DNA of 64,000 bases from Halorubrum halophilum (GTDB lineage: Archaea; Halobacteriota; Halobacteria; Halobacteriales; Haloferacaceae). This document shows positions 1 to 64,000 of the stretch, in pieces. The stretch covers positions 124,001 to 188,000 of the forward strand of contig NZ_BBJP01000013.1 of assembly GCF_000739595.1 (NCBI RefSeq). The letters run 5' to 3'. Under the pieces are notes generated by a model that saw nothing but the letters and a program-made list of their open reading frames with translations, was not told where the DNA came from and did no database searches. The translations under genes were made by a program, and so were the position numbers. The first letter of the stretch is position 1; the number at the start of each line of letters is the position of its first letter.

Positions 1-6
1 AAAGCG

Positions 7-14
7 CTTTTATG
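7..14 (+). promoter_or_regulatory. TATA-like box upstream of the ribosomal protein operon
   Basis: The sequence CTTTTATG resembles a haloarchaeal TATA box. It would start transcription near position 35-40 and leave a leader of about 90 nt before the L7Ae start at 129. No other gene is visible in positions 1-128. The window edge prevents judging the BRE element. Confidence 0.35.
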
Positions 15-128
15 GATGTCCGGACTACGTCGCTTCACAGCCTCTGCGGGGTTGATGATGTGCCGTGCCGTTAGGGATCGACCACGGTACGAGCACGCGA
101 GCCCGCGCGGAGGATAGGTGAACAACAT

Positions 129-491
129 ATGCCCGTTTACGTAGACTACGAAACCCCAGCCGACCTCGCAGAGCGATCGCTTGAGGCGCTCGAGGTCGCC
201 CGAGACACCGGTACCGTGAAGAAAGGAACCAACGAGACCACGAAGGCCGTCGAGCGCGGCAACGCGGACCTCGTCATCGTCGCCGAGGACGTCTCCCCCG
301 AAGAGATCGTGATGCACCTCCCCGAACTCGCGGAGGAGAAGGGCATCCCGGTCGTCTTCGTCGACACGCAGGACGAAGTCGGCCACGCCGCCGGCCTCGA
401 AGTCGGCTCGGCCGCCGCCGCCATCATCGACGCCGGCGACGCCGACGACGACGTCGAGGACATCGGCGAGAAGGTCGCGGAGCTTCGATAA
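129..491 (+). CDS. rpl7ae: 50S ribosomal protein L7Ae
   Basis: A 120-residue kink-turn RNA-binding protein. In archaea L7Ae is part of the large ribosomal subunit and also of box C/D, H/ACA and RNase P ribonucleoproteins. The RNA-contact segment [10 protein letters not shown] lies at residues 31-40, followed by the [12 protein letters not shown] strand-loop typical of the family. The length matches the family. It is the first gene of a tight operon: S28e starts 6 nt after its stop, then L24e and NDK. No zinc site is present or expected. Confidence 0.97.
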
Positions 492-497
492 CCACCC

Positions 498-722
498 ATG
501 AGCGCAGAAGAGGGCACCGGCGACTCGACGACCGCGGAGGTCATCGAGGTCGTCGGCAAGACCGGGATGCACGGCGAGGCCATGCAGGTCAAGTGCCGCA
601 TCCAGGAGGGATCGAACCAGGGCCGGATCATCACCCGGAACGTCCTGGGCCCCGTCCGCATGGGCGACGTGCTCCAGCTCCGGGAGACCCAGCGCGACGC
701 CGACTCAATCGGAGGGCGATAA
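498..722 (+). CDS. rps28e: 30S ribosomal protein S28e
   Basis: A 74-residue OB-fold protein of the small subunit. The family features are visible: a beta strand with [16 protein letters not shown] near residues 20-35, and the C-terminal [17 protein letters not shown] stretch found in archaeal and eukaryotic S28e. It lies between rpl7ae (6-nt gap) and rpl24e (3-nt gap), the usual archaeal L7Ae-S28e-L24e-NDK order, so it is almost certainly cotranscribed. Confidence 0.96.
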
Positions 723-725
723 CCA

Positions 726-914
726 ATGGTCGAGACACGAACCTGCGACTACACCGGCGAGGAGATCGAGCCCGGCACGGGCACGATGTACGTCAAGAAG
801 AACGGACAGATCCTCCACTTCGTCGACTCGAAGGCCGAGAAGAACTACTTCCTCGGCCGCGAGGCGCGCGACCTCGAGTGGACCGAGGAAGGGCGCGAGC
901 AGGGTGGCGAGTAG
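726..914 (+). CDS. rpl24e: 50S ribosomal protein L24e with a degenerate zinc finger
   Basis: A 62-residue large-subunit protein. The family core EIEPGTGTMYVKKNGQ and the ending LGREARDLEWT are clear. The classical family has four zinc-binding cysteines in two pairs. Here only Cys7 remains; the partner positions read CDYT and FVDSKAE, so the metal site appears lost. The gene fits the operon position and length, so it is probably functional rather than decayed. The next gene, ndk, starts on the base after its stop codon. Confidence 0.93.
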   Translation: MVETRTCDYTGEEIEPGTGTMYVKKNGQILHFVDSKAEKNYFLGREARDLEWTEEGREQGGE

Positions 915-1394
915 ATGAGTCACCACGACGAGCGCACCTTCGTGATGGTCAAGCCCGACGGCGTCCAGCGCGGCCTCATCGGCGAGATCGTCTCTCGCTT
1001 CGAGGAGCGCGGGCTGAAGCTCGTCGGCGGGAAGTTCATGCAGATCGACGAGGACCTCGCTCACGAGCACTACGGTGAACACGAGGACAAGCCGTTCTTC
1101 GACGGCCTCGTCGACTTCATCACCTCCGGCCCCGTCTTCGCGATGGTGTGGGAGGGTGCGGACGCGACCCGGCAGGTCCGCGCGATGGTCGGCGAGACCG
1201 ACCCCGCCGAGTCCGCCCCGGGCACGATCCGCGGCGACTTCGGTTTGGACCTCGGCCACAACGTGATCCACGCGTCGGACCACGAGGATGAGGGCGCCAA
1301 CGAGCGCGAGATCGACCTGTTCTTCGACGAGGACGAACTCGTCGACTACGGCCTCGACACCGCCGCGTGGGTGTACGAGGACGAGCAGCACTGA
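915..1394 (+). CDS. ndk: Nucleoside diphosphate kinase
   Basis: A 159-residue enzyme that moves the gamma phosphate between nucleoside triphosphates and diphosphates through a phosphohistidine. The N-terminal [18 protein letters not shown] signature and the active-site segment NVIHASD, with the predicted catalytic His119, are present. It is last in the ribosomal operon, with its ATG directly abutting the rpl24e stop, which suggests translational coupling. The C-terminal acidic tail is typical of halophilic versions. Downstream is a 160-bp convergent gap with T-rich tracts (CACTTTTCGGTTTCTTC) that may terminate transcription. Confidence 0.97.
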
Positions 1395-1555
1395 GCGGCG
1401 CACCACTTTTCGGTTTCTTCGACGCCGCGTTCCCGCGAGCGGTAGCTATTCCGACACACCTCGTTTCCGGTGAAACCACATCTGAAATTCGGTGACTGCG
1501 ACGCCGATCCGGAGAAAGTTACCTGATAAACTCGCCCGCAATGGGTCTCCGCCCC

Positions 1556-2803
1556 TCAGTCGGAGAACGCCACAATCCGACCGTCCTCGGTGACCACGAG
1601 CACCTCGACGCTCCCGTCGCCGGTCGCGTCCGCGAACAGCGGGCCCGCGTAGACGACGGCGCCGCCGGCGCCGCCGACGTCGCCGCGAGCGATCGCCTCG
1701 CCGTTCTGGTTCAGCGCGAGCACGCCCCCGTTCTGGTTCACGGCGACCGGCCCCGGTGAGCCGTCGCCGTCGACGTCTGCGACGCCCGGCGCATTCACCC
1801 GGGTATCGCCGCCGTACTGCTGTTTCCAGACGACCTCGCCGTCGAGCAGGTCGACCGCCCAGACGCTCCCGCTCCCGCTGACGTAAACGCGACCGGGGTC
1901 TGCGTCGCCGACGGTGACGGGCAGATCTTGGAGCCCGACCTCGTAGCGGCTCCCACCGTCGGCGACGTCGATCGTCTCCAAGTTCCCGTTCGCGCCGCCG
2001 AGCGCGAGCACCGGGCCGCTCCGAGTGTCGGCCGCGCTCCAGCTCAGGGGCGTGACCGACGGGGTCGTCGTCCACCGGGCCTCGCCGGCTGCGTCGAGCA
2101 GGGTGATCGTCCGGTTGTCGTCGGCCGCGGTCGCGACCGCGAGCCCACGGGGGATATCGTCCTCGGAACTGCCGAAGTCGACGGCCAGCGGTCGACGATC
2201 AACCGGCGCGCCGAGGTCGGTCTCGAACAGCGTGTCGCCGGACGCATCGACCGCTCGGACTCGTCCGTCGGTCGTGACCGCGGCGACCTCGGCGTCGCCG
2301 TCGCCGTCGAGGTCGCCGATCGCCGGCCGGAGCCCGCCCGGTCCGTCGAGGTCGACGGCGAACCGCTCGGTTCCGTCAGTCGGGTCGAGAGCGACGAGCG
2401 AACCGGACTCGGTCGTGAACGCGACGACCTCATCGCCGCCGAGTTCGCCAGTGACTAGCCCGCTCGTCGCGGGGGGATCGGTGCCGTTGCCGTCGCCGGT
2501 GTCGCCAGTGCCGGCGTCCCCCCCGCTGACGGTCGTCCTCCACTCCACGCCGCCGCCGACGGCGGTGGCGCGTATCGTTCGATTTCCGTCCTCGATCGTC
2601 GGCTGGAGGACGAGCGGGTCGCCGTCCATGGTGGCGACGACCGCGCCGCTGCCGTCGTCGCCGGCGACGGGATCGGACTCCCAGACGACTTCGGCGTCGA
2701 TCGTGGCGTCGTCGACGCCGACGAACGCGAAGAGGGCGACCCCGACGCCGGTCGCGCCGCCGGCCAACAGGATCAGGCTCGCGAACAGAACGCGGCGGTC
2801 CAT
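1556..2803 (-). CDS. Membrane-anchored PQQ/FG-GAP-like beta-propeller protein
   Basis: About 415 residues from the ATG at 2803; an earlier ATG at 2863 exists, but the residues before 2803 do not look like part of the signal. One hydrophobic N-terminal helix (about residues 4-28) is followed by an exposed domain of repeated blade motifs such as GDLDGDGDAEVAAVTTDGR, ADVDGDGSPGPVAVNQNGG and DATGDGSVEVLVVTEDGR. These Asp-rich loops are typical of calcium-binding FG-GAP or PQQ-like propellers. No catalytic residues are evident. It is probably an extracytoplasmic structural or binding protein. It is a single gene, convergent with ndk. Confidence 0.75.
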   Translation of the reverse strand: MDRRVLFASLILLAGGATGVGVALFAFVGVDDATIDAEVVWESDPVAGDDGSGAVVATMDGDPLVLQPTIEDGNRTIRATAVGGGVEWRTTVSGGDAGTGDTGDGNGTDPPATSGLVTGELGGDEVVAFTTESGSLVALDPTDGTERFAVDLDGPGGLRPAIGDLDGDGDAEVAAVTTDGRVRAVDASGDTLFETDLGAPVDRRPLAVDFGSSEDDIPRGLAVATAADDNRTITLLDAAGEARWTTTPSVTPLSWSAADTRSGPVLALGGANGNLETIDVADGGSRYEVGLQDLPVTVGDADPGRVYVSGSGSVWAVDLLDGEVVWKQQYGGDTRVNAPGVADVDGDGSPGPVAVNQNGGVLALNQNGEAIARGDVGGAGGAVVYAGPLFADATGDGSVEVLVVTEDGRIVAFSD

Positions 2804-2883
2804 TACCGTGGGGTTTGGTCGTCGCGGTGATACCCCTGTCGGATGCGGCGGGGTGGAGTACAAGAGCGTAGCGCCGAGATGGG

Positions 2884-3597
2884 CTATAGCAGCGTCGCGA
2901 CGCGGTCCGCGTGCTCCGGGCCGACACGCTCGCGGAGGGCTTCGGGGTCGCGCTCGCCGTCGGCGTTCACGAGGTAGGCCGCGCCGTCCGGTCCCTCGTA
3001 CGCGCCGTGGAAGTCGTAGACGAAGCCGTACACGTGGGCGGCGGCCGCTTCGTCGGCCTCTCGGGCGATCGCCACCTGTTCGTGGACGTTGTACTCGACG
3101 AGGCGGTTCCGGACGCTGGCGGCGTCCTCGCCGTCGCCCCGTTCGTCGTCGGCCTCGCCGTCGCTGTCGAGCGCGTCGAGGCCCGCCTCGACGATCGGGA
3201 CGAGCTCCTCCACGTCCGCCCTGACGCCGGGTTCAGGGGGGAATTCGCCGGTTCGGACCGCGGAGAGGGCCGCGCCGACCGCGCCGCACCCGGTGTGTCC
3301 GACGACCGCGAGCGCGTCCGTTCCGGTGTAGGCGAGCGGGTACGCGACGCTCCCGGAGAGCACGCGCTCGCCGTCGACGCTGTCGCTCACGCGGTTCCCG
3401 ATGTTGCCGACGGTAAAGAGAAATCCCGGTCGGTCGACCGCCCACATGCCTTCCTGAGAGACACGCGAGTCCGAACAACAGACCGAGACGACCGGAGGAC
3501 GCTGGCCGTCGCGCTGGTCCGCGAAGGCGTCCGCATCGAGCGACGCGACGTGCTCGTCGTTGCGGTCGAGGAGTTCGGTCAGGAGGTCGCGACCCAT
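2884..3597 (-). CDS. Beta-class carbonic anhydrase
   Basis: A 237-residue enzyme for reversible CO2 hydration. Counting from the ATG at 3597, the zinc and catalytic-dyad motif CSDSR is at residues 41-45 and the second zinc motif GHTGCG at 100-105, giving ligands Cys41, His101 and Cys104 with the Asp43-Arg45 dyad. The start at 3597 begins with MGRDLLTELL; a longer ORF reaches 3681 but its extra 28 residues are low in family character. The C-terminal half has an acidic insert (SDGEADDERGDGED) between conserved parts. No partner gene is adjacent. Confidence 0.9.
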   Translation of the reverse strand: MGRDLLTELLDRNDEHVASLDADAFADQRDGQRPPVVSVCCSDSRVSQEGMWAVDRPGFLFTVGNIGNRVSDSVDGERVLSGSVAYPLAYTGTDALAVVGHTGCGAVGAALSAVRTGEFPPEPGVRADVEELVPIVEAGLDALDSDGEADDERGDGEDAASVRNRLVEYNVHEQVAIAREADEAAAAHVYGFVYDFHGAYEGPDGAAYLVNADGERDPEALRERVGPEHADRVATLL

Positions 3598-3696
3598 ACG
3601 CGGTGACTCGGTCCCGGGTCTGAAAAGGGAGACGGACGTGGCGAGAATCGGTGCCGGAGCGAGAATCGGGCGGTCAGACAATCCGTTCGAGGGCGC

Positions 3697-3831
3697 TCAG
3701 ACGACCAGTCCGACGATCTGAACCAGAAATCCGACGACGAAAACGGCGAGGAGAGCGATCGTCGCTACCACGACCGCGGGCGAGAGCATCTCGTCGTCCT
3801 GATCGAGCACGAGCGACTCCATGTCTTCCAT
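3697..3831 (-). CDS. 44-residue single-span membrane microprotein
   Basis: A short ORF that I found by translating the gap between the carbonic anhydrase and the kinase. It starts MEDMESLVLDQDDEMLSP and continues with one hydrophobic helix of about 25 residues to the C-terminus (VVVATIALLAVFVVGF, then LVQIVGLVV). Acidic N-terminus plus a terminal helix suggests a small tail-anchored protein. A TATA-like TTCAAATC lies about 20-25 nt upstream, consistent with a leaderless transcript. I do not recognise a family. It could be spurious, but the hydrophobic tail and promoter spacing favour a real gene. Confidence 0.6.
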   Translation of the reverse strand: MEDMESLVLDQDDEMLSPAVVVATIALLAVFVVGFLVQIVGLVV

Positions 3832-4017
3832 GCGAGATCTGTCGTCGCGGCGGGATTTGAACGCTTCGCTCGGCGGAGCGTCAGGACCGACGCCCGTGAA
3901 GACCCGAAGCTACGCGTTCGTTCGGCCCTGAAGGGAACCTTCATTTACCTCTCGACGGACTGTGCGGATGGATGAGTTACGGAGGGCGGCCGACCACCGG
4001 GGCCGAGGGGGGTGCCG

Positions 4018-4683
4018 ATGTCGAACCGTGACGCGACCGACGGCGGGGGGCCGAAAGGGACGATTCCCGAACCGGCGGACGAAGGGTCCGAACCGGTAGA
4101 CGAAGGGCCCGATTCGGCTGGCGAGACGAGGAGCTCCTCGGCCGGAGCGGCGACCGCCGCGGAGTCGTCTCCCGGCCCGCTGGTCGTCGTCTGCGGGCTA
4201 CCGGGCGTCGGCAAGACGACGGTGGCGGAGCGGGTCGCGGACCACGTCGACGGCGAGATCCTCCGGACCGACGTGATCCGGAAAGAGCTGTTCGACGACC
4301 CGCAGTACACCGACACGGAGACGGAGGCCGTCTACGCGGAGCTTATCGACCGTGCCCGCGACCGCGTCGCGGGCGGGTCCGCCGTCGTCCTCGACGCGAC
4401 GTTCGCAGACGCGCGGTTCCGCGCTGACGCCCGAGAGGTGGGCGAGCGAGTCGCGGACGGATTCGCGCTCGTCGAGGTGGCGTGCGACGAGTCCGTCGTC
4501 GAGCGCCGGATCGAGCGCCGCGACGGGATCAGCGACGCCGACTTCGAGGTCCACCTCCACTTCAAAGAGCTGTTCGACCGGATCGAGACCGACCACGTCG
4601 TCGTCGACAACTCCGGCGACCAGGCGGAGACGTTCGCACAGGTCGATGCCGCGTTCGGCGGGACGGCGCTCGACGGCGACTGA
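4018..4683 (+). CDS. P-loop nucleotide kinase-like protein (AAA_33 type)
   Basis: About 221 residues from the ATG at 4018 (a GTG two codons upstream is possible). After a disordered, acidic Ser/Gly-rich N-terminus of about 54 residues comes a Walker A GLPGVGKTT at residues 60-68. A Walker B-like VVLDATF follows, with Arg-rich lid segments (RRIERRDGISDADF). This layout matches small-molecule or tRNA-type kinases of the zeta-toxin/AAA_33 group; the substrate cannot be told. It is a single gene upstream of eif1A. Confidence 0.75.
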   Translation: MSNRDATDGGGPKGTIPEPADEGSEPVDEGPDSAGETRSSSAGAATAAESSPGPLVVVCGLPGVGKTTVAERVADHVDGEILRTDVIRKELFDDPQYTDTETEAVYAELIDRARDRVAGGSAVVLDATFADARFRADAREVGERVADGFALVEVACDESVVERRIERRDGISDADFEVHLHFKELFDRIETDHVVVDNSGDQAETFAQVDAAFGGTALDGD

Positions 4684-4774
4684 GCGCGGGTGACGATCGG
4701 TGTCACGGTGACCCGACCACCGCCTTCTCGTGCCAACAATTCGCACGAGAAACGCGCACACGCGTCTCCCATCA

Positions 4775-4780
4775 CTTATA
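4775..4780 (+). promoter_or_regulatory. TATA box of eif1A
   Basis: CTTATA lies 24-29 nt before the ATG at 4804, the spacing expected for a leaderless haloarchaeal transcript. Confidence 0.6.
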
Positions 4781-4803
4781 CGGGCGACCGTCATACTACC
4801 TGT

Positions 4804-5088
4804 ATGAGCGAAGAATCTGGGCGGAAGAACCTCCGAATGCCCAACGACGACGAAGTGTTCGCCGTGGTGACGGAACACCTCGGCGGGAACCACGTGCGAC
4901 TGCGCTGCGTCGACGGCGAGACGCGAATGGGCCGGATCCCCGGCCGCATGAAGTACCGAACGTGGATCAGCGAGGGCGACGTGGTCCTCGCGGAGCCGTG
5001 GGACTGGCAGGACGAGAAGGCGAACGTCGAGTGGCGGTACGACGACGACGACGCGGACCAGCTCCGGCGGGAAGGTCACATTCAGTAG
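4804..5088 (+). CDS. eif1A: Translation initiation factor eIF-1A
   Basis: A 94-residue S1/IF1-type OB-fold protein that promotes ribosomal subunit dissociation and initiator tRNA binding. The typical order is visible: [20 protein letters not shown], then [19 protein letters not shown], and the ending with [17 protein letters not shown] chose the ATG at 4804 because it directly follows a well-placed TATA box; the reading frame is open further upstream but without family similarity. Its 3' side faces the transposon-like repeat element and the convergent thiolase gene. Confidence 0.95.
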
Positions 5089-5121
5089 CGCTGCGACGCG
5101 GTGGCGACGAGAGGTGCTTTT

Positions 5122-5804
5122 GGCTCTGTTGAAACTCCCCTCTCCAGATATACTCTCGTCTGAAACTGCCAGTCGCTAAAGCGTGCGTATCGACCGCAGA
5201 GCGTTCTACCAGTTTACAGAGATACTCCGATAGTCGTGTAAGATACCGGGAGTGGGTATATCGGGTTGGATGGGTGGGATTTTATAACCAATCGAGTGGT
5301 GTTGCTGTCGGCTGTTTATAAGTGATCGACGGTATTGCGGTAAACACGTCCAAAGCCCCAGCCGGCGAGGCGGGCGCACGCTCGCTGCGCGCTTCAGTCG
5401 CTCGCAGGCTCGCTCCTTCCAGTGCTTGCGTCGCCTGCGCCCGCCTCGCCGGCTGCCCCTTTGAGTCCCACCCCGACCGCGCAGCCTCACGCCTCCCCAG
5501 CCTCGTCGCTCGCTTCGCTCGCGACTCCCTCGCACCGGCGGTTCGCGGCCCTCCGGGCCGCTCACCGGGGCGCGCCACCGCCTCGTTCGTTTATAATCGA
5601 TCGTCGCTGTCACTCGTGGCCTTTTAAATGCTGGATCGCCACCACCGATCTGCAATACCCACTCCCGCAGTCGGTCAAGAAGCAGGCACATTCTATCGGC
5701 CGATTCAGGATTCAGTTGGGGAACAGAACGCAGTTCTCGTGCTGACTACAAACCCTGTATCTTGCACGTGATCTCTCTCAGGTTCTGAGGATTTCAACAG
5801 AGCC
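5122..5804 (+). mobile_element. Non-autonomous transposon-like element (683 bp) carrying repeat copy 1
   Basis: The unit is bounded by a 13-bp perfect inverted repeat, GGCTCTGTTGAAA at 5122-5134 and its reverse complement at 5792-5804. The flanking 8 bases are GTGCTTTT on the left and GTTCTTTT on the right, a 7/8 match that looks like a target-site duplication. Such ends and an 8-bp duplication are what IS6-type elements produce (recalled knowledge). No transposase is encoded; inside is the hairpin repeat core at 5247-5667 with about 125 and 137 bp of unique flanks. It fills the 754-bp gap between eif1A and the thiolase. Confidence 0.7.
5247..5667 (+). repeat. Three-hairpin intergenic repeat, copy 1
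   Basis: The core is bounded by inverted 13-mers CGGGAGTGGGTAT (5247-5259) and ATACCCACTCCCG (5655-5667). Inside, in order: two TTTATAA boxes; a long stem with 20-nt arms at 5359-5378 and 5436-5455, extended through a symmetric CCC/CCC internal loop to CAAAG (5351-5355) and CTTTG (5459-5463); a conserved linker TTTGAGTCCCACCC; a second, weak stem around GTCGCTCGC; a third stem GCGGCCCTCCGGGCCGC; and a further TTTATAA box before the right end. Copies 2 and 3 have the same order. Open frames inside it show no coding-type conservation. Confidence 0.8.
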
Positions 5805-5841
5805 GTTCTTTTAAAAAAGGCCGAGCGACGGCGCCGACCGC

Positions 5842-6984
<1,143 letters not shown>

Positions 6985-7068
6985 GATCGATCACTGGCCG
7001 GTCAGGGACTTAAAACGGCGTGGAACCCGAGAGAATCCGACCGGAGTTTCCCGTTTACCGCCTATCGG

Positions 7069-8634
7069 TCACTTCCTCAGGAGGTTCTCGCCGGTCATCT
7101 CCGCGGGCCGGTCGACGCCGATCAGGTCCACGAGCGTCGGGGCGATGTCGCAGAGCGAGCCGTTCTCGCGGATCTCGCGCCCGCCGTCGTCGCCGTCGGG
7201 CGTCAGGTAGACGAACGGGACCGGGTTGAACGTGTGGGCGGTGTGGGGGTCTTCGAGGGTTCCCATGTCGTCGGCGTTGCCGTGGTCGGCCGTCACGACC
7301 GCGTGGCCGCCCGCGTCGGCGACCGCGTCGAGGAGGCGGTCGAGCTGTGCGTCCACGGCCTCGACCGCCTCGACCGCGGCGTCGAAGTCGCCGGTGTGGC
7401 CCACCATGTCGGGATTCGCGTAGTTCAACACCAGCAGATCGGGGTCGTCCGACTCGATGATCCCGACCGCCTCGTCGGTCAGTTCGGGGGCCGACATCTC
7501 GGGCTGGAGGTCGTAGGTCGGCACGTCCGGACTCTCGACGATCTCGCGCCGCTCCCCGGGGAACTCCACCTCGCGACCGCCGTTGAGGAAGTACGTCACG
7601 TGCGGGTACTTCTCCGACTCGGCGATCCGGAGCTGGGTGAGGCCGGCGTCGGAGACGACCTCCCCGATGGTGTTCTCGGGCATCTGGGGCGGAAACGCGA
7701 CCGGGAACGTGAACGTCTCGTCGTACTCGGTCATCGTCGTCATCCGGATGTCCGGCTGGTCCAGATCGAACGCCCACTCGGGACGCGTGTCGGTGAGCAT
7801 CCGGACCAGCTGCCGGGCGCGGTCCGCCCGGAAGTTGAAGAAGACGACCGCGTCGCCGTCATTGAGCCCAGGCTCGCCCGCCACCAGCGTCGGCTCGATG
7901 AACTCGTCGGTCTCGCCGCGGGCGTGGGCTCGGGTCGCGGCCTCGACCGCCGTCTCGGCCTCACGCTGCGCCTCGCGCTCGACGATGGCGTCGTACGCCT
8001 TCTTCGTCCGCTCCCAGTTCTCGTCGCGGTCCATCGCGTGGTAGCGGCCCGTGACGGTCGCGACGTGACCCGTCCCGCGCTCGTCCGCCTTCGCCGTCAC
8101 CTCTGCGAGGAACTCGTCGGCGATCTCCGGAGCGGTGTCTCGGCCGTCCGTGAACGCGTGGCTCGTCGCCGGGACTCCGGCGTCGGCGGCGGCGTCGATC
8201 AGGGCCAGCAGGTGCTCCACGTCCGAGTGGACGCCCCCGTCGGAGACGAGCCCCATGAAGTGGACTCGACCCCCGGTCGAGTCGGCGTGGTCGAGCGCGT
8301 CCGCAATGGCGTCGTTGTCGGAGAGCGACCCCTCCGCGAGCGCGTCGGAGATGCGGGTGTACGCCTGCTTGACGACTCGGCCCGCGCCGATGTTCAGGTG
8401 ACCGACCTCGGAGTTCCCCATCTGGCCCTCCGGGAGCCCCACGCGCCGGCCGTGGACGACGAGCCGCCCGTCCGCGCCGCGCTCGGTCGCGGCATCGAAG
8501 GCGGGCGTCTCGGCGGCCGCGACCGCGTCGCGGCCCGCGGGCCGTCCCGAGGGGTCGACCGGTTCGCCGCCTTCGCCGTCGCCCGCTCCGCCGCCGAGAC
8601 CCCATCCGTCGAGAATGATGAGTGCCGTTTCCAT
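7069..8634 (-). CDS. gpmI: 2,3-bisphosphoglycerate-independent phosphoglycerate mutase
   Basis: A 521-residue alkaline-phosphatase-fold enzyme interconverting 3- and 2-phosphoglycerate in glycolysis and gluconeogenesis. The N-terminal metal site ALIILDGWGLG and the phosphoserine motif GQMGNSEVGHLNIGAG are clear. Later metal-binding segments VNYANPDMVGHTGDF and VVTADHGNADDM are also present. An acidic insert (GDGEGGEPVDPSGRPAGRD) sits between the first motif and the serine. Length matches the family. It starts with ATG at 8634; the adjacent regulator gene at 8796 is divergent. Confidence 0.96.
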   Translation of the reverse strand: METALIILDGWGLGGGAGDGEGGEPVDPSGRPAGRDAVAAAETPAFDAATERGADGRLVVHGRRVGLPEGQMGNSEVGHLNIGAGRVVKQAYTRISDALAEGSLSDNDAIADALDHADSTGGRVHFMGLVSDGGVHSDVEHLLALIDAAADAGVPATSHAFTDGRDTAPEIADEFLAEVTAKADERGTGHVATVTGRYHAMDRDENWERTKKAYDAIVEREAQREAETAVEAATRAHARGETDEFIEPTLVAGEPGLNDGDAVVFFNFRADRARQLVRMLTDTRPEWAFDLDQPDIRMTTMTEYDETFTFPVAFPPQMPENTIGEVVSDAGLTQLRIAESEKYPHVTYFLNGGREVEFPGERREIVESPDVPTYDLQPEMSAPELTDEAVGIIESDDPDLLVLNYANPDMVGHTGDFDAAVEAVEAVDAQLDRLLDAVADAGGHAVVTADHGNADDMGTLEDPHTAHTFNPVPFVYLTPDGDDGGREIRENGSLCDIAPTLVDLIGVDRPAEMTGENLLRK

Positions 8635-8795
8635 ACCGTCCGTTTTCGATGACGGGGTAACTACCCTTCGCTCCGGTCAACCGCCGCGGGCTTCGACCGA
8701 TCGCCGAACCGCGATCGGCCGATCGCCCGAAGAGGGACGATCGGTCCGTGTCGCGTAAGTCAGCCTTTTCCCTCTCCGACGCTAACTATACGTTA

Positions 8796-9467
8796 ATGGA
8801 CTCCGCGGTACTGCTCGATCTCCTCGGCAACGAGAACCGGCGACGCATCCTCCGGCTGCTCGCCACCAAGCCCTGTTACGTCACGGAGATCTCGGAGTAC
8901 CTCGACGTGAGCCCGAAGGCGGTCATCGACCACCTGCGGAAGCTGGAGGAGGCCGGCCTCATCGAGTCGACCACCGACCACCAGCGCCGCAAGTACTTCC
9001 GCATCGCGCGGAGCCTCCGGTTGGAGGTGAGCGTCTCCCCGTACGGTTTCGGGGCGAAGAGCGCGTACCCCGCGAAGAACAGTTTCGACATGGCGGCGCG
9101 GTGTCAACACCTCTCGATGGAGGTCCCCGACGGCTCCGGGTCGTCGAGCGATCTGGCCGACCTCGCCGACGAGTTCGGTCGGCTCCAGAACCTCGATCAG
9201 GAGCTCTCGCTGGCCCAGCGATGGGTGCAGGGCCGCGTCGAGGACACGCTGGCGGAGATCGACGAACGGCTCGGCATCGAGTCGGACAGCCGCTTTTTCG
9301 CGGCGGTCCTCGCCGCGCTGGTCGAGACCGACGGCACCCCCGAGGCGGTCGCCGACGAGGTCGGCGCCCGCGAGGAGACGGTCGCCGACGCCCTCCGGCG
9401 ACTCGCCGACGTGGGAGTCGTCGCCCGCGACGGCTCCGCCGACGTGGACCGCTACCGGATCCGGTAG
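8796..9467 (+). CDS. ArsR-type winged-helix transcription regulator
   Basis: About 223 residues from the ATG at 8796; an in-frame GTG at 8748 would add 16 residues without domain content. The winged helix spans residues 1-75 (LLGNENRRRILRLLATKP, then YLDVSPKAVIDHLRKLEEAGL and the wing DHQRRKYFRI). A middle segment SVSPYGFGAKSAYP and a C-terminal half with a second possible HTH (VADEVGARE, DALRRLADVGVV) follow. It is divergent from gpmI, so it may regulate it; the sequence offers no operator to prove this. Confidence 0.85.
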   Translation: MDSAVLLDLLGNENRRRILRLLATKPCYVTEISEYLDVSPKAVIDHLRKLEEAGLIESTTDHQRRKYFRIARSLRLEVSVSPYGFGAKSAYPAKNSFDMAARCQHLSMEVPDGSGSSSDLADLADEFGRLQNLDQELSLAQRWVQGRVEDTLAEIDERLGIESDSRFFAAVLAALVETDGTPEAVADEVGAREETVADALRRLADVGVVARDGSADVDRYRIR

Positions 9468-9565
9468 GGGACGGCGGTCGGGGGGATCGCCTCTGGGAGG
9501 CATCGATCCCCGCACGGCCGGCCGCTTTCGGAACCTTTTGGCGCGCGCCCGGGAGAGGTCGATGC

Positions 9566-10486
9566 GTGAGCCGAGCACGGAACCTGACGCTGTTCCTCGT
9601 CCTCGCCGCAGTGTGGGGATCCGCATTCATGGCGATCAAGGCCGGACTGGCGTACTTTCCGCCGGTGTTGTTCGCCGCACTCAGATACGACGTGGCCGGC
9701 GTCGTCATGCTCGCGTACGCGGCGTACGCCGTCGACGACCCGGTCCCGCGGGGGCGCGACGAGTGGGCCGTCGTCGCCGTCGGCGCGACGCTGGTCATCG
9801 CTGCCTACCACGCGTTTCTCTTCATCGGCGAGAGCGACCCGGCCGTGACGAGCGCGGTCGCCGCCGTCATCGTCAGCCTTTCGCCTGTCCTGACGACCGT
9901 CTTCGCGCGCGCCTTTCTCCCCTCGGAGCGGCTGACGGTCGTCGGCGTGATCGGCCTCCTCGTCGGGCTCGCGGGCGCGATCGTGCTGGCCGCGCCGGAC
10001 CCGAACAACCTCGCCGGAAGCGGGGCGGTCCCGAAGCTGCTCGTCCTGCTGGCGGCCGCGTCGTTCGCGCTCGGCTCGGTCCTCATGCGGGCGTCCGACG
10101 ACGACCTCCCGATCGAGACGATGGAGGCGTGGTCGATGCTCCTCGGTGCCGCGCTGATGCATCTGCTGTCGTTCGGACTCGGCGAGTCGGTCGCCGACGT
10201 GGCGTGGACCACGGAGGCGCTGCTCGCGCTCGGGTACCTCTCGATCGCCGCCAGCGGGATCGGCTTCCTCATCTATTTCGATCTCCTCGACCGGCTCGGG
10301 CCGATCGAGATCAACCTCGTCTCGTACGTCGCCCCGGTGTTCGCCGCGGTCTCCGGGTGGCTGTTCCTGCGGGAGGCGATCACCCTTAACACCGTCGCCG
10401 GCTTCCTGATCATCTGCGTCGGCTTCGCGCTGGTGAAGCGGGACGCGTTCAGGGACGCGCTCCGCGAGTACAGCGTTATCGGGTAA
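9566..10486 (+). CDS. EamA/DMT-family transporter
   Basis: A 306-residue membrane protein with about ten hydrophobic helices in two EamA repeats. The first opens with LTLFLVLAAVWGSAFMAIK, the typical EamA start, and the second has VPKLLVLLAAASFALGSVLMR. The GTG start at 9566 puts the protein right at the first helix; the frame is open upstream but non-homologous. Family members export metabolites or amino acids; the substrate is unknown. It stands alone between a regulator and an acetyltransferase. Confidence 0.88.
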   Translation: MSRARNLTLFLVLAAVWGSAFMAIKAGLAYFPPVLFAALRYDVAGVVMLAYAAYAVDDPVPRGRDEWAVVAVGATLVIAAYHAFLFIGESDPAVTSAVAAVIVSLSPVLTTVFARAFLPSERLTVVGVIGLLVGLAGAIVLAAPDPNNLAGSGAVPKLLVLLAAASFALGSVLMRASDDDLPIETMEAWSMLLGAALMHLLSFGLGESVADVAWTTEALLALGYLSIAASGIGFLIYFDLLDRLGPIEINLVSYVAPVFAAVSGWLFLREAITLNTVAGFLIICVGFALVKRDAFRDALREYSVIG

Positions 10487-10527
10487 CGATCCAAGAGACA
10501 GGTCAACGCGGCTCACTCCCGGTGTGG

Positions 10528-10534
10528 TTTTTAT
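10528..10534 (+). promoter_or_regulatory. TATA box of the GNAT gene
   Basis: TTTTTATAC sits about 24-30 nt before the ATG at 10558, consistent with a leaderless transcript. Confidence 0.55.
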
Positions 10535-10557
10535 ACACACCCGCGAGACGAGCGAGT

Positions 10558-11151
10558 ATGTTCCCCGAGACGATCGAGACGGATCGGCTACGATTAGAAC
10601 CCCGGTGGCCCGAGCACGTCGACCTCGACGAGTGTTACCGGATCTGCTCGTCGGACCCCGGGATCGACGAGGTGACCGAGCACGTCACGTGGGACCCTCA
10701 CGAGACGAAGAAGGAGACGCTCGAGTTCCTCGAACGCGGCCGCGAGCGGTGGGAAGACGACGAGGCGGCGAGCTACGTCATCCGCCCCCGTGAGGGCGAG
10801 GACGGCGCCGGCGAGATCGCCGGCTTCGGCGGCTTCGAGGTCGACTGGGAGAAGCGGACCGCCGTTCTGGGCACCTGGCTCCGTAGGCGGTTCTGGGGCC
10901 GCGGCTACTCCGGCGAGCGCGCCGCGGCGCTCGTCGAGGTCGCCTTCGAGGACCTCGATCTCGACCTCGTCGCCGTCAGCCATCTCCCCGAAAACGAGCA
11001 GTCACAGCGGGCGATCGAGAAGTACGTGGGGCGGCTCGGCGGTCGCCGAGAGGGGCTGTTGCGGAACCACGTCACCTTCATGGACGGAAGCGTCCACGAC
11101 GAGATCCGGTACTCGATCTCGCAGGACGAGTGGCGCGACGCGACCGAGTAG
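10558..11151 (+). CDS. GNAT acetyltransferase, RimJ/RimL-like
   Basis: A 197-residue acetyl-CoA-dependent N-acetyltransferase. It begins FPETIETDRLRLEPRWPEH, the usual RimJ/RimL opening. The acetyl-CoA loop RRRFWGRGYSGERAAAL lies near residues 110-125, and the later VSHLPENEQSQRAIEKYV is the conserved helix. Its TATA box makes 10558 the likely first base of the transcript. Substrate is unknown; ribosomal protein N-termini or small amines are possible by family. Confidence 0.88.
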   Translation: MFPETIETDRLRLEPRWPEHVDLDECYRICSSDPGIDEVTEHVTWDPHETKKETLEFLERGRERWEDDEAASYVIRPREGEDGAGEIAGFGGFEVDWEKRTAVLGTWLRRRFWGRGYSGERAAALVEVAFEDLDLDLVAVSHLPENEQSQRAIEKYVGRLGGRREGLLRNHVTFMDGSVHDEIRYSISQDEWRDATE

Positions 11152-11262
11152 CCGGAACGCGGTGGGGATCGGAGCGCGGCGCCGACGAGGGAGACGAACA
11201 TATTCGGCACCTCCCGCGGCGAGCCAACAGACACTTATGACCGCCGAAACGACTCCGGGCAC

Positions 11263-11835
11263 ATGTCTGTCCCCGACCAATCGAACCGAACGAGCGGAAT
11301 CGTCGGCGGCGCGGCGGGCGGCGCCGTCGCGTACGTCCTCGGCTATCTGGTCGTGTACGTGACGCAGGGCGACCGGATCGAGGAGGGGCTCTCGGGGATC
11401 AACTTCTTCGCCGACCTGTTCGGCGGCGACCCGATCTCCACGTGGCAGGCCGCGGGGTGGATGTTCTATAACGCCCACTTCGTCGACATCAACGCCCCCT
11501 CGCTGATCGGCGGCGCGCAGTCGGCGAACCTCCTCTCGCAGGGCGAGGGCGGGTCCCTCCTGTTCGTCCTCCCGCCGCTCCTGCTCCTCGTCGCCGGTGT
11601 CGTCGCCGGTCGGGCCGCCGACGCCTCCGACCCGGCCGACGGGGCGCAGGCCGGCGCGTTCGTCCTCGCCGGGTACCTCCCGCTCGCGGTGATCGGGGCG
11701 TTCCTGTTCCGGTTCTCCGTGGGCGACGGAACGGTGGCGCCCGACCTCGTCACCGCCGTGCTGCTCGCCGGCGCCGTCTACCCGGCGGTCTTCGGCGCGA
11801 TCGGCGGGGCCGCCTCGTCGCTGCTGAGCGACTGA
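11263..11835 (+). CDS. Haloarchaeal integral membrane protein of unknown function
   Basis: A 190-residue protein with about five hydrophobic helices: GGAAGGAVAYVLGYLVVYV near the N-terminus, a short one around residue 65, LFVLPPLLLLVAGVVAG, AFVLAGYLPLAVIGAF and AVLLAGAVYPAVFGAIGG. A TATA-like CTTATG lies about 25-30 nt before the ATG. I do not recognise a named domain with certainty. It is convergent with the UPF0201 gene. Confidence 0.7.
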   Translation: MSVPDQSNRTSGIVGGAAGGAVAYVLGYLVVYVTQGDRIEEGLSGINFFADLFGGDPISTWQAAGWMFYNAHFVDINAPSLIGGAQSANLLSQGEGGSLLFVLPPLLLLVAGVVAGRAADASDPADGAQAGAFVLAGYLPLAVIGAFLFRFSVGDGTVAPDLVTAVLLAGAVYPAVFGAIGGAASSLLSD

Positions 11836-11889
11836 ACGAAGAACAGGTCCGGACCAGATCCGTTTTCCCGATTTCGTCTCCCGGAGCCG

Positions 11890-12342
11890 TCAGTACTCCG
11901 CGTCCTCGGGATCGATCCGGTCGCCGTACTCCCGGACCGGATCGACGGGACGCCCCTCGTCGGTCTCGGGCGCGACGTAGTCGATGAACGCCTCGACATC
12001 CGGCTCCCGGACGCGGACCTCGACGTCGATCTCGCCGAGTTCGTCCGGCTCGCCGACCGCGAAGTTGACGACGCCCTCGAACGCCGCCTGCTTTTTCAAC
12101 GAGAAGTCGAACCCCTTGTCGGTGCTGTTCCGCAGGAACACCCGTCGGGCCGTGTCGAGGATCTCCTGTTCGTGGAGCACGTCGGAGAAGGCGTCGAGGG
12201 TGTGCGCCTCGGCGACCAACATTCCGTCCTCGTGGACCGGCTCCGCGTCGGGGAACACGTTCCGGACCGCGTCGGCGACCCGGTCGGTCACCTCGGTGTC
12301 GTTGACGGGGGCCTCGATCCGCACGTCGACGCTGTAGATCAC
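11890..12342 (-). CDS. UPF0201-family RNA-binding-like protein
   Basis: A 150-residue archaeal conserved protein beginning MIYSVDVRIEAPVNDTEVTD. The middle has the typical LRNSTDKGFDFSLKKQAAF segment. Archaeal UPF0201 (PH1010-like) proteins have a ribosomal L5-like fold and are often listed as RNA-binding-domain proteins; no activity is proven. Its start codon overlaps the stop of the upstream UPF0200 kinase-like gene by 4 nt, a pair often seen together in archaea, suggesting a common role. Confidence 0.88.
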   Translation of the reverse strand: MIYSVDVRIEAPVNDTEVTDRVADAVRNVFPDAEPVHEDGMLVAEAHTLDAFSDVLHEQEILDTARRVFLRNSTDKGFDFSLKKQAAFEGVVNFAVGEPDELGEIDVEVRVREPDVEAFIDYVAPETDEGRPVDPVREYGDRIDPEDAEY

Positions 12343-12986
12343 GAGCCGTCACCTCGGGCGTTCGCGGTCGCGGGGTCGGCGTCGGGATCGGCGTCAGTGT
12401 CAGTGCCGGCGTCCGCCTCGTTTTCTCCGTCTTCCGCGACGCCGAGCACCTCCCGGACGCGGCGTCGGAACGCCGCCAGCGTGCCGGTGTTGCCGATCTC
12501 GACGTCGGCCCGTTCGAGGGTCTCGCCGAGCCCGAGGTCGATCTCGCGGGCGTCGCGCTCGCGGAGCGCCTCCAGGTCGGAGTCGGAGTCGTCGCGGCCG
12601 CGGTCGTCGAGCCGCTCGGCGCGGATCTCGAAGGGGGCGCGGACCGCCACCAGCGTGAAGTCGTCGCCGAACGCCTCGCGGAAGCGCTCCAGTTCGACGG
12701 TCGAGCGGAGGCCGTCGACGAGCACGGTGCCGTCGTCGCGGTCGCTCTCCGCCGCCGCCTCCCGGATCAGCGGGAGGGTCCGGGCGGCGATCGCGTCGTC
12801 GCCCTCCTCCTCGCGGAGCGTGCCGGCCATCCGCCCGTGGTGTTCGGCCGGGTCGAGCCCGCGTCGGCGGCACTCGGCGCGGATCACGTCGCCCATGACG
12901 ACGACCGGGATCCCCGCCTCTGCGGCCACGTTCGCCGCCTCCCCCTTCCCGCTGCCGGGGAGGCCGACGGTTCCGATAACGTTCAT
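12339..12986 (-). CDS. UPF0200 P-loop kinase-like protein
   Basis: A 215-residue adenylate-kinase-fold protein. The Walker A VGLPGSGKGEAANVA is at residues 6-20, and VVVMGDVIRAECRRRGL follows. The Walker B region VLVDGLRST and the lid-like RAERLDDRGRDD fit nucleotide kinases. Archaeal members are annotated as AAA-family or dephospho-CoA-kinase-like, without firm proof. The C-terminal 30 residues are a low-complexity Asp/Ala tail (DTDADPDADPA). It is cotranscribed with the downstream UPF0201 gene through a 4-nt overlap. Confidence 0.87.
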   Translation of the reverse strand: MNVIGTVGLPGSGKGEAANVAAEAGIPVVVMGDVIRAECRRRGLDPAEHHGRMAGTLREEEGDDAIAARTLPLIREAAAESDRDDGTVLVDGLRSTVELERFREAFGDDFTLVAVRAPFEIRAERLDDRGRDDSDSDLEALRERDAREIDLGLGETLERADVEIGNTGTLAAFRRRVREVLGVAEDGENEADAGTDTDADPDADPATANARGDGS

Positions 12987-13089
12987 TGACGGCGAGTAGT
13001 CCCGTCGCAGACTTAGGTCTGCTGTTGGGGCGTCGACGTCGGCGCGAACCGTCGGCGTTTTTGGCGCTGGGTGTGAGAACTCGAAGTGA

Positions 13090-13164
13090 GGGCACGTAGC
13101 TCAGCCCGGATAGAGCGTCGGACTTCTAATCCGACGGTCGTGGGTTCGAATCCCACCGTGCCCG
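13090..13164 (+). tRNA. tRNA-Arg (anticodon TCT)
   Basis: All arms fold: acceptor GGGCACG (13090-13096) with CGTGCCC (13157-13163), D arm GCTC/GAGC, anticodon arm TCGGA-CTTCTAA-TCCGA, and T arm GTGGG-TTCGAAT-CCCAC. The anticodon TCT reads AGA/AGG. The discriminator is G, the CCA end is not encoded, and there is no intron. The next 240 bp hold two partial copies of its 3' end. Confidence 0.97.
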
Positions 13165-13192
13165 TACAGCGAGGAGCGGAGCGACGAGCGAA

Positions 13193-13218
13193 CCGGCACG
13201 CAGGGGATTCGAACCCTA
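13193..13218 (-). repeat. tRNA T-arm remnant, inverted
   Basis: On the minus strand this reads TAGGGTTCGAATCCCC followed by TGCGTGCCGG, a T-arm plus acceptor-like tail resembling the tRNA-Arg 3' end in opposite orientation. No full tRNA can be folded here. It is most likely a fragment left by recombination at the tRNA gene. Confidence 0.4.
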
Positions 13219-13316
13219 TCAGTCGCGCGCAGCGAGCGGTGCGAGGTGCGAGCGAAGCGAGCACCTCGATATGCGAGCGGCGAAGCCGCGAGCAGCGAGC
13301 GAGCACGTCTGATTTT

Positions 13317-13338
13317 GGTTCGAATCCCACTGTGTCCG
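13317..13338 (+). repeat. Partial copy of the tRNA-Arg 3' end (att-like scar)
   Basis: The 22-nt stretch GGTTCGAATCCCACTGTGTC plus CG matches the tRNA-Arg 3' end (13143-13164) with two C-to-T differences. Site-specific integrases that use tRNA genes leave such direct repeats. Only about 150 bp without genes, rich in GCGAGC-type simple sequence, lie between the tRNA and this copy, so any inserted element has been lost. Confidence 0.55.
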
Positions 13339-13407
13339 TTCATTCACAGTACGATCGATGGGACCCGCCACAAGGTACTTCACCGTCCGAGTTGACCAAC
13401 CGACGGT

Positions 13408-13944
13408 ATGCAGCCCTCCAGACGCGCGCTCCTCGGCTACTGTGGCGTCACCGCCGCGGTCGCGGTCGCCGGTTGTACCGAGGCCGTGCCCGACGACGCA
13501 ATCGACGGCGAATGGGGCGGTTTCGGACCGACCGATTCCGAGTCCGATGCCGAAACGGTGGGCGACCCGGTCGCCGACGACGCGCCCGTTCAAGTCACGC
13601 TCGCGATCGACGAGACGCGGACGCTCTTCAAGAGCCGACACGTCGAGACGGTCAGGCCGGTCGACGTGGATCAAACCGGCGTCCCGTACCTCACCCTCCG
13701 ACTGTCCGACGAGGGGGTCGAAGCGGCCACCGAGACGGCGAACGCGGCCGGCCTCGGCGAGCGGTACGAGGACGCCGAGATCGCCGTGATCGTCGACGGC
13801 GAGGCGCAGAACCGGTTCGGCGTGACGCAGGCGCTGGCGGCCTCGATCGCCGACGGCGAGTGGGACGGCGCCTTCCGGATGACGTTCGAAAGCGAGGAGT
13901 CCGCGAAGTCGTTCAGGGAGACGCTCGTTACCGGATCCGCCTGA
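13408..13944 (+). CDS. Secreted lipoprotein with a SecD-like domain, function unknown
   Basis: A 178-residue protein. The N-terminus QPSRRALLGYCGVTAAVAVA then GC is a Tat-type signal with a lipobox cysteine at residue 22. After an acidic linker the mature domain runs from about residue 63 (VQVTLAIDETRTLFKSRHVE). The strand GVPYLTLRLSDEGVEAATE resembles the periplasmic P1 head of SecD, an inference from pattern only. No Sec genes are adjacent. It is convergent with moaA. Confidence 0.7.
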   Translation: MQPSRRALLGYCGVTAAVAVAGCTEAVPDDAIDGEWGGFGPTDSESDAETVGDPVADDAPVQVTLAIDETRTLFKSRHVETVRPVDVDQTGVPYLTLRLSDEGVEAATETANAAGLGERYEDAEIAVIVDGEAQNRFGVTQALAASIADGEWDGAFRMTFESEESAKSFRETLVTGSA

Positions 13945-13976
13945 GAAACCGATTCGAGACGATTTATAAATGCTCC

Positions 13977-14975
13977 TCAGTCCGCGATCGTCGGCGTTCC
14001 CAGATACTCTTCGTTCATCTCGTACTCACCGTCGTCGCCCTCAACCAGATACTCGCCGTAGTAGGGCACCCGATTCGCAACCACCGCCTCGAACGTCTCG
14101 GCGATCTCGTCGCGGGTCATCTCTCCCATCGACCGGAGGTCGTCGTTGCGGTTGAGACAGCCCTTCAGGTACCCCTCGTGGGTGACGCGGACGCGGCCGC
14201 AGTTGGCGCAGAACTCCTCGTTTTCGACGGGATCGACGATTTCGACCATGCCGCCGCCCTCGCCCTCCTCGCCCACGAAGTACCGCTTCCGGTCGTGCAT
14301 CTCGCGGTGCTCGACGCGGTCGGCCTTCTCGGCGAGCCAGTCGTGGACGCGCCCGATGTCGACGTTCCACTCCGGCTTCCCGGTCAGCTCCGGCATGTAC
14401 TGGATGAGCTGGAGCTGGAGCCCCTCGTTGTCGGCGACGTGCTCGACCATCTCCTCGACGTAGCCCGCGGTGTGCGTGAACACGACCATGTTGAGCTTCA
14501 CGGGGTCGAGTCCGGCGTCGACGGCGGCCTTCACGCCTTCGAGGACCTTCTCGTAGGCGCCGGATTTGGTCACCTCCGCGAAGTCGTCCGGGTCGAGCGC
14601 ATCCTGCGAGACGTTGACCCGGTCGAGCCCGGCCGCCTTCAGGTCCTCGGCGCGACCGGGGAGGAAGGTCCCGTTCGTCGTCATCGAGACCTCCATCGAG
14701 TCCGGCGTGCGCTCGATGATCTCTTCGAGATCCTGTCGGAGCATGGGCTCGCCGCCCGTGAACTTCACCGAGTCGACGCCGTACCCCTCGACGACCTCCA
14801 GGAAGCGGACCACGTCGTCGGCGGTCATCTCGTCGTCGCTCGGCTCCATCGGCCCTCGCGTGTCGCCTAACCCCTCGTTGTGACAGTAGACGCAGTCGAA
14901 GTTACAGCGGTCGGTGAGCGAGATCCGCACCCCCGTCACCTCCCGTCCGAAGTCGTCCGCGAGTGGACCGGCCAT
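13977..14975 (-). CDS. moaA: GTP 3',8-cyclase MoaA (molybdenum cofactor biosynthesis)
   Basis: A 332-residue radical-SAM enzyme for the first step of molybdopterin synthesis. The SAM cluster motif CNFDCVYC gives Cys24, Cys28 and Cys31; [10 protein letters not shown] is the SAM-binding segment. The C-terminal second cluster is visible as [18 protein letters not shown]. The length fits the family. The rest of the pathway is not adjacent, but a CinA/MoCF-type gene, a MoaD-like gene and a tungstate transporter occur elsewhere in this window. Confidence 0.96.
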
Positions 14976-15043
14976 ACGCGAACGGAGCCGCCGCGTTCGC
15001 TTAAATATCTGGGTCGATCGTGGGAGCGCGTAACGTGGTGTGG

Positions 15044-15775
15044 TTACATCTCGTTCATCTTGTTGACATCGTCTGTTCCGTTCGCCGCGTCAGTCGCGTC
15101 CGCCTCGTCGGCGCCCCCGGTCGCCCACTCCTCCCCGACGTACGCCATCTCCCAGAACGCGAGTTCGAGGCGGGCGCTCGTGAGGAACGCCTCGCGCATC
15201 GCGTCTCGGTGGCCGGGGTACGCCGCCGCGTAGTCGTCGAGGAGATCGCGCATCGACGCGGTCTCCGCGCGGAACGCCTCGCTCGTGTACGTCTCGATGA
15301 ACGGGGTGTACCGGTGCTCCTCGTCCGCGAGCTCCGCCATGTGGTCCGCCACGTCGAGGTACCCCTGCATGCAGGGGAAAAGCGCTGCGACCGCGACCGG
15401 GACGGGGCTCTCGTGCGCCGTGCGAACGAGGAAGCTCGTGTACGCCTCGCATGTCGGACGCTTCCGCACGGCGGCCAACTCTTCGGGGGCGACGCCGTAC
15501 TCGCCGGCGAACGACCGGTGGAGGTCGAGCTCCTCGTTCAACACGCCGTTCGCCCCGCCGAGGAGCGTCGCCATCGCCGCCTCGTCTCGGGCCTTCGACC
15601 CCGCGACGGCGTACGTGCGGGCGTAGTCGAAGAGGTACCGGTAGTCCTGTTCGAGCCACCGCCGGAACGCCGCCTCGTCGAGGTCGCCGGCGGCCAGCTC
15701 GCATACGAACGGATGCTCGAACTGTGCCGCCCAGACGTCCGCTCCTGCGGCCATGAGGTCGTCGCTGAACGCCAT
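15044..15775 (-). CDS. tenA: TenA-family thiaminase II / pyrimidine salvage enzyme
   Basis: A 243-residue all-helical protein. It opens [20 protein letters not shown] and has the [18 protein letters not shown] helix. The active-site cysteine segment [10 protein letters not shown] carries Cys135, the position known as nucleophile in the family. TenA hydrolyses aminopyrimidine breakdown products for thiamine salvage. The family C-terminal part is followed by an Ala/Asp-rich tail. It is separated from thiE and thiM (29.9-31.4 kb) but belongs to the same pathway. Confidence 0.9.
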
Positions 15776-15821
15776 GGACGAGCCCTCGACTCGCCGGGGT
15801 ATAAGTTTGTGGTATTACTGG

Positions 15822-16601
15822 CTAATTACCCTCGGCGATCGCGATCCGGAGCCCGTCGCTGGCGACCTCGACGTCGCCGTCGAATCCCGCCTCTCGGACG
15901 CTCTGAGCCATCTCTCGCTCGCGACCGCCGGTGTGCGGATACAGGTGCGAGAGCAGCAGCGTGTCGACCTCGACGCCCGCGAGCGATTCGCCGAGTTTCG
16001 TGGGATTCGGGTGGTTCGACACGTTGGTCCCGTCCGGAAACGAGCAGTCGTGGACCAAGAGATCGCTCCCGTCCGCGAACGACGCCATGCCCGCGAACGC
16101 CTCCGTGTCTCCCGAGAGGGTGAGCGGCCCGTCCGCGGGATTGAGATCGGTGCTCGGCGGAGAGAACCGATAGGCGAACCCCTCCATCGAGTGGCGCGTC
16201 TCGCGGGCGGCCACGTCGAACCCGGCCGCCGCGAAGGGGCGCGCCGCCGACACCTCCCGGACCGCCAGATCGATCCGCCCGTCGAGGTACTCGTGAACGT
16301 CGAGCAGCCCGTCGAGGAGCGACTTGGTCCCGGCCGGACCGACGACCTCCAAGTGCTCCTCGCCGGCGAGCCATCGGGCCTTTATCAGGGGGAGCAGCGC
16401 TGCGACGTGATCGAGGTGGTGGTGCGTTAAGAGGACGGTCGAGACGCCCTCGTAGCCGGTCTCGGTCGCGGCGAGGCGCTGGAGGACGCCGCTGCCGCAG
16501 TCGACGAGGAGCGACCGCTCGCCGTCGTCGAGGAGGTAGCCGGCCTGCACGCGGTCCGGGACCGGCATGGCGCTGCCGGACCCGAGGACGGTGAGTTCCA
16601 T
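15822..16601 (-). CDS. Metallo-beta-lactamase-fold hydrolase (RNase Z-like)
   Basis: A 259-residue protein. The start MELTVLGSGSAMPVPDR and the metal motif LLTHHHLDH (His60, His62, Asp64, His65) define the MBL fold. Further ligands fit LTLSGDTEAF, DLLVHDCSF and LLSHLYPHTGG. It is shorter than canonical RNase Z and lacks an obvious exosite arm, so a small-molecule or RNA phosphodiesterase role are both open. It is a single gene between tenA and a stress protein. Confidence 0.85.
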   Translation of the reverse strand: MELTVLGSGSAMPVPDRVQAGYLLDDGERSLLVDCGSGVLQRLAATETGYEGVSTVLLTHHHLDHVAALLPLIKARWLAGEEHLEVVGPAGTKSLLDGLLDVHEYLDGRIDLAVREVSAARPFAAAGFDVAARETRHSMEGFAYRFSPPSTDLNPADGPLTLSGDTEAFAGMASFADGSDLLVHDCSFPDGTNVSNHPNPTKLGESLAGVEVDTLLLSHLYPHTGGREREMAQSVREAGFDGDVEVASDGLRIAIAEGN

Positions 16602-16640
16602 GGTCGCGTGTCAGTGCGCCCAGTCACCTAACTCGGTCGC

Positions 16641-17066
16641 CTACTTCACCAAGAAGACCGGCACGTTCGCGTCGTCGGCGACGCGGTCGGAGACGCTGCC
16701 GAGCGACCGGATCCGCTCGCGTGGCGACTTCCCCTCGGGACTCATCACGATCACGTCGATCCCGTGCTCGTCGGCGTAGTCGACGATCTCGGTGTCCGGA
16801 GTTCCTTCCACCACATGAGTGTCGACGGCGACGCCGGCCTCCTCACCGCGGTCGGCGACGGCGGCGACCGCGTCTTCGCCCTGCGATTCGAGGTCCGCGA
16901 CCACCTCGTCGTGCAGCTCCCCGGAACTGGCGGTGGCGATACGTCGGTCGACGACGTACAGCGCGTGGATCGTCGCGTCGTGGTCGGTCGCCAGTCGGAG
17001 CGCGTGATCGAGCGCGCGGTCGACTGCCTCGCTCCCGTCGGTCGGCACCAGCAGGTTGTCGTACAT
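16641..17066 (-). CDS. Universal stress protein (single UspA domain)
   Basis: A 141-residue UspA-fold protein starting MYDNLLVPTDGSEAVDRALD at the ATG at 17066; the ORF is open upstream without homology. The nucleotide-loop region reads VMSPEGKSPRERIRSLGSVS, which departs from the strict G-x2-G-x9-GS ATP motif because the first glycine is replaced. ATP binding is therefore uncertain. It is one of three usp genes in the window. Confidence 0.92.
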   Translation of the reverse strand: MYDNLLVPTDGSEAVDRALDHALRLATDHDATIHALYVVDRRIATASSGELHDEVVADLESQGEDAVAAVADRGEEAGVAVDTHVVEGTPDTEIVDYADEHGIDVIVMSPEGKSPRERIRSLGSVSDRVADDANVPVFLVK

Positions 17067-17238
17067 GGTCGACCGTTCGATCCGGTGGCAAATAACGGTA
17101 CGCCCGATCGGCCGGTCGGTGGGAACGCCGGGGCGCGCGTCGCCCGTATGTCGTCCGCCTCCCTCTCTCCGTCCGCCGGCGTGGCAACTCCTCTCGCGCA
17201 AGCGAACGGTTTTTGCGTCGACCGACTGGAGGGGACGT

Positions 17239-18900
17239 ATGGACGAGGACACCCCCGACGATGGGGCCGCCTGCCCCGACGGGACCCCCCGCCCCGACGG
17301 CGGGACCGAGCGCGCCGAACCGACCGAGGACGTCGCGCTCGACCCGTGGGGGTCGGCGTCGGTCGGCGACTACGCGGACCTGTTCGAGGAGTTCGGCATC
17401 GAGGCGTTCGACGACGTGGCCGACGACGTAGTCGACCCGCACTACCTGATGCGCCGCGGCGTCATCTTCGGGCACCGCGAGTACGACGCGGTCGCCGAGG
17501 CGATGGCCAACGACGAGCCGTTCGCCGCGCTCTCCGGGTTCATGCCCACCGGCGACCCGCACATCGGCCACAAGCTCGTCTTCGACGAGATCATCTGGCA
17601 CCAGAAGCAGGGCGGCGACGCGTTCGGGCTGATCGCCGACCTGGAGGCCCACTCCGCCCGCGGGATGTCGTGGTCGGAGATCGACGAGCACGCGCGCAAC
17701 TACCTCCTGAGCCTCCTCGCACTCGGCTTCGACGCCGAGGAGGGAGAGATCTACCGCCAGTCCGACAACCGCGAGGTGCAGGACCTCGGGTTCGAGCTCG
17801 GGTCGAAGGCGAACTTCTCGGAGTTCGAGGCGATCTACGGCTTCGACGGCGAGACGAACATCTCCCACATGCAGAGCGTGATCACCCAGACCGCGGACAT
17901 CCTCTACCCGCAGCTCGTCGACGAGCCGAAGCCGACGGTGATCCCGGTCGGCCCCGACCAGGACCCCCACGTCCGGCTCACCCGCGACCTAGCGACCCGC
18001 GTGCGCTACTTCAAGGTGACCGAGGCGTTCGCCTCCTTCGAGCTCGACGACGACGAGCGGCAGCTCGTCCGGGCCGCCTACGACGCGCTCGCGGCCGGCG
18101 ACGGTGAGGGCGAGGTCGACGACGCCGAGACCGACGTGCGCTGCGAGGACGCCGCCGAGTGGCTCGCCGACTACGAGCCGCCCGAGACCGAGGCCGGAGA
18201 CGGTGACGACGCGCCCAGCCTCGACCTCGCCGCCGCGAAGTCGACCGCCCTCGACAAGCTCCGCGCGGGCGGCAAGGAGCCGCTCCGCCCCCGCGTGCGA
18301 TTCTTCGACCGCAACGCCACCGACGAGGCGTTCGAGGCGCTGATCGAGGCGGTCGAGGGGGACAAGCGCGTCTTCGAGGGCCACGTCGACGCGTTCGAGC
18401 TCACCCGCGGCGAGGCCGAGTCGGTCGCTCGCGAGGTCGAGATCGACCACGGCGGGTTCGGCTTCCGGCAGCCCTCCTCGATCTACCACCGCTTCATGAC
18501 CGGGCTCACCGGCGGGAAGATGTCCTCGTCGGTCCCGGCGAGCCACATCTCGCTGCTCGACGACCCCGAGGACGGCTACGACAAGGTGCGCTCGGCGACG
18601 ACCGGGGGCCGCGACACGGCCGAGGAGCAGCGCGAACTCGGCGGCGAAGCCGACGAGTGCCCCGTCTACGAGCTGTACGCCTACCTGCTCGCGGGCGACG
18701 ACGACGAGCTGACCAAGACCGTCTACTCCGAGTGCGTCACCGGCGAGCGCCTCTGTGGCGGCTGCAAAGAGCAGGCCGCCGAACTAATGCGCGAGTTCCT
18801 CGAAGACCACCAGGAGAAGCGCGAAGAGGCCGAGGAACTGCTCGAGGAGCTCGACATCGATCTGGACTCCGACCGCCGCGGAACGGGCGGCGAGCACTAG
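17239..18900 (+). CDS. trpS: Tryptophan--tRNA ligase
   Basis: A 553-residue class I synthetase. The ATP motif FMPTGDPHIGHK holds the HIGH sequence and GGKMSSSVP replaces KMSKS. It is longer than the usual 330-430 residues: there is a 40-residue acidic N-terminus, an inserted acidic stretch around residues 285-335 (GDGEGEVDDAETDV), and a C-terminal coiled-coil-like Glu-rich tail after CVTGERLCGGC. Start chosen at 17239 after a T-rich tract. The insert and tail are probably halophilic adaptations. Confidence 0.95.
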   Translation: MDEDTPDDGAACPDGTPRPDGGTERAEPTEDVALDPWGSASVGDYADLFEEFGIEAFDDVADDVVDPHYLMRRGVIFGHREYDAVAEAMANDEPFAALSGFMPTGDPHIGHKLVFDEIIWHQKQGGDAFGLIADLEAHSARGMSWSEIDEHARNYLLSLLALGFDAEEGEIYRQSDNREVQDLGFELGSKANFSEFEAIYGFDGETNISHMQSVITQTADILYPQLVDEPKPTVIPVGPDQDPHVRLTRDLATRVRYFKVTEAFASFELDDDERQLVRAAYDALAAGDGEGEVDDAETDVRCEDAAEWLADYEPPETEAGDGDDAPSLDLAAAKSTALDKLRAGGKEPLRPRVRFFDRNATDEAFEALIEAVEGDKRVFEGHVDAFELTRGEAESVAREVEIDHGGFGFRQPSSIYHRFMTGLTGGKMSSSVPASHISLLDDPEDGYDKVRSATTGGRDTAEEQRELGGEADECPVYELYAYLLAGDDDELTKTVYSECVTGERLCGGCKEQAAELMREFLEDHQEKREEAEELLEELDIDLDSDRRGTGGEH

Positions 18901-19029
18901 GTCGGCCGCGCGCTCGCGGACGACCGCTTCTGTCTCGCTTTGGCTTTGTCGGGGCCCTCCGTATCGGACACAGCGGGACGTGAACACTTCTGCCGCCGAT
19001 CTGCGACACGCACCCGATGTCGATCGCCC

Positions 19030-20361
19030 TCAGCAGGCGCAGTAGTAGTCTCGGTCGACGAACTCCGTCTCGAACAGCTTCGCGGCCGGCGCGGGGTCGG
19101 AGGGGCGGTAGACGCCCGTTGTCAGGTCCCCCTCGCGCTCGAAGTCGCCGGCGACGAGTCGCCGCCAGTCCCCCGCGGACAGCTGGTCCCAGAACGCGTC
19201 GTCGCCCGCGAGCAGCGCGAGGTAGTCGCGGAGGTACACCCACCGCGTCGGCTCGACTCCCGCGGACTCGTACTCGGCGTCGGTGACCGCGGCGTACGCC
19301 GCCATCGGGAGGTTCGCGCCCGCGGCGACCGGCAATCCGATCCACTTCCACGGGCGGGTGTTGACGTCGAGCAGGAGGAACTCCCCGCGCTCGTCGTCGT
19401 ACACGAACTCCGCCTCGCTGATCCCGTGGTAGCCGGCGTCGTCGAGCACCGCCAGCGCGCGGGCCTCGATCTCCGGCTCGTCCGCCGTCTCAACCAGACA
19501 GGAGGTGCCGAACTGCTGGGGATACCGCACGGCGGCGTTGCCGACGACTCCGAGGGCGTCCTCGACGCCCGAGGGCGGGACGTACGATGCGAGCGAGTGG
19601 TCCCTCCCGGTCGCGATATCGACGCGCTTCTGCGCCATCACGGCGACCCCCGCCTCGCTGGCGGCCGCGACCGCGTCAGCGAACTCCTCGCGGTCGGCGA
19701 CCTCCAGCACGTTGGTGCCGAACGCCTCCTCGAAGTCGCGCTTGAGCTCGGGTTTCACCACGAGCGGGAACCCCAGCGCCTCGGCCGCCTCGTCGAGGGT
19801 GGCGTCGGGCTCGGGCGACCCGGTCGCCGCCTCCGCCGTCTCCGCGAGCCGGTAGGTCTCCGGGTACGGCACGCCGAGCGCCTCGCAGGTCGCGTACAGC
19901 TCCGACTTGTTCAACACGTCGTCGAGCGTGTCGATCCCGGCGAACGGGAGCCGAACGCCGTCGGGGTCGGCCCGCGCGTACGCCAGCGCCCACTCGTCCA
20001 TGCAGCCGAACGCGACCGCCTCGCGGCCGATGGCGTCGACGACCGCCGCCACGTCCTCGCGGAACCCGTCGAGGTCGTCGAGGGGGTACGTCACCGCGCC
20101 CGCGAAGTCGACCGCGTCCGAGGGGGGCGCGAGCCCGTCGTGGCGGCGGGTGCCGTCGTCTCCGCCCCCGCCGTCTCCGCCCCCGCCCGCGTCGTCGCTG
20201 GGGCGGTCGAGCGCGATCACGGGCACGTCGTGGGCGTTGAGCGCGCGGGCGACGCCGAGGCCGGTCACGTGCGCGTTGCTGACGAGCGCCGGCGGCCGGT
20301 CGAAGGAAGCGTCCGCGAGCGCGTCGATCAGCGCCTCTGTCGAGCGAAACTGCGCTGCCAT
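19030..20361 (-). CDS. ATP-grasp carboxylate-amine ligase-like protein
   Basis: About 443 residues from the ATG at 20361 (another ATG at 20370). The N-terminal Rossmann-like part starts VSNAHVTGLGVARALNAHD. The ATP-grasp core includes FPLVVKPELKRDFEEAFGTN, VMAQKRVDI and the metal-binding LLLDVNTRPWKWIGL. Proteins of this kind ligate a carboxylate to an amine or sugar using ATP; the substrates are not apparent. A haloarchaeal low-complexity Gly/Asp loop (DDAGGGGDGGGGDDG) interrupts the first domain. It is convergent with trpS. Confidence 0.82.
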   Translation of the reverse strand: MAAQFRSTEALIDALADASFDRPPALVSNAHVTGLGVARALNAHDVPVIALDRPSDDAGGGGDGGGGDDGTRRHDGLAPPSDAVDFAGAVTYPLDDLDGFREDVAAVVDAIGREAVAFGCMDEWALAYARADPDGVRLPFAGIDTLDDVLNKSELYATCEALGVPYPETYRLAETAEAATGSPEPDATLDEAAEALGFPLVVKPELKRDFEEAFGTNVLEVADREEFADAVAAASEAGVAVMAQKRVDIATGRDHSLASYVPPSGVEDALGVVGNAAVRYPQQFGTSCLVETADEPEIEARALAVLDDAGYHGISEAEFVYDDERGEFLLLDVNTRPWKWIGLPVAAGANLPMAAYAAVTDAEYESAGVEPTRWVYLRDYLALLAGDDAFWDQLSAGDWRRLVAGDFEREGDLTTGVYRPSDPAPAAKLFETEFVDRDYYCAC

Positions 20362-20530
20362 ACCCGCCATTGTCGGCCGGGACACAAAGGCGCACCAGTA
20401 TCGGCCCGGCGTGCCACTACCGGTGACGGGGTGGTCTCCGGGAGCGCCGGGCGGTGGGCGCGTGCGGCCGACGAACCGCCGCCGTCCCCGACACAACGCG
20501 CTTTTACTCGCGTGTCGCCTTCGATCCGGT

Positions 20531-21112
20531 ATGAGCGAGCGCGAGAGCGACGCCGAGGACGAGGGCGGGATCGGCGGCGACGGCGACGGCGAAACCGACG
20601 GATCGACCGACGGCGACGACGGGATCCCCGACCGCGTCCGCCGCGCCTTCGCAGACCACGGGTCTTTCGAGTCCGCGGGCGACGGGGTCTGGACCGCGGA
20701 GTCGACCCCCTTCGACGCCGAGGTGCGCGCCGAGCCCGCCGCGGACGGCCGGGTCCGCTTCGCGGTGACCGTCCGGGTGCCGACCCTCTCCGCGACGGCG
20801 GCCGACCAGGTCGCGGACGTGGTCGAGGAGGGCTGGATCGAGACGTTCGAGCTCCGCGTCGTCGACGTGGGCGGCGTCACCCGCGGCGACCACGAGTTCG
20901 ACCCGGCGGTCGCGGTCGGGGACGACGAGATCGAGATCGACTTCGAGCTGACCGAGATCAACGAGCGGCGCGGCGTCGACGACGCCGGCGCGCTGATCGA
21001 CTTCGTCGAGGGGACGTACGTACAGGGGGTCATCCCCGGCTACGAGTACACCGAGCCGCTCGACGGGCTGCTCTCCGCGGCGCGCCAGCAGGGGAACGGC
21101 GGCGGCTTCTAG
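20531..21112 (+). CDS. Haloarchaeal DUF5813-type protein
   Basis: A 193-residue acidic soluble protein with no signal or membrane segment. A disordered 37-residue N-terminus is followed by a globular domain (RRAFADHGSFESAGDGVWTA, then VRFAVTVRVPTL and WIETFELRVVDVGG). The pattern matches what I recall as DUF5813, known only from halophilic archaea, with no function. It is divergent from the ATP-grasp gene and 14 nt upstream of a membrane gene it may be cotranscribed with. Confidence 0.72.
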   Translation: MSERESDAEDEGGIGGDGDGETDGSTDGDDGIPDRVRRAFADHGSFESAGDGVWTAESTPFDAEVRAEPAADGRVRFAVTVRVPTLSATAADQVADVVEEGWIETFELRVVDVGGVTRGDHEFDPAVAVGDDEIEIDFELTEINERRGVDDAGALIDFVEGTYVQGVIPGYEYTEPLDGLLSAARQQGNGGGF

Positions 21113-21126
21113 GGCGATAGGGGCAA

Positions 21127-21474
21127 ATGCCCGGAGTGCTTACGTCGGGTATGCTCGCGCTGTTCGGGTTCGTCAGCCTCGTCGCTCTCGTGGCCCTCCA
21201 CACGGTGATCGCCGGGGTGGCGACCCGATTTTTCAGGCTCAGACTGAACACCTCGTGGGGGTCGGTCGTGTACACCCTCGTGTTGACCCCGATGCTGCTG
21301 CTTATCTCGATGCTGGTGTTCACCGGGGTCCTCAACGTCGGCGCCGGGATCAACCTCGGCAGCCCGACGCTGGTCGTCGCCCTGCTCGTCGGACTCCCCG
21401 TCGTGCTCGGGGCGGCGATCGACTACCTCTACGTCCCGTCCCCGGACGACGTGGAGCTGCCGGACACGAGCTGA
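21127..21474 (+). CDS. Small membrane protein of unknown function
   Basis: A 115-residue protein with three strong hydrophobic helices (residues 10-35, about 46-70 and 80-98) and an acidic C-terminal tail PDDVELPDTS. Its start follows the DUF5813 gene by 14 nt, so the two are likely one operon. No domain recognised. It is convergent with tmk. Confidence 0.7.
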   Translation: MPGVLTSGMLALFGFVSLVALVALHTVIAGVATRFFRLRLNTSWGSVVYTLVLTPMLLLISMLVFTGVLNVGAGINLGSPTLVVALLVGLPVVLGAAIDYLYVPSPDDVELPDTS

Positions 21475-21504
21475 GGGCGGCGCCTCCCGAGGCGCCGCTG
21501 CGAC

Positions 21505-22098
21505 CTACTCGCCGACCAGCTCTGCAAGGACTTCTTCGACCCGCGCGATGACCGCCTCCGGCGACCGCGAGGCGTCGACGCGAACGAACCGGTCCGGTTC
21601 GGCGTCGATTAGCCGCTCGTAGTTCTTCCGAACCGCGGCGAGGTAGCCGTCCTGCTCGAACTTGTTGGTCCGGCCCGCGCGCTCGGCCGCCTCGCGCGCG
21701 TCCAGATCGAGGTAGATCGTCGCGTCCGGCGGCCGCGAGAAGGCCGCGTGGATCCCCTTGATATACTCCAGCGGGCGATCGATGTCGACGCCGCTGGCCG
21801 CGAGCGTCGCCGCCTGATACGCGAACCGGGAGTCGGAGTAGCGGTCGGAGATCACGAGGTCGCCGTCGGCGAGCGCGGGCTCGATGGTCCCCGAGAGGTG
21901 GTCCGCGTGGTCGGCCGTCAGCAGGAACAGCTCCGCCAGCGGGTCGGCGTCGTCGGCGGCGATCGACCGGTCGACCGCCTCGCCGTACCAGCTGTCGGTG
22001 GGCTCGCGGGTGAACGTCGCGTCGGGGTAGGCGTCGTGAAGAGCCTCCCAGACGGTGGTCTTCCCGCTCCCGTCGAGCCCCTCCAGCGTGATCAGCAT
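21505..22098 (-). CDS. tmk: Thymidylate kinase
   Basis: A 197-residue enzyme phosphorylating dTMP. The P-loop [17 protein letters not shown] is at residues 4-20. The [12 protein letters not shown] substrate segment, the DRY-like [15 protein letters not shown], and the lid with [14 protein letters not shown] complete the family order. The length is standard. It lies in a convergent arrangement with the DUF5813 operon and divergent from the CNNM gene. Confidence 0.95.
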
Positions 22099-22252
22099 GG
22101 TCGCGCTCCGGCGCGCCGAGAAATAAACGACCCGGGTTCAGGCTGACTCCCCTTTTAGTGGCTTCGCGTGGAACCGGGGGCATGGCCGTCGATATCCGTC
22201 ACGCCCGTCAGAACCAGCACACCCCTCTCGCGCGCGCACCGCGGAGGCGCCG

Positions 22253-23623
22253 ATGATCGACGTCGCGGTCTCCGTCACGCGGGTGGTCGCGGCGCTCGTG
22301 TTGGTCGTCTTGAACGGCTTCTTCGTCGCGAGCGAGTTCGCGTTCGTCCGCGTCCGCTCCACCTCGGTCGAGCAGCTGGTCGAGGAGGGACGCCCCGGTT
22401 CGGGGGCGCTGCAGGACGTGATGGAGAGTCTCGACGACTACCTCGCGGCGACGCAGCTCGGGATCACGCTCGCGTCGCTCGGCCTCGGGTGGGTCGGCGA
22501 GCCGGCGATCGTGGCGCTGATCGAGCCGGCGCTCGGACCGCTCTTGCCCGCGAACCTCGTCCACCTCGTCGCGTTCGCGATCGGGTTCAGCATCATCACG
22601 TTCCTCCACGTCGTCTTCGGGGAGCTGGCGCCGAAGACGATCGCCATCGCGCAGGCGGAGCGCGTCGCGATGTTCTTAGCCCCCCCGATGAAGCTCGCCT
22701 ACTACCTGTTCTCGCCCGGTATCGTCGTGTTCAACGGAGCGGCCAACGCCTTCACGCGCATGCTCGGCGTCCCGCCGGCCTCGGAGACGGACGAGACGAT
22801 GGAAGAGCGCGAGATCCGCCGCGTGCTCGCACGCTCCGGCGAGGCCGGACACGTCGCCGACGCCGAGGTGGAGATGGTCAACGCCGTCTTCGAGCTCGAC
22901 GACACCGTGGTCCGGGAGGCGATGGTCCCCCGGCCGGACGTGACGAGCCTCCCGGCCGACGCCGACCTCGCTGAAATCCGCACAGTCGTGCTCGACGCGG
23001 GCCACACCCGATACCCGGTGGTGGCGGCCGACGACGCGGACCGCGTGGTCGGCTTCGTCGACGTGAAGGACGTGTTGCGCGCCGACGAGGCGGGCGACGA
23101 GTCGGCCACGGCCGCGGACCTCGCGCGCGACCTCGTGGTCGTCCCGGAGACCACGTCCCTGAGCGACCTCCTCGTCCAGTTCCGCGAGGAGAGCCGGCAG
23201 ATGGCCGCGGTCGTCGACGAGTGGGGCGCCTTCGAGGGGATCGTCACCGTCGAGGACACGGTCGAGACGCTCGTCGGCGACCTCCGCGACGGATTCGACC
23301 CGGAGGACGGCGAACACGCGATCCGGAAGACCGGAGCGGGAGCCTACGAGGCCGACGGCTCGGTCTCGCTGACCCTCGTCAACGACGCGCTCGGTACCGA
23401 CTTCGACGGCGACGGGTTCGAGACGCTCGGCGGGCTCGTGCTCGATCGGGTCGGCCGCACCCCGGAGACGGGAGACACCGTCTCGGCCGGCGACTACGTC
23501 TTCGAAGTCACGGCCGTCGACGGCGCCCGGATCTCGACGGTCCGGATCGAGGCGGCCGGCGGAGGGAGTGAAAGGGACGGGAACGGAACCGATGACGCCG
23601 GCGACGGGCCGGCCGGCGCCTGA
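22253..23623 (+). CDS. CNNM/HlyC-CorC family membrane protein (DUF21 + CBS pair)
   Basis: A 456-residue protein. The DUF21 membrane domain covers residues 1-200 with four hydrophobic helices and the segment VVFGELAPKTIAIAQ. A CBS pair follows (VPRPDVTSLPADADL, then FVDVKDVLRADEAG and VVPETTSLSDLL), then the CorC_HlyC domain with VVDEWGAFEGIVTVEDTVE. Relatives move or sense Mg2+/Co2+; the old name hemolysin is misleading. The TATA-like CCTTTTAG tract is about 100 nt upstream. Confidence 0.92.
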   Translation: MIDVAVSVTRVVAALVLVVLNGFFVASEFAFVRVRSTSVEQLVEEGRPGSGALQDVMESLDDYLAATQLGITLASLGLGWVGEPAIVALIEPALGPLLPANLVHLVAFAIGFSIITFLHVVFGELAPKTIAIAQAERVAMFLAPPMKLAYYLFSPGIVVFNGAANAFTRMLGVPPASETDETMEEREIRRVLARSGEAGHVADAEVEMVNAVFELDDTVVREAMVPRPDVTSLPADADLAEIRTVVLDAGHTRYPVVAADDADRVVGFVDVKDVLRADEAGDESATAADLARDLVVVPETTSLSDLLVQFREESRQMAAVVDEWGAFEGIVTVEDTVETLVGDLRDGFDPEDGEHAIRKTGAGAYEADGSVSLTLVNDALGTDFDGDGFETLGGLVLDRVGRTPETGDTVSAGDYVFEVTAVDGARISTVRIEAAGGGSERDGNGTDDAGDGPAGA

Positions 23624-23692
23624 TACCGACCGCTTCCCTGCCGCCGCGAACCGCCGCGGCCCTTTTTACCGACACGCCGCGACCGTGGACGC

Positions 23693-24562
23693 ATGTTCGA
23701 CCGCATTCTGTTCCCGACCGACGGCAGCGACGGGGCGAGCGCCGCGTTCGACCACGTCCTCGATATCGCGGCCGACCACGGCGCGACCGTCCACGTTCTC
23801 AACGTCGCCGACACGACCCACGACAGCGTCACGCGGATCGGCAGGGAGGTCGTCGACGTGCTCGAACGCGAGGGCGACGAGATCGTCGAAGCGGCCGCGG
23901 ACCGCGCCGCCGACCGCGGCGTGGAGACGGTGACCGAGGTGCTGCAGGGCGGCGTCGCCGAGACGATCGCCACGTACGCCGGGGACCACGGGATCGACCT
24001 CGTCGCCATGCCGACCCGCGGCCGAACGGGACTCGACCGCCTGCTCCTCGGGAGCACGACCGAGCGCGTCGTCAGAGCGTCGACGGTACCGGTGCTCAGT
24101 ATCGGGCCCGACGGCGAGACGGCGCGGTACCCCTACCGGAACGTCCTCGTGCCGACCGACGGGAGCGAGCGCGCAGACGACGCCCTCGATCGGGCGCTGA
24201 CGCTCGCCGACCGCGCGGGCGCGACGATCCACCTCCTCTCCGTCGTCGACGTGGGAAGCGTCGGGATCGAGGGGTACGCGGGCGTCGACGCGCTGGTGGA
24301 GGGGACCGAGGAGACCGTCGCGGAGGCGGCGGCGACCGCCGAGAAGGCCGGCGTCGAGACTGCAGAAGCGGTCGAGGTCGGGTCGTCCGCGGCGCGCGGG
24401 ATCGAGGCGTACGTCGACGAGAACGACATCGATCTCGTGGTCATGGGAACGCAGGGGCGGACCGGGGTCGAGCGGTACCTGCTCGGGAGCGTCGCGGAGC
24501 GCACCGTTCGCACGTCTCCGGTGCCGGTGTTGACGGTCCCCGACCCGGGCGACGAAGACTGA
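23693..24562 (+). CDS. Tandem universal stress protein
   Basis: A 289-residue protein made of two UspA domains. The first starts MFDRILFPTDGSDGASAAFD and ends with RGRTGLDRLLLGSTTERVV. The second starts YRNVLVPTDGSERADDALD and ends QGRTGVERYLLGSVAERTV. Both keep the ATP-loop pattern G-x2-G-x9-GS, unlike the stress protein at 16.6 kb. A CCTTTTTACC box about 25-30 nt upstream fits a leaderless transcript. Confidence 0.93.
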   Translation: MFDRILFPTDGSDGASAAFDHVLDIAADHGATVHVLNVADTTHDSVTRIGREVVDVLEREGDEIVEAAADRAADRGVETVTEVLQGGVAETIATYAGDHGIDLVAMPTRGRTGLDRLLLGSTTERVVRASTVPVLSIGPDGETARYPYRNVLVPTDGSERADDALDRALTLADRAGATIHLLSVVDVGSVGIEGYAGVDALVEGTEETVAEAAATAEKAGVETAEAVEVGSSAARGIEAYVDENDIDLVVMGTQGRTGVERYLLGSVAERTVRTSPVPVLTVPDPGDED

Positions 24563-24653
24563 GTCGAGCGTCGATCTTCGCCCCGCGACCGTCCCCCACC
24601 GCGGCGTCTGACATCGCGGTAGGTTTACGGGCGTTCCGCCCGACGTGGTGTGC

Positions 24654-25550
24654 ATGAGAGTGTTGGTAGCCGGCGGAACCGGATTCATCGGGTCGTACCT
24701 CTGTCGCGCGCTCGCGGACGGGGATCACGAGGTGACGGCCCTCTCGCGGTCACCGGGGGACACCCCTGAGGGGGTCGCGTCCGCGACAGGCGACGTCACC
24801 GATTACGACTCGATCGCCGGGGCGGTCGAGGGGCAGGACGCGGTGGTGAACCTCGTCGCGCTCTCGCCGCTGTTCGAGCCGAAGGGCGGGAACGTCATGC
24901 ACGACCGGATCCACCGCGGGGGCACCGAGAACCTCGTGCGCGCGGCCGAGGACGGCGGCGCCGAGCGGTTCGTCCAACTGAGCGCGCTCGGGGCTGACTC
25001 CGACGGCGACACCGCCTACATCCGCGCGAAGGGCGAGGCCGAGGAGGTCGTCCGTGAGAGCGGCCTCGACTGGACGATATTCCGTCCCTCGGTCGTCTTC
25101 GGCGAGGGCGGCGAGTTCGTCTCCTTCACCAAGCGGCTGAAGGGGATGTTCGCGCCGGGCCTTCCGCTGTACCCGCTCCCCGGCGGCGGGAAGACACGCT
25201 TCCAGCCGATTCACGTCGAGGACCTCGTCCCGATGCTGGTCGCGGCGTTAGAGGGCGACGAGCACGTCGGCGAGACGTACGAGGTCGGCGGCCCGGAGGT
25301 CCTGACCCTGCGCGAGGTGACCGACCTCGTGTACGAGGCCGAGAAGAAGGGGGTCACGATCGTTCCCCTGCCGATGCCGCTCGCCCGGATCGGGCTCAGC
25401 GTGCTCGGCGCCGTCCCCGGATTCCCGATGGGAGCCGACCAGTACCGGTCGTTGAAGTTCGACAACACGACCGCCGACAACGACGTGGCGGCGTTCGGCG
25501 TCGACCCCGCCGATCTGACCACCCTCGGATCACATCTCAGGGTGGAATGA
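24654..25550 (+). CDS. NAD(P)-binding epimerase-like protein (NDUFA9/complex I-associated type)
   Basis: A 298-residue extended short-chain dehydrogenase-like protein. It begins MRVLVAGGTGFIGSYLCRAL, the Rossmann NAD(P) motif. Further typical parts are FVQLSALGADSDGDTAYIRAKGEAEEVV and FRPSVVFGEGGEF. The tyrosine of the classical YxxxK is present as the Y in TAYIRAKGEAE. Relatives include complex I subunit NDUFA9 and quinone-related proteins. I chose the ATG at 24654 over the GTG at 24645. Confidence 0.87.
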   Translation: MRVLVAGGTGFIGSYLCRALADGDHEVTALSRSPGDTPEGVASATGDVTDYDSIAGAVEGQDAVVNLVALSPLFEPKGGNVMHDRIHRGGTENLVRAAEDGGAERFVQLSALGADSDGDTAYIRAKGEAEEVVRESGLDWTIFRPSVVFGEGGEFVSFTKRLKGMFAPGLPLYPLPGGGKTRFQPIHVEDLVPMLVAALEGDEHVGETYEVGGPEVLTLREVTDLVYEAEKKGVTIVPLPMPLARIGLSVLGAVPGFPMGADQYRSLKFDNTTADNDVAAFGVDPADLTTLGSHLRVE

Positions 25551-25704
25551 TGGCGGCGCCGATCGAGACCGTACCGGTCAGATTCGGGGGACGGCGACGC
25601 CTCGCCACTGGCAGTGCGAGCGCCCACCGGAACGCCGACCGGAGCGCTGACCAACCGTTCGTGTCAGCGATCCGGATATCACGGGTAATAACGGCAACCG
25701 AAGG

Positions 25705-25747
25705 TTTAAATACGCGATCACGTTCTGTTCATTTCAAACGCGGAGGG
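25705..25747 (+). promoter_or_regulatory. cetZ1 promoter and strong Shine-Dalgarno sequence
   Basis: The sequence CCGAAGGTTTAAATACG provides a BRE-like element and a TATA box (TTTAAATA at 25705-25712). Unlike most genes here, cetZ1 has a leader of about 20 nt with a strong GGAGGG at 25742-25747, 8 nt before the ATG at 25756. The start codon is thereby well fixed. The preceding 150 bp show no gene. Confidence 0.65.
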
Positions 25748-25755
25748 AGCACACG

Positions 25756-26934
25756 ATGAAACTTGCAATGATCGGATTCGGACAGGCGGGGGGGAAAGTC
25801 GTCGACAAATTCCTGGAGTACGACAAGCGGACGGGCTCGGAGATCGTCCGCGCGGCCGCGGCCGTCAACACGGCCAAGGCAGATCTCATGGGTCTCGAGC
25901 ACATCGCCGAGAGCCAGCGCGTACTCATCGGGCAGTCCCGAGTGAAGGGGCACGGCGTCGGCGCGGACAACGAGCTCGGCGCGGAGATCGCCGAGGAGGA
26001 CATCGACGAGGTGCAGGGCGCCATCGACTCGATCCCGGTCCACGAGGTCGACGCGTTCCTCGTCGTCGCCGGGCTCGGCGGCGGGACCGGCTCCGGCGGC
26101 GCGCCGGTGCTCGCGAAGCACCTCAAGCGGATCTACACCGAGCCGGTCTACGGGCTCGGCATCCTGCCGGGCAGCGACGAGGGGGGCATTTACACCCTCA
26201 ACGCGGCCCGGTCGTTCCAGACGTTCGTCCGCGAGGTGGACAACCTGATGGTGTTCGACAACGACGCCTGGCGGAAGACGGGCGAGTCCGTCCAGGGCGG
26301 GTACGAGGAGATCAACGAGGAGATCGTCCGGCGGTTCGGCATCCTGTTCGGCGCCGGCGAGATCCAGCAGGGCCAGGAAGTCGCCGAGAGCGTCGTCGAC
26401 TCCTCGGAGATCATCAACACGCTCTCCGGCGGCGGCGTCTCCACCGTCGGCTACGCGGAGGAGGAGGTCGAGGAACGCACCTCGGGCGGGCTGCTCTCGC
26501 GGCTGCGCGACGACAGCGGCGAGGACGAACTCGACAGCGCGCACACGACCAACCGGATCACCAGCCTCGTCCGCAAGGCGGCGCTGGGTCGACTCACGCT
26601 CCCCTGTGAGATCGAGGGCGCGGAGCGCGCGCTGCTCGTGCTCGCGGGGCCGCCGGAGTACCTCAACCGGAAGGGTATCGAGCGCGGGCGGAAGTGGCTC
26701 GAAGAGCAGACCGGCTCGATGGAGGTCCGCGGCGGGGACTACCCGTACCGCGGCGCCGGCTTCGTCGCGACCGTGATCCTGCTCGCGGGCGTCACGAACG
26801 TCCCGCGGATCAAGGAGCTCCAGCAGGTCGCCATCGAGGCGCAGGACAACCTCGACGAGATCCGCGAGGAGAGCGACGAGAACCTCGACGAGCTCGTCAG
26901 CGACGACAGCGACGAGCTGGAGTCCCTGTTCTAA
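25756..26934 (+). CDS. cetZ1: Tubulin/FtsZ-superfamily protein CetZ1
   Basis: A 392-residue archaeal tubulin-like GTPase. The start MKLAMIGFGQAGGKVVDKFL and the GTP signature GGGTGSG at residues 108-114 are diagnostic, with ILPGSDEGGIYTLNAARSF matching the CetZ group. In Haloferax, CetZ1 controls rod shape and motility, and GTP-dependent filaments form under the membrane. The C-terminal tail is very acidic (ESDENLDELVSDDSDELES). The promoter carries a strong ribosome binding site. cofC follows after 18 nt and may be cotranscribed. Confidence 0.92.
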   Translation: MKLAMIGFGQAGGKVVDKFLEYDKRTGSEIVRAAAAVNTAKADLMGLEHIAESQRVLIGQSRVKGHGVGADNELGAEIAEEDIDEVQGAIDSIPVHEVDAFLVVAGLGGGTGSGGAPVLAKHLKRIYTEPVYGLGILPGSDEGGIYTLNAARSFQTFVREVDNLMVFDNDAWRKTGESVQGGYEEINEEIVRRFGILFGAGEIQQGQEVAESVVDSSEIINTLSGGGVSTVGYAEEEVEERTSGGLLSRLRDDSGEDELDSAHTTNRITSLVRKAALGRLTLPCEIEGAERALLVLAGPPEYLNRKGIERGRKWLEEQTGSMEVRGGDYPYRGAGFVATVILLAGVTNVPRIKELQQVAIEAQDNLDEIREESDENLDELVSDDSDELESLF

Positions 26935-26952
26935 GGGCTGCTGTCGCCCGCG

Positions 26953-27630
26953 ATGGAGGTCATCGTTCCCTTTTCGACCGACCGCCCGAAGTCGCGACTC
27001 TCCGGCGTTCTCTCGCGCGACGAGCGAAATCGGTTCGCGCGCGAGATGCTCGACGACGTGCTCGACGCCGTCGTCGCCGCCGGCGGCGAACCACAGGTCC
27101 TCGCCACCGACGCGGTCGACGCCGACCTCCCCTGTCCGGTGACGGTCGACGACCGCCCCCTGACCGACGCGGTCAACGCGGCGCTGGACGCGCGGCTCGG
27201 GGAGAGCGAACCCGTCGCCGACCGCGTCGCGGTCGTCATGGCCGACCTCGCGCTCGCCACCCCGGAAGCGCTGCGGGAGCTGTTCGCGGCCGGCCGCGAG
27301 GCCGACGTGGCGATCGCGCCCGGCCGCGGCGGCGGGACGAACGCGTTCGTCGCCGGCCACCCGGAGTTCGAGACGGACTACCACGGCGCCTCTTACCTCG
27401 ATCACCGTCGGATCGCCGACGAAGTCGGCGCGAGCGTCGAGGTCGTCGACTCCCACCGCCTCGCGACCGACATCGACGAGCCGACCGATCTCGCGGAGCT
27501 GCTGATCCACGCCGAGGCTGACGGCGACGGCAACGACGGCGGGGGCGGAGGAAAAGCGCCGCGATGGCTCCGCGACGCCGGCTTCGCGCTCGATACGACG
27601 GACGGGCGGGTCGGCATCGAGCGGGAGTAG
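26953..27630 (+). CDS. cofC: 2-phospho-L-lactate guanylyltransferase
   Basis: A 225-residue nucleotidyltransferase of coenzyme F420 biosynthesis. It starts MEVIVPFSTDRPKSRLSGVL, keeping the family's PF...KSRLS loop. RVAVVMADLALATPEAL and the APGRGGGTNAFVAG segment belong to the nucleotide-binding fold. The gene is 18 nt after cetZ1 and about 90 nt before cofG, so F420 genes cluster here. A halophilic low-complexity stretch (DGDGNDGGGGGK) lies near the C-terminus. Confidence 0.92.
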   Translation: MEVIVPFSTDRPKSRLSGVLSRDERNRFAREMLDDVLDAVVAAGGEPQVLATDAVDADLPCPVTVDDRPLTDAVNAALDARLGESEPVADRVAVVMADLALATPEALRELFAAGREADVAIAPGRGGGTNAFVAGHPEFETDYHGASYLDHRRIADEVGASVEVVDSHRLATDIDEPTDLAELLIHAEADGDGNDGGGGGKAPRWLRDAGFALDTTDGRVGIERE

Positions 27631-27722
27631 ACGGGGGGAGGGGGTCGGATCGCCCCCGCCCCGGCGACGCCGCCGGATCCGCGACCGCGATCCTTTTTGA
27701 GTCCCGACCGAGAGAGGCGAAC

Positions 27723-28895
27723 GTGTTCGCGGCCGCCGAGGAGTACGGGATCGAGATCGAGCCCGACGCGGAGCGCGTCGAGCGGCTGCTCTCGGTCACG
27801 CCCGACGACGTCGAGCCCGCCGACCGGCTCACCTTCGCGCGCAACGTCTTCGTCCCCCTGACGACCGCGTGCCGGTACACCTGCACCTACTGCACCTACT
27901 ACGACGTGCCGGGCGAGGCGTCGCTGCTGTCGCCCGAGGAGGTCCGGGAGCGCTGTCGCGTGGGAGCCGACGCCGGCTGCACGGAGGCGCTGTTCACCTT
28001 CGGCGACGAGCCCGACGACCGGTACACCGAGATCCACGATCAGCTCGACGAGTGGGGGTACGACTCGATCGTAGAGTACCTCTACCGCGCCTGCGAGATC
28101 GCCTTAGAGGAGGGACTACTCCCGCACTCGAATCCCGGCGACCTCACGGAGGCGCAGTTCGCAAAGCTCCGCGAGGTGAACGCCTCGATGGGCGTCATGC
28201 TGGAGACGACCGCCGACGTCGACGCGCATTCGGGGGGCCGCCGGAAGACCCCCGGCCAGCGGCTCAACACAATCCGCGCCGCGGGCCGGCAGGGTGTGCC
28301 CTTCACCACCGGCATCCTCGTCGGCATCGGCGAGGACCCGCGCGACCGGGCGGAGAGCCTGCTCGCGATCCGCGAGCTCCACGAGCGACACGACCACGTC
28401 CAGGAGGTGATCGTCCAGAACGTCGTCCCGAACGAGCGGTCTGACTTCGCGAAGCCAGACCTGGAAACGATGCGCCGGGTCGTCGCGATGGCGCGGGCCG
28501 CGCTCCCACCGGAGGTGTCGGTGCAGGTGCCGCCGAACCTCTCGCCGGCGGAGGAGCTCGTCGACTGCGGTATCGACGACCTCGGCGGTGTCTCCCCCGT
28601 CACCGACGACTACGTGAACCCGGACTACGCGTGGCCCGACCTCGACGGCCTCCGCGCGGTCGCCGACGCGGGCGGGATGCCGCTGCGCGAGCGGCTCCCG
28701 ACCTACGCGCGGTACCTCCCCGACGGTCTCGGGCCGCCCGGCGTCGACCCGGCCCCCGCGCCGACGAACCGCGGGGCGTGGATCCCGCCGGCGGTTCGCG
28801 ACCGGATGCGCGCGGAGGACCCGCACGGGCGTCGGCTTCGAGGCGTCGCGCGGGGGGACGGGCCGCTCGACCCTCGACCGGCTCGCGGCGACTGA
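27723..28895 (+). CDS. cofG: FO synthase subunit CofG (7,8-didemethyl-8-hydroxy-5-deazariboflavin synthase)
   Basis: A 390-residue radical-SAM enzyme making the deazaflavin chromophore of F420 together with CofH. The cluster motif CRYTCTYC gives Cys50, Cys54 and Cys57 counting from the GTG at 27723. Later parts are ALFTFGDEPDDRY, GVMLETTADVDA and the metal-adjacent VQVPPNLSP. The start is supported by a T-rich TATA-like tract CCTTTTTGAG about 30 nt upstream. cofH is not in this window. Confidence 0.93.
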   Translation: MFAAAEEYGIEIEPDAERVERLLSVTPDDVEPADRLTFARNVFVPLTTACRYTCTYCTYYDVPGEASLLSPEEVRERCRVGADAGCTEALFTFGDEPDDRYTEIHDQLDEWGYDSIVEYLYRACEIALEEGLLPHSNPGDLTEAQFAKLREVNASMGVMLETTADVDAHSGGRRKTPGQRLNTIRAAGRQGVPFTTGILVGIGEDPRDRAESLLAIRELHERHDHVQEVIVQNVVPNERSDFAKPDLETMRRVVAMARAALPPEVSVQVPPNLSPAEELVDCGIDDLGGVSPVTDDYVNPDYAWPDLDGLRAVADAGGMPLRERLPTYARYLPDGLGPPGVDPAPAPTNRGAWIPPAVRDRMRAEDPHGRRLRGVARGDGPLDPRPARGD

Positions 28896-28951
28896 GCGCG
28901 GTTCGGATGCGCCACCGACCCCGCATAAACAACTGCGCTGCCAGTAGCTTC

Positions 28952-28959
28952 TTTAAATA
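28952..28959 (+). promoter_or_regulatory. TATA box of the MscS-like channel gene
   Basis: TTTAAATA sits 21-28 nt before the ATG at 28980, near the leaderless spacing. Confidence 0.55.
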
Positions 28960-28979
28960 CCCATTCATATAGGTGGACG

Positions 28980-29840
28980 ATGGTACTCCTACAGCTCGAC
29001 GCGATCGCGAACGTGGTCGATCTCGGCGGCATCGCGACGGCGGTGGTCGGCTTCGTCGTCGGTTTCCTCGCCGTGTTGTTGTTCGGGAAGTACGCGTTCG
29101 TTCCGGGCGTGCGTCGGATCCTCGGGTCGCGAGGCTTCGACGACGCAGTCCGGAGCCTCGGGACGAGCGTCGCCAACGCGGTCGTGTGGGTCGCGGCGAT
29201 CGCGATCGGGTTCACGGTCGCCGGCTACGGCGCGTTCCTATCGGCGTTCGCCGTCTTCGGCGGCGCCATCGCGCTCGCGATCGGCTTCGCCGCGCAGGAC
29301 CTCCTCGGCAACTTCGTCGCCGGGATCTTCATCCTGAAAGACAAGCCGTTCGAGGTCGGCGACTGGATCGAGTGGGACGGGAACGCGGGCCGCGTCGAGG
29401 ACATCGACCTACGGGTCTCCCGCGTCCGCACCTTCGACAACGAGCGGATCACGGTGCCGAACGGCGACCTCGCGAACAACGCCGTCACCAACCCGGTCGC
29501 CTACGAGACGCTCCGCCAGAAGTTCGTCTTCGGGATCGGCTACGACGACGACATCTCACAGGCCACCGACATCATCATCGAGAAGGCGGAGGCCCACGCG
29601 GACATCCTCGACGACCCCGCGCCCTCGGTCCGGCTCGTGAGCCTCGGCGACTCCGACGTGGGACTGCAGTGTCGCTGGTGGATCTCGGACCCGGACCGCG
29701 GGGACTTCGTCCGCGTGCGCTCCGAGTACGTCACCGAGGTCAAGGAGGCGTTCGACGAGGCCGGCATCGACATCCCGTACGTCCACCGGCAGCTCACCGG
29801 GAGCGTCGAGATGGTCGAGTCGGTCGCCGACGAGGAGTAG
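28980..29840 (+). CDS. MscS-family mechanosensitive ion channel
   Basis: A 286-residue membrane protein. Three hydrophobic helices come first (about residues 12-40, 62-90 and 90-115). The pore helix region is FGGAIALAIGFAAQDLLGNF, typical of MscS TM3. The cytosolic beta domain contains FEVGDWIEWDGNAGRVEDI and RTFDNERITVPNGDL. Such channels release solutes after osmotic down-shock. A poly-T terminator follows 24 nt after the stop. Confidence 0.93.
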   Translation: MVLLQLDAIANVVDLGGIATAVVGFVVGFLAVLLFGKYAFVPGVRRILGSRGFDDAVRSLGTSVANAVVWVAAIAIGFTVAGYGAFLSAFAVFGGAIALAIGFAAQDLLGNFVAGIFILKDKPFEVGDWIEWDGNAGRVEDIDLRVSRVRTFDNERITVPNGDLANNAVTNPVAYETLRQKFVFGIGYDDDISQATDIIIEKAEAHADILDDPAPSVRLVSLGDSDVGLQCRWWISDPDRGDFVRVRSEYVTEVKEAFDEAGIDIPYVHRQLTGSVEMVESVADEE

Positions 29841-29864
29841 GGCGAGAACGCGCTCGGCCCGCGG

Positions 29865-29873
29865 TTTTTTTTT
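29865..29873 (+). terminator. Poly-T terminator after the MscS-like gene
   Basis: A run of nine T residues follows a GC-rich stretch 25 nt after the stop at 29840. Archaeal RNA polymerase terminates at such T tracts without needing a hairpin. Confidence 0.6.
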
Positions 29874-29901
29874 AGATCACCGCGAGCGTCCGCGGATTTA
29901 C

Positions 29902-29940
29902 TTATAAGCGATCGTCGAGACAGACGGAACCACTTTTTAG
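29902..29940 (+). promoter_or_regulatory. thiE upstream region with TTATAAGCGATCGTCG box
   Basis: The 16-nt TTATAAGCGATCGTCG (29902-29917) nearly equals a box found inside the three-hairpin repeats. A second TATA-like CTTTTTAG at 29933-29940 is about 23-30 nt before the thiE ATG and would give a leaderless transcript. No TPP riboswitch fold is visible. Confidence 0.45.
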
Positions 29941-29962
29941 CCACCACCCGAAGATATCACTA

Positions 29963-30601
29963 ATGAATCCCAGCGAGTGGCGGGCGTACCTCGTGACGCA
30001 GGAGAGTCGGTCGGCGGGTCGAGAAACCGCAGAGATCGTCGAGACGGCGCTCGACGGCGGCGTCGACGCCGTCCAGATCCGCGAGAAGGGACGGTCGGCG
30101 CGCGAGCGGTACGATCTCGGGCGCCGGCTCCGAGAGCTCACCGCGGACGCCGACGTTCCCCTGATCGTCAACGACCGGGTCGATCTGGCCGCCGCGGTCG
30201 ACGCCGACGGTGTCCACCTCGGGCAGTCCGATCTGCCGGCCGCGGTCGCCCGCGAGCGACTGGGGGAGGAGTCGATCGTGGGCGTCTCGGCGTCGACGGT
30301 CCCGGAGGCGCGAGCGGCGGCCGACGCGGGCGCGGACTACCTCGGCGTCGGCGCGGTGTACGCGACGGACACGAAGGACGTGCCGGCGGAGACGAACGGC
30401 GTCGGCCCCGAGCGCGTCGCGACGATCGCCGACGCCGTCGACCTTCCCGTGGTCGGGATCGGGGGGATCGACGCCGGGAACGCCGGCGCGGTCGCAGAGG
30501 CGGGCGCGGCCGGCGTGGCGGTCGTCTCGGCGATCACGGCCGCGGACGACCCGCGCGCCGCGGCCGCGGAGATCCGGGAGGTGGTCGGCGATGAGCGGTG
30601 A
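29963..30601 (+). CDS. thiE: Thiamine phosphate synthase
   Basis: A 212-residue TIM-barrel enzyme joining aminopyrimidine diphosphate and thiazole phosphate to thiamine phosphate. The family segments are VDAVQIREKG, PLIVNDRVDLAAAVDADGVHLGQSD, and the phosphate loop GIGGIDAGNAG. The length is normal. The last 11 nt overlap the start of thiM, so both are translated from one message. Confidence 0.95.
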   Translation: MNPSEWRAYLVTQESRSAGRETAEIVETALDGGVDAVQIREKGRSARERYDLGRRLRELTADADVPLIVNDRVDLAAAVDADGVHLGQSDLPAAVARERLGEESIVGVSASTVPEARAAADAGADYLGVGAVYATDTKDVPAETNGVGPERVATIADAVDLPVVGIGGIDAGNAGAVAEAGAAGVAVVSAITAADDPRAAAAEIREVVGDER

Positions 30602-31439
30602 GCCGGTCAACGATGTGCCAGTCGGAGAGATCCTGTCCGCGGTCGAGGCGGCCGCGCCGCTGGTGCACCACCTGACCAACGACGTGACGACGAGCGAGAC
30701 CGCGAACATCACGCTCCACTGGGGCGGGCTTCCGGTGATGGCCGACGCCCCGGCGGAGGCGGGCGACATGGCCGCCGGCGCGGACGCGGTCGTGATCAAC
30801 ACCGGGACCGCGTCGACGACCGACATCGACGCGATGGTCGACGCGGGCCGGCGCGCCAACGAGGCGGGCGTCCCGGTCGTGCTCGACCCGGTCGGGTACG
30901 GGGCCACGCCGCACCGCGTCGAGTCGGTCGGCAGGCTGCTGGACGCGATAGCGTTTGACATCATTAAGGGCAACGCCGGAGAAGTCCGCGGGCTCGCCGG
31001 CGAGGAGGCAACGGTCCGCGGCGTCGAGTCGGTGGGCGAGAGCGACGCGGGCGTCGCGGACGCGGCGCGGGCGCTCGCAGAGGAGACGGGAGCGGTCGTC
31101 GTCGCGTCCGGCCCGACCGACATCGTCGCCGACGGCGAGGACGCGTACGAGCTGTCGGTCGGCCACGAGCGCATGGGCTCGTTCGTCGGGTCGGGCTGTA
31201 TGCTCGCGAGCACCCTCGGAACGCTCTCGGCGGTCGTCGGGGAGGGCGACGAGGCGCCGGCGTCGACGACCGAGGCCGCGCTCGCCGCGTGCGCCGCGTA
31301 CGGGTTCGCCGGCGAGCGTGCCGCGGAGGGCGACCCCGCGGGGCCGGCGAGCTACCGGACGGCGTTCATGGACGCGGTGGCCGCGCTGGCGTCGGAGCGG
31401 CCCGCGCTCGACGCCGCATCGCGGATCGAGGGGGTCTGA
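30591..31439 (+). CDS. thiM: Hydroxyethylthiazole kinase
   Basis: A 282-residue ribokinase-fold enzyme phosphorylating the thiazole unit in thiamine salvage. Family segments: VHHLTNDVTTSETANITL, VLDPVGYGATPHR, FDIIKGNAGEVRGLAG and the catalytic loop MGSFVGSGCMLAST, including GSGC. The ATG at 30591 overlaps thiE by 11 nt. With tenA at 15 kb this shows a salvage route for both thiamine halves. Confidence 0.95.
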   Translation: MSGEPVNDVPVGEILSAVEAAAPLVHHLTNDVTTSETANITLHWGGLPVMADAPAEAGDMAAGADAVVINTGTASTTDIDAMVDAGRRANEAGVPVVLDPVGYGATPHRVESVGRLLDAIAFDIIKGNAGEVRGLAGEEATVRGVESVGESDAGVADAARALAEETGAVVVASGPTDIVADGEDAYELSVGHERMGSFVGSGCMLASTLGTLSAVVGEGDEAPASTTEAALAACAAYGFAGERAAEGDPAGPASYRTAFMDAVAALASERPALDAASRIEGV

Positions 31440-31475
31440 TCCCGGCGGTCAGCCGGGCGGGCGGCCTCGGGTCGC

Positions 31476-32180
31476 TTACCGCGTCGCCGCCTTCCACTCG
31501 CGGAGGCCGAGCCGCTCGCCGTTCAGGTCCTCGGCGGGCGCCTCGGTCGCGGCCCAGACGAACAGCGGCGCGACGCTCTCCGGGTCGCGGGCGCGCTCCT
31601 TCCCGGTGAGGTCGGTCGCGACCAGCCCGGGGTCGACGACGCCGACTGTCACGTCGAGGTCGGCCGCGAACCCCCGCGCGACCCCTTCGGCGGCCGCCTT
31701 CGAGGCGGCGTACGCGCCCATCCCGGGTCGGGACTCGTGGGCGACGGCGCCGGAGGGAACGACGACTCGCGCGTCCTCGGCGAGATGCGGGACCGCCTCC
31801 GAAATCGTCGCGAAGACCCCGCGGGCGTTGGTCCGCATCGTGTCGTCGTAGTCGGCGTAGCTCGCCTCGTCGATCGGGCGCTCGCCCGGCCCGCCGTGGA
31901 AGACGGCCGCGTTCGCGAACACCGCGTCTACGGGGCCGGCCTCCCGGGCGACGCCCTCGAAGAACCGCTCTAAGTCGAACTCGTCGCGCACGTCGACGCG
32001 GGCGCCCCACGCGGTGCCGGCACTTTCATCGCCTTCCTCGTTCAGCGCCGCGACCGTTCGGTCGACCGCGTCGCCGTCGCGTCCGGAGACGGCGACGAAC
32101 GCCCCCTCGCCGACGAACGCCTCGGCGACCGCCCGCCCGATCCCGCTCGTTGCGCCGGTGATCGCGACCGTGGGCTCCAT
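31476..32180 (-). CDS. Short-chain dehydrogenase/reductase
   Basis: A 234-residue classical SDR. The NAD(P) motif AITGATSGIGRAVAEAF is at residues 6-22. The middle FANAAVFHG replaces NNAG, the serine is in VVVPSGAVAH, and the active tyrosine and lysine are in GAYAASKAAAEG. The C-terminus is standard. Substrate unknown. It is convergent with the thiE-thiM operon and divergent from crtD. Confidence 0.9.
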   Translation of the reverse strand: MEPTVAITGATSGIGRAVAEAFVGEGAFVAVSGRDGDAVDRTVAALNEEGDESAGTAWGARVDVRDEFDLERFFEGVAREAGPVDAVFANAAVFHGGPGERPIDEASYADYDDTMRTNARGVFATISEAVPHLAEDARVVVPSGAVAHESRPGMGAYAASKAAAEGVARGFAADLDVTVGVVDPGLVATDLTGKERARDPESVAPLFVWAATEAPAEDLNGERLGLREWKAATR

Positions 32181-32240
32181 ATGGGGATCGGTACGGTTGT
32201 CGCCGACTTAGGCGTACCCACTTCGGCCGTCTGGCCGGTA

Positions 32241-32246
32241 TTTATA
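32241..32246 (+). promoter_or_regulatory. TATA box of the bacterioruberin operon
   Basis: TTTATA lies 24-29 nt before the ATG at 32270, supporting that ATG and a leaderless transcript for crtD-lyeJ-cruF. Confidence 0.6.
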
Positions 32247-32269
32247 CCGCTCCCGCCGTACGATTGGAC

Positions 32270-33769
32270 ATGGACGTGGCCCCGGACATCGACGCCGTGG
32301 CCGGCGAGTCCGTCGCTGTGATCGGCGGCGGGTTCGGCGGCCTCTCGACCGCGTGTTACCTCGCGGACGCCGGCGCGGACGTGACCCTCTTGGAGAAGAA
32401 CGAGCAGCTCGGCGGGCGCGCGAGCCGACTGGAGGCCGACGGCTTCCGGTTCGACATGGGCCCCTCGTGGTATCTCATGCCCGACGTGTTCGAGCGGTTC
32501 TTCGGCCACTTCGGCCGCGAGCCGTCGGAGTTCTACGAGCTGGAGCGGCTCGACCCCCACTACCGAGTGTTCTGGAAGGACGGCGACAAGGTCGACGTGC
32601 TCCCAGACCGCGAGGCGAACAAGGCTCTCTTCGAGGAGTACGAGCCCGGCGCGGGCGAGGCGTTCGAGGACTACTTGGAGGAGTCCGAGCGCACCTACGA
32701 AATCGGGATGGAACACTTCGTGTACGAGGACCGCCCGCGGCTCCGCGACTACGTCGACAAGGACGTGCTCCGGTACTCGTGGGGACTCTCGCTGCTCGGC
32801 AAGATGCAGGGGCACGTCGAGAGCTACTTCGATCACCCGAAGCTCCAGCAGCTGATGCAGTACACGCTCGTCTTCCTCGGCGGCTCGCCGTACAACACCC
32901 CGGCGCTGTACAACCTGATGAGCCACGTCGACTACAACATGGGCGTCTACTACCCCGAGGGCGGGATCGGCGCCGTCGTCGACGGGATCGTCGACCTCGG
33001 CGACGACCTCGGCGTGGAGTACGTCACCGACGCCGAGGTGACGGCCATCGAGGGGCGACAGGGGGGATTCGCGCTCGACACCGCCGGCGGCGAGCGTTAC
33101 CTCTCGGATCTCGTCGTCTCCGACGCCGACTACGCCCACACGGAACAGGAGCTGCTCCCGAAACACAAGCGGCAGTACAGCGAGGAGTACTGGGAGTCGC
33201 GGACGTACGCGCCCTCCGCGTTCCTGCTGTACCTCGGCGTCGAGGGCGACGTGCCGAACCTCGAACACCACACGCTGGTGTTGCCGACCGGGTGGGACCG
33301 CCACTTCGAGCAGATATTCGACGACCCGTCGTGGCCCGACGACCCGGCCTACTACCTCTGCGTCCCCTCCGAGACCGACGACACCGTCGCGCCGGAGGGG
33401 CACAGCAACCTGTTCGCGCTGGTCCCCGTCGCGCCCGGGCTGGAGGACACCCCCGAACTGCGCGAGGAGTACCGCGACCTCGTGTTGGACGACATCGCCG
33501 AGAACACCGGTACGGAGCTGCGCGACCGGATCGTCTTCGAGGAGACGTTCTGCGTCGACGACTTCGCCGACCGGTACAACAGCTATCAGGGGAGCGCGCT
33601 CGGGCTGGCGCACACCCTGCGGCAGACCTCGCTGCTCCGGCCGCCGCACCGGTCCGAGGCGCTCGACGGGCTCTACTTCACGGGGTCGACGACGACTCCC
33701 GGTATCGGCGTCCCGATGTGTCTCATCAGCGGACAGCTGACCGCCGAGGAGCTGTCGAAGACGGCGTGA
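32270..33769 (+). CDS. crtD: Carotenoid 3,4-desaturase CrtD (phytoene desaturase family)
   Basis: A 499-residue FAD enzyme. The dinucleotide-binding segment VAVIGGGFGGLSTACYLADA and LEKNEQLGGRAS stand at the N-terminus, and the C-terminal carotenoid-oxidoreductase signature is GLYFTGSTTTPGIGVPMCL. It could be taken for a phytoene desaturase CrtI. The position before lyeJ and cruF points to the 3,4-desaturase of bacterioruberin synthesis, as known from Haloarcula. Its stop overlaps the possible GTG start of lyeJ. Confidence 0.88.
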   Translation: MDVAPDIDAVAGESVAVIGGGFGGLSTACYLADAGADVTLLEKNEQLGGRASRLEADGFRFDMGPSWYLMPDVFERFFGHFGREPSEFYELERLDPHYRVFWKDGDKVDVLPDREANKALFEEYEPGAGEAFEDYLEESERTYEIGMEHFVYEDRPRLRDYVDKDVLRYSWGLSLLGKMQGHVESYFDHPKLQQLMQYTLVFLGGSPYNTPALYNLMSHVDYNMGVYYPEGGIGAVVDGIVDLGDDLGVEYVTDAEVTAIEGRQGGFALDTAGGERYLSDLVVSDADYAHTEQELLPKHKRQYSEEYWESRTYAPSAFLLYLGVEGDVPNLEHHTLVLPTGWDRHFEQIFDDPSWPDDPAYYLCVPSETDDTVAPEGHSNLFALVPVAPGLEDTPELREEYRDLVLDDIAENTGTELRDRIVFEETFCVDDFADRYNSYQGSALGLAHTLRQTSLLRPPHRSEALDGLYFTGSTTTPGIGVPMCLISGQLTAEELSKTA

Positions 33770-33777
33770 TCGGAGCC

Positions 33778-34671
33778 GTGAGCGACTCCGACCGAGCCGC
33801 GGATTCCGCCCGACGCTCGCTCTCCGACCTCTGCCGGTACCTGCTGGTGCTGTCGCGACCGCGGTTCTGGTTGTACCTCGCCGGCCCCGTCGCCGTCGGC
33901 GTCACCTACGGGATCAGCGACGTGAGCGGGCTGTTCACGCCGGTCACGGTCGGGCTCACGGCGTACTTCCTCGTGCCGGCGAACGTCTTCCTCTACGGCG
34001 TCAACGACGCCTTCGACGCCGACGTCGACGAGCTGAACCCGAAGAAGGAGGGCCGCGAGGCGCGCTGGCGGGGCGACCGCCTCGTCTCGGTCGCGGTGGT
34101 CGTCTCCGGCGCGCTCGGGCTCGCCGCGTTCGCGGCCACGCCGCGGGTCGCGTGGCCGTACCTCGCCGGCTTCCTGCTGCTCGGCGCCGGCTACAGCGCT
34201 CCGCCGCTCCGTTTCAAGACGACCCCGTTCCTCGACTCCGCATCGAACGGACTGTACGTCCTGCCCGGTGCGGCCGCGTACGCCGCCGTGGCCGGGACGC
34301 ACCCGCCGCTCGCGGCGCTCGCGGGCGCGTGGCTCTGGGCGATGGGAATGCACACCTTCTCCGCGATCCCCGACATCGAACCGGACCGCGCCGCCGGGAT
34401 TCGGACGACGGCGACGCTTCTGGGCGAAGGGCGGACATACGCCTACTGCGCCGCCTGCTGGGTCGCCGCCGCGGTCGCGTTCGCCGCGGTCGACCTCCGA
34501 CTCGGCGCGCTGCTCGCCGTCTACCCCCTCTTCGTCGCGTGGGTCTCCCGGTCGTCGGTCGCGGTCGACCGCGCGTACTGGTGGTTCCCGGCGCTGAACA
34601 CCGCCGTCGGCACCCTGCTGGCGATGGGCGGGCTCTGGCGCGTCTACCCGATCACGGAGGCGCTCGCGTGA
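33778..34671 (+). CDS. lyeJ: Lycopene elongase / 1,2-hydratase LyeJ (UbiA prenyltransferase)
   Basis: About 297 residues from the GTG at 33778; the GTG at 33766, overlapping the crtD stop, is an alternative. It is a polytopic UbiA-fold prenyltransferase with two aspartate motifs, NVFLYGVNDAFDADVDELNP and the second IPDIEPDRAAGIRTT. Known homologues add C5 units to lycopene and hydrate its ends. About eight hydrophobic helices are visible. It is flanked by crtD and cruF with overlapping or touching ends. Confidence 0.88.
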   Translation: MSDSDRAADSARRSLSDLCRYLLVLSRPRFWLYLAGPVAVGVTYGISDVSGLFTPVTVGLTAYFLVPANVFLYGVNDAFDADVDELNPKKEGREARWRGDRLVSVAVVVSGALGLAAFAATPRVAWPYLAGFLLLGAGYSAPPLRFKTTPFLDSASNGLYVLPGAAAYAAVAGTHPPLAALAGAWLWAMGMHTFSAIPDIEPDRAAGIRTTATLLGEGRTYAYCAACWVAAAVAFAAVDLRLGALLAVYPLFVAWVSRSSVAVDRAYWWFPALNTAVGTLLAMGGLWRVYPITEALA

Positions 34672-35549
34672 GCGACTCCCCTTCGTCCGCCTCGGCGCCG
34701 GGACGGCTCGACGCGCTCCGGGCCCGGCTCCCCGACACGCGCCGCGAGGCGGAGCGCCTGCTCGACCGGATCGTCCGCGAGAACCGGTTCACCATCGCCG
34801 TGTTGTTCCCCCTCGTCGGCGCAATCTCGCTCGTCGGCAGCGCGGAGGGGTGGGTGCCCGAGCCGCTCGCCTTCAACCCCTGGTTCGTGCTGTTCGGCGT
34901 GTTAGTGATGCGCTCGCCGCTCGTCGTCGGGGTGTTGCCCGCGCTCGACCGCCGCGCAGTCGGGTGGATCAGCGTCCTCGTGGCGTACACCTACGCGATC
35001 GAGCTGTTCGGGGTCGCGACGGGGTGGCCGTACGGCACCTTCGAGTACACCGTGAGCCTCGGGCCGATGCTCGGCGGGGTGCCGCTCGCGCTCCCGGTCT
35101 TCTTCATCCCGCTCGTGGTGAACGCGTACCTGCTCTGTCTGCTGCTTCTCGGCCCGCGGGCGTCGAACGGGTGGCTCCGGCTCGCGACCGTGATCGCCGC
35201 GGTGGTGGCGATGGACGTGGTGCTCGACCCCGGCGCGGTCGCGCTCGGCTTCTGGAGCTTCGGCGGCGGCGCCTTCTTCGGCGTCCCCCTGTCGAACTAC
35301 GCCGGATGGATGTTGTCGGCGACGGTCGCGGTGGTCACGCTCGACCGCGCGTTCGCGGGGACGACGCTCCGAGACCGGCTGCGCGACTGCGAGTTCATGC
35401 TCGACGATATGGTGAGCTTCGTGATCCTCTGGGGCGGGATCAACCTCTGGTACGGGAACCTGCTCCCCGCCGCCGTCGCGGTCGCGTTCGGCGTCGGGCT
35501 CGTCCGCGCCGACCGGTTCGACGCGAGCCTGTTCACGCAGTGGCGGTGA
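34668..35549 (+). CDS. cruF: Bisanhydrobacterioruberin hydratase CruF
   Basis: A 293-residue membrane protein with about seven helices after a 45-residue charged N-terminus. Family parts include GVATGWPYGTFEYTVSLGP and VVLDPGAVALGFWSF, typical of CruF carotenoid 1,2-hydratases. It completes the path from lycopene to the C50 pigment bacterioruberin. The GTG start at 34668 overlaps the lyeJ stop (GTGA), suggesting coupled translation. Confidence 0.88.
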   Translation: MSDSPSSASAPGRLDALRARLPDTRREAERLLDRIVRENRFTIAVLFPLVGAISLVGSAEGWVPEPLAFNPWFVLFGVLVMRSPLVVGVLPALDRRAVGWISVLVAYTYAIELFGVATGWPYGTFEYTVSLGPMLGGVPLALPVFFIPLVVNAYLLCLLLLGPRASNGWLRLATVIAAVVAMDVVLDPGAVALGFWSFGGGAFFGVPLSNYAGWMLSATVAVVTLDRAFAGTTLRDRLRDCEFMLDDMVSFVILWGGINLWYGNLLPAAVAVAFGVGLVRADRFDASLFTQWR

Positions 35550-35594
35550 GGCGCCGTGACCGGACCCGACTCGACGACGCCGGACTCGGGACAT

Positions 35595-35602
35595 CTTATA
35601 TA
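35595..35602 (+). promoter_or_regulatory. TATA box upstream of the dacZ micro-ORF
   Basis: CTTATATA lies 23-30 nt before the ATG of the 26-codon ORF at 35625, so the transcript would begin at that ATG rather than at dacZ. Confidence 0.55.
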
Positions 35603-35624
35603 CGACGCGATCATTCACGTAGAC

Positions 35625-35705
35625 ATGAGTGTTCGCGTCACCGACAGCGTCGACGGGGCGGGCTCCGCCGGCGCCGCCGACCGCAGACCGGAGGAGACCG
35701 AATGA
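35625..35705 (+). CDS. 26-residue leader micro-ORF upstream of dacZ
   Basis: The peptide runs MSVRVTDSVDGAGSAGAADR and ends RPEETE. Its TGA overlaps the dacZ ATG in an ATGA arrangement. The TATA box is placed so that the transcript starts at this micro-ORF. It could be a leader peptide coupling dacZ translation to its own, a small protein, or a chance frame. No family is known to me. Confidence 0.5.
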   Translation: MSVRVTDSVDGAGSAGAADRRPEETE

Positions 35706-36259
35706 GCGGGCTCGCGATCGAGTACGGCACCCACGAGCGGGTCCGGGAGATCGTCGACCGCCTGACCTACTGCGCAGAGCACGTCAGCCTCGCGTTCGAC
35801 GGCTGGGACGAGCCGCACGTCAAAGGGCCGGGGCTCTACTTCGCGGTCGTCGCCGACCGCGACTACGGCGACTACGCCGACCCCATGGGCGACAACCGGT
35901 GGCCCCGCGAGAGCTGTCCGACGGCGCTCGCGGAGGACTGCTTCGTCGAGGCGGTGGAGTCGGTGAGCCGCCAGCAGGACGGTGGCGTCGTCGTGGCGGT
36001 CGACGGCGAGATCGAGGGCCAGATGGTCCGCTTCCGGGACTTGGGCACCCGGAGCGAGGAGACCGACCTGGTCGACGACGTGAGCTACGAGCCGTGGATG
36101 GGATCGCGCCACATGAGCGCGATCGAGACCTCGGTCCGCCCGGAGGTCGTGGCGACCGTGACGCTGAGCGAGGAGACCGGTCGAGTGAGCGTGTTCCGCG
36201 ACGGCGACGCGGAATCGATGGAGCGCGCCGATCTGGGCGGGCAGTGGCGCGCGGAGTAA
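35702..36259 (+). CDS. dacZ: Diadenylate cyclase DacZ (DisA_N domain)
   Basis: A 185-residue protein resembling haloarchaeal DacZ, which makes the second messenger c-di-AMP from two ATP. The family's DGA motif appears as DGG at residues 93-95 (QDGGVVVAVDG) and the RHR motif as RHM at 136-138 (GSRHMSAIETS). The N-terminal CAEHVSLAFDGWDEPHVKGP is shared within the archaeal group, as I recall. There is no DNA-binding part as in DisA. Translation is probably coupled to the 26-codon upstream ORF. It is convergent with norB, 6 nt apart. Confidence 0.82.
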   Translation: MSGLAIEYGTHERVREIVDRLTYCAEHVSLAFDGWDEPHVKGPGLYFAVVADRDYGDYADPMGDNRWPRESCPTALAEDCFVEAVESVSRQQDGGVVVAVDGEIEGQMVRFRDLGTRSEETDLVDDVSYEPWMGSRHMSAIETSVRPEVVATVTLSEETGRVSVFRDGDAESMERADLGGQWRAE

Positions 36260-36265
36260 ACTCCC

Positions 36266-38554
36266 TCAGTCGTCGTCGAGGACCCCCTCGGCGACGGCCA
36301 TGTCGTCGACGCTCGGGTCGTCGGCGGAGCTCCGCAGGACGAAGCGCTTGCGGATCAGGTCCGCGAAGTAGATCGCGGTCCCGAGGATGAGCAGGGTGTC
36401 GCCCGGGAGCCGCGCCCAGAACAGCGTCTGGACGAGCGACCCCTCGTAGAAGGCGAGGCTGCGCGCCGCGGCGTAGCTCTCCGTGAACGCGACCTCAAGC
36501 TGGAGGAAGCCGACGGGGAGCACCGAGACGAACACCATCAGCGCGAGCCCGACGTTCCACAGCCAGAACGACGCCCGGAGCCACGAGCCGTCCCAGCGCT
36601 CGGGGTCGATCGACAGCTGGAGCATATACGCCACCATCCCGAGCGCGAGGAAGCCGAACGCGCCGAACATCGCGGCGTGGGCGTGCCCCACCGTGAGGTA
36701 GGTGCCGTGCTCGTAGTAGTTGATCAGCGGGAGGTTGATGAAGAAGCCGAGCACCCCGGCGCCGACGAAGTTCCACACCCCGCTGGCGACGATGAACATG
36801 AAGGGGAGCGTGTAGGGGAACCCGCCGGTCTCGGTCATCGCCCGGTACTGTCCGATCGCCTCGTAGAGGATGAAGATCAGCGGGAGCAGCTCCAGCGTCG
36901 AGAAGACGCTCCCGATCGGGACCCAGTAGTCCGGCATCCCGATCCACCAGTAGTGGTGCGAGACGCCGATGACGCCGGTCCCCATCACGAGCAGCGCCTG
37001 CAGCATGACGGCCTTCTCGGCGCTGCGCCGCGTGAGGAGGTTCATCGAGACCAACGTGAGCCCGATGATCGCGACGATGAAGAACTCGAAGGCGCCCTCG
37101 ACCCACATGTGGACGACCCACCACCGCCAGAACTCGGTGACGGCCATGTTCGTCGACGGCGTGAAGAAGAAGCCGGCGATGAACAGCAGCGTGATCGAGC
37201 CGCCCGCGTAGAGGATCATGTGTGCGAGCCCGTACACCGGCTCGCGGTCGAGCAGCGGCTTGAGCCCGCGGATCGCGAGGACCGCCCAGAGGACGAAGCC
37301 GACGAGCAGGCCGCCCTGCCACACCTTCCCGACTTCGAGGTACTCCAGTCCCTCGTTGCCGAGGAGCCACCAGAGCTGGCCGTCGAAGTAGCCGTTCGCG
37401 CCGAGCCAGATGCCGCCCATCCCGCCGACGACGACGGTCACTAACGCGCCGAGCAGGACGTTGACGTACCGCGCCTGATTCTTCGGCTCGTGGCCGGTGA
37501 GGAGGGGCGGGAGGAACAGGCCGGCACCGAGCCACGTCGACGCGATCCAGAGGATGCCCAGGTCGATGTGCCACGTCTTCGCGATCGAGAAGGGGAGCAA
37601 CTGGAGGATGTGGATTCCGAACACCTCCTCGATCCCGAAGAATCCGGCCCGTTCGATGTAGAAGTGAGCCAACAAGCCCCCGAGCAACACCTGTGCCAAG
37701 AACAGTCCGGCGGCGATGGGAATGAACCGGAGCGCCGCGCGCTGGCTCGGGAAGACGCTCACGTCGCCCGGCTCCGGTACGGCGATCCCCTCCGCCGACG
37801 GCTCCGGGAGCTTCACCGACTTGTAGAGGAGGATCGCCGCGCCCGCCGCGCCGACGAGCAGCACCATCGCGATGACACTCCACGTCATCGCGGCGCCGGT
37901 GGCGTCGTTGCCGGCGGCCGGCGAGGGCGGCCACTCGTTCGTGAAGGAGTTGTCGCCGTCGGGCCGGTCGGTGTGGGAGAACCACGCCGTCCACAGCGCG
38001 AAGTCGGCGAAGTCCTCGGCCTCCTCCGTCGACTCGATCATCTCGACCGGGACGCCCCGGTCGTGGTCGCCCTCGTGGTAGCGCTCGACGTACGTCTCGC
38101 GCACCTGCTCGTGGGCGTACGCCTCCGCGGGGGAGTACCGGACGGTGTCGCTCCCGTCGTGCGCGCCGTCGAGGTCGTCGCGGACGGTCTGGTCGACCGC
38201 CGCGCGCTCCGAGGAGCTGAGCGCGTCGTAGCCGGTACCGTGCTCCTCCTGTGCGTAGTACTCCCGCATGTGTTGGGTCTTCAACTCGAGCGTCTCGGCG
38301 GTGTAGTCCTCGCCGTAGTACGCGCCGTTGCCGAGTATCGACCCGTGGTTCATCAGCCCGTACTGCTGGAACGCCGCCTTCCCGTCTTGGACCGTCTCCC
38401 CGGTGGCGATCGTCTCGCCGTCGGGGCCGACGACCTCGTCGGGGATCGGCGGCGCCTCCTGGTACGCGAACCACGCCCCGGCGCCCATCACGACCAGATT
38501 GAGCAGGAACGCCGCGACGATGACCTTCGCGATCGTCTTGCGTGTAAGCTCCAT
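36266..38554 (-). CDS. norB: Quinol-dependent nitric oxide reductase (qNor)
   Basis: A 762-residue polytopic heme-copper-oxidase-family enzyme reducing NO to N2O at the membrane. The N-terminal extension with a helix and a 200-residue extracytoplasmic domain (PDEVVGPDGETIATGETVQD) marks the quinol type that needs no NorC. Heme and metal histidines lie in THIDLGILW-like AKTWHIDLGILWIASTW, HMWVEGAFEFF, GVSHHYWWIG and VGHAHAAMFGAFGF. Start at 38554 places the first helix right at the N-terminus. A palindrome lies 41-52 nt upstream of it. Confidence 0.94.
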   Translation of the reverse strand: MELTRKTIAKVIVAAFLLNLVVMGAGAWFAYQEAPPIPDEVVGPDGETIATGETVQDGKAAFQQYGLMNHGSILGNGAYYGEDYTAETLELKTQHMREYYAQEEHGTGYDALSSSERAAVDQTVRDDLDGAHDGSDTVRYSPAEAYAHEQVRETYVERYHEGDHDRGVPVEMIESTEEAEDFADFALWTAWFSHTDRPDGDNSFTNEWPPSPAAGNDATGAAMTWSVIAMVLLVGAAGAAILLYKSVKLPEPSAEGIAVPEPGDVSVFPSQRAALRFIPIAAGLFLAQVLLGGLLAHFYIERAGFFGIEEVFGIHILQLLPFSIAKTWHIDLGILWIASTWLGAGLFLPPLLTGHEPKNQARYVNVLLGALVTVVVGGMGGIWLGANGYFDGQLWWLLGNEGLEYLEVGKVWQGGLLVGFVLWAVLAIRGLKPLLDREPVYGLAHMILYAGGSITLLFIAGFFFTPSTNMAVTEFWRWWVVHMWVEGAFEFFIVAIIGLTLVSMNLLTRRSAEKAVMLQALLVMGTGVIGVSHHYWWIGMPDYWVPIGSVFSTLELLPLIFILYEAIGQYRAMTETGGFPYTLPFMFIVASGVWNFVGAGVLGFFINLPLINYYEHGTYLTVGHAHAAMFGAFGFLALGMVAYMLQLSIDPERWDGSWLRASFWLWNVGLALMVFVSVLPVGFLQLEVAFTESYAAARSLAFYEGSLVQTLFWARLPGDTLLILGTAIYFADLIRKRFVLRSSADDPSVDDMAVAEGVLDDD

Positions 38555-38594
38555 CAGGTGGGCGTTGCCCCTAGACGGACTATCAGTTTGCCGG

Positions 38595-38606
38595 CAACAT
38601 GTTCGG
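38595..38606 (-). promoter_or_regulatory. Palindrome-like operator upstream of norB
   Basis: Reads CAACATGTTCGG; the right half CATGTTCG equals the perfect palindrome at 38684-38699 and the left half is degenerate. It is 41-52 nt before the norB ATG. Confidence 0.5.
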
Positions 38607-38683
38607 ACGGCGTTCCCGGCAACTGACACCGCCAGTCGCAGTCGCGAGCGCTACGGGCCGAGGCCGACCGCGAGAGCCGAAGT

Positions 38684-38699
38684 CACGAACATGTTCGTG
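38684..38699 (+). promoter_or_regulatory. Perfect 16-bp palindromic operator upstream of the MoaD-like gene
   Basis: CACGAACATGTTCGTG is a perfect inverted repeat 37-52 nt before the ATG at 38736. It resembles the CGAAC-spacer-GTTCG sites that I recall for the haloarchaeal denitrification regulator NarO, though with a 2-nt spacer here. Confidence 0.6.
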
Positions 38700-38735
38700 C
38701 GGTGGCTTACCGGGGAACGTCGCGTACGAATGGGT

Positions 38736-39170
38736 ATGCCATCGACTACCGAGGCCGCGGCGCCGGAGTCGGAGTCCGAGAGCGTGACGGAGTCCGCGAA
38801 CGCTGCGGAGACGACGGTCACGGTGCGGTGTACCGGCCACGTCCGCACGGAGCTCGGGGAGTACGAGTTCGAGTACACGTTCGAGGGGGACACCCTCCGC
38901 GAGTTCCTCGACGAGCTGTTTGAGGAGTACCCGGAGCTACAGGAGATGCTGATCGCGGAGAGCGAGGCGGAGGCGACCCACAGCGGCTGGGCGCCGACGC
39001 CCGAGGAGCTTCCGGGGACGTGGACGAAGAACCCGGTCGGCGAGCAGACGATCGCGTACGCCCGGATCCTCGTGAACGGTCACTTCAACGAGAACGAGAA
39101 GGGATTCGACACCGAACTGGAGGAGGGCGACCGGGTCGCGCTGGTGTACCCGTTTATGTTCTGCTGTTAG
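38736..39170 (+). CDS. MoaD/ThiS-like beta-grasp protein of the denitrification locus
   Basis: A 144-residue protein; the ATG two codons upstream at 38730 is an alternative. An acidic N-terminal 30 residues are followed by a beta-grasp domain: VTVRCTGHVRTELGEYEFEY, then TLREFLDELFEEYPELQEML and AYARILVNGHFN. Canonical MoaD or SAMP proteins end in Gly-Gly; this one ends YPFMFCC with two cysteines, so it cannot be a standard sulfur carrier or protein modifier. Divergent from norB, both with the same palindrome type, which suggests a role with nitric oxide reductase. Confidence 0.78.
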   Translation: MPSTTEAAAPESESESVTESANAAETTVTVRCTGHVRTELGEYEFEYTFEGDTLREFLDELFEEYPELQEMLIAESEAEATHSGWAPTPEELPGTWTKNPVGEQTIAYARILVNGHFNENEKGFDTELEEGDRVALVYPFMFCC

Positions 39171-39218
39171 CCGGGGTCGACCGAGACGCTCGTTACGTCG
39201 ACGACGGGCGTCCGGGGA

Positions 39219-40415
39219 TTAGGCCTCGTAGCCCGCCAGGTCCATCACGGAGGCGAACTGCTCGGTGTCCATCACGCTCTCGTACACCATCCCGCCGATC
39301 ATGCCGCCGGGGTAGGCGTCGCCGTTCATCGCGTGGTTCACCTTGTGGCAGTGGAGCGCGTAGACGCCCGGGTCGGCGTCGGCGGTGAACTCGATCGTCT
39401 TGCGCTCGGCGGGCGCGAGAGGGACCACGTCCTCGCGGTGTCGAGCGGCCTCGGGGATGACGCCCCCGTCTTTCTCGACCACGGTGAAGCCGTGGTTGTG
39501 CGTGTGCATCGCGTGCGACTCGTAGCCGGCGTTGACGTAGTGGATCCGAACCGAATCACCCTCCTGGAGGATCAGGGGGGAGCCCTCTTCGGGGTGGAAG
39601 CTGTACGGCGCCGACCGCCCGTTGATGGTGAACGCGTCCGGGTTGCGATCGCGGTGGCTGAAGTCCACGTCGCCGCCGGCCATCGAGGCGGACAGGCGAG
39701 TGTCCCAGTCTTTGATCGTCCTGAAGACCTCTTGGTCCGCGGGCTCGTACCCCTCAGGATCGACCCGAAGAATGCCGTACATCCCCATATCGAGATGATT
39801 CTGGGTCTGGTAGTGGCAGTGGTAGAGGTGGGTTCCCGGCTGGTTCGCCGTGATCTCGTAGGTGTGCTCCTCGCCCGGCGCGACCTGCCGGCCCGTCGTC
39901 GTCGGGACGCCGTCGTCCATCCAGTCCTTGCGAAGCCCGTGGACGTGGAACGTGTGCGGGCGGTTGTGCTCCGAGTTGTCGTAGGTGATCTCCAGTTCGG
40001 TTCCCTCAGTGACTCGGAGTAGGGGGCCGGGGACGCTCGGGTCCGTGTCAGGCGTCTGCCACGCCCAGACCTCGGGCAGCTCCCACGGGCCGCCGCGCGT
40101 GTCCTCCCCGAGTAACTGGTGGCGACACGGGGTCGTGGACACCGTGATCTGCCCATCCCGCTCGTCGAGGTCGATCGTCGTCCGCGGGGACGTGTACGGG
40201 TGGTCGGTCTCGACGCCCGTGGAGTCGCTTCCGGACCACTCCTCGACCTGCTCGGCCGCTTCCCCGCTGGTGGCCGCGTTCTCCGCGCCCGTTCCGGCGT
40301 CCGCGCGCGGGGCGCCGCACCCCGCGAGCCCGACGGTGCCGAGCGCCGCGGCCGCCGAGAGGAACCCGCGTCTGGAAGCCGTGCGTCGACCGGTGTCGTC
40401 GCCGTCTCTCGTCAT
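39219..40415 (-). CDS. Two-domain multicopper oxidase, candidate copper nitrite reductase
   Basis: A 398-residue Tat-exported lipoprotein: SRRGFLSAAAALGTVGLAGC is a twin-arginine signal with lipobox Cys33. Two cupredoxin domains follow. Domain 1 has FHVHG (His157, His159) and YHCHYQTQNHLDMGM (Cys200, His207, Met210/212). Domain 2 has HTHNH (304-308) and LHCHKVNHAMNG (Cys356). Both domains thus carry HCH copper signatures, more like a type A two-domain laccase than classical NirK, whose second domain lacks a type 1 Cys. The norB neighbourhood argues for a denitrification role. Function not proven. Confidence 0.75.
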   Translation of the reverse strand: MTRDGDDTGRRTASRRGFLSAAAALGTVGLAGCGAPRADAGTGAENAATSGEAAEQVEEWSGSDSTGVETDHPYTSPRTTIDLDERDGQITVSTTPCRHQLLGEDTRGGPWELPEVWAWQTPDTDPSVPGPLLRVTEGTELEITYDNSEHNRPHTFHVHGLRKDWMDDGVPTTTGRQVAPGEEHTYEITANQPGTHLYHCHYQTQNHLDMGMYGILRVDPEGYEPADQEVFRTIKDWDTRLSASMAGGDVDFSHRDRNPDAFTINGRSAPYSFHPEEGSPLILQEGDSVRIHYVNAGYESHAMHTHNHGFTVVEKDGGVIPEAARHREDVVPLAPAERKTIEFTADADPGVYALHCHKVNHAMNGDAYPGGMIGGMVYESVMDTEQFASVMDLAGYEA

Positions 40416-40417
40416 GT

Positions 40418-40445
40418 CCGAACATGAACGGTGATCCCATATAAA
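40418..40445 (-). promoter_or_regulatory. Promoter and palindrome of the multicopper oxidase gene
   Basis: A TATA box TTTATAT (40439-40445, minus strand) lies 24 nt before the ATG at 40415, so the message should be leaderless. Between them is GTTCATGTTCGG (complement of 40418-40431), an imperfect version of the norB-region palindrome sitting over the predicted transcription start. Confidence 0.5.
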
Positions 40446-40594
40446 GCGGAATCAGGATCCACGGGCCGTGAGAACGCGGCCAGCGGTCGATCGGTTTATC
40501 AGCGGACGAGGCGAATACCCCGAGGCGATTCACTTGTGCTCGGTGCCCTCTGGCGGAGCTTTTTACTCCCGCGCGGCCCGATCCCGAGGCGACC

Positions 40595-41200
40595 ATGCGG
40601 ATCGGCATCGTCTCCGACACCCACGACGACCTCGCCGCCGTCGAGGCGGCCGTAGCGCTGTTCGAACGCGAGGGCGTCGACGTCGTCGTCCACTGCGGCG
40701 ACTTCGTCGCGCCGTTTTCCGTGACCCCGTTCGACGCCGGTGAGGTCCCCGACGCCGGTGGCGGCTCCGACGCCGATGACGGCTCCGACGCGGGCTTCGA
40801 CTTCTACGCGGTCCGCGGCAACAACGACGGGGAGTGGGCGGTCCAGTCGACCGTCGAATCGTTCGGTACGTATCTCGGCGAGGCGGGGACGCTCTCGTTC
40901 GGCGCCGCCGACGTTGGCGACGCTGGCGACGGCGCCGTCGACGTCGCCGTCACCCACGGTACGAGCGCGGTCGTCGTCGACGCCCTCGTCGACTGCGGGG
41001 ACTACGACTACGTGTTCCACGGCCACACCCACGCGCACGGCGTCGAGGAGCGCGGCGGCACGGTACGGGTGAACCCCGGCGGGCTCCCCATCCCGGTCGA
41101 CGGCGCAGACGACGCCTTCCACGTCGCGGTCCTCGACACCGACATCGCCGACGGGTCTGCGGACCCCGACGCGGTGACGCACTGCGAACTCGACGTGTAG
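40595..41200 (+). CDS. YfcE/MJ0936-type metallophosphoesterase
   Basis: A 201-residue calcineurin-like phosphodiesterase. All metal motifs are present: IVSDTHDDL (residues 5-13), VHCGDF, RGNNDGEW, VTHG and FHGHTHAHG. This is the short archaeal type acting on model phosphodiesters; the true substrate is unknown. There is an acidic repeat insert, DAGGGSDADDGSDAGFD, before the GNND motif. It is a single gene. Confidence 0.92.
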   Translation: MRIGIVSDTHDDLAAVEAAVALFEREGVDVVVHCGDFVAPFSVTPFDAGEVPDAGGGSDADDGSDAGFDFYAVRGNNDGEWAVQSTVESFGTYLGEAGTLSFGAADVGDAGDGAVDVAVTHGTSAVVVDALVDCGDYDYVFHGHTHAHGVEERGGTVRVNPGGLPIPVDGADDAFHVAVLDTDIADGSADPDAVTHCELDV

Positions 41201-41307
41201 GATCGCGAGCGAGCGATCCGAGAGGCCCGTGAGCGGACCCGACAGACGCGCAAACGCGGGTTTGTTCTTTCGTTGACCTTTTGAGGGGCCCGCGCGGAGA
41301 CACCGTC

Positions 41308-42153
41308 ATGGACAGGCGCGCGTTCCTCCAGCGGGCAAGCAGAGCGGTCGGGGCGATCGGTGTCGGCGGCGGACTCGCCGGCTGTGCGGACCTCGTCGGA
41401 GGCGGAGACAAGGGAGGTGTCGCGGAACGCGACCCGCCGGAGCGGCCGGACGAGCTCGGGCCGGAGTCGGTCGCGGAGTACGTCGCCGCGTACGAGGAGA
41501 TCCGCACGCACAACCGTCACGCCGCGGAGGGAGCCGTCGAGGTGACGGTCGACGCGGTCGCGACTTTCGATCACGCCTCCGGAGACAACCACTACGCGAC
41601 CGCACAGCACGCCGGATCGGTGTCCCACGAGAACGACGACGGCGACCGGTCCGTGGGCGAACTGCACGGCGACCCGGTCCCGTACCTGGTGACGCCGGAC
41701 CGGACCCTGCGGCTGGACGTGCGGCGACGTGCGGTCGAGCGCGTCGGTCAGCGCGACGGCGAGGGAACCACCCGCAACGGCAGCGCCACCGACCCCGACG
41801 ACCGCACTGCTCCCCCGCTCGGCGTCCGTCTCCTCAACGTCACCGACGAGGGGCGCGATCTCGCACTGACCGTGACGCGACGGGCGACGGGCGACGACGG
41901 CGGGACCGGGACCGACGAGACGGTCGCCGACCTCGACGTCGGGATCGACCCGGAGACCGCCGTCGAGGTCAGGTCGGTCACCGACGCACGCGGGGGCTAC
42001 CGCGTCACCGCTCGCATGGAAGACGACGGCGTGACCGGTCAGGGCCGGATCGAGGTCGGGCTCCCGAGCGCTGACCGCGGGGCGAACGTCGACGTCGTGC
42101 TCGACGGAAACGGGGTCTCGACGTGGCACCTCCCCTCCTTCGAAGGGGTCTGA
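41308..42153 (+). CDS. Tat lipoprotein of unknown function
   Basis: A 281-residue protein. The N-terminus MDRRAFLQRASRAVGAIGVG and the following GLAGC are a twin-arginine signal with a lipobox. The mature part (GPESVAEYVAAYEEIRTHNR, then DAVATFDHASGDNHYATAQH) is acidic and has no motif I recognise. The frame opens at 41281, but the signal fixes the start at 41308. It is convergent with the histidine kinase gene. Confidence 0.72.
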   Translation: MDRRAFLQRASRAVGAIGVGGGLAGCADLVGGGDKGGVAERDPPERPDELGPESVAEYVAAYEEIRTHNRHAAEGAVEVTVDAVATFDHASGDNHYATAQHAGSVSHENDDGDRSVGELHGDPVPYLVTPDRTLRLDVRRRAVERVGQRDGEGTTRNGSATDPDDRTAPPLGVRLLNVTDEGRDLALTVTRRATGDDGGTGTDETVADLDVGIDPETAVEVRSVTDARGGYRVTARMEDDGVTGQGRIEVGLPSADRGANVDVVLDGNGVSTWHLPSFEGV

Positions 42154-42192
42154 GCCGCCGAGACGTGGGGTCGGCTGTCCGGCGCCCGCGTG

Positions 42193-43728
42193 TCAGGCGT
42201 CGGCGTCGACCGTCTCGACCCCGCGGAACTCGAACCGCGCGCCGCCGTCAGTGGCGTCGACGAGGTCGAGCGTCCACCCGTGCGCGCCGGCCACCTCGGC
42301 GACGATCTTGAGGCCGAAGCCGGTCCCCTCCGGGTCGGTCGAGACGCCGGCGTCGAACACCTCGTCGCGGCGGTCCGCGGGGATTCCGGGCCCGTCGTCT
42401 TCGACGTAGAAGCCGTCGCCGTCGGAGAGGGCGCCGACCTCGATGCGGACCGACTCCCCGACGTGGGCGATCGCGTTGGCGAACAGGTTCTCTACCGCCT
42501 GCCGCAGCCGGCTCCTGTCGGCGCGGAACTGGAGGTCGCCGGCGATGACGAGGTCAGCGGCTGTGGTGTCCACGCTGTCCCAGCACTCCTCCGCCAGCGC
42601 CGCGAGCGAGACTGACTCGGTCTCGTCGATCGCGGTTCCCTGCCGCGCGAGCGCAAGCATATCCTCCACGAGCGCCTCCATCCGGTCGAGCGAGCGGGCG
42701 ACGGTGTCGATCTCGGTCATCTCCTCGTGCTCCGCCTGGAGCCGGTCACGGATCAGATCGAGGTTCCCCGTCGCGACGTTGAGCGGGCTCCGGAGGTCGT
42801 GGGAGACGAGGCTGGCGAACTCTTCCAACCGGTCCCGCTCGCGGGCGATCTCCTGTTCGCGAACCCGAAGCTGGCGCTCTCGCTCGATCCGGACGAACAC
42901 CATCGTGACGGTGGCCGCCCAGAGGCGCGCGACGGCGAGGTCGGACTCGTCGAACGCGTCCCGCTCCGTGGCCCCGATGTTGATGAGTCCGTACCGACCC
43001 AGCGGGAGGATCAGCTCGCTGCGGATCGGCGAGTCGGAGTTGTGTCGGTCCGGGTCGTCGTACGTGTCCGCCACGTACGCCGGATCGCCGGACTCAAACA
43101 CGTCCCACGAGATGCTCGCGGAGTCGGGAGCGAACGTCGGGTGGTCGCCGACGAGCTCGTCGGCCGCGTCGGTCCAGACGACCGGATCGAGCAGGTCGCG
43201 TCCCTCGTCGTACAGCCAGATCGCCGCGATCGGATGACCGAGCACCTCCTCGACGTACTCGACCGCCGCCTCCGCGGCGAACTCCCGATCGGTCGTCTTC
43301 AACAGGTGTTGTGTCGCCTCGTGGAGCGCCTCCAGCGTCCGCGTCCGGCGGTGAAGCTCGGCCTGCTGGGCGCGCTCCTCCCGCACGTCGACGATCGTCA
43401 CGACGAGGAACGTCTCTCCGTCGTGGTCGAACGGGCCGAGGCTGAGCGTCACGGGCACCTCGGTCCCGTCGGCGCGGCGCGCGCAGAGGTCTAGGCTCGC
43501 GGCCATCGAACGCGGCTCGGGGTCGACGACGTAGCGGTGGAGCACCTCGCCGGCTGCGCCCTCGTCCGGGTCGTACACCAGCGTCTCGAAGTCGGTCCCT
43601 TCCACCTCCGCCGGAGTGTATCCGAGGATCTCCTCGACGCGCTCGTTGCCGGCTCGGACGACGCCGTCGCTGTCGACGATCACGACGGCGTCAGGGATGC
43701 CGTTGAGAGCCTCCGGGAATCGTTCCAT
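42193..43728 (-). CDS. PAS-GAF sensor histidine kinase
   Basis: A 511-residue soluble sensor kinase. A PAS domain covers residues 1-110 (ALNGIPDAVVIVDSDGVVRA), a GAF-like domain about 140-285, and HisKA starts at about 310 with the phospho-acceptor in LVSHDLRSPLNVATGNL. The catalytic part has AVENLFANAIAH, DDGPGIP and GTGFGLKIV. There is no membrane helix, so the signal is intracellular. No response regulator adjoins. It follows the DUF5806 gene after 2 nt and so is in its operon. Confidence 0.92.
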   Translation of the reverse strand: MERFPEALNGIPDAVVIVDSDGVVRAGNERVEEILGYTPAEVEGTDFETLVYDPDEGAAGEVLHRYVVDPEPRSMAASLDLCARRADGTEVPVTLSLGPFDHDGETFLVVTIVDVREERAQQAELHRRTRTLEALHEATQHLLKTTDREFAAEAAVEYVEEVLGHPIAAIWLYDEGRDLLDPVVWTDAADELVGDHPTFAPDSASISWDVFESGDPAYVADTYDDPDRHNSDSPIRSELILPLGRYGLINIGATERDAFDESDLAVARLWAATVTMVFVRIERERQLRVREQEIARERDRLEEFASLVSHDLRSPLNVATGNLDLIRDRLQAEHEEMTEIDTVARSLDRMEALVEDMLALARQGTAIDETESVSLAALAEECWDSVDTTAADLVIAGDLQFRADRSRLRQAVENLFANAIAHVGESVRIEVGALSDGDGFYVEDDGPGIPADRRDEVFDAGVSTDPEGTGFGLKIVAEVAGAHGWTLDLVDATDGGARFEFRGVETVDADA

Positions 43729-43730
43729 CG

Positions 43731-44519
43731 CTACTCTCCGCTCGGTTCGTGGACGTGTCCGCACTCAGGACACCGGACCTCTTCGCCGCGGAGGTCGGCG
43801 GACGAGGCGCGCACCTCGCGCATCACTTCGCTGATTCGGTCCTCTGCCTCCAACTCGTCGGCGACCGCGAGATCGACTCCTTCGACCTCCAAGAGGAACT
43901 TCGCGACCTCCGTCACCTCGTACATCATCTCGTCTAAGTCCTCCGCGGTGAAGAATCCGGACATCGCGCCGTAGAGGAACGTCGCGCCCGCCTTCGTCAC
44001 CTTCTCCTCGAAGGAGTAGCGCGCCTGATTGACCGCCTGCGGCGTGTACGTGTCGGTCATAAACGGGACCAGCTCGGGGAGGTTCTCGCCGATCTTCGTC
44101 ATCTCGACGCCGGTCTCGGTGCGGAAGTCCGCGCAGAGCCGCGCGATCGCCCACTCGCGGGCCGTGATGTACGTCCGGTCGCGGAGGAACTCGTTGACGC
44201 GCTCGTAGCGCGCCCCGTCCATCTTCTTGAACCGCTCGTACTTGCGGACTTCGGGCGGGACCTGTTCCTGGTTCTGCCCCTGCTCCTGTTCCTGCCCTTG
44301 CTCCTCCCGCTGATCGGTTTCCTCGGCGTCGTCATCGTCGCCGCGGTTCGCGGCGTCTCCGGCGTCACCGTCGCTCACAGCGCGCTCGTCAGCCTCGTCT
44401 TCGAGCGTGTCGCTCTCCGTCTCGTCGACGCCAGATCGAGACTCGTCGGCCGGCTCCGACGCCTCCGCCTCGGCGTCGTCCGATCCCCCGTCCGACGCGG
44501 GATCGGTTGGTTCGTTCAT
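43731..44519 (-). CDS. DUF5806-type protein with low-complexity N-terminus
   Basis: A 262-residue protein starting at the ATG at 44519. The first 100 residues are disordered, with Glu/Gln repeats (EEQGQEQEQGQNQEQ). The conserved domain begins EVRKYERFKKMDGARYERVN and ends with CPECGH, half of a possible zinc site. I recall the haloarchaeal family DUF5806 for this pattern; no function is known. It lies 2 nt upstream of a histidine kinase, so the two may act together. Confidence 0.75.
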   Translation of the reverse strand: MNEPTDPASDGGSDDAEAEASEPADESRSGVDETESDTLEDEADERAVSDGDAGDAANRGDDDDAEETDQREEQGQEQEQGQNQEQVPPEVRKYERFKKMDGARYERVNEFLRDRTYITAREWAIARLCADFRTETGVEMTKIGENLPELVPFMTDTYTPQAVNQARYSFEEKVTKAGATFLYGAMSGFFTAEDLDEMMYEVTEVAKFLLEVEGVDLAVADELEAEDRISEVMREVRASSADLRGEEVRCPECGHVHEPSGE

Positions 44520-44638
44520 GGCTTTAGTAACCATACCCCCGAACAAAAGGGTTGTCGGTGGGCGTCGCGAGCCGGGAGGGTCGGAACCGGCCCGCGATCG
44601 GAGATCCATTTTTGTACCGGGGTGCGGACGTGAGACGT

Positions 44639-45007
44639 ATGAAGGTGCTCTGCGGGATCGGCGGCAGCGACGACTCGTTCCGCGCGCTCGATCGGACGGT
44701 CGAGCGCGCGGCGGTCGCGAACGACGACCTGACGATCGCCGTGGTGGACAACGAGGACTCCTCGGTGTCGCCCGACAAGGTTCTCGACCGCGCCGAGTCC
44801 GCGGTTGACGAGGCGGGGATCGACGCCGAGGTGCGACGCGTCGAGGGCGACCCGGGAAGCCGGCTGATCGAGATCGCCGAGACGGAGGGGTTCGAGGAGA
44901 TCGTCCTCGGCGGGGGCCACACCAGCCCGATGGGGAAGATCACGATCGGATCGATCGCCGAGTTCGTACTGTTGAACGCCAAGACGTCCGTCACGCTGGT
45001 CAGATGA
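44639..45007 (+). CDS. Universal stress protein (short)
   Basis: A 122-residue UspA-type protein starting MKVLCGIGGSDDSFRALDRT. The C-terminal loop reads VLGGGHTSPMGKITIGSIAE and lacks the strict ATP motif, so it is probably a non-ATP-binding type. The last 4 nt (ATGA) overlap the start of the acetyltransferase gene, so the two are cotranslated. Confidence 0.88.
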   Translation: MKVLCGIGGSDDSFRALDRTVERAAVANDDLTIAVVDNEDSSVSPDKVLDRAESAVDEAGIDAEVRRVEGDPGSRLIEIAETEGFEEIVLGGGHTSPMGKITIGSIAEFVLLNAKTSVTLVR

Positions 45008-45597
45008 GCGACCGTGGATACCCCGAGGCGGTGGCGGACGAATTCATCGTTCCCCCCACGGAGTTCACCGACCGTGAGGGGCGCACCGTCGAGATTCGTC
45101 CCTTCGAGGGCGAGGAGGGGTACGAGGCGCTCGTCGAGATGTACGACGCCTTCGATCCCGCCGACCGCGCGCAGGGGATCCCGCCGGGCGGGGAGAAGCG
45201 CATCCGCGAGTGGCTGGACGCGATCCTCGGCGACGACTGCCTCAACGTGATCGCGTGGTGCGGCGACGAGGTCGCCGGGCACGCGACGCTGGTGCCCGAC
45301 GGCGACGCCTACGAGCTCGCGATCTTCGTCCACCAGGAGTACCAGCGTGCCGGTATCGGCACGCAGCTGATCCGCGGGCTGCTCGGCCACGGGCAGTCCG
45401 AAGGGATCCGAAAAGTGTGGCTCACGGTCGAGCGCTGGAACCGCGCGGCCGTCTCGCTGTACAAGAAGATCGGGTTCGAGACCTCCGACGCCGAGAGCTT
45501 CGAACTGGAGATGGGGCTCCGACTGAATCCGGACGCGAACTCAGGCGACGATTCGGACGGGCGCGACGACGCCGACTCAGACGCGAACGACGAATAG
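45004..45597 (+). CDS. GNAT acetyltransferase
   Basis: A 197-residue N-acetyltransferase. The acetyl-CoA segment [20 protein letters not shown] and the later [20 protein letters not shown] are typical. An acidic N-terminus and Asp-rich tail mark the halophile. It overlaps a universal stress protein gene by 4 nt; a regulatory acetylation role is only a guess. Confidence 0.9.
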
Positions 45598-45660
45598 CAT
45601 CTCGCCGATTCGTCTGGGTCGCTCCGGACGATCTCGTAGCGTTGGCCGGGATCTTCAAGC

Positions 45661-45667
45661 CTTTATG
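45661..45667 (+). promoter_or_regulatory. TATA box of adk
   Basis: CTTTATG lies 23-29 nt before the ATG at 45690, suiting a leaderless transcript. Confidence 0.5.
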
Positions 45668-45689
45668 TGCGGCGGGCGAGCGCTCCGGT

Positions 45690-46313
45690 ATGAGTCATCG
45701 AATTCTTCTGCTGGGAGCGCCGGGCGCCGGAAAGGGAACGCAGAGCGCGAAGCTCGCCGAGGAGTACGGCGTCGAGCACGTCACCACCGGCGACGCGCTC
45801 CGCGCGAACAAGGACATGGAGACGGAGTACGGAACGCCGCGCTCGTTCATGGAGGCCGGAGAGCTGGTTCCCGACCCGGTCGTCAACGAAATCGTCCAGG
45901 CCGCGCTGGCGGACGCCGACGGGTTCGTGCTCGACGGCTACCCGCGCAACCTCGATCAGGCGGAGTACCTCTCGGAGATCACGGATCTCGACGCCGTGAT
46001 CTACCTCGACGTCGACGAGGAGGTGCTCGTCGACCGGCTCACCGGCCGCCGAGTCTGCGACGACTGCGGCGCGAACTTCCACGTCGACTTCCAGCCGCCC
46101 GAGGAGTCGGGCGTCTGCGACGAGTGCGGCGGCGAGCTGATCCAGCGCGACGACGACACCGAGGAGACCGCCCGCGAGCGGCTCGAGGTGTTCTACGACA
46201 ACACCGAGCCCGTCATCGAGCACTTCCGCGACGAGGGCGACCTCGTCGAGATCGACGGCGAGGCGACGCCCGACGAGGTCTTCGACCGCATCCGCGGCGT
46301 TCTCGACGAGTAA
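45690..46313 (+). CDS. adk: Adenylate kinase
   Basis: A 207-residue enzyme with P-loop [17 protein letters not shown] (residues 6-22). The NMP-binding [11 protein letters not shown] and DGYPRN motif are present. The lid carries four cysteines, CDDC and CDEC, with the spacing of zinc-containing lids. Long-type adenylate kinase length. In many haloarchaea adk is followed by the DUF106 gene, as here. Confidence 0.96.
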
Positions 46314-46423
46314 CGGTCGGACCGACGAGCAGGGGCCGAGTCGCCGTCGCCGGTCTCGCGGCGACGATCCGGTCGCCGGCGATCCTGCAAGGTTCTTAAC
46401 CGTCCGCCGACAACCGAGCGGTA

Positions 46424-47341
46424 ATGAGCAAGGTCGAACGGAGAGTTCGCTCGCTGGTCGGCGACGACGGCGAGATGCGAGACGCGGTCGAGGTCGTCCT
46501 CGATAACGCCACTGACGGCGAGGTCCAGTGGGTCGACGTCCGCGACGAGATCACGAGCGGCCAGTGGGGCCGGCTTATCGAGAAGGAGATCCTCGTCGAC
46601 GGCGACACCGGCTTCGCGCTGGCGGACCGCGACGCTATCGAGGCGGGGCTGGAGGACGACGACGACGGCGATCTGACCGGCGGCGGCGACGTCGAGACCC
46701 CCGAGACGACCTCGTGGACCAAGTGGGACAAGATCGCCGGGGTCGCGACGCTCGGCGCGTTCGTCGGCTACGCGGTCAACCCGGTTCGGAACGCGATCGC
46801 CGGCGCCTTCGACCTCGTGTTGGGGCCGCTTCTCAACGTCGTTCCCTTCTACGTCGTGGTCATGGTGATCGCGCTCGCGACGGGGCTGTACTCGACCCTG
46901 TTGCGCGCGGGGCTCATGGACATGGACAAGATGAGCATGTACCAAGACCGGATGAAGGACATCCAGGACCGGCGGAAGGAGGCGAAGGAGCGCGACGACC
47001 AAGAGGCGCTCGACGCCATTCAGGAGGAGCAGATGGACGCGATGGGCGACCAGCTCGGGATGTTCAAAGAGCAGTTCCGCCCGATGGTGTGGATCATGTT
47101 CCTCACGATCCCGGCGTTCCTCTGGATGTTCTGGGTGATCGGCTACCGCGGCTCCGACGCCGCGTACCCCGCCATCGCCACACAGGAACTCGTGGTTCCG
47201 CTCGCCGGCACCGTCACGTGGGACACGGGCATCGTCGGCCCGATCCAGATGTGGATCGTCTGGTACTTCCTGTGCTCGATGGCGTTCACCCAGCTCGTCC
47301 AGAAGAGCCTCAACATCGAGATGTCGCCGTCGTCGTCGTAA
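46424..47341 (+). CDS. DUF106 / EMC3-TMCO1-like membrane protein
   Basis: A 305-residue protein. A 90-residue soluble N-terminus precedes about four helices: residues 107-125 with GVATLGAFVGYAV, 135-165 with VVPFYVVVMVIALATGLYS, 225-245 with VWIMFLTIPAFLWMFWVI, and a last near 280. Between them is a charged coiled coil, MSMYQDRMKDIQDRRKEAKE. This is the pattern of the archaeal relatives of EMC3/TMCO1/YidC insertases, which help insert membrane proteins. The usual following cmk gene is not present; the repeat copy 2 is there instead. Confidence 0.88.
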   Translation: MSKVERRVRSLVGDDGEMRDAVEVVLDNATDGEVQWVDVRDEITSGQWGRLIEKEILVDGDTGFALADRDAIEAGLEDDDDGDLTGGGDVETPETTSWTKWDKIAGVATLGAFVGYAVNPVRNAIAGAFDLVLGPLLNVVPFYVVVMVIALATGLYSTLLRAGLMDMDKMSMYQDRMKDIQDRRKEAKERDDQEALDAIQEEQMDAMGDQLGMFKEQFRPMVWIMFLTIPAFLWMFWVIGYRGSDAAYPAIATQELVVPLAGTVTWDTGIVGPIQMWIVWYFLCSMAFTQLVQKSLNIEMSPSSS

Positions 47342-47410
47342 GCCGCTCTTCCTCGTTCGACAGTTTTGCTCTCACTCCGGTGCGTCAGTACGCCGAAGAC
47401 CGATTGCTTC

Positions 47411-47845
47411 CGGGAGTGGGTATATCGAGTTGGGGGTGTGGGTGTTTATAAGCGATCGAGTGGAGTTGCTGTCGGCTGTTTATAAGCGAACAACGACTCT
47501 GCGGTGAAGACCTCCAAAGCCCCAGCCGACGAGGCGGGCGCACGCTCGTTGCGGTCCTCAGTCGTTCGCTTCGCTCACTCCCTGCGGTCCTTACGTCGCC
47601 TGCGCCCGCCTCGTCGGCTGCCCCTTTGAGTCCCACCCGACCCGCACAGCACCGCACCTCACGCCTCCCCAGCCTCGTCGCTGGCGCCGTCGGCGCCAGC
47701 GACTCCCTCGTGCGGGCTGCTCGCGCCCTTATCAGGGCGCTCGCAGGCGCACGCCACCGCACCGTTCTTTATAAGTGATCGTCGCTGTCGCTTATGTCCT
47801 TTTAAATGTTCTCTTGCCGCCATCGATCTGCAATACCCACTCCCG
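47411..47845 (+). repeat. Three-hairpin intergenic repeat, copy 2
   Basis: Bounded by CGGGAGTGGGTAT (47411-47423) and ATACCCACTCCCG (47833-47845), in the same orientation as copy 1. The long stem has 20-nt arms at 47523-47542 and 47601-47620. The pair G7/C14 of copy 1 is A/T here (47529 with 47614), so pairing is kept. The second stem is a 13-bp GTCGCTGGCGCCG and its complement around 47690, and the third is GCGCCCTTATCAGGGCGC. No terminal inverted repeats lie outside. It fills most of the 530-bp gap between convergent genes. Confidence 0.8.
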
Positions 47846-47870
47846 CCATCGATCGATACGCTCACCGACC

Positions 47871-49238
47871 TCACGCGTACGCCTCGAATTCCTCGCCGAA
47901 GACGAGGAAGTAGCCGGTGCCGGCGATTCCGATCACGGCGGCAACCGTAAAAGCGACTTCCGGGCTCACGAAGTCCCACAGGTACCCGCCGATCGCGGCG
48001 CTCGGGATGACGATCGTGTTCCGGAGCAGGTAGTAGGTCCCAGTGACCCGGCCGCCGGCGCCCCGTTCGGCGGGCCCGACGATCAGCGCCTTATGCGAGG
48101 GGAGCCCGGCGAACCGGAGCCCGGAGAAGGCGAAGGAGAGGACGAGCGCCGCCTGAGTCGAGACGACCGGCGAGAGGAGCTCGGGGCCGAAGACGAGGAC
48201 GACCGGGAACACGCCGTACACGAGGAACCCGAGCGCGACGACCGGCTTGAGCCCGACCCGCTCGGCCAGCTTCGCCGCGGGGACCATCGTGATCAGCGCG
48301 ACGACCATCTCGACGCCCAGCAGGTACCCGAAGAAGGCCTGTGGCGAAAGATCCACGGCGTAGGAGAACCCGCCGACCGCGACCGTCGTCTCCAGCCCGA
48401 CCGAGAAGATCCGCGTGACGACGAGCACGAAGAAGACGTACACCATCCCGTTCGCGAACCGGACGAGCGTGTCGCCGATCAACAGCGGCCGGAGCGGGGC
48501 CGGCATCTCGCGGAGGTCGTTCCGGATCTGGGCGACGCCCTCGAACCGCCCGCCGCCGACGGTATCGCCGCTCGCGTCGTAGAGGACGTGTTGCGCGAGC
48601 GTCCCGACGACGCCGAAGACGACCGCCACCGCGAGCACGTATCGGAAGCTTACGGTGAACGCCGGGTGAAGCCCGATGAGGACCGCGGCGAGGACGGGCC
48701 CGATCAGGAACGCGGTGCGGCGGAACGTCTCCGTGCTCGCGAACCCGGCGGCCAGCCGGGACGGGTCCGTCGCCTGCTTGACCACGGCGAAGGTCGCGCC
48801 GAGGCCGAACGACTTCCACGCCTGCGCGAGCACGAGCCCGACGAAGACCCAGATCCACGGCTCGATAGTCACGCCCGCGACCGTGACCGCCCCGACGTTC
48901 GGGGCGACCAGCCAGACGGCGAAGCCGACGGTCGAGATCAACCCGAAGACAGTCAGCGCGTACCGCGATCCGATGCGATCCGATATCGCACCCCCCGGAT
49001 ACGGGTACAGCGCGGAGATGACGTTGCCGAAGGTGCCGAACAGCCCGACGACGAACCCGGACGCCCCCAGCGCCACCATGTACTCCGGGAGGAACCGGCT
49101 CGTCATCTGGAAACCGAGGCTGAACGCGAACATCGCGAGCGAGACCACCAGCACATCGCGCTCCAACGCGAAGAACTGCCGGAACGTCTCCAGCGGACCC
49201 GTTTCCTCCGGGTCGGTGGGGGCTTGATCCGTGCTCAT
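47871..49238 (-). CDS. Major facilitator superfamily transporter
   Basis: A 455-residue membrane protein with about twelve hydrophobic helices. The first helix is VVSLAMFAFSLGFQMTSRF. A loop SDRIGSRYALTVFGL holds the typical GxxSDRxGxR-like MFS signature between helices 2 and 3, and the second half repeats it weakly (AERVGLKPVVALGF). Substrate unknown; drug or metabolite efflux is possible. It is convergent with the DUF106 gene across repeat copy 2. Confidence 0.9.
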   Translation of the reverse strand: MSTDQAPTDPEETGPLETFRQFFALERDVLVVSLAMFAFSLGFQMTSRFLPEYMVALGASGFVVGLFGTFGNVISALYPYPGGAISDRIGSRYALTVFGLISTVGFAVWLVAPNVGAVTVAGVTIEPWIWVFVGLVLAQAWKSFGLGATFAVVKQATDPSRLAAGFASTETFRRTAFLIGPVLAAVLIGLHPAFTVSFRYVLAVAVVFGVVGTLAQHVLYDASGDTVGGGRFEGVAQIRNDLREMPAPLRPLLIGDTLVRFANGMVYVFFVLVVTRIFSVGLETTVAVGGFSYAVDLSPQAFFGYLLGVEMVVALITMVPAAKLAERVGLKPVVALGFLVYGVFPVVLVFGPELLSPVVSTQAALVLSFAFSGLRFAGLPSHKALIVGPAERGAGGRVTGTYYLLRNTIVIPSAAIGGYLWDFVSPEVAFTVAAVIGIAGTGYFLVFGEEFEAYA

Positions 49239-49355
49239 CGTGGGAGAGACCGACGCCGCGACATTCGTGTGGGTGTTTTCTCACGCGGACAAATAGGTTC
49301 CCACCCGCGCCGTCCCCGAGGCTTACGCGAGGAATGAGAAGTGGACCGACCCGAG

Positions 49356-49362
49356 TTATATA
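49356..49362 (+). promoter_or_regulatory. TATA box of the small membrane gene at 49388
   Basis: TTATATA is 26-32 nt before the ATG, consistent with leaderless transcription. Confidence 0.5.
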
Positions 49363-49387
49363 TTCGACGGCGGAGAAGGCGCGATCG

Positions 49388-49633
49388 ATGCCTGCCTTCT
49401 CTCCGTTCGGAATCGTCCTGTTCGCCCTCCAAGCCGCCGTGGGATACGCCGCGTACAGGTCGCTGAGCGGCGCCGGCCCGGCCGCCGTCGTCGTTGGCGT
49501 CTGCGTGACCCTGTTGGGGGTCGGCGTCCTGTTCGAGGCCGGCTTGATCGCCGCGCTCGTCGTCGACCTCGCCGCTCTCGGGCTCGCTGCGGTCGCCCGC
49601 ACGCGGGTCGACGCGGGTCTCACCAGAACATGA
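49388..49633 (+). CDS. 81-residue small membrane protein
   Basis: A small protein with three hydrophobic stretches, from GIVLFALQAAVGYAAY (about residue 7) through VVVGVCVTLLGVGVLF to ALVVDLAALGLAAV. A good TATA box fixes the start at 49388. No domain recognised. It is convergent with the HTH-10 regulator. Confidence 0.65.
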   Translation: MPAFSPFGIVLFALQAAVGYAAYRSLSGAGPAAVVVGVCVTLLGVGVLFEAGLIAALVVDLAALGLAAVARTRVDAGLTRT

Positions 49634-49657
49634 ACGGAGGAGGAGACGAGCGATCCG

Positions 49658-50311
49658 TCAGTCCTGCTCTCCGGCCGCGACGAATTCGCGGATCACCGCG
49701 GCCTCGGCCTTCCGGACCAGCTCGCCGGCCGTGCTCGTCGAGCAGTCGAGGGCCGCGGCGACGTCCGCGACCGTCCCGTCGCGGGGCACCTCGTAGTAGC
49801 CCGCCTCGACCGCCGCCTCCAGCGCGGCTCGCTGTCGGTCGGTGAGCCGCGACGGCGACGCCGACCGCTCGAACTCGCGGACCCGCTCGATGGCGACGTC
49901 GCGGAGGTCGGCGAGCGACTCTCGGAACGCGCCGAGCGCCGCCGTCTCCCCGACCGCCTCGAACCGCACATCGCCGGTCTCTAGAAAGACGACCGGCGGG
50001 AGGAAGACCACGCGTGCGGCCGCGATCGCGTCCAGCACCGCCGGCGCGAACTCGTAGCCGTCCTGCCGGAGGAACGCGTACGTCCCCTCGCCGTCCTCAA
50101 CGAGTTCGCTGTCGACGAGCGAGTCGACGCCTCGGACGACCGACGCCGTCGCGTCCGCGTCCGCGTCACACCAGAACAGCGTCGTCGCGTCCGCCGTGGG
50201 GCTCCACGTCAGCAGCTCGGCGCGGGTGACCGGCCCGGGTTCGATCACCCGCCGGTGTAACGGATGCACGAGCCGGTCCGGATACGTCGCTGAGAACTGG
50301 ACGCGTTTCAT
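49658..50311 (-). CDS. HTH-10 (bacterio-opsin activator-like) transcription regulator
   Basis: A 217-residue protein. The N-terminal sensor-like part starts MKRVQFSATYPDRLVHPLHR. The HTH-10 region is at residues 155-215: SRLTDRQRAALEAAVEAGYY, then DVAAALDCSTSTAGELVRKAE. The Cys-rich sensor found in DmsR/NarO regulators is absent (only single cysteines), so the trigger is unknown. The target could be the neighbouring hydrolase gene, but no operator was seen. Confidence 0.85.
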   Translation of the reverse strand: MKRVQFSATYPDRLVHPLHRRVIEPGPVTRAELLTWSPTADATTLFWCDADADATASVVRGVDSLVDSELVEDGEGTYAFLRQDGYEFAPAVLDAIAAARVVFLPPVVFLETGDVRFEAVGETAALGAFRESLADLRDVAIERVREFERSASPSRLTDRQRAALEAAVEAGYYEVPRDGTVADVAAALDCSTSTAGELVRKAEAAVIREFVAAGEQD

Positions 50312-50359
50312 TCTCCCGTCGCACGCCCTTCGGGGAGTCGACGTTTCAAATCCCGTGTT

Positions 50360-51247
50360 TCAGTCGCTGAGGATCGCGGGGACGGAGCGAAGCAGCGTCC
50401 CGAGGTGGTCCGCGCCGTCGAGAACCTCCAAACGGGCGGCGGGGAGCGACGCCTCGAACCGCCGAACCGACTCGATCGGAACGTTCGCGTCGTCGTCGCC
50501 GTGCCAGAACCGCACCGGCGCGTCGATCGCGTCGAAGTCGACGTTCCAGTCGCTCGCGATCTGCCCGAACTCGGTCACCGCGCCGCTGCGGTGTCGGTCG
50601 AGGGCTTCGAGGAGGTCCGCCCGAACAATCTCGGCCGCGCGGTCTGACACCGCGGCGGTCGGATCCCCGGTAGTGTACTGCGCGACGACGAACGAGGGGT
50701 CGCGGCGCTCCGCGACCCACCGCTGGGTGCGGAACAGCGCGGCGAGCACCGGAGGCGCTGTCGACCCGATCCGGCCCAGAATTCGCGGTACTGCGGGGGG
50801 ATCGTTGATGTACTCCGGCGGGGTCGCTCCGGCGACCACGTCCAGCCGATCGATCCGACTCGGTAGCGTCGTCGCGGCTGCGAACGCATACGGGGCACCG
50901 CCCGAGAACGCGACGAGACGCGCGGTATCGATCCCGGCGTGATCGAGCACAGTGCTGACGGTCTGATCGCCGTCCCGTATCGACCGATCGGGCCACGGGT
51001 CCGATCGGCCGTATCCGGGACGGTCGGGTGCGAGCAGCCGGACGCCGTTGTCCCGCGCCGACGACTCGAACAGCTCCGCGAGCCGACGCGAGCCAGGAGT
51101 CCCGTGGAGAAACACCACCGGTGATCCGGTTTCAGTCCCGTATTCCGCGTACGCGACCCGCCTGTCGTCGTCTCCCTCCATCGTTGCGAACCGCACGTCC
51201 TCTCTCGCCGACGATCGCTCCGACACCGGAGGAACCTGCGCCGTCAT
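50360..51247 (-). CDS. Alpha/beta hydrolase
   Basis: A 295-residue protein from the ATG at 51247. The oxyanion region VVFLHGTPGSRRL, the nucleophile elbow VAFSGGAPYAF, the acid in FWHGDDDANVP and the histidine in DGADHLGTLL make the triad. The sequence resembles epoxide-hydrolase or haloperoxidase-like esterases; substrate not known. A TATA box TTTAAAAA (51303-51310, minus) sets the start near 51280, excluding the farther ATG at about 51293. Confidence 0.85.
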   Translation of the reverse strand: MTAQVPPVSERSSAREDVRFATMEGDDDRRVAYAEYGTETGSPVVFLHGTPGSRRLAELFESSARDNGVRLLAPDRPGYGRSDPWPDRSIRDGDQTVSTVLDHAGIDTARLVAFSGGAPYAFAAATTLPSRIDRLDVVAGATPPEYINDPPAVPRILGRIGSTAPPVLAALFRTQRWVAERRDPSFVVAQYTTGDPTAAVSDRAAEIVRADLLEALDRHRSGAVTEFGQIASDWNVDFDAIDAPVRFWHGDDDANVPIESVRRFEASLPAARLEVLDGADHLGTLLRSVPAILSD

Positions 51248-51415
51248 TGTATCCAGAGACGGGTCCGCCCCCTGTGGAATTAGTGCCGGACTCATCCGGC
51301 AGTTTTTAAATGGACCAACCGACCGGCGCTCTGATCGACGCCTGGGCTTTCCTGGGGCGCTACCACGTCCCACGGAACCGCAACGCTTTCCTTCCGTTTT
51401 CTTGTCAGGTACGAC

Positions 51416-52273
51416 ATGCGACGACGTCGATTCCTCGCGGGCGGAACCGCCCTCCTCTCGGTCGCCCTCGCCGGCTGCGGCCACCCCTCCGTCGTCCTCG
51501 ATCTGACCGAGGCGACCGCGGACGACATCGCCGACGAGGTGTCAATGAACGCGGATCCCGAGTCGGAGGAGTACGAACTCGTCAGGTCGGCGCTCGAAAA
51601 TGGGTCGGCCACGCGCCGCGGGCGCTACGAGCTGTTCGACCGCACCGACACCGTTCGAGTCGACGGGGCGTTCTACGAGGTCACGGAGACCCGGGTCGCG
51701 AGCAGCGAGGTGACCGTGTACGAGGTGCTCGTCGACCTCGATCCGGAGGACACGACACCCGAACTGGGCGAGATCGCGTTCGACGACCTCCCGGAGACGG
51801 ACCGGCGGAAACTCGAACCGATCCTCTCCGAGGCGGATCCGCCCCAGGGGGACGGCTACGACATCGGCGCCAGCTACGGGAGCGCCGAGGAGGTCGGGAA
51901 CGGCTCGGTGTTCGTTCCGGAGCGAGAGTACGACGTGCTCGTCTACGAGGGGGAGCGGTACCGCGTCGCGGTCGACTCGCGCACCGCGCCGGAAGTCGAG
52001 TATCGGTACGAGGCGACCGAGGTCGCACCCGACGTGGAGACGTTCGCCGATCAGGTCCGGGACCGGTACCTATTCGTCCTTTCGGGGCTCTCGGACGCCG
52101 AGCGCGAGGTCGTCGAAGAGTCGATCGACGGCGCGTACTTCGAGGACGACGACGCCTTCCAGTCGGTGGTCGAGCGGATCCGAGAGCACGAGGGGATCCG
52201 GGAGGACGACTTCTACGGGACGTGGCTGCTGGAGTACGAGGGCGCGGAGTACCTCGCCTACGTCGAGTGGTAG
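51416..52273 (+). CDS. Tat lipoprotein of unknown function
   Basis: A 285-residue protein. The N-terminus MRRRRFLAGGTALLSVALAG followed by Cys is a twin-arginine/lipobox signal. The mature domain has regular acidic repeats, each with a YEV- or YRV-type strand (FYEVTETRVASSEVTVYEVL, then YDVLVYEGERYRVAVDS), suggesting two related beta domains. No family recognised. It is convergent with the Mrp gene. Confidence 0.7.
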   Translation: MRRRRFLAGGTALLSVALAGCGHPSVVLDLTEATADDIADEVSMNADPESEEYELVRSALENGSATRRGRYELFDRTDTVRVDGAFYEVTETRVASSEVTVYEVLVDLDPEDTTPELGEIAFDDLPETDRRKLEPILSEADPPQGDGYDIGASYGSAEEVGNGSVFVPEREYDVLVYEGERYRVAVDSRTAPEVEYRYEATEVAPDVETFADQVRDRYLFVLSGLSDAEREVVEESIDGAYFEDDDAFQSVVERIREHEGIREDDFYGTWLLEYEGAEYLAYVEW

Positions 52274-52320
52274 GCGCGGTCGGGTCGGTCGGTGGGCGTC
52301 CGCCGACTAGGGGGCGCCGG

Positions 52321-53472
52321 TCACTCCGGCTCCGCTCCGGCGGGGACGCGGTCGGCGGCCTCTCCCTCGTCCCCGCCCTCACCGTCGTCGTCGCCCTCCC
52401 ACTCGCCGACGCGCTCCGCGACCTGCCGGCGATTCACCTCGCCGACGCGGTCGGCGACCTCGTCGACCATCGCTTCGAGGTCGGCCTGAACCGGGCTGTC
52501 GTCGTCGCGGACCGTCGGCCCGTCGGCGGTCTCCGTGTCAAAGTCGGGGTGGACCGGGAGGCTCCCGACCACGGGCACGTCGTAATCGGCGTGGATCTCG
52601 TCGGCGCCGCCCTCGCCGAACACCCGGTGGGTGTCGCCGCAGTCGGGACAGTGGAACGCGCTCATGTTCTCGACGACGCCGAGGACGGGCGCGTCGTGGT
52701 CCGCGAACAGTCGGAGTCCCTTGCGCGCGTCCGCCACCGCCATCTCCTGTGGCGTCGTGACGACGACGACGCCGGCGATCGGCAGGGTCTGGAGCAGGTT
52801 GAGCGAGGCGTCGCCGGTCCCCGGCGGGAGGTCGACGATCAGGTAGTCGAGCTGACCCCACTCGACGTCGTTGATGAACTTCATCATCACGTTGTTCACC
52901 ATCGGCCCGCGGAGCACGGCCGGGTCATCGCCGTCGGGCAGCAGGTGCTCCGTGCTCATCACCATGACTCCGTCCGAGCGCGGCGGAACGATGTCGCCCT
53001 CGGGCAGCATGCCTGGCTCGTTCTCGGTCGGGAGCAGGCGCGGGACGTTCGGCCCGTGTACGTCGGCGTCTAAGATTCCGACGCGGGCGCCGCGCTCCTT
53101 GAGCCCCGCCGCGAGGTTGGCCGCGACGGTGGTCTTGCCGACGCCGCCCTTCCCGGAGGCGACGGCGATCACGTTGCGGACGCCGGGCAGCACGTCGGCC
53201 TCGAAGCCGTGTTCCTCGCCGAACTGCGCCCGGATCTCGGGGTCGAGGCCGGCGTCGGAGGCGGCGTCGCGGACCGCGTTGCCGATCTCGATCTCGGCGG
53301 GCGCGTACGGGGCGTTGAACGCCAGCGACACCTCCGCGGCGTCGCCGTCGACGGTCACGTCGTTCACGAGGCCCATCGAGACGATGTCGTCGTCGTTCCG
53401 CGGGTCCTCGACGGTCGCGAGTCGGTCGAGCAGGTCGGATTCGGTCGCGGTGTCGGTGTCTGAGTCGGTCAT
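52321..53472 (-). CDS. apbC: Mrp/NBP35-family P-loop ATPase (ApbC-like Fe-S carrier)
   Basis: A 383-residue protein. A DUF59 (MIP18) domain at residues 15-85 (MGLVNDVTVDGDAAEVSLAF) precedes the deviant Walker A SGKGGVGKTTVAANL. The DGPNV-like DADVHGPNVPRLL and the CPDC pair in FHCPDCGDTHR, which binds an Fe-S cluster, are seen. Such proteins carry and insert Fe-S clusters. The position next to a four-cluster ferredoxin-type operon fits, but there is no proof of partnership. Confidence 0.92.
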   Translation of the reverse strand: MTDSDTDTATESDLLDRLATVEDPRNDDDIVSMGLVNDVTVDGDAAEVSLAFNAPYAPAEIEIGNAVRDAASDAGLDPEIRAQFGEEHGFEADVLPGVRNVIAVASGKGGVGKTTVAANLAAGLKERGARVGILDADVHGPNVPRLLPTENEPGMLPEGDIVPPRSDGVMVMSTEHLLPDGDDPAVLRGPMVNNVMMKFINDVEWGQLDYLIVDLPPGTGDASLNLLQTLPIAGVVVVTTPQEMAVADARKGLRLFADHDAPVLGVVENMSAFHCPDCGDTHRVFGEGGADEIHADYDVPVVGSLPVHPDFDTETADGPTVRDDDSPVQADLEAMVDEVADRVGEVNRRQVAERVGEWEGDDDGEGGDEGEAADRVPAGAEPE

Positions 53473-53589
53473 GGTGGTGTTGGGGTGGCGGCGGTCGATC
53501 GGGTGTCTGTGTCGCGGTCGGCGGTCAGTCAGCGGTTCGCGGTCGGCGGTTGGTTGGCGGGCGATACACCTGCAGGGCGGGAGCGGCGT

Positions 53590-53880
53590 TCAGAAGAACA
53601 CCGCCCCGATGACCAGCGTCGCGACGAACAGCCCGCCCCACAGTACCGTCGTCAGGCCGGCGAGGTACCCGACTCCGAGCAGGCCCTTCGCGCGGTCGCT
53701 CGGGTCGCCGATGAACCACGCGGCGACCATCGCGTACACCGGCGCGAGCACGATCCCGAAGATGAGGTACGTCCCGGGGCCGACGAACGGCAGGGTGTAC
53801 TCCGGCGAGCCGGCGAGCGGGACCGGGGACGCGGCGAGCGCGAGCGACGCCGCCGCGAGCGCGTTCAGTGCGAGCGTCAT
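53590..53880 (-). CDS. Three-helix membrane protein following NrfD-like subunit
   Basis: A 96-residue protein with three hydrophobic helices (residues 1-20, 35-55, about 68-96) and no charged domain. Its start overlaps the last 4 nt of the NrfD-like gene, so it belongs to that electron-transfer operon. Its role is unknown; it may be a small accessory subunit of the membrane complex. Confidence 0.7.
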   Translation of the reverse strand: MTLALNALAAASLALAASPVPLAGSPEYTLPFVGPGTYLIFGIVLAPVYAMVAAWFIGDPSDRAKGLLGVGYLAGLTTVLWGGLFVATLVIGAVFF

Positions 53881-55201
53881 GGGTTCACCTCCTCGTGGTC
53901 GTCTTCGATCGCGTGCAGCTCGACGACGGGGATCACCTTCGAGACGACGAGGAAGAACAGCACGACGATCCCGATCGTCCCGAGCAGCGCCGACAGCTCG
54001 GTGGGCGAGGGGACGTACGCACCGGGAACCCCGTCGTACAGGGCGAAGTGCGCGTGCTGGAGCCCCTCAACGACGAACAGCACCTTCTCGGCGAGGGTGC
54101 CGGCGAGCACGCCCACGGAGAGGGCGACCATCGTCCGAATGTCAAACAGGTCCGGGCGCAGCGACGTCGCGAACGCGTACAGCATGGCGAGCGCGACGAG
54201 CCCGATCGCGACCAAGTACAGCGGCGTCGAGATCTTCACCTCGGTCGCGTGCTGCAGCGTCGTCGGCGCGGCGAAGATCCCGGTGATCACCTGCTGGAGC
54301 TGCAGCCACAGGAAGATGAGGCTGAAGAAGCCGAGCCACTGGCTCAGTCCCTGGAACACCGCGTCAGGGATGAGCTCCTCCCAGCCGTACGCGTACCGGA
54401 ACGCCGCCGCGATGATGATGATCCCGCTGACCGCGGAGGTCAGCGCGATGGAGAGGAACGACGGCCCCTGGACCCCGCCGGCCCAGCCGGCCATCGAGGG
54501 CAGCAGCGCGAACAGCCACGGGATCACCCCCCGTGGAGCAGCAGCGGCGCCATGATGATGATCGCGAACGCGATCCACCAGACCATCCGCTCGACGATCT
54601 CGTCCTCCGTCTCGGAGTAGCCGATCATCAGCACGTTGTACAGCGGATCGAGCAGGCTCGGCAGCCGGTCGCGGAGCCGGTGGATGTCGTAGCGGATCGT
54701 CAACGCGAGGTACGTCGCGGTCAGCACGAAGTACGCCGTGATGACGGTCACGTCCCACATCAGCGGCGACCACTGGACGCGGGTTGGCCACGCCGGGATC
54801 ACGCTCGTCACCAGCCGGTCGGGGCGACCGACGTGGATGAGGATGAAGAGTCCGGCGCAGGTCAGCGCCGCGATGGTCAACAGCTCGGCCAGTCGCGCGA
54901 CCGGCTGGTAGGTATCCATCCCCAGCAGGCGGACCGCCGCCGACAGGATGATTCCGCCGTGAGCGATGCCAACCCACCAGATGAACGCGCCGATGTACAG
55001 CCCCCACGGCACGCCGCCGCCGGAGCCCCAGTCGGAGAGGTTGGTGACGATCAGCCCGTGTTGGAGCTGCTGGAGGTAGAACGCCAGCCACACGCCGATC
55101 AGGCCGAGCCCCACCGCCAGCGCGGCGAGGTAGCGCTTGGAGAACGACTGGATCGGCCGAACGAGCGTGTCGCGGTCGACGCCCGTCACGTCGACGCTCA
55201 C
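53877..55201 (-). pseudogene. NrfD/PsrC-like membrane quinone subunit, split by a homopolymer frameshift
   Basis: The N-terminal half (54524-55201, 225 residues, MSVDVTGVDRDTLVRPIQSF) ends after LLLHGG at TGA 54524. The second half continues in another frame from VIPWLFALLPSMAGWAGGV to the end at 53877. The junction is a run of six C (54527-54532; six G on the coding strand); one more G restores a single protein of about 440 residues with eight or more helices, standard for PsrC/NrfD. Sequencing error, phase variation or true mutation are all possible. The upstream neighbour is a four-cluster Fe-S protein (4-nt overlap). Confidence 0.85.
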
Positions 55202-56460
55202 GCGCTCTCACCTCCTTGGGTCGCGGACGCCCCCTCGTCGAGCACCTCCTTCCGGTTGTCGGTGAGCCCCACGTCCTCGTAGGCGACGGGACCCTCCACC
55301 TGTTCGGCGTGCGGCGACGGCTCGTTGCCGATGAACCGGACGTTCGGCTCGGTGCCGCGCTCCTCCATCAGCTTGAACGTCGAGGCCGTGTGCCCCTTGC
55401 GGTTGGGGTACTCCGAGAGGTCGTTCTCCTGCCCGTCCCGGTACTCGTTGAGGTGCTGGTTCGGCGGGCTCTCCGGGTCGTTGAGGTCGCCGAAGTGGAC
55501 GGCGTCCATCGTACACGCCTCCTCGCAGGCGGTAGTACCGATCTTCTCTTCGCCCATCTGGCCGTCCTGTCGGTCGACGCAGAACGTGCACTTGCCCATG
55601 ACGCCCTCGGGCGGCCGGGAGCCGACCCACCGGCCGCGGTCGTCGATCTGGTGGTCGTCGTCGACCTCGGACTCCGGCACGTCGGGCTCGCCCCACTGGA
55701 AGTAGTTGACGCCGTACGGACACGACACCTCGCAGTACCGGCAGCCGATACAGATGTCGTAGTCGGTGAGCACCAGCCCGTCCTCCTCTCGGGTGTGGCG
55801 GGCGCCCACGGGACACACCTTCGTACAGGGGGAGTCCGTGCAGTGTTGACAGGTGCGCGGGAGGAAGTTGGTCTCGTCGCCCTGCCCCTCGTCCTCGAAG
55901 GCGAAGACGTACATCCAGTTGGCCCCGCGCGAGAGGTTGTGCTCCTGGTTGCACGCGACCATGCAGGCGAGACACCCGTCGCAGTTGTTGAGGTTGATCG
56001 TCATCCCCCAACGGGTGCCCTCGCCCTCGTCGCCGCCGGCCCCGGCGCCGCCTCCCCCTCCGTCGCCCTGGCCCGCGGCGTTCTGCGCGGTTCCCCAGCC
56101 GGCGAGTCCCATCGCGCCGGCCGCCGCGGCGCCCTTCTTCATCACCGAGCGCCGAGATTCGTCGCTGTCGGGATCGATCCCCTCCAAGGCGGAGCCGATC
56201 CGATCGAGGAACCCCACGTCGTCCGGGTCGGCCTCGTCGGGGTCCGGGAGGTCGATCTCCCGGTCGTCGATGTCGAACTCCTCGACGATCCGGTCGTGGT
56301 ACCGCCGGTAGAACTCGAGTTCGGAGAGCTCGCCGGCCGACACGCGCTGGGCGTCGCGACCCATCTCTAAGCCGAGCTCCGTGTCGTACTCCGTCTCGTC
56401 GAGGAGACGCCTGTTCCGTTCCTCGTCGTCTCCGGATGGTGGTGACTCGTCTGTGCTCAT
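55198..56460 (-). CDS. Four-cluster Fe-S ferredoxin subunit, DmsB/PsrB-like, with long N-terminus
   Basis: A 420-residue protein. The Fe-S domain starts at about residue 150 and has four cysteine groups: CDGCLACMVACNQEH, CQHCTDSPCTKVCPVGA, CIGCRYCEVSCPYG and a final CTFC with CEEACTMDAVHFGDL. Residues 1-100 are an acidic extension; then SRRSVMKKG and a hydrophobic run (AAAAGAMGLAGWG) form an internal twin-arginine-like signal. No catalytic molybdopterin subunit is nearby, so the pair resembles a stand-alone quinone/Fe-S module. The NrfD-like gene overlaps its 3' end by 4 nt. Confidence 0.88.
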   Translation of the reverse strand: MSTDESPPSGDDEERNRRLLDETEYDTELGLEMGRDAQRVSAGELSELEFYRRYHDRIVEEFDIDDREIDLPDPDEADPDDVGFLDRIGSALEGIDPDSDESRRSVMKKGAAAAGAMGLAGWGTAQNAAGQGDGGGGGAGAGGDEGEGTRWGMTINLNNCDGCLACMVACNQEHNLSRGANWMYVFAFEDEGQGDETNFLPRTCQHCTDSPCTKVCPVGARHTREEDGLVLTDYDICIGCRYCEVSCPYGVNYFQWGEPDVPESEVDDDHQIDDRGRWVGSRPPEGVMGKCTFCVDRQDGQMGEEKIGTTACEEACTMDAVHFGDLNDPESPPNQHLNEYRDGQENDLSEYPNRKGHTASTFKLMEERGTEPNVRFIGNEPSPHAEQVEGPVAYEDVGLTDNRKEVLDEGASATQGGESA

Positions 56461-56761
56461 AAGCTTGTGTTCTGGTGATCGTGGTTGTGTCAGCCTCCGG
56501 CTGTGGCCCCTGCTCTCAGCGGAGGGACCGGTGTCGACCCCGCGCCGCCGCTCCCGACCGCAACGGGTGTCGGTGTTCGCGGGCTTCGTCTGGCGGCGGA
56601 CACGGCGTGACGACCCCGTGCCGATCCCACGGGACCAGCCCCGTGAATCGTGATTCGCGTTCCAATCTGTTGAGAAGGCGCCCGAACGAGTTCGCCAAGG
56701 TGGTGATAAACGCCGGGCGGGACGCACCGGCTTTACCCGGTGGCGGCCCAATCGGCCGTCG
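56461..56761. other. Divergent intergenic spacer
   Basis: About 300 bp between the Fe-S operon (minus) and the AGE gene (plus). It should hold both promoters. A TATA-like TGATAAAC lies about 55 nt upstream of the AGE ATG. I see no clear TATA box for the Fe-S gene and no gene or repeat. Confidence 0.4.
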
Positions 56762-58054
56762 ATGAACGAGACCTCGCGCGAGGCGGTCGAAACGCGAGCG
56801 CGATCGAACCGGGCGCGACTGCTCTCGGTCCTGCGCGTGCAGTACCCCGACGCGCTGGCCGAGCACGGCTACCGCCTGCTTCACCCGACGACCGGGGACC
56901 CGTACCCGGGGGACCGGCGGCACCTCGTCGCGACCTGTCGATCGGTCGCCAACTTCGCGACCGGCGCGCTCGCCGACGGCCCCGACTGGTGTCTCGACGC
57001 CGCCGAGCACGGCCTGCGGTTCCTTCGGGAGGCGCACCGCGCCGACGACGGCGGGTACCATCTCGTCGTCGACGCGGACGGCGAACCGGTCGACCGGACG
57101 CGGTCGGCGTACGGCCACGCGTTCGTGCTGCTGGCGTACGCCCGCGCTGTCGACGCCGGGATCGAGGGCGCCGAACGCGACCTCGACGCGACCCGCAAGC
57201 TGATCGACGACCGATTCCGCGACGACCGGGGGCTCCTCCGGAGCGACTGCGACGCCGACTGGACCGAGCGGGAGCCGTACCGCGGCCAGAACGCGAACAT
57301 GCACGCCTGCGAGGCGTTTCTCGCCGCCTACGAGGCGACGGGCGATTCGGCGTATCTCGACCGCGCGCGCCACATCGCCGGGGCGATCACGGTCGATCTC
57401 GCCGCGAAAACGAACGGCCTGCTGTGGGAGCACTACACCGCCGACTGGGACCACGATTTCGCGTACAACGAGGACGAGCCGCGCCACCAGTTTCGACCGC
57501 CGGGGTACCAGCCGGGTCACCACGCGGAGTGGGCGAAGCTGCTCGCGCTGCTCGATCGGTACGAGGCCGGAGTGGACGAGGAGGACGGGAACGGAGAGAG
57601 TGAGGAGGATGGGGGCGGAGTGAGCGAGAGTTCGACGGCGACGACCGACTGGTACGTCCGCGCCAGCGAGCTGTTCGACGCCGCCGTCGACCACGGGTGG
57701 TCGGAGAACGGGTTCGTGTACACCCACGCGGCCGACGGGTCGCCGATCGTCGAGGACCGCTACGGCTGGGCGCTCGCGGAGGGGATCGGCGCGTCCGCGG
57801 CGCTCGCCGAGCGCGCGGCGGCCCGCGGCGACGCCGACGAGGCCGACCGATTCCGGAACTGGCACCGGCGGTTCCTCGTTCGGACCGACCTGTTCCGCGG
57901 CCCGGCTGGCGTCTGGTACGAGAAGCGCCTGCCCGCGGACGCCGACGGCGACCGCGTCGCGCCCGAGCCGCCGGGCGTCGAGCCCGACTACCACCCGGCC
58001 GGCGCCTTCTTCGAGGGGTGGCGCTCGGCGCAAGGGGAACTACCGGACGCGTGA
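56762..58054 (+). CDS. AGE-family epimerase/isomerase
   Basis: A 430-residue (alpha/alpha)6-barrel protein related to N-acylglucosamine 2-epimerase and cellobiose or mannose isomerases. Typical parts are SAYGHAFVLLAYARAVDAGI, QNANMHACEAFLAAYEATGD, DHDFAYNEDEPRHQFRPPGY and QPGHHAEWAKLLALL, with the catalytic histidines in HHAEW and near RNWHRRFLV. An acidic insert (DEEDGNGESEEDGGG) interrupts the barrel. The actual sugar is unknown. Confidence 0.9.
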   Translation: MNETSREAVETRARSNRARLLSVLRVQYPDALAEHGYRLLHPTTGDPYPGDRRHLVATCRSVANFATGALADGPDWCLDAAEHGLRFLREAHRADDGGYHLVVDADGEPVDRTRSAYGHAFVLLAYARAVDAGIEGAERDLDATRKLIDDRFRDDRGLLRSDCDADWTEREPYRGQNANMHACEAFLAAYEATGDSAYLDRARHIAGAITVDLAAKTNGLLWEHYTADWDHDFAYNEDEPRHQFRPPGYQPGHHAEWAKLLALLDRYEAGVDEEDGNGESEEDGGGVSESSTATTDWYVRASELFDAAVDHGWSENGFVYTHAADGSPIVEDRYGWALAEGIGASAALAERAAARGDADEADRFRNWHRRFLVRTDLFRGPAGVWYEKRLPADADGDRVAPEPPGVEPDYHPAGAFFEGWRSAQGELPDA

Positions 58055-58094
58055 GGCGGCGAGGTGACGCCGGCTCGACGGCTCGGTCACCCCC

Positions 58095-58862
58095 TCAAAG
58101 CGCCGTCGCGATGTGTCGGTCGATCCGATCGACCAGCGCTGGGCGGAACGTCCAGAACCCGTCCCACACGTTCGGCTCGTCTTCGAGGGCGACGAGCGCG
58201 GCGTGGCGGCCGGCATCCGCCTCCTCCGGCGGCGTGAAGACGACGAACCACGACCGCCGGTAGGGGTACGACCGCCCCTGGTGGACCGTCACCGGAAGCG
58301 ACGACGACGGGTCCGCGTCGCCGACCCCGTAGACGTGGACGTCGACGCCGCTGTTGCCGACGGCCTCGTACACCTCGTGGGTCCCCCGTTCGTCCCGCAG
58401 CCGGGAGAGGCGCTGGAAGGAGGCTCGGAGCGTCCCGCCGCCCACCTCGGCCGCGATCCGTTCAATGACGCGGGAGACGACGATCAACAGCAGTTTCTCC
58501 TTGTTCGAGTGGGGGTAGCCGCGGAGCCGGAAGGGGACTTCATCGAGCCCGGAGAGCACGTCCGGGAGCGAGACCTCGTCGAGGTCGATCGTGCCGGTCT
58601 TGTACAGATCGGAGTTGATGAGGAGGACCGATTCGAGCAGCTCGTCGAGCGTGGAGCGGGCGACCACCTCGCCGTCCTCGACGAGGAGGACGACGTCCGC
58701 GTCGGTGTCCGGCAGATCGCGCTCGCTGATCGTGACCGACTGGTCCTCGAGCAGCGAGTCGAGCAGGTTCCGAACCGGCTCCGGCTCGGTCCGGTTGACG
58801 ACCACGAGCGACCGGCTCGGGGCGTCGATCTCGTCGAAGAACCCGCGCAACGAGTCCGTCAT
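58095..58862 (-). CDS. DICT sensory domain protein
   Basis: A 255-residue soluble protein. The start TDSLRGFFDEIDAPSRSLVVVNRTEP and the later SNKEKLLLIVVSRVIERIAAE, FQRLSRLRDERGTHEVYEAV and RSYPYRRSWFVVFTPPEEA match the DICT domain, which often accompanies light- or signal-sensing proteins. No output domain is attached. A TATA box TTTATAA (58969-58975, minus) implies a leader of about 80 nt. Confidence 0.82.
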   Translation of the reverse strand: MTDSLRGFFDEIDAPSRSLVVVNRTEPEPVRNLLDSLLEDQSVTISERDLPDTDADVVLLVEDGEVVARSTLDELLESVLLINSDLYKTGTIDLDEVSLPDVLSGLDEVPFRLRGYPHSNKEKLLLIVVSRVIERIAAEVGGGTLRASFQRLSRLRDERGTHEVYEAVGNSGVDVHVYGVGDADPSSSLPVTVHQGRSYPYRRSWFVVFTPPEEADAGRHAALVALEDEPNVWDGFWTFRPALVDRIDRHIATAL

Positions 58863-58985
58863 CGCCGTGTGCTCACCGCGGTCTCTGTGGCTCCGCTCGA
58901 TTCGGAGGCGTGCGTCCTCGACATGGTGGGTCCCAACACCGTTCGAGTGAACGTAGCGGCGGCGAGAGTTATAAATCCCGCACGG

Positions 58986-59735
58986 TCACTCACCGCCCCA
59001 GTCGCGCCGGACCGGCGTCTCGCTGGCGTTCACGTTTGCCAGCAGCCACGCGGTCGCCTCGTCGAGCGCGTTCTCGTCGGTCGCGGTCACCTTCAGGCGG
59101 TTGTGCTCCGCCTCGCGGTCGGGGTAACAGCCGACGGCGACGTCGAAGCGCTCGCCCGCCGCCTCCAGCGCGGGGATGATGTCCGACTCGGGCTCGACGG
59201 TGTAGAGGAACCGCGAGCGCCGGTCGCCCGCGAACTCGTCGGCGACCGATTCGAACATCGCCTTCAGCTCCTCGGGGATCCCCGGCATGACGTAGACGCC
59301 CTCGATCACGCACCCCGGCGCGAGCCCGGGGTCGTTTAAGAGCGCGCGGCTCCCGGTCGGAATCGCGGCCTCGGCGTCGACGTCCACGTCGACGTCGCTG
59401 TCGGGGAGTCGCTCGCGGATCTCGGCCAGCCGGCGCTCGACCGCCTCGCGCGTCAGATCGGTCGGGGCCAGCTCGCGGTCGAACGCGTCGGCGACCGCCT
59501 CCATCGTCACGTCGTCCGGGGTCCCGCCGATCCCGCCCGTGACGATCACGGCGTCGAACGCGTCGGCGTACGCCCCGACGCGCTCCGCGATGACGGCGCG
59601 GTCGTCCGGCACCGAGAGGATCCGTGTCACGGCGACGCCGCGGTCGCTCAGCTCCGCGGCGAGCCAGTTGGCGTTCGTGTTCACCGTGTCCCCCGCGAGC
59701 AGTTCGTCGCCGACCGTGAGCAGCGCGACCTCCAT
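58986..59735 (-). CDS. CinA N-terminal (MoCF/MogA-type) domain protein
   Basis: A 249-residue protein with a molybdopterin-binding-like fold: MEVALLTVGDELLAGDTVNT at the start and VIVTGGIGGTPDDVTMEAVA in the core. There is no nicotinamide deamidase domain as in full CinA. Archaeal single-domain members are thought to act in nucleotide or cofactor repair, not known in detail. The start at 59735 follows family pattern; the longer ORF is ignored. Confidence 0.87.
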   Translation of the reverse strand: MEVALLTVGDELLAGDTVNTNANWLAAELSDRGVAVTRILSVPDDRAVIAERVGAYADAFDAVIVTGGIGGTPDDVTMEAVADAFDRELAPTDLTREAVERRLAEIRERLPDSDVDVDVDAEAAIPTGSRALLNDPGLAPGCVIEGVYVMPGIPEELKAMFESVADEFAGDRRSRFLYTVEPESDIIPALEAAGERFDVAVGCYPDREAEHNRLKVTATDENALDEATAWLLANVNASETPVRRDWGGE

Positions 59736-59850
59736 CGCCCGACCGTAGGGGCGGCGCACGGATGTGCGTTTCCCGTCGCACCCCACGCCCCGGCTCGCCT
59801 CCGGATATCTATTGAGCCCACAGTACCGGTCTCGTGCGCCGCGTACCCCT

Positions 59851-59857
59851 ATTATAA
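59851..59857 (+). promoter_or_regulatory. TATA box of the gene at 59891
   Basis: ATTATAA is 34-40 nt before the ATG at 59891, giving a short leader. Confidence 0.45.
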
Positions 59858-59890
59858 GCGTTTACGGGGGCTGTGCGCGACGGGTGCGGT

Positions 59891-60745
59891 ATGGCAACGA
59901 CGATCAACCCGACGGACGGGGGCCCGGAGCTGCTGGACGACGCGCGGGAGTCGCTCCGGGTCGAGCGACGACGCGTCGCCGACGAGCGCGAGGCGTTCCG
60001 CGCGTTCCGCGGGCGCGTCGCGTCCGTCCCGTCGGAACCGATCCGAACCGACGGCGGCGCGGGACCGGCCACCGGCGGCGGACCTATCGGGGGCACAGGG
60101 GCATCCGGAGCGATCGGAACTCCCGGATCCCCCGGATCCTCCGGCTCGGGGCCGCCGGCCGGGTCGGGCCTCGTCGCGGTGAGGAATGCGTATCAAGAGA
60201 CGGTGATGTCCGTCCCGCACTACGAGGTCGAGTACGACGACACCTACGAACGGAGCGTCGCCGAGGAATTCAGTCCCGAACTCGCCTACACGCTCACCCG
60301 GGAGTCACGATTCCATGCCGAGTGCAAGCGCTCCCTGCTCGACGCGATCGAGACCGCTATCGAGGAGCGCGAGCGGTTCGCCGAGACGGTTCGGTCGGAG
60401 ACGGAGTCGGTCGACCGGGCCGCTTCGCGGCTCGCCCCGATCCGAAGCGAGGTCGCGTCGACCGCGCGGACGGACCTCTCTGAGGACGGATTCGGGACGC
60501 TCGACGCGTACCGCGCCCGGACCGAGGCCCTGATCGACGACTGCGACCGAATCGCCGCGCGCCGCCAGCGGGAGCTCGCGTCCCACGAGCGCGACCTCGC
60601 GCTCGACGGTGATCTCGACATTCCGACGTACCTCTACCAAGACCTCGACGCGACGTATCCCGTGCTGGCGACGGTCGGCGCGGTCGGCGACCGACTCGGC
60701 GACCTGAAGCGCCGGATCGAGCGCGCGATGGCCGACGCGAGCTGA
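59891..60745 (+). CDS. Haloarchaeal helical protein of unknown function
   Basis: A 284-residue soluble protein. It opens with a helix (LDDARESLRVERRRVADERE), then a Gly/Pro-rich linker (residues 55-93), then long charged helices such as DAIETAIEERERFAETVRSE and CDRIAARRQRELASHERDLA, consistent with coiled coils. No known motif. A TATA box precedes it. It is convergent with the tupCBA operon across repeat copy 3. Confidence 0.7.
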   Translation: MATTINPTDGGPELLDDARESLRVERRRVADEREAFRAFRGRVASVPSEPIRTDGGAGPATGGGPIGGTGASGAIGTPGSPGSSGSGPPAGSGLVAVRNAYQETVMSVPHYEVEYDDTYERSVAEEFSPELAYTLTRESRFHAECKRSLLDAIETAIEERERFAETVRSETESVDRAASRLAPIRSEVASTARTDLSEDGFGTLDAYRARTEALIDDCDRIAARRQRELASHERDLALDGDLDIPTYLYQDLDATYPVLATVGAVGDRLGDLKRRIERAMADAS

Positions 60746-60817
60746 TCGGTTCTGTCGAAATTCTCCGCGGGAGAGATGATCTGATCCGGTTAGTGCAGAC
60801 GCGGCAACGGTTGATAT

Positions 60818-61352
60818 CGAGAGTAGTGTTGCAGATTGTCGGTGGCGATTCAGTATTTATATAGCCATGAGCGACCGCAACGATCGCTTATAAATCAATG
60901 AGGCGGTCGGCGCGCGCCTGTGAGCGCCCTTTGGGCGCGAACAGCGCCGCGCGAGGGAGTTGCTGGCGCCGACGGCGCCAGCGACAGGGCGAGAGCGAAG
61001 CTCTCGCTTGCAGCCGGACGTAGTCCGGCGACGAGGCTGGGGAGGTATGAGGTGCGGTGCGGTTGTGGGGCGGGACTCAAAGGGGCAGCCGGCGAGGCGG
61101 GCGCAGGCGTTCACGAGAGCGGAGCTCTCGTGAGCCAATCAGAACGCAAAGCGTTCTGATGACGACGCAAGCACCGCAACGAGGGAGCGGTAGCGAGCGA
61201 GTGAGGAGCGCAACGAGCGTGCGCCCGCCTCGCCGGCTGGGGCTTTGGAAGTGTTCACCGCAGAGCCGTCTGCCACTTATAAACAACCGACAGCAACACC
61301 ACTCGATCACGTATAAAACAACTACTCCACTGTCTCAATATACCTACTCCCG
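60818..61352 (-). repeat. Three-hairpin intergenic repeat, copy 3 (inverted)
   Basis: This copy is in reverse orientation. Its ends are a degenerate CGAGAGTAGTGTT (60818-60830) and ATACCTACTCCCG (61340-61352). The long stem keeps perfect 20-nt arms (61086-61105 and 61220-61239), with a longer loop of about 114 nt that has its own hairpins. The second stem is a 13-bp GTTGCTGGCGCCG type near 60959-60985 and the third is GCGCCCTTTGGGCGC-like near 60928-60942. Most of the 742-bp gap is this repeat. Outside it, about 70 bp further, lie weak GGTTCTGTCGAAA-like ends. Confidence 0.75.
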
Positions 61353-61486
61353 TAATCGCTTGCCACTGCGCCTATACTGATCACGGCAAGCCAGAGTATG
61401 CGATCACGATCTCAATAGAACTGAATCGGCGCCAGAGCGCGATCAGCACCGGATTCCGGCCGTTTTCCGCCTCTCCTCGATGCGCG

Positions 61487-62239
61487 TCAGTACACCAGTT
61501 CGCCCGAGATGAACTTCCGGGTGCGTTCGTCGGACGGGTTCTCGAAGATACGCTCCGTCGGGCCGACCTCCGTGACGCCGTCGTCGAGCAGCACCGCGAC
61601 GCGGTCCGCGACGCGCTCCGCCTGATGCATGTCGTGGGTCGCCACGACGACGCCGATACCGCGGCTCCGGGCCTCCTCGACGGCGTCCTCGATGACGGCG
61701 GTGTTCCGCGGATCGAGGTCGGAGGTGGGCTCGTCCAACAGCAGCACGTCCGGATCGTACGCCAGCGCGCGGGCGAACGACACGCGCTGCGCCTCTCCGC
61801 CCGACAGCGAGTCGGCGTGCTGGGTCGCCTTGTCGGTCAGCCCGACGACGCCGAGCGATTCGCGAACCGCGTCGGGTGTGTCGGCGAGCCCCAGCGCCGC
61901 GGCGATCCGGTCGCTCCACGGGCTCCGAACGCGGAGCCCGTACTCGACGTTGCGGCCCACGGAGGCGTCGAAGAGGCTCGCCTCCTGAAACACCATCCCG
62001 ACCCGGCGCCGCAGGGTGAGCCGCTCGGACTCGTCGACGGCCCACGCGTCCGTGTCGCCGAGCGCAACGGTCCCCGAGTTCGGTTCGAGCGAGAGCGCAA
62101 GCGTCCGGAGCAGCGTCGTCTTGCCGACGCCGGAGGGCCCGATGACGCCGAGGACCTCGCCGGCGTCCACCGCGACGGAGAGGTCGTCGAACACCCGCTC
62201 GCCGCCGAACGACTGCGAGACGGCGGTCGCCCGGAGCAT
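61487..62239 (-). CDS. tupC: Tungstate ABC transporter, ATP-binding protein
   Basis: A 250-residue ABC ATPase. Walker A GVIGPSGVGKTTLLRTL, signature SLSGGEAQRVSFARALAYDP, Walker B VLLLDEPTSDLD and the H-loop VVATHDMHQAERV are intact. Its ATG overlaps the last base of the permease gene (TGATG). Phosphate transport is an alternative, but the binding protein of the operon is of tungstate type. Confidence 0.9.
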   Translation of the reverse strand: MLRATAVSQSFGGERVFDDLSVAVDAGEVLGVIGPSGVGKTTLLRTLALSLEPNSGTVALGDTDAWAVDESERLTLRRRVGMVFQEASLFDASVGRNVEYGLRVRSPWSDRIAAALGLADTPDAVRESLGVVGLTDKATQHADSLSGGEAQRVSFARALAYDPDVLLLDEPTSDLDPRNTAVIEDAVEEARSRGIGVVVATHDMHQAERVADRVAVLLDDGVTEVGPTERIFENPSDERTRKFISGELVY

Positions 62240-62961
62240 CAGCGATTCACCCCTCCGTCGCCGAAGTGCACGACCACGGCGTTGACGGTCAACACGAGCA
62301 CGACGAGGACCGCGCCGAGGATCATCGCCGTCTCGTACTGTCCCTGACGGGCCTCGAGTTGGATCGCAGTCGTCAGCGTCCGCGTCTTCGAGATCCCGTC
62401 GGCTCCTGTGATGTTGCCGCCGACGATGAGCACGGAGCCGACCTCGCTTATCGCCCGGCCGAAACCGGCGAGGATCGCGGTGGCGATCCCGTAGCGCGCC
62501 TCTTTCAGGACGACGAGGGCAGCGTCGAGGCGCGTGCCACCGAGCGCGCGCGCGGCGTCGCGGACGCCGTCGTCGACCCCGGAGACGGCCGCGAGGCTGA
62601 TCGCCGTGATCGGCGGCGTCGCGAGGACGAACTGCGACATGATCATCGCCTCTCTGGTGAAGACGAGGTTCAGCGAGCCGAGCGGCCCCTGGTTCGAGAC
62701 CGCGAACAGCACGACGAGGCCGACGACCACGCTCGGGAACCCCATCCCGGTGTTGACGACGGACTTCACGAACCCCTTCCCCGGGAACTCGGAGAACCCG
62801 ATCAGAACGGCGACCGGAACGCTGAACAGCGTGCTCAGCGCCACGGCAGTGAGGCTCACGTACAGCGAGACGTAGATGACACTGGAGACGTAGCCGTCCC
62901 TGAACGGGAGGTCGAGGAGTCCGGGCAGCAGGCCGACGACTGGTTCGATCGGCACGCTCAC
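62239..62961 (-). CDS. tupB: Tungstate ABC transporter, permease
   Basis: A 240-residue permease with about five to six helices. The conserved EAA-like loop is [20 protein letters not shown], and the first helix region is [19 protein letters not shown]. The start of the gene overlaps the binding protein gene by 4 nt. It imports the oxyanion bound by TupA. Confidence 0.9.
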
Positions 62962-63908
62962 TCGTCGGACGAGTCGCTACTCCAACCTTCCGGAACGTAC
63001 TGCTGGAAGTCGGGGTCCTCGGAGACGGCCTCGGGGAAGAACAGCTGTTCCCCGTTCATCTGGTAGTCGGAGATGGCGTCCTGGGTGCCGGGACTCGTGA
63101 TCCACCCGATGTACGCCATCGCGAGGTCGTAGTTGGCGTTGTCGTGGACGCCGGGATTGACAGCCATGATCCCGTACGGGTTCGCGAGGATCTCCGGGCC
63201 GTCCTCGATCGGTCCCTGCACGAGGATCGTGAGGTCGATCTCCGAGCGCTGGGAGATAAAGGTTCCGCGGTCCGAGAGCGTGTAGGCGCCCTGCTGGTTC
63301 GCGATGTTCAGCGCTTCGCCCATGCCGGAGCCGGTCTCTTGGTACCAGTCGCCGCCGGGCTCGGTGCCCGCGGCCTCCCAGAGATTGAGCTCCTTGGTGT
63401 GGGTCCCGGAGTTGTCGCCGCGAGAGACGAACGACGCCTCCGCGTCCGCGATGGCGGTGAGCGCCTCCGTCGCCGAACTCATCCCCTGGATCCCGGCCGG
63501 ATCGCTCTCGGATCCGACGATCACGAAGTCGTTGAACATCAGATCGCGGCGGTTGACGCCGTACCCGTTGCGCAGGAACTCGTCTTCGAGCCCGCGGGCG
63601 TGGACCATCACCACGTCGCTGTCGCCGTTGCGGGCCGACTCCAGGGCCGCGCCGGTCCCCTGCGCGACGGCGTCCACAGTGACGCCGTACATCTCCTCGA
63701 AGTCGGTGTGGATCTCGTCGAGCATCCCCGTGTCGTAGGTGCTCGTCGTCGTCGTGAGCGTGAGCGTCTCGCCGGCCACTGCGGGCCGGTCGTCGCTGCC
63801 GCCGCTGCCGCCCTCGCCACCGCCGCCGACGAGCCGAGCGCAGCCAGCGGTGCTCGCGACCGCGCCCGCACCGAGTGCGGTGAGGAACCGCCGTCGATGT
63901 ATCGGCAT
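62958..63908 (-). CDS. tupA: Tungstate-binding lipoprotein
   Basis: A 316-residue solute-binding protein. A Tat-type signal [20 protein letters not shown] ends with a lipobox AGC at residue 23. The mature domain begins with [19 protein letters not shown], the TTTSTYD motif shared by TupA proteins. Tungstate or molybdate supply fits the moaA and CinA/MoCF genes in this window. The ATG at 63908 follows a TATA box at 63932-63940. Confidence 0.9.
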
Positions 63909-63931
63909 AGATACACCGATGGACTGGCGCG

Positions 63932-63940
63932 GGATATAGC
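63932..63940 (-). promoter_or_regulatory. TATA box of tupABC operon
   Basis: On the minus strand GCTATATCC lies about 24-32 nt upstream of the tupA ATG at 63908. Positions 63945-64000 hold nothing else that I can identify. Confidence 0.5.
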
Positions 63941-64000
63941 TTCTGCCACGGAGTAACCGCTGTCAGTTACGATCCTCCACGGGGCGGAACCGTGACGATC

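Follow-up and report, generated by a model that had tools for sequence, protein, structure and literature searches.

Palindromes between norB and a ubiquitin-like gene of Halorubrum halophilum as putative operators of the haloarchaeal denitrification regulon

In the genome of Halorubrum halophilum, a nitric oxide reductase gene (norB) and a gene for a MoaD-like protein (moaD-CC) are arranged divergently, and each is preceded by a palindromic sequence. This locus raises the question of which regulon these sequences serve, which regulator binds them, and whether the MoaD-like gene belongs to that regulon in its own right. The window analysed comprises the whole stretch of 64,000 nt from contig NZ_BBJP01000013.1 (assembly GCF_000739595.1, positions 124,001 to 188,000). 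The initial annotation had described a perfect 16-bp palindrome upstream of the MoaD-like gene and a second palindrome, CAACATGTTCGG (38595-38606), located 41-52 nt before the norB ATG (38554), both in mirror-image placement. Sequences and distances were reproduced, and the mirror-image arrangement holds, with gaps of 39 nt on the norB side and 38 nt between the 12-bp core and the moaD-CC ATG (Table 1). Measured from the right edge of the full 16-mer, the latter distance is 37 nt; alternatively, moaD-CC may start at an in-frame ATG at 38730. The outer CA...TG of the 16-mer varies among Halorubrum, while the 12-bp core is kept. In the norB-side copy, the right half is degenerate, GTTGC replacing GTTCG.

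Table 1 Features of the norB/moaD-CC region (coordinates refer to the window)
Feature	Position	Strand	Remarks
norB, quinol-type nitric oxide reductase	36266..38554	-	762 aa; NorB cytochrome c-like and COX1 domains
TATA-like element of norB, TGATAG	38580..38585	-	+9 to +14 from norB-side site
norB-side copy CGAACATGTTGC	38594..38605	-	gap of 39 nt to norB ATG 38554
MoaD-side palindrome CACGAACATGTTCGTG	38684-38699	.	perfect, 16 bp
Putative operator core of moaD-CC promoter, CGAACATGTTCG	38686-38697		12 bp; conserved
TATA-like element of moaD-CC, CTTACC	38706..38711	+	TTA at +10..+12 from site
moaD-CC	38736..39170	+	Pfam ThiS; C-terminus PFMFCC, not GG
Multicopper oxidase, TAT-type	39219..40415	-	adjoins moaD-CC
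Third, imperfect copy CGTTCATGTTCG	40419..40430	-	ends 3 nt before multicopper oxidase ATG; conserved in 5 Halorubrum

The motif itself is already known, as it equals the published haloarchaeal denitrification element. In Haloferax volcanii, the element CGAA-X4-TTCG is described at denitrification genes and ahbD, and it is essential for anaerobic activity of the nirK promoter (Hattori et al. 2016, as quoted in PMC5746218). The initial annotation had seen a spacing difference between the palindromes and the NarO element (2 instead of 4 nt), but this discrepancy vanishes because CGAA-X4-TTCG and CGAAC-N2-GTTCG are the same sequence, counted once with 4-base and once with 5-base half-sites. In Hfx. 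mediterranei, a semi-palindromic motif CGAAYATDKTYG was reported, with the norp and nosp sites reading exactly CGAACATGTTCG, the former 66 nt before the ATG, and point mutations reducing anaerobic activity (PMC10062603). RNA-seq of this species listed 25 differentially expressed promoter regions carrying the motif, while the regulator was called undisclosed (PMC11218638). The MoaD-side site at 38686-38697 matches the consensus in full and is identical to the published Haloferax motif, which agrees with the denitrification-type operator proposed initially; the norB copy is off at its last two bases. Within the source genome, the motif is present at the denitrification promoters of norB, the nirK cluster and a halocyanin/DUF2249 cluster, and it is conserved in orthologous promoters. 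The exact core has only two copies in 3.68 Mb, one in the norB/moaD-CC region and the other just downstream of the nirK gene on contig C103. Less exact sites of this genome precede a DtxR-type regulator in the nirK cluster, DUF2249 genes and a COX1-like gene, several of them at 38-40 nt.

Conservation was assessed with 80 named haloarchaeal norB loci. The sites are kept in front of norB in other Halorubrum genomes, the point on which the earlier proposal had been made to depend. Allowing up to 2 mismatches, most genera (47 loci) carry a site 64-68 nt before the homologous norB ATG, including Haloferax with its site at 66 nt as published for norp, and 16 loci, 14 of them from Halorubrum, have it at 38-42 nt; some of the 80 loci display no recognisable site. 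In the 64-68-nt class, the motif is followed by a GGGAAC-like half-site and then by a TATA-like stretch, whereas the TATA-like element of the Halorubrum class comes directly after the full site, and the A+T content of the Halorubrum norB set peaks at +11..+13 from the site. Likewise, A+T fractions of 0.75, 0.79 and 0.99 are reached at +10, +11 and +12 in 72 moaD-CC promoters. Almost every Halorubrum that has a divergent moaD carries the degenerate CGAACATGTTGC at norB. Two peculiarities were encountered in this set. One Halorubrum genome (G038, locus L136) carries a norB with an in-frame TAG, a moaD-CC product ending in FCR and a best regulator match that is partial, and its regulon may be decaying although the operator is intact. 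Upstream of norB in Halorubrum distributum JCM 10118 (L035), the sequence CTGTCTCTTATACACA...TGTGTATAAGAGACA with an N resembles a Nextera transposon adaptor and is probably an assembly artefact.

Taken as a whole, the palindromes are most probably operators of the known haloarchaeal anaerobic or denitrification regulon, at which a dimeric helix-turn-helix activator recognising CGAAC-N2-GTTCG turns on both norB and the divergent moaD-CC gene. According to this model, the activator would contact both CGAAC halves of a site, immediately before the TATA box, at two divergent promoters that are probably leaderless. Under low oxygen and in the presence of N-oxides, it would recruit the basal machinery and thereby switch on norB in one direction and the arCOG00539-type moaD-CC gene in the other. 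The binder might belong to a short HTH_10 (Bat-like) family whose own promoters contain the motif. Activation as such has been demonstrated in Haloferax, where anaerobic nirK activity requires the motif and nos and nor activity is raised by it (PMC5746218, PMC10062603); we infer the same activation for the Halorubrum genome.

The divergent partner of norB deserves closer description. Its predicted AlphaFold core matches SAMP1, HVO_2177 and MoaD and thus a beta-grasp fold, with a low-confidence insertion at residues 75-108. The C-terminal diglycine is absent: intact members of the family end in C-C or in C-L/V/Y/R, and C143 is invariant in an alignment of 34 sequences. The family arCOG00539 has been described as comprising beta-grasp proteins of halobacteria that end in CC (PMC2948915), and going by this description, the protein is presumably of the arCOG00539 type. 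The available text of PMC2948915 makes no mention of a link between this family and the denitrification regulon. Among 392 genomes of the order, 228 contain relatives, and 72 out of 77 moaD-CC loci have the motif upstream with at most 1 mismatch; in 54 of these 72 promoters, the gap to the start codon is exactly 38 nt. In loci L141-L179, where norB is usually not a neighbour, such a site is kept at 35 of 39. At 12 of 40 loci, among them L148, L165, L171 and L175, the surroundings of moaD-CC encode radical SAM or pseudo-SAM/SPASM proteins (TIGR04347, TIGR04053) with a relationship to the heme enzymes AhbC/AhbD.

Could the motif be an operator with a broader role in low-oxygen or N-oxide stress, with denitrification being one branch and several paralogous HTH_10 proteins acting as binders? 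This possibility is to be taken seriously, with a slight lean against it on our part. Sites precede moaD-CC in eight genomes in which norB was not detected (G005, G007, G033, G044, G050, G121, G129 and G175), and moaD-CC occurs with norB in 151 of the 392 genomes and without it in 77, as compared to 46 with norB only and 118 with neither, a co-occurrence above expectation with a raw odds ratio of 5 that is not corrected for phylogeny. At least two HTH_10 family members are present in the source genome, and further sites in this genome precede DUF2249 genes, a GlutR_dimer gene and regulators. On the other hand, denitrification genes are the only ones covered by published induction work. Other sites were found besides these. 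For the multicopper oxidase next to moaD-CC, the related gene of Haloferax and Halobellus is preceded by a full site at about 63 nt. The intergenic sequence CGAACATATTCG (11195-11206) is located 56 nt before a gene starting at 11263 (190 aa), which is possibly another regulon member. Two one-mismatch sites lie just upstream of the DtxR-type regulator (Fe_dep_repress, L003:10081-10587), and in the Hfx. mediterranei RNA-seq data the most induced regulator was a DtxR/SirR protein (PMC11218638).

Regarding the binder within the proposed denitrification regulon, the short HTH_10 (Bat-like) family appears to be a better candidate than NarO. In the source genome, this family has at least two members, one in the nirK cluster (C103) and one in the halocyanin/DUF2249 cluster (C76), both clusters bearing the motif. 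The promoters of the family itself contain the site at 31 of 40 loci, with 38 nt as a frequent distance, and at all 4 further loci inspected; additionally, the family adjoins moaD-CC in 12 genomes at a distance of 43-130 nt (11 downstream on the same strand, 1 divergent). Own promoter sites and linkage to moaD-CC make the family a candidate binder, evidence that is suggestive rather than proof. When the 400 nt before each ORF start were considered, a site was found for the C103 gene alone among the 20 HTH_10 genes of the source genome, and this site stands some 390 nt ahead of the likely start. No site immediately precedes the C76 copy, and on C101 a different HTH_10 gene has one at roughly 160 nt from the likely start. 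Co-occurrence of regulator and motif is likewise imperfect. Only partial, split or stop-bearing regulator copies or weak matches are found in G147, G360, G014 and G038, the last two of which keep perfect sites, and G408 has neither regulator nor motif. The correlation is suggestive but not clean, since G403, without a family member, retains a weak site with 2 mismatches. Regulator matches in one genus with a TGA inside were considered as broken genes and rejected as such: the TGA is the natural stop, and the match runs past it.

Denitrification in Hfx. volcanii is under the control of NarO, a DmsR_N/HTH_10-type protein whose N-terminal part is rich in Cys, and the study of this control also described the motif (PMC5746218). 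Moreover, a DmsR_N/HTH_10 gene of the source genome, likewise Cys-rich in its N-terminal part (L009:5880-6653), is located some 4 kb away from the DUF2249 motif cluster. Binding of the sites by NarO nevertheless seems unlikely. Hfx. mediterranei has functional motifs in nosp and norp, yet no NarO homologue was found in this species (PMC10062603), so that NarO generally fits the motif poorly. In addition, no site precedes the DmsR/NarO-type gene of the source genome itself, no DmsR-type gene is found among the recurrent moaD-CC neighbours, and it is a different HTH_10 family that is tied to the motif. We are evenly divided on a more specific proposal, in which the undisclosed regulator is this autoregulated short HTH_10 family, often paired with moaD-CC, and arCOG00539 belongs to the ancestral core of the regulon, functioning also where denitrification is missing.

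A palindrome serving norB only, with its nearness to the MoaD-like gene being incidental, is very improbable. The motif was indeed published as a denitrification element, and moaD-CC adjoins norB in Halorubrum, but norB has a separate copy, and the 38-nt gap to moaD-CC is constant in other genera without norB nearby. The persistence of the site in the eight genomes without detected norB points in the same direction, as do the Halorubrum norB loci lacking a divergent moaD (L028, L034, L062), which carry CGAACATGTTGG and have no second site. Hence, the site follows moaD-CC independently of norB.

That the sites are mere chance palindromes in GC-rich DNA is virtually out of the question, for although the window contains nine perfect 16-bp palindromes, with dinucleotide shuffles averaging 5.65, sequence, spacing and position are conserved over dozens of genera. 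Because such 16-mers are common in the window, the palindrome alone carries little weight, and a tally of perfect palindromes was dropped as evidence. The pattern CGAACNNGTTCG with at most 1 mismatch has 16 matches in the window compared to 8.6 expected, a number reached in none of 100 shuffles. Of the two spacings for which a scan had been suggested initially, N2 is thus in excess in the window, while the N4-spaced pattern is at chance level. Exact CGAAC-N2-GTTCG is present upstream of norB at 42 of 80 loci, of moaD-CC at 59 of 77 and of the HTH_10 family at 25 of 40, against shuffle expectations of 0.01-0.03 (0.03 for norB); spacers of 0, 1 and 3-8 nt gave no enrichment upstream of these three gene groups. 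Conservation across genera marks the site as functional sequence, and it is this conservation, not the palindrome itself, that makes the case for a putative operator.

Reading the palindromes as operators of the denitrification regulon has two consequences. It provides a candidate for the regulator called undisclosed in the Hfx. mediterranei papers, and it places a conserved, little-studied ubiquitin-like family ending in CC instead of GG in the regulon of haloarchaeal anaerobic respiration. Less expected than the motif is its fixed place, across haloarchaea, before the ubiquitin-like gene and one regulator family. Both proposals are directly testable in Haloferax.

Compared to known systems, the locus shows both agreement and deviation. 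In Hfx. volcanii, CGAA-X4-TTCG is the same sequence written with 4-base halves, and the binder is discussed there as NarO (PMC5746218). With Hfx. mediterranei, the locus shares a full match to CGAAYATDKTYG that equals the norp and nosp sites, likewise placed in front of norB and related genes, whereas the Halorubrum norB site has a degenerate right half, is located 39 nt rather than 66 nt before the ATG and abuts the TATA-like element. The nirK-nor cluster of Hfx. mediterranei also encodes a bacterioopsin-activator-like regulator, E6P09_00735 (PMC11218638), which, going by its description, resembles the HTH_10 family in being short, Bat-like and part of a motif-bearing denitrification cluster. 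Finally, the MoaD-like product has the beta-grasp and the CC end in common with arCOG00539 as described, and it shares the beta-grasp with canonical MoaD and SAMP proteins, their C-terminal diglycine being replaced.

Follow-up and report, generated by a model that had tools for sequence, protein, structure and literature searches.

A MoaD-like haloarchaeal protein with a tail cysteine in place of Gly-Gly and a denitrification-type operator

What does a protein with the MoaD fold do when it ends in Cys-Cys instead of the Gly-Gly used for adenylation, and what connects its gene to the nitric oxide (NO) reductase gene beside it? The question is raised by an open reading frame (ORF) in a stretch of 64,000 nucleotides from Halorubrum halophilum, which is called the window in the following. 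The original prediction described a beta-grasp protein with a terminal Cys pair and an operator shared with NO reductase, and suggested metal or heme handling, redox chemistry or an assembly role for this enzyme.

Fold and promoter of the MoaD-like gene

The ORF encodes 144 residues with the C-terminus YPFMFCC (...DRVALVYPFMFCC), and its reading frame is kept among homologues. Since the first training set of the codon-usage gene caller contained this ORF, its prediction by the caller gives no independent support. The relevant features are:

38736–39170, plus strand: MoaD/SAMP-like beta-grasp protein, 144 amino acids (domain search and AlphaFold/Foldseek)
36266–38554, minus strand: single-chain, NorZ-like NO reductase, divergent (PF22085, E 1.1e-50; PF00115, E 1.1e-49)
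39219–40415, minus strand: multicopper oxidase, convergent neighbor (TIGR02376, 57.7 bits against a cut-off of 296.3)
38686–38697, no strand: putative operator CGAACATGTTCG, perfect, 38 bp upstream of the MoaD-like gene
38594–38605, no strand: second putative operator copy GCAACATGTTCG, imperfect (10/12), 39 bp before the NO reductase start

The proposed fold was confirmed. The sole domain match in the profile search is to ThiS/MoaD, with 29.6 bits for Pfam ThiS (PF02597; cut-off 22.5); the more specific models TIGR01687 moaD_arch (40.1, cut-off 49.5) and SAMP1 (NF041918; 35.3, cut-off 60) remain below their thresholds. An AlphaFold model built on an alignment of 45 sequences displays a beta-grasp core and is of moderate quality (mean pLDDT 70.3, pTM 0.60). 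The best solved structures found with it by Foldseek are SAMP1 from M. acetivorans (E 1.6e-5) and HVO_2177 (E 4.8e-4), followed by MoaD-, CysO- and Urm1-type proteins. Hence, the protein belongs to the ThiS/MoaD superfamily. The pLDDT falls below 50 at residues 8–21, 76–87, 99–105 and 141–144; consequently, the tail itself has no usable model. The protein is probably cytosolic.

The divergent NO reductase combines the NorB cytochrome c-like domain (PF22085) and COX1 in one chain and is of the quinol type by domain layout. An assignment of the convergent multicopper oxidase as copper nitrite reductase (NirK) was ruled out by its TIGR02376 score. Inspection by eye revealed HxH/HCH copper-type motifs in both halves of this oxidase.

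Both palindromes lie in the 181-bp intergenic region between the MoaD-like and the NO reductase gene. The perfect copy is the core of a perfect 16-bp palindrome, CACGAACATGTTCGTG, at 38684–38699, and agrees with two motifs published for denitrification promoters, CGAA-N4-TTCG (PMC5746218) and CGAAYATDKTYG (PMC11218638). According to the accessible text of PMC5746218 (citing Hattori 2016), CGAA-N4-TTCG occurs in promoters of denitrification genes and of ahbD in Haloferax volcanii and is essential for nirK transcription. CGAAYATDKTYG is the motif of an RNA-seq paper on H. mediterranei, which in its accessible part describes the regulator binding it as still undisclosed (PMC11218638). It is highly probable that the MoaD-like gene is a member of a denitrification or anaerobic regulon of the NarO type, and it appears to be controlled together with NO reductase genes. 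The shared operator of the original prediction thus has to be replaced by two separate sites of the denitrification type, at 38686–38697 and 38594–38605. Elsewhere in the window, a match CGAACATATTCG to the published consensus CGAAYATDKTYG was observed at 11195–11206, 56 bp before an ORF at 11263–11835 (plus strand), which is a possible further regulon member.

The C-terminal tail and other conserved residues

Three further features lie within the MoaD-like gene, with conservation counted among its homologues:

38829–38840, plus strand: C-T-G-H motif at the end of strand 1 (Cys32 in 115/154, Gly34 in 154/154, His35 in 146/154)
38961–39047, plus strand: insertion of about 28 residues (residues ~76–104), from a profile alignment to PDB chains 2m19 and 2l52
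39162–39167, plus strand: codons of Cys143 and Cys144 (Cys143 in 153/154; Cys144 in 117/154, otherwise L, V, F or R)

C-termini were taken from 160 genomes carrying the gene, half of which (80) also have a homologue of the NorZ encoded in the window and half (80) do not. The NO reductase-positive set comprised 80 of 84 genomes (every second of 168 carriers; the last four were left out). Six of the 160 copies lacked a readable tail and were excluded, so that the tail statistics refer to 154 copies. The penultimate Cys143 is present in 153 of these intact homologues. The last residue is Cys in 117; the other 37 have Leu (17), Val (12), Phe (7) or Arg (1). The tail takes the form [FY]-C-[C/L/V/F/R] in 153 copies and F-R-C in one. 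In a tree of 150 distinct cores (tail and Cys columns excluded, genomes G026 and G104 left out) Cys143 does not change at all, whereas at least 13 changes are required for Cys144 and at least 8 for Cys32. Since Cys143 is fixed and Cys144 variable, the motif is [FY]-C-x rather than C-C. Thus, the alignment check proposed with the original prediction upheld a conserved cysteine at the C-terminus, namely the penultimate one, but not the conserved pair, and the last Cys is too variable for a redox or metal protein that depends on both terminal cysteines. A C-terminal Gly-Gly for adenylation is absent from all 154 intact homologues, as had been read for the single protein.

The sole loss of Cys143 in a copy with an intact end belongs to G026, a genome without NorZ in which Cys32 and Cys143 are both replaced by Arg; this copy looks decayed. 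In G021 the MoaD-like tail reads FCR and the NorZ gene carries an in-frame TAG. Moreover, in a panel of 59 related genomes the readable non-CC ends (G021, G026, G041, G045, G046 and the truncated G048) all occur in genomes without an intact NorZ. This hint that the CC end is tied to NO reductase was abandoned after the larger sample, since CC ends are found in 61/80 genomes with and 55/80 without NorZ (p = 0.38). Hence, the terminal Cys pair as the key feature, as in the original prediction, is not supported. Broken copies were counted in 6/80 genomes without NorZ versus 1/80 with NorZ, which is not significant (p = 0.12; G021 and G104 uncounted). Four genomes (G152, G198, G312, G400) have two matches each to the MoaD-like protein. 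The second copy adjoins the first and is diverged in G152 and G198; it is a weak match with an internal stop in G312 and a partial match on another contig in G400.

E1 enzymes accept Gly-Gly tails. Conceivably, the protein still functions as a sulfur carrier or modifier of proteins, with Cys-Cys in the place of Gly-Gly and an E1-like enzyme that adenylates its terminal carboxylate. Its fold and tail position match those of SAMP and MoaD, and the CC-ended family is listed among the candidate ubiquitin-like (Ubl) proteins of Makarova and Koonin in the accessible text of PMC2948915. However, the bulky F/Y-C-x tail with C, L, V, F or R as last residue is unlike Gly-Gly, and no MoeB/ThiF-type gene was found among the identified neighbors. 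Because the tail is aromatic-Cys-x, Gly-Gly chemistry is unlikely, and we regard the E1-dependent reading as highly doubtful.

The same tail might carry a lipid. Prenylation of CC ends exists in Rab-type proteins and halobacteria have lipid-modified cysteines, so that a prenyl group or an archaeal lipid on Cys143 or Cys144 could tether the protein to the membrane beside NO reductase. An aromatic residue followed by Cys and then Cys or a hydrophobic residue would suit such an anchor, as would the membrane enzyme encoded divergently. The pattern does not match a CaaX box, however, and we assign the lipid anchor little probability.

The insertion follows the pattern GWAPxPxxLPGTWxKNPxGEQT, with Trp85 and Pro100 present in 154/154 homologues. 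It has no counterpart in SAMP1 and HVO_2177 in the profile alignment, in which the N-terminal halves align weakly; HVO_2177 resumes after 2 residues where the profile of the MoaD-like family spans 29. Arg110, Phe117 and Asn118 are, like Trp85, invariant among the 154 homologues.

Strands 1 and 5 adjoin in beta-grasp folds, and this adjacency would bring the C-T-G-H motif and the C-C end together. A metal site of Cys32, His35, Cys143 and Cys144, for instance in a copper or zinc chaperone, is therefore conceivable, and copper enzymes are present in the same gene sets. Cys32 and Cys144 are indeed associated (98 copies with both, 17 with Cys32 only, 19 with Cys144 only and 20 with neither; odds ratio 6, p = 1.6e-5), but this p value takes no account of kinship between homologues. 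We did not accept the covariation as proof of a metal site, since kinship is ignored and 36 of the 154 copies are exceptions that retain just one of the two cysteines (two of these copies, from G026 and G104, are damaged). With a tail of pLDDT below 50 in addition, a complete four-residue site is very unlikely.

Distribution, neighborhoods and the operator in other genomes

Homologues of the MoaD-like protein were detected in 36 of the 59 relatives and in 248 of 391 genomes of Halobacteria. In a sample of 147 genomes from the phylum, all 15 strong matches come from within the order; those beyond it number 6 and are weak and partial. A search of viral contigs with this single protein as query found no relative. 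For co-occurrence, NO reductase was scored as present if a homologue of the NorZ from the window was found at E <= 1e-60. Both genes occur in 168 of the 391 genomes, the MoaD-like gene only in 80, NorZ only in 44 and neither in 99 (odds ratio 4.7, p = 1.8e-12). The corresponding numbers are 27, 9, 0 and 10 for the host genus (p = 2e-5) and 25, 11, 2 and 21 for the 59-genome panel; all these p values are inflated by common ancestry and physical linkage. Together with the operator and the adjacency of the two genes in many Halorubrum (in a locus set that includes duplicates), the co-occurrence bears out the genetic link to NO reductase. A role dedicated to the assembly of NO reductase fits less well. 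NorZ is missing from 80 of the 248 carriers and the MoaD-like gene from 44 genomes with NorZ, so that NO reductase, at least of the NorZ type scored in the 391 genomes, neither requires the protein nor is its exclusive partner; a dedicated assembly factor would be present wherever, and only where, the enzyme is.

The neighborhoods point in the same direction. From 91 loci run through the gene caller the MoaD-like gene was retained in 86, many of them close relatives with identical synteny. Within five genes, radical SAM/SPASM genes were found at 30 of these loci, Htur_1727 genes at 24, COX1-like genes at 19, NorZ at 17, CGCGG genes at 16, HTH regulators at 11 and multicopper oxidases at 10. 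A gene labelled PccA by eye lies near 22 loci, probably because of common synteny among relatives. Ten plasmid records with the MoaD-like gene have NirK within 7 kb in six cases and a 'cbb3-type cytochrome c oxidase subunit I' of NO reductase size within 7 kb in five; on the plasmid of Halobaculum limi the position of this oxidase agrees with the NorZ match to within 6 bases. CGCGG and Htur_1727 genes are near in 5/10 records each, halocyanin and radical SAM genes occur too, and a molybdopterin oxidoreductase gene follows directly downstream in 3/10. Since the neighbors are so varied, the MoaD-like gene belongs to anaerobic respiration islands generally; NO reductase is one frequent link, but the link is not specific to it. 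No sulfurtransferase gene was found among the identified neighbors.

At two loci (L037 and L031) a canonical Gly-Gly MoaD/ThiS gene, of the same protein cluster in both, is convergent with and adjacent to the Cys-ended gene; the protein from L037 has 91 residues, the C-terminus VAGG and a ThiS match of E 1.6e-14. The COX1-like membrane protein (L329:5846–7240 and its cluster) has about 445–464 residues and scores under the Pfam COX1 cut-off; its cluster has the operator at 17 of 18 members. A sequence search of the PDB with one member of 445 residues gave no match up to E 1. Possibly, it is an NO-related heme protein without an assignment.

For the promoters we used the strict core pattern CGAACNNGTTCG of the denitrification palindrome in haloarchaea. 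In 80 named loci it lies upstream of 57 of 79 MoaD-like genes, compared with 13 of 847 genes that belong to none of the named clusters, but many of these loci are from close relatives and the counts are non-independent. The pattern is also frequent at NorZ (14/16) and COX1-like genes (17/18); since divergent pairs share sites, these two counts are not independent of that for the MoaD-like gene. The remaining clusters have it at CGCGG (9/15), multicopper oxidase (4/10), HTH (3/11), NirK (1/4), radical SAM (4/43) and Htur_1727 genes (2/23). In the 160 sampled carriers, the operator precedes the MoaD-like gene in 64/80 genomes with NO reductase versus 44/80 without (p = 0.001).

The host genome of 3.68 Mb contains 37 strict palindromes and the reversed control pattern none. 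Their surroundings were viewed in the window and in five further stretches. Two copies, both at a distance of 38 bp from the gene start next to them, separate a COX1-like gene from a divergent run of genes on one strand, which encodes two DUF2249 proteins, a 184-residue protein without assignment, a halocyanin, an HTH_10 regulator and, as the last, CGCGG. Contig C103 carries both genes of the host genome that score above the NirK cut-off. In their surroundings there are two relaxed copies, one of them 133 bp before one NirK gene, and two strict ones, one of which falls inside a called gene; the other NirK gene has no copy directly upstream. A further strict copy precedes a pair of Htur_1727 and TIGR04347 (pseudo-rSAM) genes by 63 bp. 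Three more strict copies, in the stretches L329, L331 and L333, are located within called genes and seem to be due to chance. Three other ThiS-family genes of the host genome (L166, L167, L169) all lack the operator. Their open frames end in GGA, GGALGRESDR and GGR, and with 1 to 8 residues past Gly-Gly, trimming would precede activation.

Two alternatives emerge from these gene sets. Firstly, the protein may escort radical SAM enzymes or serve as a scaffold for the TIGR04053/TIGR04347 SPASM, CGCGG and Htur_1727 proteins, for instance by acting as a carrier or being the substrate when heme or a peptide is modified. The neighbor counts (30, 24 and 16 of 86 loci for radical SAM/SPASM, Htur_1727 and CGCGG) agree with this idea, and so do the CGCGG gene that closes an operator-headed run in the host genome and the Htur_1727/TIGR04347 pair behind another copy. 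Many of the loci are from Natrialbaceae with the same synteny, however, so that the counts are not independent, and the strict operator precedes only 4/43 radical SAM and 2/23 Htur_1727 genes. Moreover, CGCGG occurs in 29/36 carriers but also in 11/23 non-carriers (p = 0.01), and in the host genome the CGCGG, Htur_1727 and TIGR04347 genes sit on other contigs than the MoaD-like gene. We consider a role as radical SAM escort unlikely.

Secondly, the protein may sense or buffer NO and nitrosative stress, with Cys143 being nitrosated or ligating an iron-nitrosyl, and thereby signal to or protect the reductases. A single near-invariant tail cysteine would be appropriate for such a function, as would an operator that is common to DUF2249, halocyanin and COX1-like genes in the host genome. 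On the other hand, ThiS/MoaD is the sole domain match, without a DNA-binding or signalling domain, and the invariant insertion together with Trp85, Arg110, Phe117 and Asn118 suggests a protein partner beyond the thiol alone. A sensor or buffer is improbable for these reasons.

Proposed function and comparison with known systems

Tentatively, and with somewhat less than even confidence, we propose that the MoaD-like protein has an accessory role in the denitrification regulon of haloarchaea and works through its tail thiol; probably it is a helper of anaerobic respiration by NO reductase. In this proposal the sulfur-carrier fold of the MoaD/SAMP type would have been reused within an anaerobic denitrification regulon and C-terminal adenylation given up. 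Homologues have retained the insertion, a set of other residues and one thiol located about where the penultimate Gly would be. MoaD and ThiS tails reach into the active site of their partner. By analogy, the tail of the MoaD-like protein may present the thiol of Cys143 to a client or partner, most likely as a soft carrier or ligand, be it as persulfide or as ligand of a metal or heme iron. Clients to be matured or repaired under NO stress might be NO reductase and NirK; the COX1-like protein that belongs to the regulon is a less certain candidate. Cys144, Cys32 and His35 would then be useful in most lineages without being indispensable. A more specific version, in which the penultimate Gly became a Cys that carries a persulfide or a metal or heme ligand for the N-oxide-reducing heme-copper and copper enzymes and dispenses with ATP-dependent adenylation, is a good deal more doubtful. 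Several observations stand against the preferred reading as an accessory protein: carriers without NorZ and NorZ genomes without the MoaD-like gene are numerous (80 and 44), the strict operator is sparse at NirK (1/4), radical SAM (4/43) and Htur_1727 genes (2/23), three plasmids have a molybdopterin oxidoreductase gene directly behind the MoaD-like gene instead, the identified neighbors include no sulfurtransferase gene, and Cys32, His35, Cys143 and Cys144 are not conserved as a complete metal site among the 154 homologues.

Haloarchaea include well-studied archaeal denitrifiers, but hardly anything is known, to our knowledge, of what matures and protects their NO and nitrite reductases. If correct, our proposal would provide a clear case of the ubiquitin/MoaD fold trading Gly-Gly chemistry for a tail cysteine; a thiol carrier would be a second chemistry for this fold. 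In any case, a family found in 248 of 391 genomes of Halobacteria and without a function since 2010 gains a testable place through its denitrification operator.

The family is almost certainly arCOG00539 of Makarova and Koonin, a beta-grasp family of Halobacteria with a double-cysteine C-terminus noted in 2010 without a function (PMC2948915); the homologues in the 248 genomes agree with this description. The main text of that paper names arCOG00539 once and does not contain 'nitric', 'nitrite' or 'denitrif', so that no function is given there, and no other paper naming arCOG00539 was found in the literature searched. The view that no function had been described therefore holds for arCOG00539, but the family itself had already been noticed. 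The motif is given as CC in the accessible text of PMC2948915; according to our counts, it is the penultimate Cys that is fixed. A second haloarchaeal family with a CC end, arCOG08988, has a different, Pup-like predicted fold according to the same text. 'MoaD' was not found in the main text of PMC11218638, and no report linking MoaD to denitrification, and none on a link for CC-ended Ubl proteins or CGCGG/Htur_1727, was found in the literature searched, which was judged from listings. Thus, the operator and tail findings appear new within this literature, and the family itself is known.

Among the known systems, SAMP1, HVO_2177 and archaeal MoaD (TIGR01687, NF041918) have the beta-grasp fold in common with the MoaD-like protein, provide the nearest solved structures and are recognizable in sequence. 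In contrast to them, it lacks Gly-Gly, contains the insertion of about 28 residues and scores below both cut-offs. CGCGG (TIGR03995) and Htur_1727 (TIGR04031), small radical-SAM-partnered proteins encoded near the MoaD-like gene in many haloarchaea, are other families, and neither model matched the MoaD-like protein. From the three Gly-Gly-type paralogues of the host genome it differs in that only its gene has a denitrification-type operator. For the promoter, the comparison is with the NarO-dependent regulon of Haloferax, which, as far as the accessible texts of PMC5746218 and PMC11218638 describe it, has the same palindrome (CGAA-N4-TTCG or CGAAYATDKTYG) at nirK, nor and other genes and also includes DUF2249, halocyanin and bacterio-opsin-activator genes.
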